Virus record (IMG/VR): IMGVR_UViG_3300033148_002105
Span: 1-32,504 of that record
Strand: one strand, 5' to 3'
From: a virus
DNA: 32,504 bases
Shown here: positions 1 to 32,504 of the stretch, one piece after another
How the letters are laid out: the number at the start of each line of letters is the position of its first letter
How positions within the stretch are numbered: the stretch's first letter is position 1
Made by a program: the position numbers and the translations under genes
The notes under the pieces: model-generated
Told to the model about the DNA's origin: nothing
Databases searched by the model: none
What the model saw: only the letters and a program-made list of their open reading frames with translations

Positions 1-114
1 ACGTCGAAGGCGTTATATCGCCAGTATTTACATTCGGTGAAGGAAAAACTGAAGGTGGTAATTACGTTGAATTTGATAATTACTATACGGGTATTGCAGG
101 GTTTTGTGCAATTG
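1..114 (+). repeat. Terminal overlap, left copy
   Basis: Identical to 32391-32504. The open reading frame continues in frame across the join, which shows that the overlap closes a circular (or circularly permuted) map of 32,390 bp. It is most simply an assembly overlap. A true short direct terminal repeat cannot be excluded from sequence alone. Confidence 0.95.
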
Positions 115-167
115 ATCCAGCATTTCCATTGTTAACATCAATAAATTATATCAGTAAAATAAAATAA
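1..167 (+). CDS. Baseplate wedge (J-like) protein, 3' end
   Basis: This is the C-terminal end of the gene that starts at 31685. The first 114 bases repeat the last 114 of the window, so the frame runs on (second codon base at position 1) to a TAA at 165-167. The joined protein is 290 aa. The last part resembles the C-terminal region of baseplate J-like proteins, where a Y/I-rich strand pattern is followed by a helix and 'L...L.DVEGV'. See the entry at 31685 for the N-terminal part. The next gene begins 7 bp downstream, consistent with one operon. Confidence 0.85.
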   Translation, partial: VEGVISPVFTFGEGKTEGGNYVEFDNYYTGIAGFCAIDPAFPLLTSINYISKIK

Positions 168-174
168 TAGAACT

Positions 175-837
175 ATGTTAAAATATGATTATAATGAATT
201 GATATATGATTTAACTCCAATAGAATTAAGAACTATTGAACATCAGGAATGGTTACAAACTTTAGCTAAACCATTAAAAACACTAAAGAATGATACAGTT
301 ATTCCTTATTATGTTGATTCAAAATATGAAATTCAACATACAGGACAAACTCTTTCATTAGAACATGTATTAAATGATTATTATGGATTACCATTTCCAC
401 AAACACATGGACATACAAGTCCTTTTATTAGTGATAGTATATATATTATTGATGCTGAACAATTTTGGTTATATGATTTATATTTATTTAATAAAGGTGC
501 GGATGCTGGGTCTAGTTTAAACGCAACTATAAATCCATTAGATCCTTTTGATGGACAAGCATACTTATTTAATAAAAGTGAAATAGTAGTATATCCAACA
601 CGTCCAAACGATGAGAATGATATTGTTGCATTATATAATAGAGCAGAGTTTGATGGAGATCAATATGATTTTATAATAGCTGTTGATTCTACTTGGTTAT
701 CAGGAGATATGAATAAAATAAATCAAATGCATGCAATGGCTAATAAATACCATCTAGCAGGGTATTCCCATGTAATCATGACTTATACACCTGGTTCACC
801 TGGCACATTAAATGATACACCTATATACACATTGTAA
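175..837 (+). CDS. Baseplate/tail-end structural protein of unknown role
   Basis: A 220-aa soluble protein with no signal peptide or membrane segment and a mixed alpha/beta composition rich in Tyr and Asp. I do not recognise a named domain. It follows the J-like wedge gene by 7 bp and precedes the last fibre gene of the operon. In Mu/P2-like phages a gpI-like protein sits at this point (J, then I, then fibre), so a role linking wedge and fibre is an inference from position only. The stop codon TAA shares its last A with a late-type ACGTATTA element, so translation ends exactly where the next control element begins. Confidence 0.75.
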   Translation: MLKYDYNELIYDLTPIELRTIEHQEWLQTLAKPLKTLKNDTVIPYYVDSKYEIQHTGQTLSLEHVLNDYYGLPFPQTHGHTSPFISDSIYIIDAEQFWLYDLYLFNKGADAGSSLNATINPLDPFDGQAYLFNKSEIVVYPTRPNDENDIVALYNRAEFDGDQYDFIIAVDSTWLSGDMNKINQMHAMANKYHLAGYSHVIMTYTPGSPGTLNDTPIYTL

Positions 838-851
838 CGTATTAATAATAT
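837..851 (+). promoter_or_regulatory. Late-type ACGTATTA element
   Basis: ACGTATTA followed by ATAATAT, directly upstream of the endonuclease remnant. A near copy lies at 936, so the remnant is bracketed by two elements in direct orientation. Confidence 0.45.
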
Positions 852-935
852 GAAAACAGGTATAATTTAAAAACACTTAGTGGATTATTTCGACCTAAAC
901 CTAATAAAACTTGTTATGGATGGTCTATAAAGTAA
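850..935 (+). pseudogene. Skeleton of a GIY-YIG homing endonuclease (large internal deletion)
   Basis: ATG at 850 opens M-K-T-G-I-I and then a stop, matching the first six residues of the GIY-YIG proteins at 7426 (MRTGII) and 12056 (MKSGVI). In another frame, 867-935 reads L-K-T-L-S-G-L-F-R-P-K-P-N-K-T-C-Y-G-W-S-I-K and then stop. This matches the C-terminal ends of the same proteins (KSLGGLF...KTAYGWSLLY; NNLFRTIKPRKTCNGWELIN). About 190 residues are missing between the two ends. The deletion joins them out of frame, so this is a dead remnant, not a short gene. It sits between two structural genes, where homing endonucleases commonly insert. Confidence 0.8.
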
Positions 936-950
936 ACGTATTAATATAAA
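936..950 (+). promoter_or_regulatory. Late-type ACGTATTA element
   Basis: ACGTATTAATATAAA, ending about 17 bp before the ATG of the fibre gene at 968. It belongs to the dispersed late-type set. Confidence 0.45.
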
Positions 951-967
951 ACAAAATAAATAAAGAT

Positions 968-2011
968 ATGAATAAAATAGTAAAAACAAGTAATACTGGT
1001 GGATTTCCATTATTAAATGACGATATTAGATTTTTACAAGATGAAGTAATTGGTCATGTAGAACATACGTTATGTGAAATGTCAGGCAATATATTATGGG
1101 GTATGGGATACGTAGAATCAGGCGGTAATATATTAACTTTTAATGGTGCAATGTCTTACGCAAATAAAATATATACAGTGACTAACTATTTAAATGAAGT
1201 TGGTATTATTGACGATATTTATTTAGTAGATGATATTACATATGATAGTGCAGGAGATAGAACATTTAAAGATGGGACAGTAACTTATGATATTTATGAA
1301 ATAGCAGGTTGTAAATATGTTAATACAGCAGGCTCAGGAGTTCCAGTTGGTTATGCTTGGTATGTAAAGCTTGTCGATATGAATCCCGCATCAAAAAATA
1401 TAGCTTCTCAACTATCATCTCCTCCATATAGTGGTTATGAAATATATAAGGAATGGATTGATAATTTATTTGGTACAGATGAAGAAAGTGCGTATACTTT
1501 TGATACTTTACTTGCTAATGATATAAGAACTAATTACGCTAATGATTTACTATTTCAAAATTCGAGTAGAGTTCAAAACGCAATAGATCATATTTTAGCT
1601 GATGATACATTAAGGAACTATCTTATAGATAATATGTTAGTGAATGCAGTTAATCAAGAAAGACTCTTTAATAAAATTAGAACAACAATCGCAGCAACTG
1701 GCACATGGTTAAATGGTTGGGCAGATGCAGTTGGGTTTGATGGATTAAAAATTAGAAAGGATGCAGATGGAACAGTTACTTTATTTGGCGGATTCCAATC
1801 AGGTACAATAGTAGATGTAAATGATCCTGTAATATGGGATAACTTATCAGCAACTTATTTACCAGCATCGGATGTACATGGTGCGGTTTTTAGAAGAGAT
1901 TCTACAGATATAGAAACTTTAAAAGCAAAGGTCACATCAAGTGGAAACTTTGAAGTAATAAATGCGTCTTCTAACTCACAATATTCAATAAATTTAACTT
2001 GGAAAGTATAA
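968..2011 (+). CDS. Tail fibre-like protein
   Basis: 347 aa. The N-terminus (residues 8-35, with GGFPLLNDDIRFLQDE) resembles the attachment end of fibre proteins often seen at the end of Bacteroidota phage tail operons. The middle is helical and Asn/Asp-rich. The C-terminal ~110 residues are beta-rich (WLNGWADAVGFDGLKIRKD and following), as in a fibre tip that contacts a surface receptor. It is the last gene of the late plus-strand operon and is followed by convergent terminators. Family resemblance is by eye, and the receptor is unknown. It could instead be a neck or baseplate appendage. Confidence 0.65.
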   Translation: MNKIVKTSNTGGFPLLNDDIRFLQDEVIGHVEHTLCEMSGNILWGMGYVESGGNILTFNGAMSYANKIYTVTNYLNEVGIIDDIYLVDDITYDSAGDRTFKDGTVTYDIYEIAGCKYVNTAGSGVPVGYAWYVKLVDMNPASKNIASQLSSPPYSGYEIYKEWIDNLFGTDEESAYTFDTLLANDIRTNYANDLLFQNSSRVQNAIDHILADDTLRNYLIDNMLVNAVNQERLFNKIRTTIAATGTWLNGWADAVGFDGLKIRKDADGTVTLFGGFQSGTIVDVNDPVIWDNLSATYLPASDVHGAVFRRDSTDIETLKAKVTSSGNFEVINASSNSQYSINLTWKV

Positions 2012-2021
2012 GACAAAAAAA

Positions 2022-2047
2022 AAGGATAGCAAGTTAATGCTATCCTT
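2022..2047 (-). terminator. Intrinsic terminator for the leftward genes
   Basis: AAGGATAGC (2022-2030) pairs perfectly with GCTATCCTT (2039-2047) around an 8-nt loop. Read on the minus strand the stem is followed by a long T tract (complement of the A run at 2016-2023), so it terminates the minus-strand block ending at 2104. Confidence 0.8.
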
Positions 2048-2073
2048 AAAGAATTTCTCTATTTTGTTTCCTT

Positions 2074-2110
2074 AGAGGGTATGACTTATGTTATATCCTC
2101 TTTTTATTTA
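2074..2110 (+). terminator. Intrinsic terminator for the late plus-strand operon
   Basis: AGAGGGTAT (2074-2082) pairs with ATATCCTCT (2093-2101), with one G.U pair. The stem is followed on the plus strand by a T-rich tail. Together with the hairpin at 2022 it separates converging transcripts, and it overlaps the stop of the 2104 gene. Confidence 0.75.
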
Positions 2111-2652
2111 TAGTCGCCATTACCTGTCACATTAGTTATAATCAAGCTATACGAGCTATTGCCTTGAGCTTCGAATTTGACATATGCATTGGCAGACATG
2201 TTATATACATTATCTCCTATTTTAAATTCTCTTATGCCGCCCCTTTTGTTTTTAACGGCATCTAAATCAAGTATGCGTTTGCCCTTAAAAGTTATAAAAT
2301 ACTTGGACATATCGCTATATTTGTTTTTTAATTCATCATATCGCTCTTTTGATACCGAAGATTCATCCTTTACTAATTTTGTTACTGTATTAGTTTTTGT
2401 AATAATCTTTGTGTCGTGCTTAATATTTTTTAAACTATCATTAACATTTTTCAAACTATCCAATTGTAATTTTAAGCTTGCCATTTCGTTTCTATTGATA
2501 GTATCTTTAACTATGTAGCTATTAATACTATTTACTTTGGTTTGTAGTCTATCAACCTTATTTAGATTGAATACACTTACTCCTAATAATGCAACTATAG
2601 ATACATAAAGTATTATAGTGTGAATTGTTTTTAATCTGTTTTCTCTTTTCAT
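2104..2652 (-). CDS. Membrane-anchored coiled-coil protein
   Basis: 182 aa. A hydrophobic segment at about residues 12-30 (IILYVSIVALLGVSVF) gives one N-terminal membrane helix. A coiled-coil/linker stretch follows at about 33-110 (repeated LKLQLDSLKNVNDSLKNI pattern), then a small beta-type C-terminal domain (about 115-182). It is the last gene of the minus-strand block that starts with the endolysin and lies 5 bp downstream of a 32-aa membrane peptide. That layout fits an inner-membrane spanin-like or other lysis accessory protein, but no conserved spanin motif is visible and the role is inference. Confidence 0.75.
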   Translation of the reverse strand: MKRENRLKTIHTIILYVSIVALLGVSVFNLNKVDRLQTKVNSINSYIVKDTINRNEMASLKLQLDSLKNVNDSLKNIKHDTKIITKTNTVTKLVKDESSVSKERYDELKNKYSDMSKYFITFKGKRILDLDAVKNKRGGIREFKIGDNVYNMSANAYVKFEAQGNSSYSLIITNVTGNGDYK

Positions 2653-2657
2653 TTTTT

Positions 2658-2756
2658 CTATTTTGTTATTATATATATTATCATTATGATTGTTAATCCT
2701 ATTATAATTATTCCTGTTACTTTTTGTGTTAAATCAAATCTATCTTTTAGTTTCAT
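2658..2756 (-). CDS. 32-aa single-span membrane peptide
   Basis: A short ORF: a charged N-terminus (MKLKDRFDLTQK) then an unbroken Ile/Leu/Met/Thr-rich hydrophobic stretch (about residues 13-31) ending with Lys and TAG. It ends 5 bp before the ATG of the membrane coiled-coil gene at 2652, so the two are probably translated together. A leader of A/T-only bases precedes the ATG. Upstream, TAATTTTG on the minus strand fits the Bacteroidota -7 consensus TAnnTTTG. Size and topology fit a small holin-like or antiholin-like peptide near an endolysin, which is inference. Confidence 0.6.
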   Translation of the reverse strand: MKLKDRFDLTQKVTGIIIIGLTIIMIIYIITK

Positions 2757-2810
2757 ATTTATTTATTTTTTATTTATGTAAAAGTAAGCAAAATTAATGT
2801 AAAATGCAAA

Positions 2811-2897
2811 TTATTCGTTTTCGTCGTGTTCTTTTAACCAATCTAATAGTTCCTCAACACTTTCTAATTCTTTATCGTCTTCGTTTAAGTATCTCAT
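2811..2897 (-). CDS. 28-aa acidic peptide
   Basis: M-R-Y-L-N-E-D-D then a Leu/Glu-rich helix and a stop; almost every other residue is Asp or Glu. The ATG lies 7 bp downstream of a perfect early-type element (2905-2923), the same spacing class as at the neighbouring genes. That is the main reason to believe it. No function can be assigned. Small acidic early peptides in phages often bind host enzymes, but nothing here shows that. Confidence 0.5.
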   Translation of the reverse strand: MRYLNEDDKELESVEELLDWLKEHDENE

Positions 2898-2904
2898 TTT
2901 GTTT

Positions 2905-2923
2905 CTTTATATTATATATTCAG
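2905..2923 (-). promoter_or_regulatory. Early-type element
   Basis: Minus-strand CTGAATATATAATATAAAG, upstream of the 28-aa gene. It overlaps the TGA stop of the gene at 2924-3472. Confidence 0.55.
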
Positions 2924-3472
2924 TTAATTTATTTTATTTAGTATAGAGCGTTTCACTTTCATATATTTTAAACGATTGTCAATATTCTTTATTTGGAAGA
3001 TATAATTATTCCTTTTATAATCATCTCCACCTTCTTCATGAGCTAGTTTTCTAAGTTCCATTTTAGACTTATTTAACGTAGCTATTATAAATTTTTCATC
3101 CTCATTAAATTCAACAATGCCTTTTATATAGTGAATAGATTTATTGTAATCAAATGTACGTGAATTATGTGTTTTATAACCTCTTGATTGAGTTAGCATT
3201 ATATAATACCCTTCATAATATTTCATCTCAGCTAAATCATTAGTGACTTTCAATACTTTAAATTCCCATCTATAAGGATTCAATGTAATGCTATCGTCTA
3301 ATGAAAAGTTAGAGTGATGGCTTTGTTCAAACATATTTGATTCTGCATTATAGTTATATCTACTTGACATTGATTTAGATGAGCCTATGTAAGCCTCTTT
3401 TAAAGTCTTGTTGTATATTATATAGACACTTGGCTTATCTGTTAATTCCGATTTGATTTTAATATTCTTCAT
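2924..3472 (-). CDS. GIY-YIG-fold protein (putative homing-type endonuclease)
   Basis: 182 aa. VYIIY at residues 16-20 and YIG at 28-30 match the two halves of the GIY-YIG signature. R38, E87 (in YYEGYYI) and N103 (GYKTHN) fall where the family's catalytic Arg, Glu and Asn lie. The C-terminal 75 residues are helical and Lys-rich, likely DNA-binding. It is only distantly similar to the two GIY-YIG proteins at 7426 and 12056 and lacks their NUMOD-like repeats. An early-type element (3482-3502) lies 9 bp upstream of the ATG. The last codons KIN and the TGA stop are followed directly by the next early-type element. Confidence 0.7.
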   Translation of the reverse strand: MKNIKIKSELTDKPSVYIIYNKTLKEAYIGSSKSMSSRYNYNAESNMFEQSHHSNFSLDDSITLNPYRWEFKVLKVTNDLAEMKYYEGYYIMLTQSRGYKTHNSRTFDYNKSIHYIKGIVEFNEDEKFIIATLNKSKMELRKLAHEEGGDDYKRNNYIFQIKNIDNRLKYMKVKRSILNKIN

Positions 3473-3481
3473 TTTATCGTT

Positions 3482-3502
3482 CTTTTATATTATATATTCA
3501 AT
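3482..3502 (-). promoter_or_regulatory. Early-type element
   Basis: Minus-strand ATTGAATATATAATATAAAA, about 10 bp before the ATG at 3472. It is almost identical to the elements at 2905, 3703 and 3875. Confidence 0.55.
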
Positions 3503-3574
3503 CTTTTTCAAACTTTTTTAATTTAACCGTTTTCAATCAGCTTTTAAATGTTAAAGATAGTCAAAGTATATTAA

Positions 3575-3596
3575 AACGGTACTCTGACTATGTGTG
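3575..3596 (-). promoter_or_regulatory. 22-bp box (minus-strand copy e)
   Basis: Reads CACACATA-GTCAGA-GTACCGTT on the minus strand, one of six related boxes. This one lies just past a minus-strand terminator and about 100 bp before the GIY-YIG-like gene. No clear ACGTATTA follows it. Confidence 0.45.
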
Positions 3597-3607
3597 TTGC
3601 GAAGTTT

Positions 3608-3644
3608 AAAATAAAAAATCCCTTGCTAAATTAATAACAAGGGA
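3608..3644 (-). terminator. Intrinsic terminator
   Basis: TCCCTTG (3619-3625) pairs with CAAGGGA (3638-3644) around a 12-nt loop. On the minus strand it is followed by six T, A, four T. It ends transcripts coming from the endolysin/49-aa genes. Confidence 0.8.
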
Positions 3645-3698
3645 CAAAAGTTTAATAAATAATTGTGTATTAACGAAAAATGTATTTCAATCGGATAA
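3608..3698 (-). ncRNA. Possible ~90-nt small RNA
   Basis: A perfect early-type element (3703-3721, minus) is followed by no ATG in any frame before the terminator at 3608-3644. At every other clear copy but one the element is followed within about 15 bp by a start codon; the exception is the polymerase copy, whose start is about 170 bp away. If the element is a promoter, the product here would be a short untranslated RNA ending in the terminator hairpin. It may instead simply be the 3' end of the 49-aa gene's transcript. Confidence 0.3.
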
Positions 3699-3702
3699 GT
3701 TT

Positions 3703-3721
3703 CTTTATATTATATATTCAG
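3703..3721 (-). promoter_or_regulatory. Early-type element without a following start codon
   Basis: Minus-strand CTGAATATATAATATAAAG. The TGA inside it is the stop codon of the 49-aa gene (3718-3720). Confidence 0.5.
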
Positions 3722-3867
3722 TTTATTTTATTTTTTTCAATTAGCACTTTCAATAGTTTTAATTCTGGTCTTATCTTTTTAAACTCTGTATGAGAAGAAC
3801 CGTTTGCGATTAATTTCTCATATGCATCTAAATATTCAAGTAGTAATAATAATGTATCTTTTTTCAT
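3718..3867 (-). CDS. 49-aa helical protein of unknown function
   Basis: Starts MKKDTLLLLLEYLDAYEKLI, continues as a charged helix and ends KNKIN-stop. The ATG is 7 bp downstream of an early-type element (3875-3894), and its stop codon lies in the next such element. Composition suggests a small soluble or amphipathic helical protein. No family is recognised. It lies immediately downstream of the endolysin gene, so it could be cotranscribed with it. Confidence 0.55.
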   Translation of the reverse strand: MKKDTLLLLLEYLDAYEKLIANGSSHTEFKKIRPELKLLKVLIEKNKIN

Positions 3868-3874
3868 AAGCGTT

Positions 3875-3894
3875 CTTTATATTATATATTCAAT
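3875..3894 (-). promoter_or_regulatory. Early-type element inside the endolysin 3' end
   Basis: Minus-strand ATTGAATATATAATATAAAG. Its core encodes the last endolysin codons E-Y-I-I-stop, so the control signal for the 49-aa gene is embedded in coding sequence. Confidence 0.55.
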
Positions 3895-4404
3895 CTTTTT
3901 TATTTTTTTACAAATGCTCAATCTTTTTTTATAATAACTTTTCCAAATAACGCCTCCTATGCTATCTACTACTACCCCTCTTGATGTAGAATGCATTATT
4001 TTATTATCGCCAATGTAGATAGCCACATGGCTTATATAGGATGTATTTCTTCCACTCGAAGATCTTTTAAAAAACAATAAATCCCCTTTGACAATGCTAT
4101 CAAAGGGGACTGACTCGCCAATCTTAGACTGGCTTCTCGAATTTCTCGGTATGGATATTCCATTATCCTTATATATATGTTGTGTCAAAGAAGAACAATC
4201 TATACCATTAGATGTAGTACCTCCATATTCATATTTGGTGCCAATGTATTTAGAATTGATTTTAAAGTGCATTTCGTTTGATTTAAGAGCCTTTAAGGAA
4301 CGTTTAGCATAATGTGCTGGAAATAATAAAGGTTGCTTAAACGGCGTTAAATAGCTAGAATTAAATGTGAGGAAACTTAAAAGGATTAATAATTTAGTTT
4401 TCAT
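3877..4404 (-). CDS. NlpC/P60 cell-wall hydrolase (endolysin)
   Basis: 175 aa. The N-terminus (MKTKLLILLSFLTFNSS) looks like a signal peptide or signal anchor, so export by the host pathway is possible. The NlpC/P60 domain spans about residues 52-160: YIGTKYEYGG, then C70 in GIDCSS (nucleophile), H126 in ISHVAIYIG and H138 in MHSTS complete the papain-like triad. The family cleaves peptide bonds in the peptidoglycan stem. It heads the minus-strand block with membrane proteins further downstream, as expected of a lysis module. Upstream it carries a late-type CGTATTA (4411-4417) and box c of the inverted-repeat module, consistent with late expression. Confidence 0.85.
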   Translation of the reverse strand: MKTKLLILLSFLTFNSSYLTPFKQPLLFPAHYAKRSLKALKSNEMHFKINSKYIGTKYEYGGTTSNGIDCSSLTQHIYKDNGISIPRNSRSQSKIGESVPFDSIVKGDLLFFKRSSSGRNTSYISHVAIYIGDNKIMHSTSRGVVVDSIGGVIWKSYYKKRLSICKKIKKIEYII

Positions 4405-4410
4405 AGTTAA

Positions 4411-4448
4411 TAATACGAAGTGATAGAATGGTACAGGGATAATGTGTT
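4411..4448 (-). promoter_or_regulatory. Late-type control region of the endolysin (CGTATTA plus box c)
   Basis: On the minus strand the 22-bp box (4448-4427, AACACATT-ATCCCT-GTACCATT) is followed after 9 bp by CGTATTA (4417-4411), just before the ATG at 4404. Confidence 0.5.
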
Positions 4449-4644
4449 TGTAGATATTAATAAAGTTTAACTATGTATAAGTATAACTATATATAAGTAT
4501 AAAGTAACATTATCTTCTTATGTATCACCCACTTTTAAAATAAAAACAGCTGTGGCTCAATGATACCGTGCGTTACAGCGTATTTTAGAGGGTGCAGTAT
4601 ATGGACAAAACAACGTGAAAAATAAATTAATAAACTTTGCTAAA
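4428..4644 (-). repeat. Long inverted repeat, copy 1 (bidirectional control region)
   Basis: The reverse complement matches 19099-19310 with about ten substitutions, one single-base indel and one 6-bp indel (about 95% identical by eye). It fills the divergent gap between the endolysin (leftward) and the 4691 gene (rightward). Inside are an imperfect hairpin with a GCTGT/ACAGC stem and two imperfect ~16-bp direct repeats (TATACTTATATATAGT / TATACTTATACATAGT, read on the minus strand). No ORF is present. See the finding for the interpretation. Confidence 0.85.
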
Positions 4645-4663
4645 ATAGAAAAAATAAACAAAC

Positions 4664-4683
4664 TAAATATATAATATAAAAAG
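4664..4683 (+). promoter_or_regulatory. Early-type element
   Basis: TAAATATATAATATAAAAAG on the plus strand, 7 bp before the ATG at 4691. It has TAAATATATAAT in place of TGAATATATAAT. Confidence 0.55.
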
Positions 4684-4690
4684 AAACATT

Positions 4691-4996
4691 ATGACAAGAG
4701 AAGAATTTGACGAAAAGTTATTAGACACATTTAGTGTAAGTGAGATTGCCATTATTAACACTAACATATTTTATAATGAGGATCACAAGGAATATTTTAA
4801 TAAGTTCCATTCGAGAGAGTATGAATGGTGTTATGATTATTTAGTAGAACATAGAAAGTTATTAAGCTTATCTCATACTCCTAGTAAGTATAAAGATTAT
4901 GCGATTAAACTAATTGAAAATGCTAAAGTGTTATATCGTCATGAAGCAAGTATGAAAGAGGACAATAAACAAAAACTATCTACAATATCAAAGTAA
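4691..4996 (+). CDS. 101-aa protein of unknown function
   Basis: A soluble, helical and charged protein (MTREEFDEKLLDTFS...; WCYDYLVEHRKLLSL in the middle; a hydrophilic tail). No domain is recognised. It forms a transcription unit of its own: an early-type element 7 bp upstream and a strong terminator directly after the stop. It faces away from the endolysin across inverted-repeat copy 1, in the position the polymerase gene has at copy 2. That arrangement suggests an early, possibly regulatory or host-takeover role, which is inference only. Confidence 0.7.
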   Translation: MTREEFDEKLLDTFSVSEIAIINTNIFYNEDHKEYFNKFHSREYEWCYDYLVEHRKLLSLSHTPSKYKDYAIKLIENAKVLYRHEASMKEDNKQKLSTISK

Positions 4997-5040
4997 AATT
5001 AAAACGCTGTTAAAATATCAATTCTAACAGCGTTTTAATT
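4997..5040. terminator. Strong bidirectional terminator
   Basis: A 16-bp perfect inverted repeat (4997-5012 with 5025-5040; core AAAACGCTGTTA/TAACAGCGTTTT) around a 12-nt loop, with A-tract on one side and T-tract on the other. It serves the 4691 gene and, on the other strand, the sigma-like gene's 3' side. Confidence 0.85.
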
Positions 5041-5087
5041 ATTTATAGCTATTCATACTAAATTATACTTCCATACTCTTAAATCAA

Positions 5088-5666
5088 CTAAAACAGTGCA
5101 TTTGGAATGTTTGAAAGCGTTTTATGCTCTATGTTACTATCTTTTAAGAACTCTAACAGTATTTCATTGCCATCTATCTTATCTGCTATTTTCATATTTA
5201 TTTTAATTAAGTATCTGTTTAATGTTTGTCTACTTATTTTCAAGTACGTTTGCATTTCCATTTTAGATTTCTTTTCAACATATATCTTTTGAATTAAGAA
5301 TTGTTCCACTCTGGTCAATTCAGTTATTATATTTTTCAATTGGTATTTATAGTCTGTTTCTATTTCGTAATCCGTATCGAAGTGAGCATCATGTATATAG
5401 CCATTCTTACGTGAATAATCAGTATTTCTTTTCTTACGAGATTTCTCCCGTCTCATGTAATCTATTATATAATTCTTGCATATAGTTGTAAAGTAAGAAT
5501 GCCTTTTAGATAAATCTTTACTAGAATCGTAATTTCCTTTTGTCACTATTTTAATATACACTTCATTTATAATATCATCTGTCATGTTTACAAAGTGTGC
5601 GAATTTAGATTTTATAAATGGCGGCAGTATCGCTTGTAGTTTGTCATATATTTCAATTTCAGTCAT
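5088..5666 (-). CDS. Phage sigma-70-family (ECF-like) factor
   Basis: 192 aa from ATG at 5666; an in-frame TTG lies 6 bp further up. Numbering counts that TTG as 1. Residues about 31-83 fit region 2 (DDIINEVYIKIV ... SYFTTICKNYIIDYMRREKSRKK, the core-binding and -10 contact helices). Residues about 115-165 fit region 4 (LTRVEQFLIQKIYVEKKS then SRQTLNRYLIKINMKI, a helix-turn-helix). A short acidic linker joins them and no region 3 is visible. It should bind host RNA polymerase core and redirect it. Its own upstream region has an early-type element. Divergent from it, the terminase operon has a late-type element, so it is a good candidate activator of the late genes. Confidence 0.75.
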   Translation of the reverse strand: MTEIEIYDKLQAILPPFIKSKFAHFVNMTDDIINEVYIKIVTKGNYDSSKDLSKRHSYFTTICKNYIIDYMRREKSRKKRNTDYSRKNGYIHDAHFDTDYEIETDYKYQLKNIITELTRVEQFLIQKIYVEKKSKMEMQTYLKISRQTLNRYLIKINMKIADKIDGNEILLEFLKDSNIEHKTLSNIPNALF

Positions 5667-5676
5667 AATCAATCCT

Positions 5677-5695
5677 TTTTAAGTTATATATTCAC
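5677..5695 (-). promoter_or_regulatory. Early-type element (variant) for the sigma-like gene
   Basis: Minus-strand GTGAATATATAACTTAAAA, about 10 bp before the ATG at 5666. It differs from the others by a C in the second half. Confidence 0.45.
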
Positions 5696-5717
5696 ATTAT
5701 TAAAAATATTTATCATA

Positions 5718-5737
5718 ACGTAATACGTATATAATAA
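5718..5737 (+). promoter_or_regulatory. Late-type element for the terminase operon
   Basis: ACGTAATACGTATATAATAA, 20 bp before the terminase small-subunit ATG. It has a doubled ACGTA core. Confidence 0.45.
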
Positions 5738-5757
5738 CTAAAAATCTAACAAAAACA

Positions 5758-6135
5758 ATGACAAAAAAGCAAAAAAAGACGTTATTCTTGGCTAATTACG
5801 CCAAATCGTTTAATAAGTCGGCATCATTAGAAAATGTGATGAGTTGGGGTTCTTACTATATATATTTAAAAGACGATAAAGATTTTGCAGAAGAAATAGA
5901 GCGATTAGAACTTGCGATGGTGCATACAGCCGAATCCAAGTACTACGAGCTATTGCATTCAGAAGATGAGAACATAGTATTTAAAGTAGCTAAAGAGGTA
6001 ATAAACAGTAAATTAGGTAAGAAACATTCAAACTTAATAACAGGCGAAAACGGCTTAGTTAGTGTTGCTGGAGATAAAACTATAACATTCAAATTTGGCA
6101 ACGATGTTGAAATAGAAGAAGAAGACGAAGAATAA
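5758..6135 (+). CDS. terS: Terminase small subunit
   Basis: 125 aa. A helical N-terminal region (KTLFLANYAKSFNKSASLENVMSWGSYYIY) has the helix-turn-helix-like pattern of small terminases. A central oligomerisation helix (AEEIERLELAMVHTAESKYYELL) and a short, very acidic C-terminus (EIEEEDEE) follow. The product should recognise phage DNA and hand it to the ATPase subunit for packaging. It begins the late operon and lies 9 bp before the large-subunit gene. Assignment rests on this position plus fold-like pattern; sequence motifs in the family are weak. Confidence 0.8.
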   Translation: MTKKQKKTLFLANYAKSFNKSASLENVMSWGSYYIYLKDDKDFAEEIERLELAMVHTAESKYYELLHSEDENIVFKVAKEVINSKLGKKHSNLITGENGLVSVAGDKTITFKFGNDVEIEEEDEE

Positions 6136-6144
6136 TACTAAACT

Positions 6145-7389
6145 ATGAATTTTAAAGGGCTTACGTTACATAACAGGCAGAAAGATATAGCAGATGACAT
6201 AATCAAATCATCTGCTAAATACTTTATAGTAAATGCTAGTAGGCAATCGGGTAAATCGGTATTAATGAGCCAGTTACTACTTTACTTTGGTATAAATAAT
6301 TCTGACAAAGACATAGTATATATAACGCCTACTTATTCATTAGGTAAGAAGTTATTCAAAAATATATTAAAAGCAATACGTCCATCTGGAGTTGTTAAGC
6401 GCCATAACTTATCCAACTTAATAATTGAATTGATAAATGGTAGCGAGATAACATTTCTATCTGCTGAGAGTTATGACAATATTAGGGGATTGAGTTTGGA
6501 TTACATATTTCTTGACGAGTTTGCATTTTTCAAAGAGGACGCGTGGGCTTCTATTAAGCCAACTGTTGCTGCTAGAAAACATGCTAAAGTTGTGATTAGC
6601 TCTACGCCTAAGGGTAAGAACTTGTTCCATGAATTAGCTAAGTTGGGCGAGTCTGAAAACGTTCGTTATGAGTATTATTACATGCACTACAGCGACAATC
6701 CTAACTACGACATAGCAGAGGTACTTGATGCAAAAAAAGTGCTCCCAGACGCAATATATAGACAAGAGTACGAAGCGGAATTCATCGATGATGGCGGAAC
6801 AGTATTTAAAGGAGTCAGAGATATTCAAACGATTACTGAATGGAGCGAGCCAGAACAAAGAGTTAAATATTTTGCAGGCATTGATGTTGGTAAAAAGGAT
6901 TCTACAGTATTGACAATTATGGACTATTCAGGAAAGATAGTATTTATATACAGCATTAATAATCAAAGTTATGAGAAGATTATAAGTGGTCTGCTTGAAG
7001 TATTGAACAAGTATAACCCATTGACATACATAGAAGTTAATTCAGTTGGAGACGTGTTATTTGATATGTTATCGAAAGAATATAGAGGCTTGGTAGCTTG
7101 GCATAATACAAACAAAGTAAAAACAGATATGATAGAGTTGCTTGTTAAAAATATAAGCATAAAAGATATAAGTTTGCCAACAGCTGAATTATTTCCAACA
7201 TTAGACTTTGAATTAAGTGTATTTACATTTGAATATAATCCTAAAACTAGAACTATACGATATGCTGCTAGTGGAAGTTTTCATGATGATACCGTTATAA
7301 GCTTAGGACTTGCTAATCTTTGTAGAGAAGAAAATAAGTTTGTAGGCAATAGAATAAGTTATAAACCTGTTAATAAATTCGGATATTAA
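6145..7389 (+). CDS. terL: Terminase large subunit (packaging ATPase and nuclease)
   Basis: 414 aa, usual for the family. Walker A is ASRQSGKS (residues 31-38, K37) and Walker B is YIFLDE (120-125, D124/E125). A coupling motif SSTPKG lies at 152-157. The C-terminal RNase H-like nuclease has D247 (GIDVGKKDS), E297 (YIEVNS) and D381/D382 (FHDD). The protein drives DNA into the prohead and cuts concatemers, bound to the portal. The gene is complete. A homing endonuclease gene with its own upstream element follows it. Confidence 0.95.
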   Translation: MNFKGLTLHNRQKDIADDIIKSSAKYFIVNASRQSGKSVLMSQLLLYFGINNSDKDIVYITPTYSLGKKLFKNILKAIRPSGVVKRHNLSNLIIELINGSEITFLSAESYDNIRGLSLDYIFLDEFAFFKEDAWASIKPTVAARKHAKVVISSTPKGKNLFHELAKLGESENVRYEYYYMHYSDNPNYDIAEVLDAKKVLPDAIYRQEYEAEFIDDGGTVFKGVRDIQTITEWSEPEQRVKYFAGIDVGKKDSTVLTIMDYSGKIVFIYSINNQSYEKIISGLLEVLNKYNPLTYIEVNSVGDVLFDMLSKEYRGLVAWHNTNKVKTDMIELLVKNISIKDISLPTAELFPTLDFELSVFTFEYNPKTRTIRYAASGSFHDDTVISLGLANLCREENKFVGNRISYKPVNKFGY

Positions 7390-7402
7390 AAATAAAAAGT
7401 AT

Positions 7403-7421
7403 CTGAATATATAATATAAAA
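7403..7421 (+). promoter_or_regulatory. Early-type element for the GIY-YIG gene
   Basis: CTGAATATATAATATAAAA on the plus strand, 4 bp before the ATG at 7426. It gives the endonuclease an expression signal unlike that of the flanking late genes. Confidence 0.55.
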
Positions 7422-7425
7422 AACA

Positions 7426-8088
7426 ATGCGAACAGGTATAATATATATAGCAACTAATACCATTAATAATAAGGTTTATATAGGTCAAACTATTCAAGGA
7501 TTACAAAAAAGGAAGTCGCAGCATATTAAAAATGCAGTATCTAAATGTGACAATATGTATTTCCATAAAGCAATACGTAAATATGGTAAGGATAATTTTA
7601 AATGGGAAGTATTAGTAGACTGTCCTATTAGTGATTTAAATGATCAAGAAATATATTGGATTAAATACTGGGATAGTTTTGGCAAAAGGGGTTATAACTC
7701 AACTATTGGCGGAAGTTTAGGAGCGAATGGTTTCAAAGGTAGAAAGCATAGTATTGAAACAAAGCTATTGCTAAGCATTCGATCAAAAGAAGACGGTTAT
7801 GGTATGAGAGGAAAAAAACACTCTGCGCATTCAAGAAAAAAAATGTCAATACAGAAAAAAGGGAAGTTGCTATATAATGCTCATAAACAAAAGTTATCTA
7901 AGATTCGCCAAGGTATTAATAATCCTAATGCAGATAGCACTATTTATACATTTTATAACAAAGAATTAGATATTATAGAAAAATGCACTAGACTGGAATT
8001 GCAAGACAAATACGGGGTAAAATCACTAGGAGGATTATTTGCGACAAGAGTTCAAAAAACAGCTTATGGATGGAGTTTGCTTTATTAA
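7426..8088 (+). CDS. GIY-YIG homing endonuclease
   Basis: 220 aa. The GIY-YIG nuclease domain covers residues 4-95: GIIYIATN, VYIG (17-20), R29/H33, E75 in DQEIYWIKYW and N91 in GYNST. Two NUMOD3-like DNA-binding repeats follow (GFKGRKHSIETK at about 102-113, GMRGKKHSAHSRKKMS at 126-141). A C-terminal segment (about 172-220, TIYTFYNKE ... GLFATRVQKTAYGWSL) probably also contacts DNA. Such proteins cut intron- or gene-less alleles and spread themselves; this one is free-standing between terL and the connector gene. It has its own early-type element. Its last codons merge with the late control region at 8079. Confidence 0.9.
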   Translation: MRTGIIYIATNTINNKVYIGQTIQGLQKRKSQHIKNAVSKCDNMYFHKAIRKYGKDNFKWEVLVDCPISDLNDQEIYWIKYWDSFGKRGYNSTIGGSLGANGFKGRKHSIETKLLLSIRSKEDGYGMRGKKHSAHSRKKMSIQKKGKLLYNAHKQKLSKIRQGINNPNADSTIYTFYNKELDIIEKCTRLELQDKYGVKSLGGLFATRVQKTAYGWSLLY

Positions 8089-8140
8089 TATCTACAAACA
8101 CATAATCCCTGTACCATTATCAATACGTATTACTATAAAC
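8079..8140 (+). promoter_or_regulatory. Late control region, half-copy of the inverted-repeat module (box a plus ACGTATTA)
   Basis: From CTTTATTAATATCTACAAAC (8079) onward the sequence matches the right half of the inverted-repeat module at 19271-19325 almost base for base. It includes the 22-bp box (8097-8118, AACACATA-ATCCCT-GTACCATT) and ACGTATTA (8125-8132). It precedes the connector gene at 8154. The left half of the module is absent, replaced by the end of the GIY-YIG gene. Confidence 0.65.
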
Positions 8141-8153
8141 TAAATTAAACAAT

Positions 8154-8558
8154 ATGAACTTTCTAACAATCGAGGATCTTACTTCTTTAATGAAGAAAAA
8201 CGTTATTAATGATCTGACTGAAAATAATTATACATTGCTTAATCAACTAGAAGAAATGTCAGTTGGTCAAATTGATGCTAGCATAGGTTTCAAATTTGCA
8301 ACTCATGCAGCTTTACAGGCCCGTAATCCTTATTTGATTATGTTGCTAATTGATGTCATGGTTTATCATTTATCAAGCCGTATGACGCACGTATCGATGC
8401 AAGAAATTGTAGATGCTAGATATGAAGATGCAAAAGCTACATTGCTTAACATTTCATCTGGTAAAATAATTCCTAATCTTCCACTCAATGCAGAGCCTGA
8501 AGAGTTTAGGTCTCAAAATTTATATATAACAGAGCCAAAACTTACGAGCTCGTATTAA
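8154..8558 (+). CDS. Head-tail connector protein (DUF1320/gp36-like)
   Basis: 134 aa, all-helical. It has the pattern of DUF1320 connectors: an N-terminal FLTIEDLTSLM helix, a middle LIMLLIDVMVYHLSSRMT helix, then RYEDAKATLLNISSGK and a Pro-rich tail. Such proteins form a ring between portal and tail. The order connector-portal differs from the usual Mu order (portal first), but both belong to one late unit beginning at the control region just upstream. The family call is by pattern, not search. Confidence 0.7.
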   Translation: MNFLTIEDLTSLMKKNVINDLTENNYTLLNQLEEMSVGQIDASIGFKFATHAALQARNPYLIMLLIDVMVYHLSSRMTHVSMQEIVDARYEDAKATLLNISSGKIIPNLPLNAEPEEFRSQNLYITEPKLTSSY

Positions 8559-8576
8559 TAAAAAATAAAATAAGAT

Positions 8577-9815
8577 ATGGCATTAAATATATTAAAACTA
8601 TTCAACAAGAAAGAAGTTGAGGCTATTCAAATAAGTGTTCCTAATAACAAATTGACTAAGAACTTTTTTGAATTCGATCACAAATATGATTATAGAATAA
8701 CTGCTACAACTAAAAAATGGAGAGATAGTCTTTCATATGCTGAGGATTGGGAATCACCTAATCGTTCGGAACTATTAAAGCTTTATAAAGAATTAATACT
8801 TGACGCTACTATTCAAAACGCTGTAGATTTAAGAACACAACGACTATTGAGCGTCCCATTTAGCATTGTTAATAAGACTGACAAAGTTAATGAAAAGTCT
8901 CAAAAGATATTTGAATCGTACTGGTTTGAAAAGTATTTAAAATTCGCTATGGAATCTGTTTTTTATGGTCATTCTTTAATACAAATAGATGGCATCGTTA
9001 ATGGTAATGTTTCAGATGTTACATTGATACCTAGAGAGAATGTTGTGCCTGAATTCGGTACATTTAAAAAGAATGCTTATGTGCAAGCTACGGACAGCAC
9101 TGATTATATGAAGCCTAAAGTTTATAAATGGTTATGTGAAGTATATCATACGCGTAGATACTTAGGATTACTTAATGCTACTGCTCCATACCAAATAGCT
9201 AAAAAGACTGCAATGGTTGCGTGGTCTCAATTTGTAGAAGTATTTGGTTTGCCAATGGTAATAGGTAGAACTAATTCTAACATTGAGTCTGAGAAGTTGT
9301 CATTGCAAAAATTCTTACAAGACCTAAGTATCAATAGCAGAGCTGTTTTAGATAAGCAGACTGAATTGGAATTTAAAGAAACGACTCGTTCAGATGTATA
9401 TCAAGTATATAAAGAATTAATGACTGCTATGAACAATGAGTTAAATTCGTTAATACTTGGAGGTACTGAATTGACAAGCGGAGGTTCTGGTGGAAGTGAA
9501 GCAAGAGCAACTGTTCATCAAGCACAGAGTAATTATAAGACTGCTGCTGATTTAAGATACATTAAAAATAACATAAACTCAGTACTAATACCTAAGTTAC
9601 AAGCATTGAAAGTATTGCCTAAGGGTATAGAATTTAAATTTAATACTGATGAACTATTGACAATGGCAGAACGTATTGAAATAGATAAAGTGATACTAAG
9701 TAAATATAACCTAAGTAAAGACTATATCGAAAGAGTATATAAAGTAGAACTTGCTGAAGACGAACCCGTTATAGACCAAATGGAAGATGCTGTAAAAGAC
9801 GATGAAAATAAATAA
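8577..9815 (+). CDS. Portal protein (DUF935, Mu gp29-like)
   Basis: 412 aa. The order of segments is that of DUF935 portals: ELILDATIQNAVDLRTQRL (helix), SVFYGHSLIQID, LIPRENVVPEFG, YQIAKKTAMVAWSQFVEVFG, GLPMVIGRTN, then LILGGTELTSGGSGGSEA and a C-terminal LIPKLQAL region. The portal forms the dodecameric ring at one capsid vertex through which terL pumps DNA. Start at 8577 after an A-rich leader; the 3' end overlaps the next gene by 14 bp, implying translational coupling. Confidence 0.88.
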   Translation: MALNILKLFNKKEVEAIQISVPNNKLTKNFFEFDHKYDYRITATTKKWRDSLSYAEDWESPNRSELLKLYKELILDATIQNAVDLRTQRLLSVPFSIVNKTDKVNEKSQKIFESYWFEKYLKFAMESVFYGHSLIQIDGIVNGNVSDVTLIPRENVVPEFGTFKKNAYVQATDSTDYMKPKVYKWLCEVYHTRRYLGLLNATAPYQIAKKTAMVAWSQFVEVFGLPMVIGRTNSNIESEKLSLQKFLQDLSINSRAVLDKQTELEFKETTRSDVYQVYKELMTAMNNELNSLILGGTELTSGGSGGSEARATVHQAQSNYKTAADLRYIKNNINSVLIPKLQALKVLPKGIEFKFNTDELLTMAERIEIDKVILSKYNLSKDYIERVYKVELAEDEPVIDQMEDAVKDDENK

Positions 9816-10284
9816 TATAAATACGGGTGCTTGGGATAAGCAATTTAAAGAGATTAGTAATAATATAAATGATCTAACAGATGACATTAATGATTACTTG
9901 TTGCAATATTTCAAGCACTCGTTTGACGTAAAGGCTTTTGGGAATGAAAAGTGGAAACCTAGTAAAGACAATCCTAATACATTAGTAGATACGAAGACAT
10001 TAAAGAATAGTATTAAAACAGTTAGTAAATCGCCACGCTTAATACATATTCAATCCGATACAGCTTATTCGGCAATACATAATTACGGTGGGAAGATTAA
10101 GATAACAGATAAGATGCGGAAGTTCTTTTGGGCCAAGTATTATTCCACTAGAAAAGACATGTGGAAAGGGCTGGCTCTCACAAAAAAGACACATATAACT
10201 ATTCCCAAAAGAACTTATATGGGTTGGAACGATGAGTTGCGTAATAAGATAGAGGATGTAATAATAAAAGTAATAAAAGGATAA
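9802..10284 (+). CDS. Phage virion morphogenesis protein (gpG/tail S-like)
   Basis: 160 aa. The centre LVDTKTLKNSIKTVS, followed by TAYSAIHNYGGKI and later TIPKRTYMGWNDE, is the family signature (LvdTG.L..Si / YA..h..GG / .P.R.flG). These proteins act in head or tail completion at the neck. A basic, helical C-terminus closes the protein. The start lies within the portal gene, in another frame. Confidence 0.85.
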   Translation: MKINNINTGAWDKQFKEISNNINDLTDDINDYLLQYFKHSFDVKAFGNEKWKPSKDNPNTLVDTKTLKNSIKTVSKSPRLIHIQSDTAYSAIHNYGGKIKITDKMRKFFWAKYYSTRKDMWKGLALTKKTHITIPKRTYMGWNDELRNKIEDVIIKVIKG

Positions 10285-10287
10285 ACT

Positions 10288-10863
10288 ATGATAGCCAGCA
10301 TATATACGACTCTCCAGTATTTCATTACTGAGAGAATACCAGAAATAGCTTACATATCGCTATACAATGATCAATTTAATAACCATGACAGTAATAGAGC
10401 ACTACCAATGCCAGCTGTTTTGATAGAGATATTGCCTATAAACTTTGAAAACATGTTGCAACAGGTTCAATATGCAAAAGTGGATGTCAATATTCATTTC
10501 GGTACGGAGATTTATAATGGTTTCGATAGAGACGATGCTATGCAAGATTCAAGTTTAGAACATTTGGCACTATTAGATAAGCTTTATATAGGTTTAAATC
10601 GTGTCAATTCTGAAATGCTGCCCGATGAAATGAAGAACGAGTTATATATGCAAGGAGGATTTAGACGTAATAGTTTAAGTTTGAATAGATATAACTCTGT
10701 AATACATCATTCTGTTATTAACGGTAGCTTTATGATTTATGATCTCTCGGCAATTAAAACATATAACGAAATCGAGCTTAGTGATATTAAACTCAAAACA
10801 TGGTACGAACCGAATCCGCCATTTGAAGGAGAGCCACAAGCAAAAGAAATAGATATAAAATAG
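10288..10863 (+). CDS. Probable tail terminator/neck protein
   Basis: 191 aa, alpha/beta. The layout fits tail terminator (gp37/DUF3168-like) proteins: an N-terminal helix (MIASIYTTLQYFITERI), PMPAVLIEILPINFENM, then VDVNIHFGTEIYNG, LALLDKLYIGLN and a C-terminal beta strand pair (HHSVINGSFMIYDL). The gene follows the gpG-like gene by 3 bp. The acidic, Pro-rich tail is of unknown use. The TAG stop overlaps the first bases of the tRNA-Met gene. Function is inferred from position and pattern. Confidence 0.65.
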   Translation: MIASIYTTLQYFITERIPEIAYISLYNDQFNNHDSNRALPMPAVLIEILPINFENMLQQVQYAKVDVNIHFGTEIYNGFDRDDAMQDSSLEHLALLDKLYIGLNRVNSEMLPDEMKNELYMQGGFRRNSLSLNRYNSVIHHSVINGSFMIYDLSAIKTYNEIELSDIKLKTWYEPNPPFEGEPQAKEIDIK

Positions 10864-10935
10864 CGGGATAGTAGCAGTTGGTAGCTCGCGAGCCTCATAA
10901 GCTCGAGGTCGGCGGTTCGAGTCCGCCTCCCGCTA
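10862..10935 (+). tRNA. tRNA-Met (CAT anticodon)
   Basis: Acceptor AGCGGGA (10862-10868) pairs with TCCCGCT (10928-10934), discriminator A. The anticodon arm is CGAGC-CTCATAA-GCTCG with anticodon CAT. The T arm is GGCGG-TTCGAGT-CCGCC. The D arm AGTTGGTA is present but its stem is short with one mismatch. CCA is not encoded. The gene shares its first two bases with the stop codon of the preceding CDS. Confidence 0.9.
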
Positions 10936-10941
10936 CAATAT

Positions 10942-11013
10942 GCTAATATAGTTTAATTGGTAAAACCACAGATTTGTAACCTGTAGTCACTGGTTCGATC
11001 CCAGTTATTAGCT
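10942..11013 (+). tRNA. tRNA-Thr (TGT anticodon)
   Basis: Acceptor GCTAATA (10942-10948) pairs with TATTAGC (11006-11012). The anticodon loop TTTGTAA gives anticodon TGT (codon ACA). The T arm is ACTGG-TTCGATC-CCAGT. The anticodon stem has one mismatch at the loop end. It lies 6 bp after tRNA-Met, probably in one transcript with it. Confidence 0.85.
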
Positions 11014-11040
11014 CAATTTTGGACACTTTTTTGTGTCGTA

Positions 11041-11056
11041 ACGTATTATAAATAAT
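11041..11056 (+). promoter_or_regulatory. Late-type ACGTATTA element
   Basis: ACGTATTATAAATAAT, 15 bp before the protease-scaffold ATG. A small hairpin (GACAC-T6-GTGTC, 11022-11037) lies just upstream and may mark the end of the tRNA transcript. Confidence 0.5.
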
Positions 11057-11071
11057 TAAACAACGATAACT

Positions 11072-12049
11072 ATGATATTTAACTATGTACTCAGCGATGA
11101 GTCAATTAATTCAAAAGGTTTCATTATATTAACATCTGGTATTGAATTGGAAAGATTCCATGCCAACCCAGTAGCACTTTTCAATCATAATATTGATAAA
11201 GTTGTTGGTCATTGGGAGAATGTTAAGATAAATGAGCAAAATAGCGAAGAATTAGTAGGGACTATAGTCTTTGATTATTCTGACCCAGAGTCACAAGCTA
11301 TTATGAATAAAGTTACAAAGAATTTAATAAAGCATGTATCTATAGGTATTCAAATATTAGAGTTTTACGAGGACATAATAGACGGACAGGATATGGTAGT
11401 TGTTACAAAATCTAATCTAAAAGAAGCAAGTGTTACGCCTTTACCTGCCAATGAGAATGCTATTAAGCTGACTTACAATGGCGAAGAAGTATTTGACAAC
11501 ACTGCATTTTTAACAAATAAACAATTAAATAAAGAACAAGTTATGAACAGTGAATTATTAAACCTAACCAATGAAGTTAATGACTTAAAAAATCAAATTA
11601 AAGATAACGATAGCGTGTTAGTTGAATCTAATAGTGCTAAGGAGTCTTTAAAAACTGAATTAGAACTAAAAGACAAAGAAATTGCTGAATTAAAAGCAAG
11701 TGTAGATAGTCTTACACAAAAATTTGAAGATATAGCTAAAGTAGAAGCTGACCAAAAGTTCAGTGCATTACTTGATGACGCTATTGAAGATAGTAAAATT
11801 AAAGAGTCTCAAAAAGAAGATTTCCTTAAACTTACTTATGACAATGCTAAATTAATAATTGATGGTTTAGATAGTAAAAATATTAAACCTGAAGTTAAAC
11901 TAACTGATGAAATTAAAAACGATTCTAAAGAAGATGTTGAAGAACATGATATTAGATGGTACGAAAAGAACGATGTTGACGCTTTAAAACTTATGTATAA
12001 TGAGGATAAAGCTAAATATGACAAACTATATAACGAATTTTACAATTAA
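11072..12049 (+). CDS. Prohead protease fused to scaffold
   Basis: 325 aa. Residues 1-135 form an HK97-type (U35) prohead protease: ALFNHN with H39, KHVSIGI with S90 and LKEASVTPLP around E118 are the expected catalytic environment. Residues about 155-255 are a long coiled coil (LLNLTNEVNDLKNQIKDND ... LKDKEIAELKASVDSL), which is the scaffold part. The tail is acidic. The scaffold directs capsid assembly and the protease removes it before packaging. M158 (codon at 11543) could serve as an internal start for free scaffold. The gene directly precedes a homing endonuclease and the major capsid gene. Confidence 0.88.
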   Translation: MIFNYVLSDESINSKGFIILTSGIELERFHANPVALFNHNIDKVVGHWENVKINEQNSEELVGTIVFDYSDPESQAIMNKVTKNLIKHVSIGIQILEFYEDIIDGQDMVVVTKSNLKEASVTPLPANENAIKLTYNGEEVFDNTAFLTNKQLNKEQVMNSELLNLTNEVNDLKNQIKDNDSVLVESNSAKESLKTELELKDKEIAELKASVDSLTQKFEDIAKVEADQKFSALLDDAIEDSKIKESQKEDFLKLTYDNAKLIIDGLDSKNIKPEVKLTDEIKNDSKEDVEEHDIRWYEKNDVDALKLMYNEDKAKYDKLYNEFYN

Positions 12050-12055
12050 GAAGTG

Positions 12056-12721
12056 ATGAAAAGCGGTGTTATATATAAAGTTACTAATATTATCAATGGC
12101 AAAGTGTATGTTGGTCAGACTAGGAACTCAATGGAATACCGCATGAAACAACACTTGCGATCTAAAGACAATGTATATTTTCACAGAGCCATCCGTAAAT
12201 ACGGAGAAGATAGTTTTAAATGGGAAGTTCTAGTAGAATGCCCTATTAAAGACTTAAATGCTCAAGAAAGTTATTGGATTAAACATTGGAATAGTTTTAG
12301 TGCAGAAGGATATAACTTGACTAATGGAGGCGATGTTACAGAAATAAGCTATGCTACAAAAATTAAAATAAGCAACTCTTTGAAAAACCATAAAGTAACT
12401 GACATCACAAGAAATAAAATAAGTATAGCTAAGACATGCACAAAGGCGTCCGATGCCACTAAAGTGAAACTATCGAAATGTAACTTAGGAGATAAAAATC
12501 CAATGTATGGCAAAACGTTTTCAACTGAACACAGACGAAAAATGTCAAACATGCAATGGAAAAAGGACTATACTATATACACGTTCTATAATAAAAAATT
12601 AAATATCACAGAAAATTGTGATAGGTACGAATTACAAACAAAATACAAAATAAATATAAACAATCTATTCAGAACAATAAAGCCTAGAAAAACTTGTAAT
12701 GGATGGGAGTTAATAAATTAA
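12056..12721 (+). CDS. GIY-YIG homing endonuclease
   Basis: 221 aa from ATG 12056; the GTG at 12053 is in frame, but ATG aligns with the starts of the other two copies (MKSGV / MRTGI / MKTGI). GIY-YIG domain in residues 4-92: GVIYKVTN, KVYVGQT, R29/H33, E71 in AQESYWIKHW and N87 in GYNLT. A NUMOD3-like repeat is visible as NPMYGKTFSTEHRRKMS. The C-terminus (TIYTFYNKKLNI ... TCNGWELIN) matches the copy at 7426, so the two are paralogues. It lies between protease-scaffold and major capsid genes. The start is 6 bp after the preceding stop and no early-type element is seen, so it is expressed from the late operon. Confidence 0.9.
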   Translation: MKSGVIYKVTNIINGKVYVGQTRNSMEYRMKQHLRSKDNVYFHRAIRKYGEDSFKWEVLVECPIKDLNAQESYWIKHWNSFSAEGYNLTNGGDVTEISYATKIKISNSLKNHKVTDITRNKISIAKTCTKASDATKVKLSKCNLGDKNPMYGKTFSTEHRRKMSNMQWKKDYTIYTFYNKKLNITENCDRYELQTKYKININNLFRTIKPRKTCNGWELIN

Positions 12722-12752
12722 ATATAAATATAAATAAAAATAAATTAAAATT

Positions 12753-13676
12753 ATGTTGAATACTACAAAATGGTTAGAAACGTTTGAATCGAATCTATAC
12801 CCTGACAACACGTTCTATTTTGGAACAACGAATGATAGTGCTTATGTAAGCAACTTATCTATTATAATTCCTAACTATCAAGAAGAGATTACTACTTTTA
12901 ATATGGGAGCTGCTGCTGGATCTTACCCAAGAACAGTAAAAGAACTTTCCCATACTGAGAAAGTATATTCAATGACTCAATACGGAGTAGATCCTTATAT
13001 GGTTGATCCAGTTGAAGACAATGAATTCAGTTATGACAAACGATTAGCAGTAATGAATCAAGCAATTGATAAATTAAACACAGATGTTGCTAATAAAATA
13101 TTATGGGAATGGACAGTTGAATCGACTGGTTCGGTAATTAGTTCTACAGGAACAGCTACACGTCTTAACCGATTTGGTAACACAGTAAAAAGAATTACAT
13201 TTGCAGACATTCAAAAAATGGCTACAATGTTGAATCTTCAAAATGTTCCTGCACAAGGACGTAGACTTATTGTTGACGCATATGGTTTAGAAGATATTCA
13301 AGTAATGACAGAACTTCAAGGTTCTCCAGCATTAACACAAGAAGCATTTGCAAACGGTGCTGTAATGAGAGTTGCAGGATTTGATGTATTTATGAGAAGT
13401 GAATCAACTGGTTTCACAGGAGCGGGTGCTAAGAAAGCATTAGGAGCTGTAGATGCTGCTACTGATTTGTCAAGTGCTATTGCATTCCATCCTTCAATGG
13501 TTAGACATGCAGTTGGAACTAAATTCAACTCAGGTATTAAAATATTCTTAGGTCAAGAAGAGCCTACAGTTTATGGTAGATTATTTTCAGCTTACATACG
13601 TGTAGGTGGTTCAACTTCATATGTTGAGGCAAATAACATCACAAAAGGTATTATCACTCTTGTTGAGTCTGTATAA
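12753..13676 (+). CDS. Major capsid protein (HK97-like fold)
   Basis: 307 aa. The N-terminal MLNTTKWLETFESNLYPDN, the E-loop-like stretch around GAAAGSYPRTVKELS, and the P-domain and A-domain pattern (RRLIVDAYGLEDIQVM, VMRVAGFDVFMRSES, SAIAFHPSMVRHAVGT) are those of capsid proteins in Bacteroidota myophages. Hundreds of copies build the icosahedral shell. The leader is purely A/T (12722-12752), a form linked in this phylum to efficient translation. A strong terminator follows, setting the capsid message apart. Confidence 0.88.
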   Translation: MLNTTKWLETFESNLYPDNTFYFGTTNDSAYVSNLSIIIPNYQEEITTFNMGAAAGSYPRTVKELSHTEKVYSMTQYGVDPYMVDPVEDNEFSYDKRLAVMNQAIDKLNTDVANKILWEWTVESTGSVISSTGTATRLNRFGNTVKRITFADIQKMATMLNLQNVPAQGRRLIVDAYGLEDIQVMTELQGSPALTQEAFANGAVMRVAGFDVFMRSESTGFTGAGAKKALGAVDAATDLSSAIAFHPSMVRHAVGTKFNSGIKIFLGQEEPTVYGRLFSAYIRVGGSTSYVEANNITKGIITLVESV

Positions 13677-13688
13677 TTAAATTAAAAA

Positions 13689-13716
13689 GGGTCGCAACTA
13701 TTGTGACCCTCTTTAT
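13689..13716 (+). terminator. Intrinsic terminator after the capsid gene
   Basis: GGGTCGCAA (13689-13697) pairs with TTGTGACCC (13701-13709), one G.U, 3-nt loop, then a T-rich tail. Confidence 0.8.
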
Positions 13717-13737
13717 AAATAAAACAATTGAATTACG

Positions 13738-13998
13738 ATGAATAAAAACGAATTGAACAACAAAGCGAAAGATATATTTAAAAGTAACCCTAAAGAAGAT
13801 ATGCTGTATTGCATTGAAGATGGTAACTTTTGGTATGCCGCTAATAAAGTATCGGCAGATGTATATTCTCGTAAATTAGGTTTAGAATTGATAACTATTT
13901 ACAAAAAAGATTTAAAAGAAGATAAAGAGGTTAAACCTAAAGCTAATGCTAAAAGAGTTTCAAAACCTAAAACAACCAAGACTAAATCTAAGAAGTAG
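13738..13998 (+). CDS. 86-aa protein with a lysine-rich tail, head-associated
   Basis: Residues 1-60 look like a small alpha/beta domain (DMLYCIEDGNFWYAANKV). Residues 61-86 are almost entirely Lys, Pro, Thr and Ser (KPKTTKTKSKK), like an unstructured DNA- or RNA-binding tail. It lies between capsid and sheath genes. Small head-completion or capsid-lining proteins are often placed here, but no family is recognised. Confidence 0.65.
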   Translation: MNKNELNNKAKDIFKSNPKEDMLYCIEDGNFWYAANKVSADVYSRKLGLELITIYKKDLKEDKEVKPKANAKRVSKPKTTKTKSKK

Positions 13999-14031
13999 TA
14001 AATAAATATAAATATAAAAAAAATAACAATC

Positions 14032-15357
14032 ATGAGATTACCAAATACGTATTTTACGAAAACGAGTGGTGGATTACTTAAAGAGTTGCCATCGCAAGAC
14101 CCTATATCTGGATTAGTATTCTATAATGATGCAATTCCAGCGAAATGGTCTGAAAATAGTACGGGTGATTGTAATTGGACAACAGCAACAGCTTATATAG
14201 TTGGAGACATTGTATATGACTCTATTAGTAAATTATTCTATAAAGCATTGACAGCATATACATCAGATACTACAGTAGTGCTTGATGTAGCTAATGGCGA
14301 TTTAGTATTAACACAAGGTGAAAATGTTAAATTGATCCGAAGACTAATTGACCTTCAAGATTTAGGTATATTAGAAGCTAGTGTGGATCACGCTGTTGAG
14401 CATTATCAAATAAGTGAGTTTTTCAGAATGAATGCAGATGGATATTTATATATTTCTATTAATCCAGTTCCAGCGAGTTGGAATTTTATTGAAGTATATA
14501 ATCTACAAAACGAAGTTGATGGAGTTATTCGTCAAATAGGAGTTTTCAATACCATCGCATTTAATATTACTGAGATAACTGCATTGCAACTTATTGCTGA
14601 CCAATTAGCAGTTGAATACATGCCAGTACAATTACTTTATACAGCTGATTTTAGTTCAGTTACTGATATTACAACATTAACATCATTGAGAACATTACAA
14701 GCACCAAAAGCATCGGTTATATTCGGTATGGACGGAAGCGGAGATGGATATGATTTATTTGTATCTAAAGGATATAGTGTATGCGATTTAGGAGCTAGTT
14801 TAGGAGCTATATCATTGCTATTAGTTAATGAAAGTATCGCAAGTCCAGAGTTGATAAACTTTGCATCTGCAGAACTTGATTTACCACTATTAGGAAATGG
14901 CGAAAGAGTTAAAGATCTTTCGGTTACTAAGCTTGAAGACTTATATGACAAAGGTTATTTATTTTTCAAAAAGTTCAAAGGAAATGTAGGTACTTATATA
15001 GTAGACACATTAACTTGTACTGATGAACTAAGTGACTATAGTGATATACAGCTTAATAGAACAATGGACAAAGCTATCAGAGGTGTAAGAAGTGCATTGC
15101 TTCCTAAATTACATTCTAAGATTAAAGTTTCTGATACAGGTGGAATTGACCCAGTTACAGTAAGCATATGGAACGATATTACATCTACTCCATTAAATAT
15201 TATGAAAGCTGACGGAGAAATTAGCAACTTTATTGTTGAAATTGATCCTAATCAAAAAGTATTACAAACATCTACAATTGAAGTTAATGTTAGAATCCTT
15301 CCTTACGCAACTGCAAGATGGATTGATATTACAATTGGCTTTACAGCAAGCATATAA
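14032..15357 (+). CDS. Contractile tail sheath protein (DUF2586-like) with inserted domain
   Basis: 441 aa. The C-terminal half (INFASAELDLPLLGNGERVK, YDKGYLFFKKFKGNVGTYI, LNRTMDKAIRGVRSALLP, ATARWIDITIGF) follows the DUF2586 sheath pattern of Mu/Bacteroidota myophages. This protein forms the contractile tube around the tail, and its presence defines a myovirus. Residues about 49-94 look inserted: W49, AYIVGDIV (54-61), LFYKALTAYTS (68-78) resembles the carbohydrate-binding module 5/12 pattern. Such an insertion would decorate the outside of the sheath. An A/T-only leader precedes the start, and a terminator follows. Confidence 0.82.
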   Translation: MRLPNTYFTKTSGGLLKELPSQDPISGLVFYNDAIPAKWSENSTGDCNWTTATAYIVGDIVYDSISKLFYKALTAYTSDTTVVLDVANGDLVLTQGENVKLIRRLIDLQDLGILEASVDHAVEHYQISEFFRMNADGYLYISINPVPASWNFIEVYNLQNEVDGVIRQIGVFNTIAFNITEITALQLIADQLAVEYMPVQLLYTADFSSVTDITTLTSLRTLQAPKASVIFGMDGSGDGYDLFVSKGYSVCDLGASLGAISLLLVNESIASPELINFASAELDLPLLGNGERVKDLSVTKLEDLYDKGYLFFKKFKGNVGTYIVDTLTCTDELSDYSDIQLNRTMDKAIRGVRSALLPKLHSKIKVSDTGGIDPVTVSIWNDITSTPLNIMKADGEISNFIVEIDPNQKVLQTSTIEVNVRILPYATARWIDITIGFTASI

Positions 15358-15383
15358 CACAATAAACACAATTATATTATATT

Positions 15384-15413
15384 ATGGGGATTAAGTATTT
15401 AGTCCCCATTTTC
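15384..15413 (+). terminator. Intrinsic terminator after the sheath gene
   Basis: ATGGGGA (15384-15390) pairs with TCCCCAT (15403-15409), 12-nt loop, then TTTTC. Confidence 0.75.
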
Positions 15414-15416
15414 ATA

Positions 15417-15432
15417 ACGTATTATAGTAAAC
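15417..15432 (+). promoter_or_regulatory. Late-type ACGTATTA element
   Basis: ACGTATTATAGTAAAC immediately after the sheath terminator and about 40 bp before the gene at 15473. This placement (terminator then element) is what a fresh promoter would need. Confidence 0.5.
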
Positions 15433-15472
15433 AGGTAGAGATGTTAATTAATAATAAAAACAAAAAACTATT

Positions 15473-15856
15473 ATGGCATTATATGAAATAAAACAAGGTG
15501 AAAGTGCTTTACTTGACATAGCTATATATGACGATAATATACCTGTAGATTTAAGTTCTGCAACTGATATTAAAGTTATATTATATTCACAAGCGGTACC
15601 AGGAGTAAAATACTCATTGACAACGCAAGTAGGTTATGGAACATTGACTATCAAAGCTTCACCAGAAGAACACGTAATACAATTACAAGTTACAAGAGAA
15701 GATACAAATATACTTCCGATTGGAAAATTATATGCGTCTGTAGTAACAAAAGAAAGTGATATAGTATTAACAGACGGATTAATAAATGAATATGTAGATA
15801 TCTATATAGGAAATATTAAATATGGAAACTTTGTAAAAGACGAAATATTAGCATAA
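15473..15856 (+). CDS. Beta-sandwich structural protein (BppU N-terminus-like)
   Basis: 127 aa, nearly all beta. The run 'YEIKQGESALLDIAIYDD' then 'DLSSATDIKVILYSQ' resembles the N-terminal Ig-like domain of BppU/baseplate upper proteins and head-fibre proteins (input: linear pattern only). It lies between the sheath and tube genes in its own unit, with terminator and late-type element upstream and a hairpin downstream. A decoration or tail-adaptor role is an inference. Confidence 0.6.
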   Translation: MALYEIKQGESALLDIAIYDDNIPVDLSSATDIKVILYSQAVPGVKYSLTTQVGYGTLTIKASPEEHVIQLQVTREDTNILPIGKLYASVVTKESDIVLTDGLINEYVDIYIGNIKYGNFVKDEILA

Positions 15857-15868
15857 TAAAAATAATAT

Positions 15869-15892
15869 AGAGTGGTATTAATTTATCACTCT
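15869..15892 (+). terminator. Weak hairpin, possible attenuator
   Basis: AGAGTGGT (15869-15876) pairs with ATCACTCT (15885-15892) with one G.U. The tail is TATAAAAA, without a good T tract, so it may stabilise message ends more than terminate. Confidence 0.4.
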
Positions 15893-15918
15893 TATAAAAA
15901 ATAAAATAATAAAAAACT

Positions 15919-16386
15919 ATGTATAAAATAGGAGATTTAAATATAAACGGCAAGACTTACGATTGGAGAATGATATCTATTACATTTTCAGTCAATGGAG
16001 TTGATTATACACCTACAGGAGTTACGTCATTAACATATTCACAAACAAGAGAATCGCAATGGAATTTTGGTATAGGCGGACGTGCAATATCTAAAGGATT
16101 CGGTAATACATCTGCAGAGGCTAGTATTACAATGGCAGCATTTGAATTACAGAATATCAAAGACGCAATGACTAATAATGCGGGAGATACAGGTACTTAT
16201 ATTCAAAATTTAGACCAGTTCACAATGCTAGTTGCTTATAATTTCGATGACGGAACTACTAAAATAGATTCAATTCAGGGCTGTAGTTTTAATACAGATG
16301 GCGGCGGAGCTGCTCAAAACGATATGTTCATACAACAAGATATCGATTTAGACCCTTCAGATATTAGATTTGGTCAAACAGTATAA
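15919..16386 (+). CDS. Tail tube protein
   Basis: 155 aa. Beta-rich with the tube-protein layout: MYKIGDLNINGKTYDWRM, TGVTSLTYSQTRESQWNFG, GRAISKGFGNTSAEASITMA, then a helix FELQNIKDAM and C-terminal strands ending in DLDPSDIRFG. It forms the inner tube within the sheath. The next gene encodes a related protein of similar size, so one of the two may be the main tube subunit and the other a tube initiator or terminator ring. Confidence 0.72.
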   Translation: MYKIGDLNINGKTYDWRMISITFSVNGVDYTPTGVTSLTYSQTRESQWNFGIGGRAISKGFGNTSAEASITMAAFELQNIKDAMTNNAGDTGTYIQNLDQFTMLVAYNFDDGTTKIDSIQGCSFNTDGGGAAQNDMFIQQDIDLDPSDIRFGQTV

Positions 16387-16404
16387 TTAAAATAAAATAA
16401 TCCA

Positions 16405-16938
16405 ATGTTAAACGATATAAATGTAAATAATGTAGCGTATAGTTGGAATGATATTGAAATACATTTAGGAATAATTGATCCTGCTGTTCATGCAGGATCA
16501 CTTATTGGAGCATCTTTAATAGGAAATCCTCTTGTTGGAGCCGCTGTTGGAGCTGCATATAGCAATTCTAATTTTGCTAAACCATTAATAGGGGTATCAT
16601 CTGTGAATTACAATACTGCTCACGATAATCAATTGGTATATTCTAGACAAGGTTTTCCAGTCGGAAGACAATATGGAAAATATGAATGCTATGGCGACAT
16701 TACATTAGATTATTATGAAATGTTAGAGTTGCGTAAAATAAAGTATTCATTACCAATATCATTACCATTTGATGTTAAAATTATATATAGAAAAGATGGT
16801 GAAAACGACTTTATAGATACATTATACGGATGTAGGATAAGTTTTCCAGATAGTTTAGGGAGCGATCAAGGAGAAATGAATTTAACAGCTACATTACAAT
16901 TGAATCCAGTATGGATTAACTATGGTGGAAAAATATAA
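16405..16938 (+). CDS. Second tube-like protein
   Basis: 177 aa. It shares the start pattern with its neighbour (LNDINVNNVAYSWNDIEIHL compared with IGDLNINGKTYDWRMISITF) and the VSSVNYNTAHDNQLVYSRQGFP strand region, and ends QLNPVWINYGGKI. It carries an extra Gly/Ala-rich loop at about residues 30-55 (GSLIGASLIGNPLVGAAVGA). Presumably a tube-fold paralogue acting at one end of the tube. The exact role cannot be read from sequence. Confidence 0.65.
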   Translation: MLNDINVNNVAYSWNDIEIHLGIIDPAVHAGSLIGASLIGNPLVGAAVGAAYSNSNFAKPLIGVSSVNYNTAHDNQLVYSRQGFPVGRQYGKYECYGDITLDYYEMLELRKIKYSLPISLPFDVKIIYRKDGENDFIDTLYGCRISFPDSLGSDQGEMNLTATLQLNPVWINYGGKI

Positions 16939-16955
16939 CAAAAAATAGAAACAAA

Positions 16956-17309
16956 ATGAAACAAGATTTAGAGAGAATCAAACATTTGAAAGAGCTTTTT
17001 GAGCAGTTAAAAACAGAGCATAAAGACGTATTTGAATTGACAGTAGGCGACGAACCAGTTAAAGATGAGAAAGATACGAGATTATATGGGTATTTTCGTA
17101 AACCTACTTTTAACGAGTTCAGAATGATATACCCTTTAATAGTAAAAGGAGACGATCTAAGTGCTGACAAGCGTTTAGTAGAGACATGCTGGTTAGGAGG
17201 AGATCCTGAAATGATAGATATAGATAATAATTTAGATGTATTTCTTTCCATGAAGTCAGAATTATCACAACTTATTGAAATTAAATCTGCTAGCTTAAAA
17301 AAAAAGTAG
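16956..17309 (+). CDS. Tail assembly chaperone, short (G-like) product
   Basis: 117 aa, helical and charged. It contains the pattern typical of such chaperones in this phage group: LTVGDEPVKDEKDTRLYGYF then RKPTFNEFRMIYPLI and ETCWLGGDPEMI. It would bind the tape measure during tail assembly. The gene ends in a run of nine A and a TAG stop. Slippage there yields the longer product (see 17306-17485). The tape measure gene follows, but only after a minus-strand polymerase gene interrupts the operon, which is unusual. Confidence 0.8.
   Translation: MKQDLERIKHLKELFEQLKTEHKDVFELTVGDEPVKDEKDTRLYGYFRKPTFNEFRMIYPLIVKGDDLSADKRLVETCWLGGDPEMIDIDNNLDVFLSMKSELSQLIEIKSASLKKK
17295..17306 (+). other. -1 frameshift slippery site
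   Basis: TTAAAAAAAAAG: nine A between TT and G, directly before the TAG (17307-17309) of the short chaperone frame. A -1 slip places the ribosome in the frame that opens on GTA at 17306 and stays open to 17485. Homopolymer slippage by polymerase or a sequencing error in the run are the alternatives. Confidence 0.7.
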
Positions 17310-17485
17310 ATAAATATTCATTAAGTAAAAAAGAAGGTGAGGACGAGTTCTTAAAACAAGACGGACTTATTGCGTACCATTTCAATATTGACACAAGTGA
17401 AATGAGTGAAGATGAATGGGCAATGAGATGGAATCAACTTTTATGGGTGAAGGCTCAAGAATCCAAAGCATTTGAAAAGAAATAA
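17306..17485 (+). CDS. T-like extension of the tail assembly chaperone (via -1 frameshift)
   Basis: 59 residues before TAA (17483-17485). They begin VDKYSLSKKEGEDEFLKQDG and end with EDEWAMRWNQLLWVKAQESK, a Trp-containing helical segment like the end of GT-type chaperones. No start codon suits independent translation. The fusion product 16956-17485 would be 176 aa. The extension contacts tail subunits in lambda-like systems, and the same two-product scheme is common before the tape measure gene. Confidence 0.75.
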   Translation, partial: VDKYSLSKKEGEDEFLKQDGLIAYHFNIDTSEMSEDEWAMRWNQLLWVKAQESKAFEKK

Positions 17486-17487
17486 AA

Positions 17488-17521
17488 AAAGGGAACAATC
17501 GGTTTAACGGTTGTTCCCTTT
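17488..17521. terminator. Bidirectional terminator
   Basis: AAAGGGAACAA (17488-17498) pairs with TTGTTCCCTTT (17511-17521): 11 bp with A and T tracts at both ends. It separates the rightward chaperone gene from the leftward polymerase gene. Confidence 0.85.
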
Positions 17522-17523
17522 CT

Positions 17524-17545
17524 AATGGTACTCGGACTATGTGTT
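17524..17545 (-). promoter_or_regulatory. 22-bp box (minus-strand copy f)
   Basis: Reads AACACATA-GTCCGA-GTACCATT on the minus strand. It lies between the polymerase stop codon and its terminator with no ACGTATTA and no gene to drive on that strand, which argues against a simple promoter role for this copy. Confidence 0.45.
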
Positions 17546-17606
17546 TTCTATATGTTCACAAGTAAAAATAAGCAAAATAAATTAGAATAGCAAATAACAT
17601 CTTCAA

Positions 17607-18890
17607 CTATTTCAATTCATAATCTTTATATCCGTGCTTTTCAAATTCTGCAATAACGGTTTCTAACATGAAGTCTTTGTCACTACTCTTAACATATAAA
17701 CTATCGTGACAGCTTAGACACCATTCAGTAGAAGATACATTTTTATAAGCTTCAATGAATATGGTTGCTTCATCTTTTTGCAACGTTAAAGGAAGATATT
17801 TTTTGTCAGTGCTTTTTATTTTATTAATCTCTTTATATACAGAAGGATATGCTTGCTTAAATACATTCAATAGAGCAGCTCCGCCATTTATACCTTTATA
17901 CATTACTTTTAAGAACTCAGGTTTGATATCATCTCTACTATCGAAGTATTCAATGCTTTTTTCACAAGATACTACTTTGCCGTGTTCTCTTTTCAATTTA
18001 TAACTTTGGAATGCATTATGACCATTCAGCGATACATATTCTTTTAATAATTCTGTATAAATATCTTTCTTAGTAACATCTTCATAGAACGTTTTAATAT
18101 TTTCATCTTCGCCGTTAGTTTTTAATAAGCGAGAAGCTAGGAAATAAGGCTGTGACGACTTTAAATCCGATTGGACTAGTGATTCTCCATTCACATAGCA
18201 AAAGCCTCTTAATTCTCTTTTAATAAGGTTAAACGTATGGAATATTCTGCCAGTTTTATTGTCTTCTACTATCACCCATTTCTTATCGTTCATATCATTT
18301 ATCATTCGTTGATATGTGTTATATTTGTGAGTGGCGAATGTGATGTCTGTATCGAAATAACCTTCTGTTACTAAGTTAGATAGCCATTTTATTGCAGATG
18401 GATAATCGAATTCTATTTGGTTTAACATTTTATATGCGCCCCAATGTTTTCTATCAAACTCGCTTCTATTGTATGAGCTTTTAATTTTCTTATATAAAGT
18501 TGAATTATTAGTCATTATGTATTCTTGGATAGTAAGCTCTTCTATTTCAACATCGTTTGCGAAATTCAATGCTATCCAATAGTCTTTTGATTTTTGCCCA
18601 ACTATATAACTATTATCAGTTTGAATTATACCTTTTTCTATAGATATGTCGATTATAGATTTGTAATGCCTCCAGCCTAATAAATTAGATATATACGATG
18701 CTTTTAATCTGGCTTTAATGTTTCTAAATGTTTTCTCTGGGTGAGACGTTGATTGCCTTTCTATTAGCTCATAGAACATATAGAATTTCTCTCTAGGAAG
18801 TTTCTTTGAATAATCGTTTTGAAGTAATTCATCCACTTTATTAATGAATGCTCTGCTGAATCGTGTTAATTTGTAATTTCTTTTTGACAT
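17607..18890 (-). CDS. Minimal family-A/T7-like single-subunit polymerase
   Basis: 427 aa. Polymerase motifs are visible in order: motif A with D242 in LVQSDLKSSQPYFLASR (242-250 core), preceded by RIFHTFNLIKRELRGF; a motif B-like segment KVMYKGINGG (328-337) followed by LNVFKQAYPSVYKEI; motif C CHDSLYV with H395/D396. The two aspartates D242 and D396 would bind the catalytic metals. The N-terminal 220 residues are helical; no 3'-5' exonuclease motifs are seen. T7 RNA polymerase also has HDS at motif C, so DNA synthesis, priming or RNA synthesis are all possible. It is the only polymerase in the genome. A structured leader and an early-type element lie upstream. Confidence 0.7.
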   Translation of the reverse strand: MSKRNYKLTRFSRAFINKVDELLQNDYSKKLPREKFYMFYELIERQSTSHPEKTFRNIKARLKASYISNLLGWRHYKSIIDISIEKGIIQTDNSYIVGQKSKDYWIALNFANDVEIEELTIQEYIMTNNSTLYKKIKSSYNRSEFDRKHWGAYKMLNQIEFDYPSAIKWLSNLVTEGYFDTDITFATHKYNTYQRMINDMNDKKWVIVEDNKTGRIFHTFNLIKRELRGFCYVNGESLVQSDLKSSQPYFLASRLLKTNGEDENIKTFYEDVTKKDIYTELLKEYVSLNGHNAFQSYKLKREHGKVVSCEKSIEYFDSRDDIKPEFLKVMYKGINGGAALLNVFKQAYPSVYKEINKIKSTDKKYLPLTLQKDEATIFIEAYKNVSSTEWCLSCHDSLYVKSSDKDFMLETVIAEFEKHGYKDYELK

Positions 18891-18942
18891 TTTAATTTTA
18901 ATTTATTTATACATCTTTTCATAATTGTTTTTTGTTTTAGAT

Positions 18943-19023
18943 GTATAGGAGGTGGCAATGAAAGGCCAACCCCCTTGTTTTTGGACACTCAGGGATCAAT
19001 CTGAATGTTTTGAAGTTCTATAC
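18943..19023 (-). ncRNA. Three-way-junction RNA in the polymerase leader
   Basis: Read on the minus strand: P1 GTATAG (19023-19018) pairs with CTATAC (18948-18943). P2 ACATTCAG (19008-19001) pairs with CTGAGTGT (18992-18985). P3 GGGGTTGGC (18973-18965) pairs with GCCACCTC (18956-18949), with one bulged T. P3 stacks directly on P1. Both non-Watson-Crick positions are G.U on this strand but A-C mismatches on the other, so the minus-strand RNA is the folded form. It is a GC-rich island in an AT-rich gap, between an early-type element (19061) and the polymerase ATG (18890). It does not fit the hammerhead or purine riboswitch consensus. Confidence 0.6.
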
Positions 19024-19026
19024 TTA

Positions 19027-19034
19027 TAATACGT
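19027..19034 (-). promoter_or_regulatory. Late-type ACGTATTA element, minus strand
   Basis: Minus-strand ACGTATTA followed by TAAGTATA, 4 bp upstream of the structured leader. Together with the early-type element at 19061 it suggests that the polymerase gene can be read in both phases. Confidence 0.4.
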
Positions 19035-19060
19035 TTTGAAATTAAAAAAGTTTAGTTCCT

Positions 19061-19079
19061 CTACATTATATATTCACTT
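19061..19079 (-). promoter_or_regulatory. Early-type element (variant) for the polymerase
   Basis: Minus-strand AAGTGAATATATAATGTAG, about 170 bp before the polymerase ATG. That is far more than the usual ~10 bp, and the space is filled by the structured leader. Here the element behaves like a promoter, since it is too distant to be a ribosome-binding signal. Confidence 0.5.
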
Positions 19080-19098
19080 AATTTAATTTTTTTACGTT

Positions 19099-19310
19099 TT
19101 TAGCAAAGTTTTTTAATTTATTTTTCATGTTGTTTTGTCCATAAACTGCACCCTCTAAAACACGCTGTAACGCACGGCATCATTGAGCCACAGCGTGTTT
19201 TTATTTTAAAAGCGGGTGATCCATAAGAAGATAATGTTACTTTATACTTATATATAGTTATACTTAGTTAAACTTTATTAATATCTACAAACACATAATC
19301 CCTATACCAT
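19099..19310 (+). repeat. Long inverted repeat, copy 2 (bidirectional control region)
   Basis: Matches the reverse complement of 4428-4644 at about 95%. The early-type side faces the polymerase and the late-type side faces the RusA gene, mirroring copy 1 (4691 gene and endolysin). This copy lacks 6 bp in the second of the two direct repeats (TATACTTA...). Confidence 0.85.
19157..19201 (+). terminator. Hairpin within the inverted repeat, terminator-like
   Basis: AAAACACGCTGT (19157-19168) pairs with ACAGCGTGTTTT (19190-19201), 12 bp. The 21-nt loop contains an inner GGC...GCC pairing, and the tail is T-rich (TATTTT). In copy 1 the inner pairing is kept (GGT...GCC) while the outer stem is partly lost. 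It may block read-through between the divergent halves. Confidence 0.55.
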
Positions 19311-19331
19311 TGCCAATCCGTATTACTGTTA
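19290..19331 (+). promoter_or_regulatory. Late-type control region of RusA (box b plus CGTATTA)
   Basis: Box AACACATA-ATCCCT-ATACCATT (19290-19311), then after 7 bp CGTATTACTGTTATA (19319 on), about 25 bp before the RusA ATG. Confidence 0.5.
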
Positions 19332-19355
19332 TATTGTTTAACTTAATTAATTGTT

Positions 19356-19730
19356 ATGAAAATATTTATCCCTTTTAACACTCCTTCAAGTAAGAATAGT
19401 AAAGTATGGACTGGTAAATTTCTTGTATGGAGTAAAACAGCTCAGAAATACATCAAGGATTCAAAGCCTTATTTCGCATCTAACAAAAGTATATTTATTG
19501 ATATGGTTAAAGATTTAGAAAAGCCTTATGATATTGAATTTACATTTGTAAGAAAGTCTAAACACAAGTTCGACTATCCTAATCCACTCCAAACTGTTTT
19601 AGATTTAATGGTTAAGTATGAATGGTTGGAAGATGACAACGCTGATGAAATTAGACCCTTTTTCGGCTACTACAGCTACGATAAGGAAAAACCAGGTGTA
19701 TATATTGACATCTACCAAAAAGACTGCTAA
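19356..19730 (+). CDS. RusA-like Holliday junction resolvase
   Basis: 124 aa, the usual size. The N-terminal FIPFNTPSSKNSK matches the RusA IP..P.S.N pattern. The catalytic region holds D73 (HKFDYPNPLQ), D83 (VLDLMVKYEWL) and D93/D94 (EDDNADEI), the set of metal-binding aspartates of the family. RusA cuts four-way junctions, here probably to resolve branched replication or recombination intermediates before packaging. It is transcribed away from the polymerase gene and just ahead of the tape measure, with a late-type control region, so it fits resolution at packaging time. Confidence 0.82.
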   Translation: MKIFIPFNTPSSKNSKVWTGKFLVWSKTAQKYIKDSKPYFASNKSIFIDMVKDLEKPYDIEFTFVRKSKHKFDYPNPLQTVLDLMVKYEWLEDDNADEIRPFFGYYSYDKEKPGVYIDIYQKDC

Positions 19731-19759
19731 TAAGCTTTAAGGCAGTTTAAAACGCTAAA

Positions 19760-19802
19760 AACACATATATCAGGTACCATTTTAAAGCGTATTACTATTA
19801 TA
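19760..19802 (+). promoter_or_regulatory. Late-type control region of the tape measure gene (box d plus CGTATTA)
   Basis: Box AACACATA-TATCAG-GTACCATT (19760-19781), then after 6 bp CGTATTACTATTATA (19788-19802). The spacing matches the copies at 8097 and 19290. Confidence 0.55.
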
Positions 19803-19820
19803 CAATTAAAAATATATAAT

Positions 19821-21599
19821 ATGCCAAATAATACAGTGGATTTCAGGTTGCGTTTGATAGACGATCTTAGCAAAGAAATGAAGAAGACTCAAAAGATTAC
19901 AGAGTCGTCTTTAAAAGGTATGTCTAAAGAACAAGTAAAACTTACTAAGAAAACACATGACTACGAAAAACAGATAGTAGATTTACGCAATGAACAACAT
20001 AAAGCAAGTAAAGATCGTAAAAAGCAAATACGCGAAGAAATTAGATTACTTGGACAACTTAATAAGCAGACTAAAAAACAATTAGTAGAAGCTGGTAAAC
20101 AACAACGAGTAAAAACTAAAACAACATTTGGCGATAGGATATCAGGAGGAGTGACTGCGGGCATAGGTCGAGCAGCGGGTATGTTTGGAGGAGCTGCCGC
20201 TGTTGGGGGATTAGCGATGTCTGCTTACGATATGTCTAAAGAAGTTGCTAAAGTAGAAACGTCATTAAAACGAGCGTTTCAATCTACTGGTGAAGAGCTT
20301 ACTAAACAAGCATCGCAAGTTAGATTTTTATCACAAGCTTACGATGAAGACTATAAACAAGTTGTTCAATCTGCAAACGCATTATCTAAAGAAATGGGCA
20401 TTAGTGGAACAGAAGCATTGAAACTTATTGAACAAGGTTTTCAAAAAGGTGCGAATGAATCTGGTGAGTTCCTTGATATGTTAAAAGAATATCCAACTCA
20501 ATTAAAAGAAGTTGGTTTAAATGCAGAGGAATCAATCGCATTAATGACTCAACAAGTACAAGAAGGTATTTATTCCGATAAAGGTGTTGATGCAATTAAA
20601 GAGGCTGGTTTAAGACTGAAAGCAAATAATAAAGCAACAAAAACAGCATTAGGATATTTAAAGAAGCAAACGCAGGATGAAATAAAATTGCAAATTGCAA
20701 AAGGAGATACGTTCAAGGCTATACAGTTAATATCTAAAGGGTTAAAAGATACTTCGTTATCTGCAGAACAAACACAGGCATTAATAAGTGATGTATTTGG
20801 CGGACCAGGTGAAGATGCTGGATTAAGATATTTAAAAACATTAGGGGATATTAATCTTGAATTGGCAGATGTTCCAGATAACATGTCGGATGCTGAAAAG
20901 GCTCAAAAAAGTTTGACAAAGGAATGGACTAGTTTTACAACTGGAATAGTATCTGGTAAGGGTTCTTTAGGTGAATTTTTTACAGTTTTAACCAAAGGCA
21001 TCGCATCTGCAATGAGTAGCATTAATATCGCAATGGGAACTGGAGCTAGTTTCTATAGAGATGTTGCTGGTAGAGTTAAAGTAAAAGGAGCAGGCGTTGT
21101 AAAAGGTGAATTAGAAACAGAGCGTAAACAATTAAGGAAAGAAGTTTTTGAAAGTCGAGAAAAATATGGAGCACTGTTAAAACATACTGGCGGTGTTACA
21201 TTAGAGGATGCAGCTAAATTAGCTAAAATAGAAAGTCTTACAAAAGCTATTGATAAATTTACTGAAAAAGGTATTAGTGCTAAAAAAGCAGGACTATTAT
21301 CTACATTAGGTTTACCAACAATCGAAGGTGTATCAGAAAAAGATAAAGTAATAGATAAAACTGGTAAACCAGGTAAACCAAAAATTACTAAAGCAGAAGC
21401 AGATAGCTTGACTAAAATATCCACACAACGTTCTGTTAAATCATTGACTATTAATATGGAAGCATTGGTAGTAAATAAAGACGGAGGGTCATTGATAAGC
21501 ACTACTAATATTACAGAAAGTATGTCAGAAATAGAACGTAAAATATATGATGTGTTGAGTAATGTTATAAACAGTGGTTCGCAACAAATATTTGCATAA
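19821..21599 (+). CDS. Tail tape measure protein
   Basis: 592 aa. A coiled coil at about 35-95 (KDRKKQIREEIRLLGQLNKQ) is followed by a Gly/Ala hydrophobic stretch at 109-136 (GAAAVGGLAMSAY) and a helical domain at about 140-330 (VETSLKRAFQSTGEELTK, LKEYPTQLKEVGLNAEES) typical of tape measure cores. The protein sets tail length and is ejected on infection. At 592 residues it predicts a short tail, on the order of 90 nm at ~0.15 nm per residue. The chaperone gene that normally precedes it lies 2.3 kb upstream, beyond the polymerase insertion. Confidence 0.85.
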   Translation: MPNNTVDFRLRLIDDLSKEMKKTQKITESSLKGMSKEQVKLTKKTHDYEKQIVDLRNEQHKASKDRKKQIREEIRLLGQLNKQTKKQLVEAGKQQRVKTKTTFGDRISGGVTAGIGRAAGMFGGAAAVGGLAMSAYDMSKEVAKVETSLKRAFQSTGEELTKQASQVRFLSQAYDEDYKQVVQSANALSKEMGISGTEALKLIEQGFQKGANESGEFLDMLKEYPTQLKEVGLNAEESIALMTQQVQEGIYSDKGVDAIKEAGLRLKANNKATKTALGYLKKQTQDEIKLQIAKGDTFKAIQLISKGLKDTSLSAEQTQALISDVFGGPGEDAGLRYLKTLGDINLELADVPDNMSDAEKAQKSLTKEWTSFTTGIVSGKGSLGEFFTVLTKGIASAMSSINIAMGTGASFYRDVAGRVKVKGAGVVKGELETERKQLRKEVFESREKYGALLKHTGGVTLEDAAKLAKIESLTKAIDKFTEKGISAKKAGLLSTLGLPTIEGVSEKDKVIDKTGKPGKPKITKAEADSLTKISTQRSVKSLTINMEALVVNKDGGSLISTTNITESMSEIERKIYDVLSNVINSGSQQIFA

Positions 21600-21617
21600 C
21601 AAAATAAAAATAAAACT

Positions 21618-22304
21618 ATGAGTAAATTTAATGAAGTATTTAATGAGTTTTATGGTAATGTTGCTACTAACTCGCAATACGAAACATATAGACAAGTTAG
21701 AAATACAGACTATAATCAATTAATACAAGATGTAGATAAATTTAAAATGAGTGATCTTGGTACACCTGTTTTAGATTATGTTGAATTGATATTAGAAAAA
21801 GATATTTGGGTTAAAAAGAAACCTGTAAGAGAAGCAGCATATACATCTAATAAAGCTAAAAAATTCATAAAAGAAGCAGGTAGAAAAATGTATAATCAAA
21901 CTTTAGATAATTCTATTAATCCATTAGCATTGCATATAAATAATGTAGAAGTAGTTGTCACACAAGCATCTAATATAATAAGAACATCTATAAATGGAAT
22001 GCAAGGTACATTTAAAGAGCTGTATTCAAAAGGCGATTATAATATAAGTTTAACTGGTCAATTGACTGGATTAACTTCTTTACAAGATGATATGAAGAAT
22101 CTTAATAACTTTAAACGCATATATGAAAATACATTGAATGATAAAATATTAATCCGTTCAAGATTTATTAATGGCTTTGGTATTGAAAACGTTGTGATAG
22201 GCGACTATAGTATGAGCTTAAATAAAGAATATAGCAATGTTATTGATTTTACGATAACACTAGAATCGGATAAAGAGTTAGAAATAATAACTAAAATAAT
22301 ATAG
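21618..22304 (+). CDS. Tail/baseplate protein (DUF6046-like)
   Basis: 228 aa. The arrangement 'DLGTPVLDYVELILE', then 'TQASNIIRTSINGMQGTFKE' and 'LIRSRFINGFGIENVVIG' resembles DUF6046 proteins found after the tape measure in Bacteroidota phages, where a LysM- or gp53-like adaptor connects tube and hub. The gene lies directly after the tape measure and 4 bp before the hub gene. Recognition is by memory of the family pattern, so the exact name is uncertain. Confidence 0.65.
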   Translation: MSKFNEVFNEFYGNVATNSQYETYRQVRNTDYNQLIQDVDKFKMSDLGTPVLDYVELILEKDIWVKKKPVREAAYTSNKAKKFIKEAGRKMYNQTLDNSINPLALHINNVEVVVTQASNIIRTSINGMQGTFKELYSKGDYNISLTGQLTGLTSLQDDMKNLNNFKRIYENTLNDKILIRSRFINGFGIENVVIGDYSMSLNKEYSNVIDFTITLESDKELEIITKII

Positions 22305-22308
22305 CACA

Positions 22309-23811
22309 ATGAAAGATATGTCAATTAGAATTAATGTATTGAAACTTGAAGATGTTACGTCTACGAGACAGGCAAAGTATGTAGGGAATTACGTATCAAG
22401 TTCTTATGACTATGCTCAACCATTGGAACAGAAAAAAGAATTAACTCAATATCAAATTAAAGGAGTAGGTTCTTGTGAAATTAGCGATACTTATGAGAAT
22501 ATGACACAAATTGCAAGTTTTAAAATACCTATGAAAGATACAGTAGTGTTTAGAGACATTGTAGATGGTCAAGGTAATTTTTTGAAAGGCTATTTAATGT
22601 TTAAGAATGGTGTAAGACTTTATATTGGAAATCAAGTAATGATAGACATGGGGTATGATAAGCACTGGCAAACACGTTTTATAGGCTATATAAGCTCATT
22701 TAAAGAGGAAAAAGATTATATGGTTATCAATTTAGAAGATTCTATGTACATGCTTAAAAGAGCTATATCAATGCAAAAGAATTTTCCTAAAAAGGTTGAC
22801 GCAAATACATTTGAGTATACAGATAAATACAACGGTAAAGATTTCAATTTAATACATTTGGTTTATTGGATGCTCAATACTTTATATATGGACGGTATTG
22901 AGAATGATCGACATTTCTTAGTCCCTAAAACAAGATCTTACGATACAGAATTGGGTAAAGTTGTTATGCAAAATGCATTGACGCCTGGTGAAATAATGAG
23001 GTACTATCTTAAAAAGACATATGGTATGAAAGTTTTTTTTAGAAATGAATATGTAGAAAGCAATAGGAATATAAATGATTACAACTACTTAATGGAGCCA
23101 GTTCTTTATATTGGATGGGCAAATTGGAATGGGTTAAATCACATTGAATATGATATAGCCAATGACGAGCTTGACAGTTTGCCAGAATCTAAATTAAATA
23201 CTTATAGCGATATATATAAATTCATGCATCCTTATAATAAAAAATATATGCAGGATACTGGAGATAAATATAATCCTATAATAGAAAATAATCTGGAATG
23301 GTATAACACTAATAAAGATAATATTAAGATAACTGCATCTAGTTTTAATTCTTCTAAGCAAGAAACTATAAAAGTAATATATCAATATGGTAAATATCAT
23401 ACTGCTAATAAAGCCGCTAAAGATGCTGAGAAACGTGAAAAGAAAACTAATGCAATTTCAGGCACTGTTATAAAAGATAGTAATAATTTACAAACATTTA
23501 ATGAAATAACATTGAATTATCCTAATCTAAATGGGGTTGAATTAAAGCAAAAGGTATCTGAATACTATACTAATTATCCTCAATCGGGATTAAGAGGTAA
23601 TTTCGTTGCTTTGGGAGAACCTTATGTTAGACAAGGCGATAAAGTTCAATTGAGGATTGATCAAAGTAGAAATCCAAATGTAACAAATATAATATCTGAT
23701 ACTAAGAATGATTATTTACAATTCATAACGTATTATGTGAAACGGGTGGACACTTCATTTACAATGGATGGAGGAATCAGGCAGCGCATTGAAATTGATA
23801 AAATAGCATAA
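22309..23811 (+). CDS. Baseplate hub protein (gpD/gp27-like)
   Basis: 500 aa. An N-terminal beta domain (SCEISDTYENMTQIASFKIP; GVRLYIGNQVMIDMGYDKHW; RFIGYISSFKEEKDYMVINL) has the hub fold pattern of gpD/gp44, including the 'G.v...' rim strands. A helical insertion with LIHLVYWMLNTLY and PGEIMRYYLKKTYGMKV follows. The C-terminus is beta again (GEPYVRQGDKVQLRID). The hub joins tail tube and central spike. Start ATG at 22309; an internal ATG at 22318 is also in frame. Confidence 0.75.
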   Translation: MKDMSIRINVLKLEDVTSTRQAKYVGNYVSSSYDYAQPLEQKKELTQYQIKGVGSCEISDTYENMTQIASFKIPMKDTVVFRDIVDGQGNFLKGYLMFKNGVRLYIGNQVMIDMGYDKHWQTRFIGYISSFKEEKDYMVINLEDSMYMLKRAISMQKNFPKKVDANTFEYTDKYNGKDFNLIHLVYWMLNTLYMDGIENDRHFLVPKTRSYDTELGKVVMQNALTPGEIMRYYLKKTYGMKVFFRNEYVESNRNINDYNYLMEPVLYIGWANWNGLNHIEYDIANDELDSLPESKLNTYSDIYKFMHPYNKKYMQDTGDKYNPIIENNLEWYNTNKDNIKITASSFNSSKQETIKVIYQYGKYHTANKAAKDAEKREKKTNAISGTVIKDSNNLQTFNEITLNYPNLNGVELKQKVSEYYTNYPQSGLRGNFVALGEPYVRQGDKVQLRIDQSRNPNVTNIISDTKNDYLQFITYYVKRVDTSFTMDGGIRQRIEIDKIA

Positions 23812-23824
23812 GTAAAAAAGATAT

Positions 23825-24778
23825 ATGAATTATTCAGATCAAATAGGAGAGTTATTAAATAAGATAAATGCGCCTGCTAGCCCATATCAAAAGCGAGCTC
23901 AGATATGCAGGGTAAGGACATATGGAACATTTGATAATGGGGATGAGAATCAATTGCTATATAATGTAGAACCTGTTGATAATGTAAATTACAATAGCAA
24001 CACTGCATATAAGGAGAATTTTGAGAGTGCAGGAGCAAATAAAGGCAAAGGCATTCGACCATTGGAACAAGTAATGACTAGCCCTGAATTACAGAAATCT
24101 ATGAATAACTGGATTTTCAATGTTACTATAAACGCTAATCCGTCTAATAACGTGCAGAATATTCAAATAGGCATGTTCATGTTACCTAAGATTGATTCAT
24201 ATGTTGTTATTGAATGGTTTAACGATACAGATGCATATATTTCTTTAACATCTGAGATATCTAAAATAAAGATTACAAATGAGAAAAATGACACAGTTGA
24301 ATTTACACCAGAAAGTGCGTTTAAAGTAGGCATAACATCCGAAGAAGTTGAGTTGATTGTATCAAATGTTATCAGCTTGAAAAATAAAGACAATGTGATA
24401 GAAGTTAAAGAAGACGCTATAGATATTAAAGCTAAAAATATAAATTCAGATCTTAATATTGAAAGCAATAAAAGAACTACTATTCATAGTAATACATTCT
24501 CAAGCCTGAGTTCAGGGGATACTATATTGAAAGCTGCTAGTTTCGATATGGAAGCAAGCGGAACTGGACGATACTCAATTAAAAATGGGTTGACGTCTTT
24601 GTTTAGTATTCATGCATATACAATTAGTTCGCTTAACGCTGCTATCCAGGCATTGCTAAGTATAGACACTGCGTTAAATGCTTTAGGAGCAGCGGATCCT
24701 AACAGGACTGCTAATATAGCATACGCACTGGGTAGCAATAACTCTGCTGCTACGGATTTACCAAAATTACTAAAATAA
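23825..24778 (+). CDS. Baseplate spike protein (gpV/gp45-like)
   Basis: 317 aa. An OB-like N-terminal part (KRAQICRVRTYGTFDNGDEN ... IGMFMLPKIDSYVVIEWFN) leads into repetitive beta structure (NDTVEFTPESAFKVGITSEE; NVIEVKEDAIDIKAKNINSD; SNKRTTIHSNTFSSLSSGD), which forms a trimeric beta-helix needle in this family. A helical Ala-rich C-terminus (about 265-317) follows. No His-rich metal-binding tip is visible. The spike punctures the outer membrane. Confidence 0.78.
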   Translation: MNYSDQIGELLNKINAPASPYQKRAQICRVRTYGTFDNGDENQLLYNVEPVDNVNYNSNTAYKENFESAGANKGKGIRPLEQVMTSPELQKSMNNWIFNVTINANPSNNVQNIQIGMFMLPKIDSYVVIEWFNDTDAYISLTSEISKIKITNEKNDTVEFTPESAFKVGITSEEVELIVSNVISLKNKDNVIEVKEDAIDIKAKNINSDLNIESNKRTTIHSNTFSSLSSGDTILKAASFDMEASGTGRYSIKNGLTSLFSIHAYTISSLNAAIQALLSIDTALNALGAADPNRTANIAYALGSNNSAATDLPKLLK

Positions 24779-24789
24779 AAAACATCATC

Positions 24790-25098
24790 ATGAATTACGA
24801 TATAAGAACAGACATAGATAACCAAGAAGATCCTTTTGAACTAATGTTTAATGACGGTGATTTTCAGATTTATCAATCAGACGAACAAATAGTTAGATTG
24901 ACATTATTATCTGGAAAAGGAAATTGGAAACAAGAACCGTTGATAGGTGCAGAATTAATAAATCTTTTACATCAGTCGTCAAGAAATGATTATTCTAATA
25001 TAGTTGCGACTGAACTAGAAAAGGTTGGTTATAAGTTGATTAGCTTTAGTCCTGGTGAAACATTGGGCGACTATAATTTGGACGTGGAAGAACTTTAA
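24790..25098 (+). CDS. Baseplate wedge protein (gp25/gp46-like)
   Basis: 102 aa, the usual size. The pattern 'DGDFQIYQSDEQIVRLTLLS' followed by GKGNWKQEPLIGAELINLL is that of gp25/W/gp46-type wedge proteins, which form the core of the baseplate ring and nucleate sheath polymerisation. It directly follows the spike gene, as in Mu (gp45, gp46). Confidence 0.78.
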   Translation: MNYDIRTDIDNQEDPFELMFNDGDFQIYQSDEQIVRLTLLSGKGNWKQEPLIGAELINLLHQSSRNDYSNIVATELEKVGYKLISFSPGETLGDYNLDVEEL

Positions 25099-25113
25099 AA
25101 TAAAAAATATATA

Positions 25114-25380
25114 ATGGCAGTATCAGTAAATATAAATACTAATGACGTAATTTCATCTTATTCAAATGAGATAATAGCTAAACGTTTTGAAAATCAAACA
25201 CCTTTTGACTTTGCATTGACATATTTAGAGTATATTGAAGACATGTTTGAATTTTATAAGCAATTTAACATGGGAGATTACAACGATTTTTATAATGCTC
25301 AAGAATATAGAATAGTTAAATATATAAACCCTTTAGTATTAAATGGTTATATTGCTGCTACTAAAACAGAAAATATATAA
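25114..25380 (+). CDS. Duplicated small baseplate-region protein, copy 1
   Basis: 88 aa. About 65% identical by eye to the next gene: both start MA(V/I)S(V/I)NIN and share SSYSNEIIA(K/R)RFE(N/S)QTP, DFALTYLE and a QEYRI...YINPL block. A helical middle (YLEYIEDMFEFYKQFNMGDY) suggests a small alpha-helical protein. No family is recognised. It sits between wedge and fibre genes and could be part of the baseplate rim. Confidence 0.75.
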   Translation: MAVSVNINTNDVISSYSNEIIAKRFENQTPFDFALTYLEYIEDMFEFYKQFNMGDYNDFYNAQEYRIVKYINPLVLNGYIAATKTENI

Positions 25381-25392
25381 AAACAAATAGAA

Positions 25393-25707
25393 ATGGCAAT
25401 ATCAATAAATATCAATAGCAATAATAGCGTAAGTTCTTATTCAAATGAGATAATAGCTAGACGTTTTGAAAGTCAAACACCACTTGATTTTGCATTGACG
25501 TATTTAGAAAGAATTGAAGATATGTTTAAGTTTTATAGGCAATTTAAAATAGAGCAATACAATGACTTTTATGACGTTCAAGAATATAGAATAACTAATT
25601 ATATAAACCCATTGAGTAAAGAAGGATATATAGCTGCTACTAAAACAGATTATCTTGAATTATTTCCAAGTGATTTCAATTCGGATTGGAGTGATGACTT
25701 CTTTTAA
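25393..25707 (+). CDS. Duplicated small baseplate-region protein, copy 2
   Basis: 104 aa, a tandem paralogue of 25114-25380 starting 12 bp after its stop. It has a 15-residue acidic/aromatic extension at the C-terminus (LFPSDFNSDWSDDFF) absent from copy 1. The two would suit a hetero-oligomer or a stepwise replaced subunit. Confidence 0.75.
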   Translation: MAISININSNNSVSSYSNEIIARRFESQTPLDFALTYLERIEDMFKFYRQFKIEQYNDFYDVQEYRITNYINPLSKEGYIAATKTDYLELFPSDFNSDWSDDFF

Positions 25708-25732
25708 AATATTACATGGGCAAAAACCCGAA

Positions 25733-25747
25733 ACGTATTAATAATAT
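25733..25747 (+). promoter_or_regulatory. Late-type ACGTATTA element
   Basis: ACGTATTAATAATAT, about 15 bp before the ATG at 25763. It opens the fibre gene group. Confidence 0.5.
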
Positions 25748-25762
25748 AAAACAGTAATAAAA

Positions 25763-26017
25763 ATGATAGAACAATATATACACGAAAATACAGATTTATA
25801 TGGCGGATTATTGCCCTTTAAATTTGATTATATGTTAGTTACAAGTTTTGATGCTAGTGATAATCCTTTAATAGTAGAGTTCTACCAAAATGGATTAGAA
25901 GCCGAATCAAGATTGGTTACAACATTAACACTTACATACAATATTAATGGAGCAAAAGAATCTGTAAAAGCAGAGCAGCATATACCGTATATTGAAAGAA
26001 CCCAAAATATAAGATAG
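25763..26017 (+). CDS. 84-aa protein of unknown function, fibre region
   Basis: Beta-rich small protein (YGGLLPFKFDYMLVTSFDAS; FYQNGLEAESRLVTTLTLTY). No domain is recognised. It heads the fibre gene group behind a late-type element and ends 3 bp before the beta-helix gene, so it may be an adaptor or attachment subunit for that fibre. Confidence 0.65.
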   Translation: MIEQYIHENTDLYGGLLPFKFDYMLVTSFDASDNPLIVEFYQNGLEAESRLVTTLTLTYNINGAKESVKAEQHIPYIERTQNIR

Positions 26018-26020
26018 ATT

Positions 26021-27181
26021 ATGGCTATAAAAACAAAAATAGAACTTAGAAACGAGAATGATACATCTATTACTGCAAATGGCAGTAAAGAAAATACTGG
26101 TGAAAGAGTTCATGACTTAGTTGAAAATATTATTGATAGTTATGTTAATGAAAATGATTATGCACCTTATTATGATGCAACAGTGGGAACTGGTGGAGAT
26201 TATTCAACAATACAACTAGCTTTAGCTGATGGCAAATATGTTTTAAAGATAATATCTGATATAACAGAAACAGTCGATTGGGGAAGTCATACTAAAGACA
26301 TTGTATTAATTGCTGATGAAATACGAACAATTAATGTAAGTGTATCTAATACAAGTGCATTAACAATTAAAGGTAATAATATTATTTTTGCAGTAACAGG
26401 GACTAATCAAATATTTAACGGAGGGTCGTTGATATGCGATTATGTCAAAATCACTGGAGATAGCGATGCTAATATCTTTTCTAATGGTATGGATATATCA
26501 GGACGTAAATTAGAAGTAGACTTAGGAACTAACTCGCTTAGCACTAGCTATATCAATAATATGAATCATCTGAAAATAACTGGTGGTTCGACAGCTAACC
26601 CTTTAGTATTTATACTGAATGGTGTAATAGGTTATTTAGAAACGTATGGGCAGTTTGGAACAAACTCTACTCAAGGCGGTTTAAGGCTTTCGAATTGCAC
26701 AATTAATCAAGTGAATTGTAATAACGATGGAGCTATTTTTGTAGCACAGGGTGAGAATGTCAATATTAATGGAAGTGTTGGCAAAGGGATGATTATATAC
26801 CCTCGCTCAAATTGGAACTTTAGGAATTGTAATATAGAAATATTGCAGGAGTATGCAAATTCTAGTGTTCTAGTTGAAAACTGCACAGTTGAACGATTCC
26901 CTACAGGTAAATTATTTTTTAAATCATTCAGAGGCAACACAGTAATTGATCCAACTAACTTATTCACAGGAACTAGAGAAGGGAATTTCTCACATAATAC
27001 ATACAATGATAGTTTTACTATATATGTAAGTAATATCAGTTTATTAAATCCAACTGTTGCTTCGGGAACAATAACAGTAGACGCAACAGCAGATAAAACA
27101 ACAATAATAGGAGCAAGAACATTAACAAGTATAGTAAATAACGGAACAAACACGACCTTATTAGGTAATGTATTAGTATAA
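26021..27181 (+). CDS. Tail spike/fibre with parallel beta-helix repeats
   Basis: 386 aa. An N-terminal head (about 1-55) precedes YYDATVGTGGDYSTIQLAL, the common start of pectin-lyase-like beta-helix proteins. Repeated short strands follow (IVLIADEIRTINVSVS, LTIKGNNIIFAVTG, SLICDYVKITGDSD, LRLSNCTINQVNCNN, WNFRNCNIEI, VLVENCTVERF). Such spikes bind or cut surface polysaccharide. No clear catalytic site is visible, so binding is the safer call. Confidence 0.75.
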   Translation: MAIKTKIELRNENDTSITANGSKENTGERVHDLVENIIDSYVNENDYAPYYDATVGTGGDYSTIQLALADGKYVLKIISDITETVDWGSHTKDIVLIADEIRTINVSVSNTSALTIKGNNIIFAVTGTNQIFNGGSLICDYVKITGDSDANIFSNGMDISGRKLEVDLGTNSLSTSYINNMNHLKITGGSTANPLVFILNGVIGYLETYGQFGTNSTQGGLRLSNCTINQVNCNNDGAIFVAQGENVNINGSVGKGMIIYPRSNWNFRNCNIEILQEYANSSVLVENCTVERFPTGKLFFKSFRGNTVIDPTNLFTGTREGNFSHNTYNDSFTIYVSNISLLNPTVASGTITVDATADKTTIIGARTLTSIVNNGTNTTLLGNVLV

Positions 27182-27197
27182 AATAAAAATAAAGATT

Positions 27198-27689
27198 ATG
27201 CAATTAAACAACATTAACGGTAAATCTATTAAATTAGATAAGATAGATATATTACAAAATAGAATAGTGTATTCAATATATGAGTATGGAACAAAAGAAC
27301 CTAAAGTAGTGATTGCTTATAAATTTAAGGATATACAACTAAAGGATTATTTAAATCAAACAGTTAATTATGAAGAACTATGCTATACTAATTTAGCATT
27401 AGAAAATGAAACTGATTATGTTATAAGTGAGGATATTCAAAATTGGACAATATCTATTGGTTTAGATGGGGATAATACAGTAATTAGAGTATATCTACCA
27501 CAAGCATTATTAAATGAACATATCTTCTCAGGTAGTGATTTAGATTTATTAATTGAATCAATGAAACATTTAACAGAGTTTAAACAAGTTCTTGGAAAAG
27601 GTTCTATGCAGTATTTAGTAACATTAGACCCAAGTGCAAGACTTGTATTAGAAAAATATGAAGGCATTATAATTGAAAATAAAATATAA
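27198..27689 (+). CDS. 163-aa protein of unknown function, fibre region
   Basis: Beta-rich N-terminal half (KIDILQNRIVYSIYEYGTKE), then an acidic middle and a helical end (LLIESMKHLTEFKQVLGKG). It lies between two fibre genes, 4 bp before the second. A fibre chaperone or a minor fibre subunit is possible, but no family is recognised. Confidence 0.65.
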   Translation: MQLNNINGKSIKLDKIDILQNRIVYSIYEYGTKEPKVVIAYKFKDIQLKDYLNQTVNYEELCYTNLALENETDYVISEDIQNWTISIGLDGDNTVIRVYLPQALLNEHIFSGSDLDLLIESMKHLTEFKQVLGKGSMQYLVTLDPSARLVLEKYEGIIIENKI

Positions 27690-27692
27690 GAT

Positions 27693-28784
27693 ATGAGTGA
27701 ATTAAGTTTAATACAAGCAAATAAAGTAAGAATTGAGCTAGACCACGCCGATGCTGTTGAAGGTTTTGAAATTATCGATAGTAATGGTATTGTGATAATG
27801 AAAATAACTGCGGACAGACAACTGATTTGTAACGAAAGTATGTCTATTACAACGACTGCAGGTCTAATTGCATTAAATCCTACAACAATCACAACGTCAA
27901 GTAAAGATATTAAATTTGTTAGTGGATATGGCATGGTATTTAACAATGCTAAAATAACTAATTTACTTTCAACAAACGCAGAAGGTTTTAAATTAACAGG
28001 TTACAGCTTGTATGGAGATACCCCTTACGCGCAACTATCACAAATAGGAACATTTAGCTTAAATACAACTAATACTCTTTCTTTGCTACAATTAAATAAC
28101 CCATCAAATATAGGAAGTTCTGCAACTGGTAGTTACTTACCTATGCTAACAACATCAGGCAGTGATATAGTAAGTCGTCTTGCAGCTTCGTCATTAGATT
28201 TAAGAACGGTTTTTACAGGTGGAGATAAAATAGACATACAAGGCGAACCGTCCGATTATTTTATAGAATCAGTAAATGAAACTAATATCGTTATTGATAC
28301 TAATTGCACAAATACAACGAGTGCAAGCGGTGCAGTGACTAAATTTTCAACAGATTCAGATAACCCAACATATGGCAACGTGTTTAATATCAAGCGTAAT
28401 GGATTTTTAAAATTGTGTCAAGCGACAGAAACAGATAAAACTGCAAAGGAGCGATTAGATGTATCAGAAACAACCAAAACACAAGGTCGTAGAAAAGAGT
28501 TGTCGACTAAAATAAATGATTACATAGTTACTAAATCAGATGAAAGGATATTATTAAATGGATTAAGTAATACTGTAACTATAACATTGCCTACAATTGA
28601 TAGTTCAAATCACGGACAAGTATATTGGTTTAAGGCTAAAGATATAACAAATACATTAACTATAAATACAGATGGAACTGATTTAATTGACGAAACTGGT
28701 ATTAATAACTTTGTGTTTACAACTTTAAATGAAAAAATAGAATTGCAGGCAGATAATGACAATAGTGAATGGATAATAATATAA
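27693..28784 (+). CDS. Tail fibre-like protein
   Basis: 363 aa. Ser/Thr/Asn-rich with regular beta repeats (SLIQANKVRIELDHADAV; ITTTAGLIALNPTTITTSSK; FSLNTTNTLSLLQLNNPS), a helical segment near 255-285 (ETDKTAKERLDVSETTKT), and a C-terminal small beta domain (GQVYWFKAKDITNTLTINTD) typical of fibre or appendage tips. Function is inferred from composition and context. Confidence 0.65.
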   Translation: MSELSLIQANKVRIELDHADAVEGFEIIDSNGIVIMKITADRQLICNESMSITTTAGLIALNPTTITTSSKDIKFVSGYGMVFNNAKITNLLSTNAEGFKLTGYSLYGDTPYAQLSQIGTFSLNTTNTLSLLQLNNPSNIGSSATGSYLPMLTTSGSDIVSRLAASSLDLRTVFTGGDKIDIQGEPSDYFIESVNETNIVIDTNCTNTTSASGAVTKFSTDSDNPTYGNVFNIKRNGFLKLCQATETDKTAKERLDVSETTKTQGRRKELSTKINDYIVTKSDERILLNGLSNTVTITLPTIDSSNHGQVYWFKAKDITNTLTINTDGTDLIDETGINNFVFTTLNEKIELQADNDNSEWIII

Positions 28785-28793
28785 AATAACAAT

Positions 28794-30434
28794 ATGAAAA
28801 AACACGAAGATATAAGTGGCAAAATACTAGCATTAGATATGGCTGGATTAATTGGTTCTAAAGTTCCCGCTAATGTAGCCACATCAAGCACATTATCAAC
28901 AGGAATAACAGAATTGCCAACTTTAACTGATAATTTAGATGGTTCAATTGATTTAACTAGTTGTAAAGCAAATGTTTATACAACAACTGATTTTACAGGA
29001 GTATTAAGAAGTTATGATATACCAGCATTGGCAAATATTATATTAACAGATGAAGTTATAAATTACATTGTAGTAGATTATAACTCAGGTAATCCTATAT
29101 TTGTTAATACTACTAATGTAGAAATAATAAATGAATCTGATGTTATACCTGTATTTACAATATTTAGAACAGGAACATCATTAGTTTATTTGAATTGGGA
29201 TCATCTTGGTATTGGCTTATCAAATAAACTTCATCAACGATTGGTTAAGACAGATAGATTTGCTTATCAAAGTGGATTGATGTTAAGTGAAAAGAATATA
29301 AGAGAAATAGCTATAACATCAGGTAGAACTTGGTATGGAGCAGTTGCTAATACGCATGATGCTTATGATAGTGCAATTGATGATTTACTATTTTGGTATC
29401 CAGTTGCAGGCGTATGGAATAAAACACTTGTAACACAATATAATAATACACAATATAGTGACGGTAGTAATTTACAAACAATGTTACCAAATAAATATGT
29501 TGTTAATTGGGTATATAGAACAGAGTCTGATAATAAAGTATCAGGTTATGTTGTGGGAGAGCAATATAATAAATTAAGTGAAGCAGAAACATCACAAATT
29601 CCTGAAATTCCAGATGGTATGAAAAATTTAGGGATATTAGTAGGACGTATAATTGTTCTAACAGGTGAAGATACTGGTATTGTTCAGAGTTCGTTTGATA
29701 TTCATTTTGCTGGTAGCGGTATTGTAAGCCATAGTGATTTAACTAATTTAACAGCTGATGATCATCTTCAATATGTTATTAATGATGGCAGTAGAGGTCA
29801 ACAAGAAATTAAAGATTCAGTAAAAATTGGTGATATTGTTGGTGGAAATTATACAGAAATTGAACCAGATGGAACAATTATAACTAGAGGTGATGGTAAA
29901 GTATGGGACGATGTAGTTGGTAGTTTAATAGCAAGACGTTTAACATCAACTGTTGGTAGATTAAATTATAACTATGAAGAAAATAGCATTACCATGCAAA
30001 ATAACGGAGACCCTGCTGATAAAGATGATAGATTAATATTTAACTACCAATATCCACATGCAGCTGTTCAAACAGATGCTACTTTAGGGACTCAAGCAGT
30101 TCAACGATTACATATTCATTGGGAGCAAGTATCAACAAATAGAATAGAATGGCAAACTGATTATAGGTATCAAATAAATGGACAACCTAAAAATACAACA
30201 TGGACTACTGTAACTGCTAATAGTGTAGATGATTCTGCATTTTCATATGTGAGTGGCACATTAAATCAAATAACAGCATTAGCAGAAGTATTAATACCAG
30301 CTAATTCATTATCAGCAACAGTTCAATATAGATTAACTAGAATTGATACAACGACAGGTGATATTGAAGCTGTATTTGTTGATGCACACGTTCAATTTGA
30401 TAGCGATGGAAGTAGACAAGAATATACAAAATAA
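28794..30434 (+). CDS. Main receptor-binding tail fibre
   Basis: 546 aa. The N-terminal 200 residues attach to the baseplate side. SHSDLTNLTADDHLQYV at about residues 309-325 is a widely shared fibre motif (H..L..L..DDH.QY) that leads into the shaft and tip. The C-terminal ~150 residues (LHIHWEQVSTNRIEWQTDYR ... VFVDAHVQFDSDG) form a beta-sandwich-like tip, likely the receptor-binding part. It is the largest fibre gene in the window. Confidence 0.75.
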   Translation: MKKHEDISGKILALDMAGLIGSKVPANVATSSTLSTGITELPTLTDNLDGSIDLTSCKANVYTTTDFTGVLRSYDIPALANIILTDEVINYIVVDYNSGNPIFVNTTNVEIINESDVIPVFTIFRTGTSLVYLNWDHLGIGLSNKLHQRLVKTDRFAYQSGLMLSEKNIREIAITSGRTWYGAVANTHDAYDSAIDDLLFWYPVAGVWNKTLVTQYNNTQYSDGSNLQTMLPNKYVVNWVYRTESDNKVSGYVVGEQYNKLSEAETSQIPEIPDGMKNLGILVGRIIVLTGEDTGIVQSSFDIHFAGSGIVSHSDLTNLTADDHLQYVINDGSRGQQEIKDSVKIGDIVGGNYTEIEPDGTIITRGDGKVWDDVVGSLIARRLTSTVGRLNYNYEENSITMQNNGDPADKDDRLIFNYQYPHAAVQTDATLGTQAVQRLHIHWEQVSTNRIEWQTDYRYQINGQPKNTTWTTVTANSVDDSAFSYVSGTLNQITALAEVLIPANSLSATVQYRLTRIDTTTGDIEAVFVDAHVQFDSDGSRQEYTK

Positions 30435-30440
30435 TACAAG

Positions 30441-30947
30441 ATGAAAGAAGGTGATATAATATTCGTAACAAGAAGGCATGATAATGACTTTAGAGGTTTT
30501 ATTTCTAAAGGCATTGCAGTTTTAACTAAGCATAAAGGACAAGACATTGAAGATGTTAAAGTTCATTCAGCAATTATATATAAAAGTAAAGGTGTTTTAA
30601 TGGTTCGAGATATGGATAAGCATGGAGATGAACATTATACATTAAAGAAATATACTGAATTATTCCATGATAGAATGGAAATAGTAAATATGAATCATAA
30701 TGCAAGTCAAGAAAAGATAGTATGGTTTAATAATAATTGTATGAATAATAAAGTTAAATATGATTATGTTAATACTTTTGTCTTTCAATTGGTTAAATCA
30801 CTAACTAAAAAATTCATAGGTAAACAAAGTGTATATCATAGAATGTGCGCTGAAGATGTTCAACGACAATATAACATTTTAGATGATGTATTTAAAACGC
30901 CCGAATACACTAACCCAAATGAATTATATAAAATAGTTAAAAAATAA
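30441..30947 (+). CDS. Permuted papain-like hydrolase (YiiX/LRAT-like)
   Basis: 168 aa. GDIIFV at residues 4-9 opens the domain, H42 in VHSAIIY matches the catalytic His, and C136 in RMCAEDV matches the nucleophile, with E138 close by. The His-before-Cys order is the permuted NlpC/P60 (YiiX) arrangement. KYDY (106-109) is a further family feature. Possible substrate is peptidoglycan or a lipid/acyl-peptide. No signal peptide. It lies in the late operon before two membrane proteins, so it could be a tail-associated lysin or a second lysis enzyme. Confidence 0.65.
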   Translation: MKEGDIIFVTRRHDNDFRGFISKGIAVLTKHKGQDIEDVKVHSAIIYKSKGVLMVRDMDKHGDEHYTLKKYTELFHDRMEIVNMNHNASQEKIVWFNNNCMNNKVKYDYVNTFVFQLVKSLTKKFIGKQSVYHRMCAEDVQRQYNILDDVFKTPEYTNPNELYKIVKK

Positions 30948-31072
30948 TGGCTACTAGAAATAATATTAATTGGAATAAGTTTGTTAGCCATATCTCTTGG
31001 GCTATATTTTTACTCTACAATTTGAAACGTATCAGACGTAAACGTATTATAATAAAGAAATTTAAGAAATGA
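30947..31072 (+). CDS. 41-aa membrane peptide with a very basic tail
   Basis: Starts at an ATG overlapping the previous stop (TAATG) and stops in TGA overlapping the next ATG (ATGA). Both overlaps favour a real, coupled gene. Residues about 12-25 (FVSHISWAIFLLYN) are hydrophobic; the tail (KRIRRKRIIIKKFKK) is almost all Lys/Arg/Ile. A late-type ACGTATTA lies within it, so some of its codons may be shaped by that element. A pinholin-like or anchoring role is speculation. Confidence 0.45.
   Translation: MATRNNINWNKFVSHISWAIFLLYNLKRIRRKRIIIKKFKK
31042..31055 (+). promoter_or_regulatory. Late-type ACGTATTA element
   Basis: ACGTATTATAATAA, about 14 bp before the ATG at 31069, embedded in the small upstream ORF. 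Confidence 0.4.
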
Positions 31073-31680
31073 TATTATTACAAATACCAACGATACCAGA
31101 TAACTTACAAATTGATTCATTAACAGGATGGACATTAGTAGTTGTAATTGCTATGTATTTAATATACAGTTTGACAGATAAGTACATGGCTAAAAGAAAA
31201 ACTGCTTCAACATTTAATATGATTTTAGATCGTTTAGAAGAACAATCAAAAATTAATAGAGAAACAATGAAGTATCTAAAAACGATATCTTTAGAATACT
31301 CTGATGAATTAACAGAAGAACAATATAGAATTTACACAACTAAGTTTTTTGTCACTGCTAAATGTAAAATAAATCATAAAGTAAGAAATATAATAGAAGA
31401 AAATAATATAAAAGGTAATGAGGATAAAGTGACAAGTAAGGTTAAAAACTTTATTAAAACACTTTATATATCTGATGAAATTGAAATGAGAAGTTTTAAA
31501 TTTAATGGAATATTATTATCTGATTATATGAAGTCAGAATGGATTGAAACTTTAACTACTGGTATTATTGATTGTATTTATACAACTAAGGATGAATCAG
31601 AAAGAATCAAATCGACACAATATTTTGTAAGTCAAGAGTTTACAAATATATTAAATCATTACTTAAACAAAATAAAATAA
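31069..31680 (+). CDS. Membrane-anchored protein, possibly holin-like
   Basis: 203 aa. One hydrophobic helix at about residues 20-36 (GWTLVVVIAMYLIYSL), then a charged coiled-coil-like region (ASTFNMILDRLEEQSKINRE) and a soluble helical domain. A single N-terminal span plus coiled coil resembles one class of phage holin or host-envelope adaptor. It sits next to a papain-like hydrolase and a small membrane peptide, forming a second lysis-type cluster separate from the endolysin block. Role is inference. Confidence 0.65.
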   Translation: MILLQIPTIPDNLQIDSLTGWTLVVVIAMYLIYSLTDKYMAKRKTASTFNMILDRLEEQSKINRETMKYLKTISLEYSDELTEEQYRIYTTKFFVTAKCKINHKVRNIIEENNIKGNEDKVTSKVKNFIKTLYISDEIEMRSFKFNGILLSDYMKSEWIETLTTGIIDCIYTTKDESERIKSTQYFVSQEFTNILNHYLNKIK

Positions 31681-31684
31681 AGAT

Positions 31685-32504
31685 ATGGCAAGATCAGTTG
31701 ACACTCTGTTTCAATTAATGCAAACAGAAAAGAATACAATGTCTTATATAAAAGATAAGTTGACAAATCCAGATGGAACAACAACTATTAAGACAGAGCA
31801 AGAGTTACTTACTGAATTACAATCGACTAACCCAGTAGGTATTTGGAGACTTTGGCAGTTTTTAACAGCTGTTGAAATGAATTTCCTTGAACAAAATTGG
31901 GATGAGATTAGAACTGAAATTGAAGATATTAAAGCTAGTGCATTCATTGGTGGTAAAGAATGGTGGGTAGAAAAATGTGAGGAATGGCAAAACGGAGACT
32001 TTGTAATAATTGATCCAGATAACTATTCTATTCATTATGATATTATAGATGAAAATAAACAATTAATTAAACATGCAACTATTAGTGAAATTGGAGGCAA
32101 AGTAATATTAAAAGTTCAAAAAGAATATGAAACACCTATTAATTTATTATCAACAGCTGAATTAGAATCATTTACAAGTTATGTTAATAAAGTAAAATTT
32201 GCAGGAACAAGAATAAATATATGGAACTTTAATCCTGATTTATTACATTTGGAATACACAATATATTACGATCCATTAATAAATATATCTACTATAACAA
32301 CAAATGTAGAAAAAGTCATTGGGGATTATATACAAAACTTACCATTTGATAGTGAATTTAGTAAAACAGAATTGACAAACTTATTACAAGACGTCGAAGG
32401 CGTTATATCGCCAGTATTTACATTCGGTGAAGGAAAAACTGAAGGTGGTAATTACGTTGAATTTGATAATTACTATACGGGTATTGCAGGGTTTTGTGCA
32501 ATTG
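31685..32504 (+). CDS. Baseplate wedge (J-like) protein, 5' part
   Basis: Begins MARSVDTLFQLMQTEKNTMS and runs off the end of the window; it continues in frame at 1-167 for 290 aa in total. NPVGIWRLWQFLTAVEMNFL and KEWWVEKCEEWQNGDF match a protein repeatedly found in Bacteroidota phage baseplate modules. The later part (GTRINIWNFNPDLLHLEY, then VEKVIGDYIQNLPFDSEF) resembles the C-terminal region of J/gp47 wedge proteins. It would form the baseplate ring with the gp25-like protein. It is shorter than typical J (about 380 aa). No other J candidate exists in the genome. Confidence 0.7.
   Translation, partial: MARSVDTLFQLMQTEKNTMSYIKDKLTNPDGTTTIKTEQELLTELQSTNPVGIWRLWQFLTAVEMNFLEQNWDEIRTEIEDIKASAFIGGKEWWVEKCEEWQNGDFVIIDPDNYSIHYDIIDENKQLIKHATISEIGGKVILKVQKEYETPINLLSTAELESFTSYVNKVKFAGTRINIWNFNPDLLHLEYTIYYDPLINISTITTNVEKVIGDYIQNLPFDSEFSKTELTNLLQDVEGVISPVFTFGEGKTEGGNYVEFDNYYTGIAGFCAI
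32391..32504 (+). repeat. Terminal overlap, right copy
   Basis: Identical to 1-114; see that entry. Features in this stretch should be counted once. Confidence 0.95.

Follow-up and report, generated by a model that had tools for sequence, protein, structure and literature searches.

Two stretches of non-coding DNA, each about 215 bp long and nearly identical to the other, lie in inverted orientation between divergent genes of a single viral genome. What might such a duplicated module do, and how did it come to occupy two places? The window, by which we mean the whole stretch of DNA analysed, is a virus record of 32,504 bp with 114-bp identical ends and about 30% GC. It codes for terminase, portal, prohead protease, capsid, tail sheath, tape measure and baseplate proteins, its portal relatives are Flavobacterium and Bacteroides phages (25-30% identity), and it is a Bacteroidota-type contractile-tailed phage (myophage). 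Other features of the record include a pair of tRNA genes at 10862-11014, Met(cat) and Thr(tgt), flanked by late genes, and a tandem duplication of a baseplate-region gene (25096-25370 and 25376-25649, ORFs 25114 and 25393; 81% identical). On balance, we favour the reading that each copy of the module is probably a bidirectional early/late promoter cassette, duplicated as genes were reshuffled.

Two inverted copies and a fragment

The module pair is the strongest repeat in the window's self-comparison. Aligned over 218 columns, 4428-4644 and 19099-19310 have 202 identical positions, 9 substitutions and 7 gap columns, which amounts to 95.7% identity ungapped (202/211) and 92.7% including gaps; BLAST extends the homology to 4427-4678 and 19311-19062 (89.8% over 256 columns, E about 1e-96). 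Stops number 2 to 9 per frame in all frames on both strands of both copies, and the longest open stretches are unequal, at 31 and 35 codons in copy A and 50 and 41 codons in copy B. Coordinates, inverted orientation and the non-coding nature of the module were therefore correctly described in the original prediction, as was its placement, each copy spanning a divergent gap with an early-type element on one side and the late box plus CGTATTA on the other (Table 1). The further statement that such high identity implies function or gene conversion was too strong, since there are only two copies, of unknown age, and a fairly recent duplication would suffice to explain it.

A partial third copy of 55 bp (8080-8134) repeats the late-box end only and is 92.7% identical to copy B. 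Of the positions at which A and B differ, it agrees with copy A at one and with copy B at another, and so gives a clue to which of the two has changed. Copy B is also present, in the same place, in another record of this species (L006/L009, a 20,865-bp contig that covers the site of copy B and not that of copy A), which is 99.99% identical in the overlap. As a separate observation, when 4523-4648 is compared with copy B, eight differences in a row (4531, 4548, 4565, 4582, 4599, 4615, 4631 and 4646) are spaced 17, 17, 17, 17, 16, 16 and 15 bp apart. This regularity, noticed post hoc, was equalled by 0 of 5000 random placements, and a Rayleigh test on all ten difference events gave p = 0.007.

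Table 1. Features of the module, its copies and the neighbouring genes (positions in the window)
Feature	Position	Strand	Remarks
Module copy A	4427-4678	+	In the endolysin/orf4691 gap
Module copy B	19062-19311	-	In the RusA/polymerase-like gene gap
Partial third copy	8080-8134	-	Extended late box and CGTATTA only; upstream of gene 8154; overlaps the stop of GIY-YIG gene 7426-8088
CGTATTA box	4411-4417	-	13 bp before endolysin ATG
CGTATTA box	19319-19325	+	37 bp before RusA ATG
Core (22-23 bp) of extended late box, TACAAACACATWATCCCTRTACC	4430-4452; 8093-8115; 19286-19308	-; +; +	
Two tandem 16-bp repeats	4463-4494	+	First partly deleted in copy B
GC-rich hairpin, copy A	4526-4594	+	Stem with bulge and mismatch
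GC-rich hairpin, copy B	19149-19218	-	Perfect 12-bp stem (19157-19168 / 19190-19201)
Early-type element TAAATATATAATATAAA	4664-4680	+	Before orf4691
Early-type element TGAATATATAATGTAGA	19060-19076	-	Polymerase side, about 170 bp before ATG
Endolysin-type gene (NlpC/P60)	3877-4404	-	Late side of copy A; PF00877, 1.7e-27
orf4691, unknown product	4691-4996	+	Early side of copy A
Terminator hairpin, 20-bp stem	4997-5040	.	Stem word ACGCTGT/ACAGCGT in common with module hairpin
Sigma-like protein	5088-5672	-	PF07638, 22.0 bits (cut-off 21.1); own gene preceded by early-type element
Polymerase-like gene, tentative family-A-like	17607-18890	-	Early side of copy B
RusA-like resolvase	19356-19730	+	Late side of copy B; phrog_1682, 4.7e-18

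Promoter-like motifs at the two edges

From the late to the early side, the module consists of CGTATTA, a 36-bp extension of this box (TTTATTAATATCTACAAACACATWATCCCTRTACCATT on the late-facing strand), AT-rich DNA (which in copy A includes the two tandem 16-mers), a GC-rich hairpin, a second run of AT-rich DNA and the early element. Both copies begin and end at promoter-like motifs adjoining outward-facing genes. Among 7-mers upstream of the window's ORFs, CGTATTA shows the strongest enrichment: of its 15 sites, 11 fall in the 90 bp preceding one of the 39 ORFs tested, where 0.81 would be expected. In a sister species represented by two overlapping contigs, L012 and L017 (99.4% identical over 5766 bp), upstream positions account for 5 of 6 sites (0.31 expected) and 4 of 6 sites (0.37 expected), respectively, with 3 sites common to both. 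Elsewhere the motif is absent (L013 and L024) or rare, with one site in L020, lying upstream, and two in L027, one of them upstream; outside the window and its sister species it is therefore not a strong motif. In L019, CGTATAA (AAACGTATAA) precedes four genes.

Nearly all the column information at the 15 window sites falls within the box, and no -35 is conserved. AACGTATTA has 31 matches with one mismatch allowed, against 18.6 in shuffles. The TACAAACACATWATCCCTRTACC core of the extended box has 3 matches with up to 3 mismatches (0.00 expected). A weaker relative of the extended box (AACACATATATCAGGTACCATT followed by CGTATTA) was also seen before the tape measure gene, at 19786-19816, and a further CGTATTA box lies 143 bp before the ATG of the polymerase-like gene. 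Late promoters of the T4 type consist of a single box that is read by the phage sigma factor gp55. The module resembles them in that late genes are preceded by one short conserved box, with no recognisable -35 element, and in that the phage has a sigma-like protein of its own; the box here is CGTATTA, however, and we infer its link to the sigma-like protein, which is a candidate reader.

Allowing up to 3 mismatches, the early element matches the window 11 times, where shuffles average 3.24 and never exceed 8; the matches lie before GIY-YIG genes, small genes of early type, the gene of the sigma-like protein and both modules. It stands before the sigma gene in the window and in L017, where its TGATATATAA form precedes four genes, the sigma homologue included. 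If the motifs do act as promoters, the pair is in keeping with a cascade from early to late genes that runs through the phage's sigma-like protein. At the early edge, a TGAATATATAATATAAA-like promoter would fire outward into the early gene, presumably read by the host RNA polymerase; at the late edge, the single CGTATTA box with its 36-bp upstream extension would fire outward into the late gene, with RNA polymerase and the sigma-like protein as the presumed readers. The 150-bp core would sit upstream of both starts, and so would be transcribed by neither promoter. A literature search returned nothing on the promoters of this phage group.

Thus, the early/late control that was originally predicted stands in its promoter half, with motifs that lie at the edges, are enriched and recur before matching genes in the sister species, but not as a 'switch', as no regulator of the core was identified; the AT-rich repeats of the core may bind one. 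The 'polymerase' that was placed next to copy B can be kept only as a tentative family-A-like gene. Its predicted structure has a mean pLDDT of 51, which makes the family-A match only a hint. A PDB sequence search gave no match.

The hairpin core and competing explanations

A hairpin with conserved inner pairing had been predicted inside the module. Both copies do contain a hairpin, but the perfect stem belongs to copy B only, that of copy A being bulged and mismatched. RNA fold z-scores for the two strands are -4.2 and -4.4 in copy B, and -2.7 and -1.7 in copy A. No compensatory change was found between the copies, and two stem differences are uncompensated on the + strand. The word ACAGCGT occurs 7 times in the window (1.46 expected), 5 of them in the module hairpins and the hairpin at 4997-5040, and in the leftward direction, toward the late gene, the module hairpin is followed by TTTTTATTTT. 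This following sequence, together with the stem word that is common to the 4997-5040 terminator, favours the module hairpin as a candidate terminator or insulator, albeit with low confidence. It would block stray transcripts crossing between the two sides. A terminator scan was positive for the 4997-5040 hairpin and did not pick up the module hairpin, whose loop is unusually long, and a terminator between two divergent promoters is needed by neither of them.

Could the core instead encode a small structured RNA, or a leader or attenuator upstream of the early gene? The copy B z-scores would suit such an RNA, as would the GC-rich island at the hairpin, which reaches 53% GC in DNA of roughly 30%. 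Nevertheless, we regard it as unlikely: the module has no Rfam match at E up to 5, a search whose sole results were tRNA and an artefact antisense to one of the tRNAs, the two stem differences are left uncompensated, and an early transcript would leave out the hairpin, which lies upstream of the early element. The notion that the core is a functionless leftover of a recent duplication, too young to have diverged, strikes us as doubtful too, although it would account for there being only two full copies, for the absence of the core from all relatives seen and for edges that are more diverged than the middle (a comparison of small numbers). Such a leftover would hardly be expected to retain, at both edges, motifs that are enriched genome-wide, or to have its late-box part little changed in a third place.

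The original prediction had also offered the module as a pair of replication origins. Iteron-type origins of plasmids and phages combine AT-rich DNA, direct repeats and a hairpin near replication genes, and the module has all of these: an AT-rich stretch of about 17% GC that might unwind, the hairpin, tandem 16-bp repeats in copy A (4463-4478 and 4479-4494, 88% alike), and, around copy B, the polymerase-like gene and RusA. The repeats, described earlier as a property of both copies, are intact only in copy A, because a 6-bp deletion in copy B takes part of the first one; two repeats at best, not kept in the second copy, make iterons a poor reading. No initiator was recognised in Pfam and PHROGs scans, in which not every ORF was run against both libraries, GC skew tracks gene orientation without an origin signal, and copy A lies between orf4691 and endolysin, a lysis gene. 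Promoters alone would account for both edges. An origin or origin pair seems to us improbable, and that part of the prediction is not supported.

Pattern scans of IMG/VR found the module in one other record only, of the same species; the scans used exact patterns, so a diverged module could be missed. Compared with the corresponding gaps of L014, L020 and L027, the core gave no significant similarity in any orientation (lowest, 51 of 300 shuffles), and recombination through the module is therefore not demonstrated in any relative. The original prediction had looked to conservation in related phages, which was not found for the core sequence in the relatives seen but holds for the early/late layout of the gap. 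A tail-sheath alignment search of genome contigs gave no relative among host prophages.

Several matches were discarded. The hairpin-loop pattern matched coding DNA of an unrelated phage (L005), which is chance, and the same 29-bp match in L007 and L008 was likewise counted as chance; in a gammaproteobacterial contig (L030), which matches the loop pattern plus two bases, similarity ends at 20-21 bp. A supposed pol-leader RNA element in common with L014 looks alike by eye, but 58 of 1000 shuffles score as high, and its best segment is just the CGTATTA region. The nearest phage record by module DNA is a 26-bp chance match in a Klebsiella phage.

Movement of cassettes between two sites

The two copies sit at sites where gene content differs between relatives, as judged from few lineages. 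Site I runs from the tail-fibre end to terminase, and site II from the tail-chaperone gene to the tape measure gene. In the window both sites are occupied, with one module copy each, endolysin going with copy A and polymerase with copy B. In the sister species (L012/L017), polymerase and endolysin are divergent at site I, next to sigma and TerS, and there is no polymerase at site II. L020 has nothing at site I; the leftward cassette at its site II includes polymerase, GIY-YIG genes and an endolysin that looks broken, and it diverges from a further small gene and the tape measure gene. In L027, a cassette of endolysin and polymerase lies toward terminase (the overlapping L028 is identical), and its polymerase block is 99.4% identical to that of L020 over 2535 bp, starting just after endolysin. 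L013, a contig without site I, has no polymerase at site II. Thus, site II is occupied in two of the four lineages that have it in view (the window, L012, L013 and L020, with the uninformative L011 and L019 left out), and this, together with the L020 and L027 blocks, shows that the cassette has moved recently between phages and between sites.

Other features were observed as well. The endolysin-type gene of L020 (19600-20100) looks broken by stops. Genes of the GIY-YIG homing-endonuclease type (2924-3472, 7426-8088 and 12053-12721 in the window; 17947-20894 in L020) cluster at variable sites, and some are preceded by an early-type element. A programmed -1 frameshift (17296-17480) is probable in the tail-assembly chaperone gene (16956-17309): the -1 frame that follows an A-run has no stop for about 60 codons, a pattern repeated in L012, L013 and L020.

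Relatives also carry repeats of their own in intergenic DNA. In L017, a single gap separates endolysin from polymerase; it has a CGTATTG/CGTATTA box facing each of them and, on the polymerase strand, three tandem 29-bp units that resemble the early element. The same contig has an inverted non-coding repeat of 139 bp (92%), of which one copy ends where a late gene starts and the other extends to the start of an early ORF. It also has an early-promoter-like direct repeat of 46 bp, and a hairpin with a T run immediately precedes one of its copies. In L019, a tandem repeat of 133 bp lies upstream of the homologue of gene 8154.

Under the promoter-cassette reading, the module would have been copied, inverted, to a second site when the polymerase, endolysin and resolvase genes were reshuffled between the two sites. 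A bolder version holds that the module is a two-way early/late junction acting as a portable docking site: recombination through it would exchange replication and lysis cassettes between two fixed genomic sites, and at whichever site a cassette arrived, the hairpin core would shield the lysis and tail genes from early transcription. From the sequence comparisons at hand we would put this forward as a tentative possibility, and as an unlikely one.

The closest known parallel is that of the PeSLs (promoter early stem-loops; Arbiol et al., 2010; Comeau et al., 2014), promoter and stem-loop cassettes of T4-like phages that are credited with gene shuffling in the account given by PMC4503421. As described there, a PeSL is a short intergenic cassette in which a promoter is combined with a stem-loop; a genome carries several of them, at places of gene swapping. 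The module has an early-type element, a predicted promoter that is enriched genome-wide, in both copies, and it is present in two full inverted copies and a partial one. It differs in being two-way, with a putative late-type promoter as well, in its length of about 215 bp with an unusually long-looped hairpin, and in its carrier, a 32.5-kb myophage of a different phage group. Comparability to PeSLs in layout and setting is the best reading of this likeness, but a module that is two-way and lies outside the T4-like phages is not filed as a member.

Travelling promoter cassettes explain how genes keep their correct timing under new phage gene orders. If our reading is true, this idea would extend to a small phage group of Bacteroidota-type hosts and to a two-way early/late form, and CGTATTA with the phage sigma-like protein would provide a ready promoter model for phages in which transcription has hardly been studied.

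Follow-up and report, generated by a model that had tools for sequence, protein, structure and literature searches.

The sigma factor locus and the phage genome

Between positions 5088 and 5737 of the window (the whole viral contig that was analysed, 32,504 nucleotides), the minus strand encodes an ECF-like sigma factor of 192 aa, which reads from an ATG at 5666 down to 5088 and is divergent from terS (5758) and terL (6145) (Table 1). The plus strand of this interval contains many stops and no ORF. A sequence-only reading of the same DNA had placed a sigma factor with regions 2 and 4 next to the terminase genes. Both the protein and its neighbourhood hold, with the qualification that the gene lies on the minus strand and points away from terS and terL.

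A 114-bp direct repeat is found at both ends of the window (1–114 and 32391–32504) and the last gene continues in frame over the join of the contig ends; the genome is thus probably complete and circularly permuted, with a size of about 32.4 kb. The genes are those of a contractile-tailed phage: a T4-type TerL, a Mu-type portal, a gp36-like adaptor, a prohead protease, a DUF2586/tail sheath protein, a tape measure protein and a baseplate hub. The portal is about 25–30% identical to Flavobacterium phage portals, and the records that match it are phages of Bacteroides, Flavobacterium, Porphyromonas and Winogradskyella. These matches make a member of the Bacteroidota very likely as the host. In the papers searched we found no transcription programme for Bacteroidota myophages of this kind.

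Several other features of the genome recur in its relatives (contigs designated L followed by a number). Homing-type endonuclease genes (GIY-YIG/NUMOD) are interspersed in the window (2924–3472 minus, 7426–8088 plus and 12053–12721 plus) and in L038 (18648, 19599 and 20894, all minus). Phage tRNA genes lie directly upstream of the prohead protease unit, both in the window (10862–11014; Met, Thr) and in L031 (150–459; Gln, Met, Val, Thr). A conserved gene of about 430–470 codons is found in the window (17607–18890 minus), L009 (3701–5113), L038 (16461–17783) and L047 (59–1381); the window copy has no significant Pfam or PHROG match, and its sequence reads like that of a putative DNA polymerase relative.

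Table 1. Positions of the sigma factor gene, the terminase genes and the class L and class E elements in the window
Feature	Coordinates	Strand	Context or basis
Two-domain (regions 2 and 4) ECF-like sigma factor, 192 aa	5088..5666	-	Profiles, AF2 fold, orthologs beside terS
Putative terminase small subunit, terS	5758..6135	+	Position; weak PHROG match
T4-type terminase large subunit, terL	6145..7389	+	Profile matches
Class L (CGTATTA)	838..844	+	Immediately after gene 175–837; 130 nt upstream of 968
Class L	937..943	+	Upstream of gene 968
Class L	4411..4417	-	6 nt upstream of NlpC/P60 endolysin gene (4404 minus)
Variant class L, ACGTATATAAT	5725..5735	+	Upstream of terS (5758); overlaps minus-strand CGTATTA at 5721–5727
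Class L	8126..8132	+	Upstream of head–tail adaptor (Mu gp36-like) gene 8154
Class L	8551..8557	+	Within 3' end of adaptor gene 8154–8558; 26 nt upstream of portal gene 8577; same place in L009 and L032
Class L	11042..11048	+	Between two tRNA genes and prohead protease gene 11072
Class L	15418..15424	+	After hairpin; 55 nt upstream of gene 15473
Class L	19027..19033	-	143 nt upstream of polymerase-like gene 18890..17607; also upstream of L009 copy of this gene
Class L	19319..19325	+	Upstream of gene 19356 (weak RusA match)
Class L	19788..19794	+	Upstream of tape measure gene 19821
Class L	25734..25740	+	Upstream of gene 25763
Class L	31043..31049	+	Upstream of gene 31069
Class E (early-type), near form ATATATAACTTA	5680..5691	-	Upstream of sigma gene
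Class E, ATATATAATATAA	4667..4679	+	Upstream of ORF 4691
Class E	7407..7419	+	Upstream of GIY-YIG gene 7426
Class E	3485..3497	-	Upstream of GIY-YIG gene 3472 minus

A two-domain sigma factor

ECF-type two-domain sigma factors have regions 2 and 4, lack regions 1.1 and 3 and measure about 170–200 aa. The window factor has this make-up, as seen from its matches to NCBIfam TIGR02937 (43.3 bits, cut-off 42.9, residues 26–162) and Pfam Sigma70_ECF (22.0 bits, cut-off 21.1) and from separate region-2 and region-4 matches of its model. The TIGR02937 cut-off is also passed by three of four syntenic orthologs (53.7, 47.8 and 51.9 bits), the L045 protein scoring 38.7. The best PHROG matches are the sigma factor families 1190 and 1740 (E = 3e-4 and 8.5e-4), followed by a marginal match to the late sigma family phrog_234 (E = 0.019); a tblastn search of the phage collection with the factor returned no record at E ≤ 0.01.

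The AlphaFold2 model (pLDDT 68) shows two helical domains, one resembling region 2 and the other region 4, and sigma factors lead its Foldseek and VIA-align matches. Fitted as single domains, residues 103–165 superpose on SigK at 1.4 Å and residues 1–80 on SigL at 3.1 Å, the mutual placement of the two domains in the model being unreliable. When the sigma alignment was compared as a profile with PDB sequences, no match was significant, so that the fold comparison depends on this medium-confidence model.

A recurrent element upstream of packaging, head, tail and lysis genes

The heptamer CGTATTA, the core of the element that we call class L, occurs 15 times in the window, compared with 5.9 expected and a maximum of 12 in 100 shuffles of the whole window. 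Twelve of the copies are intergenic and three coding, while intergenic DNA makes up only 10% of the window; in 2000 simulations of this intergenic sequence with a first-order Markov model, the mean was 0.98 and the maximum 5. The prediction that the motif would be commoner upstream of genes than inside them is thus borne out. The longer form ACGTATTA is found eight times in intergenic DNA (0.43 expected). A blind k-mer scan of the window ranks the element near the top, with seven of ten ACGTATTA copies before starts (p = 1.4e-8, uncorrected across k-mers), and in L032 it ranks first (5/5 before starts, p = 9e-8, likewise uncorrected).

Eleven CGTATTA copies lie at most 60 nt upstream of a start codon, in the orientation of the gene and mostly at a spacing of 19–30 nt. 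All nine sites named in the sequence-only reading (before 968, 8154, 11072, 15473, 19356, 19821, 25763, 31069 and, on the minus strand, 4404) are present, as is the variant before 5758 (ACGTATATAAT at 5725), and copies at 838, 8551 and 19033 (minus) add to that list. The downstream genes that can be named mainly serve packaging, head, tail and lysis, and are late genes by function. The same reading had several copies directly following terminators. This is true of those at 15418 and 11042, and does not extend to a rule: hairpins with z < -1.5 precede 9 of 31 elements and 6 of 23 other genes, no clear excess, and we rejected a general terminator–element coupling as unsupported.

Alignment of 32 sites from six contigs gives C-N2-A-ACGTA[T/A][T/A]A[T]-A--A(A), in which CGTA is invariant within the set. 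Further upstream we found neither a conserved column (by column information) nor an enriched flexible k-mer at -40 to -8 (28–32 sites); since nothing rises above background upstream of -4, there is no detectable -35 box. ECF-type promoters combine an AAC-type -35 box with a -10 such as CGTA or CGTC 16–17 nt downstream, whereas the element has the -10 core CGTA and no conserved -35. The ECF label therefore suits the protein and not the promoters. A Bacteroidota housekeeping promoter was also tried as the identity of the element and rejected, no TAnnTTTG promoter lying near starts in the window.

A repeated block, AAACACATAATCCCTGTACCATT, is located immediately upstream of four class L copies (8094–8132 plus, 19287–19325 plus, 4451–4411 minus and 19775–19794 plus, each range including the element). 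A fifth, diverged block at 17530 (minus) precedes a terminator-like hairpin and has no CGTATTA.

A second, early-type element

A different element, class E (ATATATAATATAA), precedes the sigma gene in a near form as well as other putatively early genes. Additional sites are found at 2919, 3717, 3889 and 19074 (all minus). The polymerase-like gene has a class E copy about 40 nt upstream of its class L copy, and two class E copies have AACTTTGCTAAAA in common further upstream. Class E is also located upstream of the L009 sigma gene and of the L047 operon that contains a 124-aa ORF (see below); its spelling is identical in the window and the L047 contig, two sequences with different class L spellings. 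Class E looks like the first step of a cascade, and the simplest circuit would lead from class E to the sigma factor and from there to class L. Class E, in place of class L, could also be the target of the phage factor.

The sigma gene and the spelling of the element in related phages

Queries with TerL, capsid, sheath and portal brought up the relatives, which are few in number and for the most part fragmentary contigs. The sigma factor alone as a query found none, and none turned up among genome contigs (prophages). Five close relatives have the terS region on their contig, and in four of them an orthologous sigma gene stands beside terS: L009, L010 and L038, with 34–41% identity to the window factor, and L045, recognized by hhalign (E = 4e-24). 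Its orientation at terS differs among the four. No sigma was seen in L030–L033, which are fragments without the terS region, so that its absence there is uninformative.

Orthologous late genes keep the element at the same place, with lineage-specific spellings (ACGTATTATAATAAA, ACGTATAATTAATAAA, ACGTAAAATAATAAA and CAGTATAAT). L009, L032 and L031 have ACGTATTATAATAAA; L010 has ACGTATAATTAATAAA upstream of terS, the adaptor, the protease and the homologue of gene 15473; L038 has ACGTAAAAT upstream of the last three and ACGTATAAT upstream of terS; L033 and L045 have a CAGTATAAT-like form at few sites. Among 14 shared genes, all four element-bearing genes of L010 fall within the five of the window (p = 0.005), and the same is true of the four of L038 (p = 0.005); the overlap for L032 is four of five (p = 0.013). 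CGTATTA occurs before starts 11, 4, 3 and 4 times in the window, L009, L031 and L032, respectively, and not once in L010 or the L038 and L047 contigs. Conversely, CGTATAAT is before starts at 4/4 copies in L010, CGTAAAAT at 5/9 in the L038 contig, and AGTATAAT-type strings take this position in L033 and L045. In each genome its own lineage spelling predominates before starts, a near block-diagonal pattern for variants whose definition in part followed inspection of the sequences. In L031 a class L copy lies immediately upstream of a four-tRNA array, which fits a role in transcription and not in translation.

More distant TerL relatives (L012–L014) have sigma-like genes near terS/terL and no clear element of the class L kind. 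One of them, L013, has two sigma genes, a SigA-like one of 267 aa (5902–6705, 116 bits) and a second, small and ECF-like (8643–9164), along with clear Bacteroidota housekeeping promoters (TTTG-N18-21-TATATTTG). The cultured Flavobacterium phages FPSV-S1 and lotta8-1, which have related portals, gave no TIGR02937 match, and the strings that a blind scan of their genomes returned were largely A-rich, with no CGTA-type element among them.

A lineage with a different gene in the sigma slot

L047, a contig of 31,981 bp whose TerL is 53% identical to that of the window, contains no two-domain sigma factor. The slot directly before terS is occupied by a 124-aa ORF (3901–4275), whose region-2 part matches TIGR02985 at E = 0.065 and TIGR02937 at E = 0.12, with no significant hhalign match; the top matches of its fold model (pLDDT 64) are mostly sigma region-2 chains, at E of at least 0.5. 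It is possibly a region-2-only protein that replaces the sigma factor. The element is respelled in this contig as TGTAAACTA, with all seven copies at most 60 nt upstream of starts and CGTATTA before no gene. An apparent match between L105 and the L047 protein was dismissed as spurious: it is antisense to a 234-aa ORF beside a 1504-aa tail-like ORF.

Two more distant TerL relatives, L061 (739–1059) and L088 (8877–9224), encode proteins of 106–115 aa that match TIGR02937 in region 2 only (E = 6e-11 and 1e-10). The proteins of 106–124 aa in these three phages with T4-type TerL are possible minimal sigma factors. It is tempting, though we hold it somewhat less probable than its opposite, to see the phage group as a natural series of diverging sigma/promoter pairs at one locus and one set of late units, in which L047, and perhaps L061 and L088, are reduced to a region-2-only sigma of 106–124 aa, accompanied in L047 by a changed spelling. 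If true, region 2 alone would suffice for promoter choice with a Bacteroidota polymerase.

Which factor reads the element?

The sequence-only reading had the phage factor read the element to start late transcription. We propose, with a probability of roughly 0.77, that it acts as a late sigma factor which starts the late units from single -10-like elements lacking a -35 box. This is the best-supported model: sigma orthologs occupy the same locus, the elements stand at orthologous starts, their copies change spelling together by lineage, and the spelling switches in the lineage with a replaced sigma gene. Factor and element are linked by correlation, through this co-occurrence and coordinated change. 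In the proposed mechanism, the sigma factor would be produced early or in mid infection from a class E promoter (ATATATAATATAA-like), bind the host core RNA polymerase and guide the enzyme to the single elements (consensus C-N2-AACGTATTATAATAAA, mostly 19–30 nt upstream of start codons), where the packaging, head, tail and lysis units would start. The GTA-centred element would be recognized by region 2; given the lack of a conserved -35 box, the probable role of region 4 is to hold the core polymerase and not to read DNA. With starts 6–8 nt downstream of the element, the spacing of phiEco32 gp36, most leaders in the window would measure about 11–24 nt. One window copy (endolysin, 6 nt) and three L047 copies are situated only 5–7 nt upstream of the start codon and would require leaderless mRNAs. 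Also counting against the proposal are the retention of region 4 without a -35 box and the three CGTATTA copies in coding DNA.

We may wonder whether a host sigma factor, be it the housekeeping or an alternative one, uses the element as its promoter instead, the phage sigma serving class E or something else. The element is AT-rich with TATAAT-like strings (TATTATAATA), and class E also stands upstream of the sigma gene, which would make autoregulation possible. We nevertheless consider this unlikely. The element has no Bacteroidota housekeeping -7 box (TAnnTTTG), although relatives do have the promoter TTTG-N18-21-TAnnTTTG: it precedes starts in L013, and the L038 and L047 contigs have one such copy each, on the minus strand. 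Moreover, for an element read by the host, neither a joint respelling within every close lineage of phages nor a switch upon replacement of the sigma gene would be expected, and the constancy of class E between the window and the L047 contig, where class L is different, also speaks against it.

The fairly fixed spacing to start codons and the missing -35 partner would equally suit a site bound by a phage regulator of another kind (activator or repressor), or a signal that acts in the RNA (processing or translation), independent of the sigma factor. Yet copies at 55, 130 and 143 nt from starts and the one ahead of a tRNA array do not fit a translation signal, the element is one-sided and co-oriented with the downstream gene, and its CGTA core is an ECF-type -10, so we regard such a site as improbable. 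Hardly credible is an origin of the copies by duplication of intergenic segments (mobile repeats) rather than by selection: a near-identical upstream block of about 45 nt does accompany three window copies, and in diverged form a fourth, but the remaining copies have only the element in common, and only the element is conserved in the orthologous copies of relatives.

If the phage sigma factor does recognize the element, the sequence alone would reveal the late units of these phages, which only metagenomes have so far shown, and a small factor that has region 4 could function, or could have evolved to function, with no -35 box. Since several lineages offer factors with matching elements, swapping the two would test how region 2 sets -10 specificity.

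Comparison with known systems

T4 gp55 is a late sigma factor with single-element late promoters (TATAAATA). The window is similar in its single element, some copies of which read TATTATAAATA, but its factor has only a marginal match to the PHROG late sigma family (phrog_234, E = 0.019).

Bacillus subtilis SigW is an ECF factor whose promoters (TGAAAC-16/17-CGTA[T]) have a -10, CGTA(T), identical to the start of the element (PMC2375139). However, the TGAAAC-like -35 is absent in the window, and SigW governs a stress regulon, not a phage. The phage 7-11 factor SaPh711_gp47 has a region 4, as in the window, and Winogradskyella sigma24 is among its closest homologues (PMC8948821). The late promoters of this phage (GTAAtg-16-aCTA) occupy genome positions similar to those of phiEco32 with a different sequence, a case of kept position and changed spelling comparable to ours (PMC8948821); they are bipartite, with an upstream element, whereas one element was found in the window.

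phiEco32 gp36 is a small phage sigma factor that reads a single element, tAATGTAtA, with starts 6–8 nt downstream (PMC8948821). As in the window, one short -10-like element without a -35 precedes the late units and early genes have another promoter type (PMC8948821, PMC4281155). The differences are that phiEco32-like phages are C3 podophages of enterobacteria, that their element is not that of the window and that gp36 has no recognizable region 4, which the window factor has. Judged by position and sequence, the window has what characterizes the gp36 type, a phage sigma factor and single-element promoters before late units. The sigma/late-element system is real and belongs to a kind described from phiEco32-like phages; its occurrence in a group of Bacteroidota-type myophages is new, and the spellings that differ by lineage form an informative series.

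Follow-up and report, generated by a model that had tools for sequence, protein, structure and literature searches.

A predicted minimal family-A polymerase related to divPolA2, relocated into the tail operon of a complete small phage genome

The window, by which we mean the whole stretch of 32,504 nucleotides that was analyzed, is a complete phage genome, circular or terminally redundant. Model and motifs identify its 427-amino acid polymerase gene as encoding a predicted minimal, exonuclease-less nucleic-acid polymerase of family A, a relative of divPolA2. The enzyme belongs to a little-known family that is unrecognized by Pfam, NCBIfam, and PADLOC. With moderate confidence, we regard it as a member of the divPolA2/TV-Pol group that would be made early and act as a DNA primer-polymerase, starting genome replication with the help of the host.

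Results

Catalytic motifs and distribution of the family

The polymerase ORF is unbroken from ATG to stop and lies on the minus strand (Table 1), at the position given in the preliminary description, which did not name the strand. The two catalytic aspartates proposed there, D242 (DLKSSQP) and D396 (CHDS), are found where they were placed, and both are conserved throughout the 42-member alignment A3. Also invariant in A3 are Y104, R215, S246, Q247, P248, Y278, K323, and E374, and near-invariant (at least 93%) are R228 (40/42), H395, and S397. The segment previously called "B-like" was understated: R319 and K323 align with the motif-B Arg and Lys of T7 DNA polymerase and form a genuine motif B. 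In a profile alignment the motif A segment DLKSSQP aligns without gaps with DFKAFE of divPolA2.

Table 1. Positions of the polymerase, its motifs, and neighboring features in the window
Feature	Position	Strand	Evidence
Minimal family-A polymerase (predicted), 427 aa	17607..18890	-	ORF; AF2 model and PDB matches; 42-member alignment A3
Motif A DLKSSQPY, catalytic D242, Q247 at steric-gate Glu position	18144..18167	-	D242/S246/Q247/P248 42/42
Motif B R319-x3-K323, fingers	17922..17936	-	K 42/42; R 35/42, Lys in 7
Motif C H395-D396-S397	17700..17708	-	D 42/42, H 41/42, S 39/42
N-terminal domain, residues 1-125, winged-helix-like, in place of exonuclease and extra thumb	18516..18890	-	AF2 and weak matches
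Tail assembly chaperone with frameshifted extension, left insertion border	16956..17485	+	A-run slippery site; extension conserved in G007
Terminator-like hairpin closing operon upstream of insertion	17488..17521	+	Fold z -5.8
Early-type promoter motif facing polymerase	19059..19075	-	2 mismatches to GAATATATAATATAAAG
Divergent promoter cassette, ~250 bp, between polymerase and RusA	19062..19311	.	Inverted 90% copy, self-BLAST
Other cassette copy, between NlpC/P60 gene and ORF 4691	4427..4678	.	Self-BLAST
Late-type promoter motif CGTATTA facing RusA and tape measure	19318..19325	+	1 mismatch to ACGTATTA
RusA-like Holliday-junction resolvase, inserted with polymerase	19356..19730	+	phrog_1682 4.7e-18
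Tape measure protein, right insertion border	19821..21599	+	phrog_37298 2.2e-44, phrog_5755 9.4e-13
Sigma-like factor	5088..5672		

Searches of NCBIfam, PADLOC, and PDB sequences returned nothing for the window polymerase, and those of Pfam and PHROGs nothing above noise; Pfam PF00476 did not match it. The 42-row profile yielded nothing usable against Pfam, NCBIfam, PADLOC, and PDB sequences. PHROGs matched one of the 42 family members, and none had a plausible Pfam family. PF00476 was matched in 2 of 50 family records, where it is a separate gene. A search of plasmids was empty.

A second contig, which matches the window at 99.995% identity across 20 kb, encodes the identical polymerase. Iterated alignment searches recovered two proteins that are 46-47% identical to it (L006 and L007), and further iteration led to ~80 viral loci with D[IL]x[NS]SQP in common. 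By tblastn, distant relatives were detected in metagenomic huge phages (595-735 kb). All 11 relatives found in cellular genomes in a scan with alignment A6 were from Bacteroidota. The host is probably a Bacteroidota bacterium, as judged from the cellular relatives only. When 119 genomes of one Bacteroidota class were drawn evenly, 6 had a member of the family, including the center genome, which had been picked as a carrier. Several bacterial relatives lie, as judged by eye, near integrase-, serine-recombinase-, or ParB-like genes.

Predicted fold and domains

The AlphaFold2 (AF2) model of the polymerase, built on A3, had a mean pLDDT of 84.2 and a pTM of 0.80. Foldseek returned 27 PDB matches below 1e-3, all of them family-A DNA polymerases with the apicoplast polymerase first. 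The best 50 PDB matches listed by VIA-align were all family-A DNA polymerases or RNA polymerases of the T7/mitochondrial type (Z 12.8-14.4). For residues ~140-427 the Z scores were 14.4 with the apicoplast polymerase, 13.9 with T7 DNA polymerase, 13.6 with Pol theta, and 13.3 with Klenow; in this region the model leaves palm and fingers as good as shown. The structure prediction that had been proposed as a check thus found the polymerase palm, in line with the family-A/T7-like palm and fingers suspected earlier. In the model, paired helices (163-176 and 187-201) precede the hairpin.

Direct profile alignment to PolA was collinear over fingers and motif C at a probability of 9-26%, and no profile link of the family to T7 or SP6 RNA polymerase was obtained; the divPolA2 profile, in contrast, was matched at 97.7%. 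Because the PolA alignment is weak, the family-A assignment is based on structure and motifs, and the residue equivalences of Q247 and Q371 are based on motif order and fold.

The AF2 model contains no exonuclease domain, as had been proposed; the first ~140 residues are modeled as winged-helix-like instead. When residues 1-144 were modeled alone (pLDDT 76), the best matches were winged-helix proteins, including the plasmid RepA N-domains 4pql, 4pt7, and 5kbj, at Z 6-7, where values below 7 lie in the range that the tool calls common. The N-terminal domain is likely a winged helix, and it may tether the polymerase to DNA.

Residues of sugar selection

The fifth residue after the motif A aspartate is Gln in 42/42 family members. 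T7 DNA polymerase, SP6 DNA polymerase, and typical divPolA2 have Glu at this place, and the RNA polymerases of T7 and SP6 have Gly. Q371 was aligned to Q615 of T7 DNA polymerase. T7 RNA polymerase recognizes ribose through Gly542 and His784, the latter at the Q371/Q615 position. Neither this Gly nor this His is present in the window polymerase, which has Gln247 and Gln371. The pair disfavors a T7-type RNA polymerase and favors a DNA polymerase whose sugar selection may be altered; the Gln that all members have at the steric gate points to relaxed or altered selection and not to a true RNA polymerase. The earlier remark that HDS at motif C fits T7 RNA polymerase is correct, but it carries little weight, as HDS occurs in 39 of the 42 relatives and Gln247 and Gln371 are unlike T7 RNA polymerase.

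Complete genome and its gene content

The first and last 114 bases of the window are identical (1-114 = 32391-32504), which gives a circle of 32,390 bp, and a baseplate ORF that is cut at the window end runs on across the junction to 290 amino acids. The possibility that the window is a mere fragment was dropped when the identical ends were found. A small relative, G001, has 141-bp identical ends and is a complete circle of 29,154 bp. G008 likewise has 120-bp identical ends and was not counted as complete because these lie inside a collagen-like repeat.

Nearly all window proteins were scanned. The matches included Mu-like portal, protease, capsid, virion-assembly, and sheath proteins, a terminase, NlpC/P60, RusA, a sigma-like factor, and GIY-YIG nucleases. 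Among the proteins scanned there was no match to a helicase, primase, ligase, SSB, integrase, or repressor, which bears out the earlier statement on the first four. No polymerase other than the 427-amino acid protein was found in the window genome, and none other than the family polymerase in G001; searches with DnaB_C and PolA were empty in G001, G002, and close small relatives. Because the window genome is complete, the absence of helicase, primase, and SSB is meaningful. G001 shows the same pattern of a family polymerase with no other recognizable replication gene. The gene had been called the only recognizable replication enzyme; this holds for the polymerase, primase, and helicase classes, but RusA had been overlooked. 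Replication could rest wholly on the host. A family-B polymerase (PolB) is encoded by 10 of 16 large relatives, and since PolB is usually present there, the family polymerase appears auxiliary in the larger phages.

Rfam matched only two tRNAs in the window. The GC skew gave no origin signal and rises steadily with the coding strand. Three GIY-YIG endonuclease genes are present (2924-3472, 7426-8088, and 12053-12721); the second and third share a stretch of DNA with 78% identity, and the third lies between the protease and capsid genes. Two small genes (25114-25380 and 25393-25707) are tandem duplicates with about 81% DNA identity.

Insertion site and probable exchange of the polymerase

The gene lies between tail chaperone and tape measure, as described earlier, and the suggestion that it had moved there is supported by an uninterrupted operon in a sister phage and by conflicting gene trees. 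G007 is a close relative whose head and tail proteins are mostly 66-75% identical to those of the window phage. Its chaperone adjoins the tape measure gene, separated from it by no more than a short hairpin and the frameshifted end of the chaperone, and RusA is likewise missing from this place. Locus L009 is almost certainly the same phage as G007 because the two overlap at 99.4% over 5.8 kb. L009 carries its family polymerase (3701-5113, ~22% identical to the window polymerase, CHDA at motif C) next to NlpC and sigma in its early region, and in G001 and G002 the gene is located in the early block. In the terminase tree the window groups with L009, G007, and L010 (support 95/96). In the polymerase tree it groups with L006 and L007 (100/99), and L009 falls outside a 99/97 clade, although as a long branch its exact place is less sure. 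Since the two trees conflict, the window lineage, besides moving its polymerase, probably exchanged it too. At the chaperone end, 17290-17485 contains an A-run slippery site and resembles the programmed frameshift of gpG/gpGT systems.

Promoter motifs and a duplicated cassette

By self-BLAST a 250-bp segment at 4427-4678 recurs inverted, with 90% identity, between polymerase and RusA. Both copies pair an early-type motif at one end with a late-type motif that lies past the opposite end. The early-type motif GAATATATAATATAAAG occurs before early genes at 9 sites in the window compared with 1.7 expected, and exact ACGTATTA, the late-type motif, at 10 sites compared with 1.8 expected, mostly before structural genes. 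GAATATATAATATAAAG was located at 2905-2921, 3483-3499, 3703-3719, 3875-3891, 4665-4681, and 7405-7421, mostly just 5' of start codons; ACGTATTA was located at 936, 8125, 11041, 15417, 25733, and 31042, 20-60 bases 5' of structural genes. It is possible that ACGTATTA is a late promoter for the phage sigma-like factor. Both motifs are present in near-identical form in L009.

The duplicate would be a divergent promoter cassette and forms part of the evidence for how the move occurred. Because it carries an early-type motif toward the polymerase, the gene may have kept an early promoter inside a late operon; RusA and tape measure have late-type motifs. Against early expression, the early-type motif has two mismatches and a second late-type motif (19027-19034) likewise faces the polymerase. 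Both cassette copies contain a hairpin, ACACGCTGT...ACAGCGTGT (19130-19215 on the minus strand, z -2.7; 4520-4605, z -2.2), a candidate terminator, leader, or origin element. A 55-bp cassette fragment lies at 8080-8134, where the GIY-YIG gene 7426-8088 ends, a hint that parts of the cassette move about.

Nucleases beside the polymerase

Small relatives that lack RusA encode proteins of ~140-163 amino acids with a PD-(D/E)xK-like E-x-K signature in the early region of the polymerase, mostly within 3 kb of it (G001, G002, L033, L035, and L036). Small PD-(D/E)xK-like proteins of the polymerase region were recorded in L113 (16005-16484), L115 (1-418), L033 (4826-5317), L035 (5671-6180), and L036 (5680-6183). 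In the window phage RusA occupies the place beside the polymerase. Because it takes the place of the PD-(D/E)xK-like neighbor, the arrangement suggests that polymerase and junction nuclease are a working pair.

Discussion

In the scheme that we favor, the polymerase would be made early, and its winged-helix N-terminal domain would bring it to DNA, perhaps to the origin. The palm would then make a short DNA start, the host replisome (helicase, polymerase III, SSB, and ligase) would do the remainder, and RusA would resolve recombination or replication intermediates. The fold, the invariant motifs, the kinship to divPolA2, and two complete genomes with no other recognizable replication gene argue for this scheme, as do the early motif upstream of the gene and the de novo priming by CcPol-MP. 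It is weakened by the PolB genes of the large phages, where the enzyme seems auxiliary, by the SSB-like partner without which CcPol does not prime and which was not recognized here, and by the weak assignment of the N-terminal domain (Z below 7).

That PolB is usual in the large phages would equally suit an accessory repair or recombination polymerase, which extends 3' ends of recombination intermediates or bypasses damage together with RusA and leaves both initiation and copying of the genome to the host replisome. RusA came in together with the polymerase, a PD-(D/E)xK-like nuclease gene accompanies the polymerase in related small phages, and the authors of divPolA2 themselves favor a repair or RNA polymerase role, as its carriers also encode PolB (PMC11348598). 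That two complete ~30-kb genomes of the myophage lineages keep the gene and have no other recognizable replication gene would be odd for a mere repair enzyme, and we consider this role rather unlikely. The insertion itself, which breaks an operon that is intact in the sister phage, raises the thought that polymerase and RusA are a recently acquired mobile cassette with nothing essential to do in the window phage, and related genes do lie in integrase- or resolvase-linked elements of Bacteroidota genomes. The catalytic residues are all kept, however, the insert carries its own promoters, and L009, G001, and G002 also have a family polymerase at some position; of the alternatives we grant this one the least probability.

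A single-subunit T7-like RNA polymerase would give a reason for the repeated AT-rich 17-bp promoter-like motifs, from which it would transcribe the phage genes. The HDS at motif C is like that of T7 and SP6 RNA polymerase, and yeast mitochondrial RNA polymerase aligned with the model over its full length at Z 13.3, though with an rmsd of 6.0 A. The promoters of such an enzyme should change with the polymerase, yet L009 has both motifs nearly unchanged with a polymerase that is only ~22% identical. The phage also encodes its own sigma-like factor, Gln247 and Gln371 stand where T7 RNA polymerase has Gly542 and His784, and T7 and SP6 RNA polymerase have no profile link to the family. A T7-type RNA polymerase is unlikely, and we give transcription of the phage genes from these motifs very little chance.

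The primer-polymerase scheme can be taken one step further. Gln-gate minimal family-A enzymes might be self-sufficient origin-binding primer-polymerases, combining winged helix and palm, that in tailed phages with complete genomes of ~30 kb take over, on their own, the tasks of a phage-encoded initiator, helicase loader, primase, and polymerase, and possibly make mixed ribo/deoxy primers. We put this forward as a speculation that is probably wrong in its full extent. Enzymes of the divPolA2 type have been viewed as auxiliary, given that a regular polymerase is also encoded by their known carriers. In the present case, two small genomes, both complete, have a divPolA2 relative as their only recognizable gene of the polymerase, primase, or helicase class, which opens the role of the enzyme to a direct test. 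A concrete biochemical prediction follows from the invariant Gln at the sugar-selecting position. The case also combines a probable polymerase swap with relocation into a late operon, accompanied by what may be its own divergent early/late promoter cassette.

Comparison with known polymerases

The closest known relatives are divPolA2 proteins, described in 2024 from barbaviruses and ICP1-type phages as a palm with an uncharacterized N-terminal domain and no exonuclease (PMC11348598). An eight-sequence divPolA2 profile aligned with A3 in hhalign at a probability of 97.7% (E 1.7e-12) with GR, R, D, RxxxK, and HD(S/E) in register, and an HMM widened by bacterial members matched the second ICP1-type paralogue (VMJ710) at 1.2e-14; homology to divPolA2 AUR84708 and its relatives was thus found by both methods. 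In the viral structure search the top matches were phage proteins of the same length, followed by Barba31A and Aeromonas 2L372X proteins, phages in which divPolA2 was placed by the literature or homologues were found in this analysis. Both groups share a family-A palm, the lack of a 3' exonuclease, a globular N-terminal domain that is not a thumb, and a length of ~430 amino acids (PMC11348598). The window family nevertheless forms a separate, well supported clade in the tree and has Gln at the steric gate in all 42 members, where divPolA2 has Glu. Motif C is HDS in the window polymerase and varies from FDE to HDS in divPolA2. Phages with divPolA2 also have a regular PolB, whereas the window phage has no other polymerase.

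The TV-Pol family was defined by Iyer et al. in 2008 (PMC2579912). Every one of its residue features that was compared was found: R215 in 42/42, R228 in 40/42, D242 and D396 in 42/42, and R/K319 with K323, corresponding to the two palm aspartates, the hairpin Arg, and the RxxxK of the fingers, along with the paired helices before the hairpin. Bacteroidota relatives with 400-600 amino acids that lie beside integrases or resolvases are a further likeness. The TV-Pol-type association with a D5 helicase (fused or nearby), resolvase, or integrase was not detected in protein scans of the window genome, and MAP_030 of Ma-LMM01, a guessed TV-Pol candidate beside a transposase, reached only E 0.3-0.5 against the family profile. 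The family has most TV-Pol features and is, by sequence, a candidate member.

CcPol is grouped with the TV-Pols, and it carries out de novo priming of DNA in concert with MP, its partner (PMC7581432). Like CcPol-MP and PolA-SSB of SCCmec, the window gene would be a family-A polymerase on a mobile element with a proposed primer-polymerase role (PMC7581432, PMC10061031). CcPol retains the Glu and Phe of Pol I at the sugar-selection positions (PMC7581432), where the window polymerase has Gln247 and Leu327. The SSB-like partner gene of CcPol, MP, has no recognized counterpart in the window phage; no Pfam SSB match was obtained, and partners of the MP type are known to escape sequence searches. With T7-like RNA polymerase the window polymerase shares the palm fold and the HDS of motif C, and it differs in size, with 427 amino acids compared with 883 in T7 RNA polymerase.

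Follow-up and report, generated by a model that had tools for sequence, protein, structure and literature searches.

Upstream of the gene for a divergent family A-like polymerase in a phage genome, we identified a stretch of the minus strand (19059-18891) that is predicted to fold into successive hairpins between a promoter-like motif and the start codon, and the same order of motif, folded leader and gene recurs in two relatives of the phage. We tentatively propose, at a little less than an even chance, that this stretch would act in cis on polymerase expression as a structured 5′ leader to which a protein binds and thereby blocks initiation, the likeliest binder being the polymerase.

Promoter-like motif and predicted hairpins of the leader

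The DNA analysed here, referred to as the window, is 32,504 nt long (IMG/VR record IMGVR_UViG_3300033148_002105, positions 1-32,504). Its ends form an identical 114-nt terminal direct repeat (1-114 and 32391-32504), which makes it probable that the record is a complete genome, either circular or terminally redundant. The window also holds a tandem duplication across two adjacent small genes (25156-25370 and 25435-25649; 82% identical, spacing 279 nt).

The apparent phage promoter motif of the polymerase gene, TGAATATATAATGTAGA, lies at 19060-19076 on the minus strand. At least five genes of the window have its consensus, TGAATATATAATATAAA, 5-11 nt ahead of their ATG, and this recurrence and position suggest that the motif serves as a promoter. 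Two other copies depart from the pattern, one at 3720 with no close ATG and one at 2922 with only a very short reading frame downstream. The polymerase copy has two changes and stands 169 nt before the ATG. A copy at 5694 precedes a minus-strand gene (5088-5672) for a 194-aa protein with a weak match to PF07638 (ECF sigma factors; 22.0 bits against a cut-off of 21.1), which is possibly a phage-encoded sigma factor. The promoter-bearing region of the polymerase gene (19062-19311) is an inverted copy of 4427-4680, 89-97% alike, and the gene at 4691 behind that second copy has a short leader. A 55-nt piece of this inverted repeat of about 250 nt recurs at 8080-8134, and the repeat also carries a hairpin. 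By eye, both long copies contain an open frame for a peptide of 21-22 aa ending in FRGCS(L/I)WTKQ(H/R)EK, possibly a gene remnant.

Between the end of the motif and the ATG lies the putative transcript leader of 169 nt (18891-19059, minus strand), which folds better than all 200 of its shuffled versions (z = -3.57). Within it, an island of 81 nt (18943-19023) has a GC content of 44% compared with 15-18% in its flanks. The minus strand of the island has a minimum free energy (MFE) of -24.4 kcal/mol and a z-score of -3.26 against shuffles, while the plus strand does not fold better than shuffles (z = -0.87). Two hairpins form in the island with high predicted probability. Hairpin P2 (18985-19008, minus strand) pairs ACAUUCAG with CUGAGUGU around the 8-nt loop AUUGAUCC in 8 bp, including one G.U pair, with pair probabilities of 0.88-1.00. 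Hairpin P3 (18947-18975, minus strand) pairs AGGGGGU(U)GGC with GCCACCUCCU around the 8-nt loop CUUUCAUU in 10 bp, with one bulge and one G.U pair, and is present in both the MFE and the centroid structures. Downstream of these, hairpin P4 (18908-18947, minus strand) pairs UAUACAUCU with AGAUGUAUA in 9 bp around a 22-nt loop. Its probability is ~0.99, with 0.92-1.00 for the inner pairs, and a 9-bp hairpin of this kind arose in 0.75% of shuffled 3′ leaders. The likely fold of the window's leader, as modelled, is thus P2, P3 and P4 in a row.

Much of this had been anticipated in an earlier note on the same DNA. The early-type element that it placed about 170 bp upstream corresponds to the promoter-like motif, the GC-rich island in an AT-rich gap is real, and its helices P2 and P3 proved to be near-certain minus-strand hairpins; P4 had been missed. 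It also pointed out that G.U pairs on the minus strand become A-C mismatches on the plus strand, which holds for one pair in P2 and one in P3, but this asymmetry is weak evidence since the main stems of the leaders in the two relatives fold on both strands. The proposed architecture fared differently. The note had drawn a three-way junction spanning 18943-19023, with P3 stacked on a closing helix P1 of 6 bp (GUAUAG at 19023-19018 with CUAUAC at 18948-18943, minus strand). The pair probability of P1 is 0.05-0.16 when the island is folded by itself but drops to ~0 in the context of the whole leader; there P4, which competes for the 3′ strand of P1, is favoured by 6.8 kcal/mol. Shuffled flanks yield a 6-bp helix comparable to P1 by chance in 14% of cases, or 27% if G.U pairs are allowed. 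Because P1 loses to P4 and is at chance level, we reject the junction as the ground state. The relatives' leaders are structured, but in this set of three sequences they could not be aligned, and no three-way junction is evident in them.

The polymerase and its relatives

The gene downstream of the leader (17607-18890, minus strand) encodes a protein of 427 aa that matched nothing convincingly in Pfam, PHROG or NCBIfam. Since Pfam DNA_pol_A gave no match either, the protein is at most a divergent branch of family A, an assignment drawn from motifs and fold only. In an alignment of 7 homologues, residues D242, R319, K323, H395 and D396 are invariant, which we take to fit the motif A Asp, the motif B R-x3-K and the motif C His-Asp of family A, and in the window's protein and its two closest homologues an aromatic residue follows eight positions after the motif B Lys. 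An AF2 model of moderate confidence (pLDDT 72.8) has family A DNA polymerases as its best PDB matches (E = 8e-5, with low TM-scores of 0.3-0.4) and also matches a putative phage DNA polymerase I (E = 1e-13), in keeping with a palm fold. These motif and fold searches support the polymerase label given in the earlier note. Motif C reads HDS, a form associated with single-subunit RNA polymerases, so the enzyme could make either DNA or RNA. The gene is the only recognised replication gene, and the leader region lies next to it.

Apart from a copy nearly identical to the phage of the window, the viral collection contains two close homologues of the polymerase, in L007 (47% identity) and L008 (46%). 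Searches of that collection with the island DNA, proteins, alignments and back-translated motifs revealed only distant homologues beyond these. Phage records likewise held only distant homologues (22-27% identity), genome contigs gave nothing, and plasmids held no homologue.

In both close relatives the polymerase gene has a long leader, of 164 nt in L007 and 186 nt in L008, that is strongly folded (z = -4.85 and -4.30) and, as in the window, beats all 200 shuffles. When the 170-nt upstream regions of all genes were ranked by folding z-score within each genome, the polymerase leader came first of 39 in the window, first of 33 in L007 and first of 22 in L008, and with the comparison restricted to genes that have 100 nt or more of intergenic space, its rank was first of 11, 9 and 6, respectively. 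A promoter-like motif also precedes each leader. In L008 the motif TATACTTATATTAAAT stands 23-26 nt before three genes and 186 nt before the polymerase, and in L007 a like motif stands 164 nt before the polymerase, with no further copy found at other genes. As the same motif at other genes of the window and L008 lies mostly 5-26 nt from the ATG, the long leader is shared by the three phages and specific to the polymerase. With motif, length and best folding all recurring in both relatives, the earlier suggestion of a selected RNA leader directed toward the polymerase gains support.

All three leaders fold strongly, are alike in length and position, and carry apical hairpins whose loops are 8 nt long (CGUAGUAU in L007 and UGUGAGAG in L008). 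They share no sequence and no alignable fold, and a single conserved architecture is not demonstrated. Further out in the family, the top-folded-leader effect is absent from L010, whose polymerase is 28% identical to that of L007, and in L004, L009, L011 and L012 the polymerase starts at most a few tens of bases from the neighbouring gene, which leaves no room for a leader.

Other elements surround the polymerase genes of the two relatives. Downstream of the polymerase, L007:5390-5770 is a large folded non-coding element of nested long inverted repeats (AATCCATAAAGGATAAT with ATTATCCTTTATGGATT and CTTGTTACTTATGAT with ATCATAAGTAACAAG). The corresponding side of the gene in L008 (L008:2446-3719) is a very AT-rich, apparently non-coding stretch of ~1.27 kb, with a double hairpin at ~2510-2580 in which TTGTTGTCAGGGC and GCCCACAACAA enclose GGATAAATTTGCC and GGCATTTATCC. 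Each relative also has a small ORF immediately ahead of its polymerase leader (L008:635-961 and L007:3338-3649) that looks GIY-YIG-like by eye, and GIY-YIG or homing-endonuclease proteins are encoded in the window at 2924-3472 (minus strand) and 7426-8088 (plus strand).

Possible functions of the leader

From the order of motif, hairpins and gene we infer that 19059-18891 would be transcribed on the minus strand as the structured 5′ leader of the polymerase mRNA, presenting P2, P3 and P4 in succession and then a start region for translation that is AU-rich and left open, so that the default state looks translatable. In the window and in L008, pairing within the last 20 nt ahead of the polymerase ATG does not exceed that of shuffles. 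Most likely, a protein would then bind the hairpins and block translation initiation. The likeliest candidate for this role is the polymerase itself when idle from replication, which would perhaps amount to autogenous control, as in the phage T4 example considered below.

No terminator-like site was found in the leader, on which ground we rejected an attenuator, and this together with the open start in the window and L008 favours a binder over attenuation or plain sequestration. In L007, 0.79 of the AUG-proximal region is paired, and occlusion is significant in that leader alone, so we also rejected start-region occlusion as a general mechanism; given this difference, one mechanism common to all three phages is not certain. 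A cis-acting translational leader fits best with the lack of a terminator, the start open in two of three leaders, the gene-specific structure and the precedent of T4 gp43 (PMC3014915). Against it count the facts that only three diverged leaders are known and that these are not alignable, that the distant homologues in L004, L009, L011 and L012 lack the space for such a leader, and that the island ranks no higher than 26th of 864 windows across the genome.

The hairpins might instead be passive, with neither switch nor binder, and act only by making the mRNA more stable or by timing its processing. Such a role would suit leaders that fold strongly yet conserve neither sequence nor an alignable fold, and it would also suit the open start regions of the window and L008. 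However, the structure is confined to the polymerase although sister genes share the promoter motif, and we know of no reason for only the polymerase mRNA to need hairpins, so we regard a passive leader as unlikely.

We consider it distinctly unlikely that the region is instead a DNA replication element, that is, an origin or primer site for the polymerase with the hairpins acting as single-stranded DNA or in a primer transcript. The leader adjoins the only recognised replication gene in an AT-rich, repeat-bearing region, the stems of L007 and L008 fold equally well on both strands, and in the relatives the polymerase gene has large non-coding stretches with folded structure beside it. Yet the window's leader folds better on the transcript strand (z = -3.25 versus -1.64), no iterons were seen in it, and the structure is situated after the promoter and before the start codon in each of the three phages.

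Two further possibilities involve an exchange of pairings. The leaders of L007 and L008 resemble each other: in both, an 11-12 bp helix can close a hairpin of 12-14 bp, the 3′ internal loop complements the apical loop, and a second complementary copy lies further down. The probability of such a loop complement by chance is P = 0.00055 in L007, P = 0.006 in L008 and P = 0.43 in the window, values that are optimistic because the pattern was noticed before it was tested. The near copies follow only 1-3 nt after the stem, which is too close to pair with the full stem intact. On the window's value we rejected an H-type pseudoknot common to all three leaders, in which the 8-nt loop would pair with a site downstream. 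Scanning whole genomes for pseudoknots under lax criteria was not informative, as it gave about one match per kb and strand. These pairings could make the leaders a new class that switches polymerase synthesis through mutually exclusive helices sensed by the divergent family A-like polymerase, the exchange being between the apical 8-nt loop and its repeated downstream complements in L007 and L008, or between P1 and P4 in the window; we judge this to be improbable. A bistable switch, with mutually exclusive helices turning translation on or off according to a ligand or to the speed of transcription, seems more doubtful still. It would draw on the strand shared by P1 and P4, on the L007 closing helix with its two alternative 3′ partners (MFE -31.8 and -34.8 kcal/mol) and on the 7-nt loop complements of L007 and L008. 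However, P1 is at chance level, the window's loop complement is not significant, and neither a terminator nor an Rfam riboswitch was found.

There is a slim chance that the structure is accidental or not selected. The island ranked only 26th of 864 when 90-nt windows were scanned on both strands of the window genome, which means that other hairpins are stronger and that the island is not extreme as a structure, and alignable conservation among the leaders is lacking. The weight of the island rests on its recurrence before the same gene rather than on the strength of its structure: the leader is top-ranked in three genomes with polymerases that have only about half of their residues in common, and leader length and promoter order recur with it. 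Finally, retron RNAs serve their reverse transcriptases as template or primer, and the position of a folded RNA just before the gene of a divergent polymerase, along with the repeated loop complements of L007 and L008, might recall such a separate non-coding partner RNA, but this is very improbable as the three leaders have no common sequence or fold, the polymerase is family A-like and not a reverse transcriptase, and nothing terminates the RNA ahead of the gene.

Our preferred reading, a protein-bound translational leader, lends itself to direct testing as leader and gene form a compact pair, with the short-leader sister genes that carry the same motif as a built-in control.

Comparison with known leader RNAs

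Rfam identified only two tRNAs in the window. The island had no match at gathering or relaxed thresholds, its best matches being far below the gathering scores, and we did not identify any known RNA families in the relatives. With no covariance-model match, an Rfam riboswitch class was rejected. Purine riboswitches are built on a three-way junction, and the P1-P2-P3 arrangement drawn earlier, together with the exclusivity of P1 and P4, resembles an aptamer with its expression platform. Unlike purine-type riboswitches, however, the leader has no Rfam match, no support for P1, no terminator and, in the window, no sequestration of the start site.

The leader of T4 gene 32 contains a pseudoknot through which the single-stranded DNA-binding protein regulates its own synthesis. 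Like that leader, the one described here is a folded region before the start codon of a phage replication-protein mRNA; unlike it, a pseudoknot is unsupported in the window (P = 0.43), and the proteins are unrelated.

The closest parallel is the operator of T4 gene 43, whose product gp43 is a family B polymerase. To our knowledge, textbook cases of a phage replication polymerase controlling its own synthesis at the RNA level are limited to T4-type phages with such family B enzymes. The gene 43 operator of T4 and RB69 is one hairpin of 16-18 nt that has a -UAAC- loop and lies at a distance of about 40 bases from the AUG (PMC3014915). As in that operator, hairpins lie in the leader of a phage replication polymerase gene upstream of the start region, and the leader would be expected to set the amount of polymerase. 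The differences are that the window's enzyme is family A-like rather than of the gp43-type family B, that the loops differ among the three phages with no conserved loop of the -UAAC- type, and that the hairpins end further from the ATG, 58 nt upstream in the window, 73 nt in L007 and 79 nt in L008, with binding by the polymerase only putative here. Our best reading, by analogy, is that the window's leader may work like the T4 gene 43 operator without being a member of that class. If so, the presence of a comparable layout in unrelated phages, ahead of a divergent family A-like polymerase, would point to more than one origin of such control.
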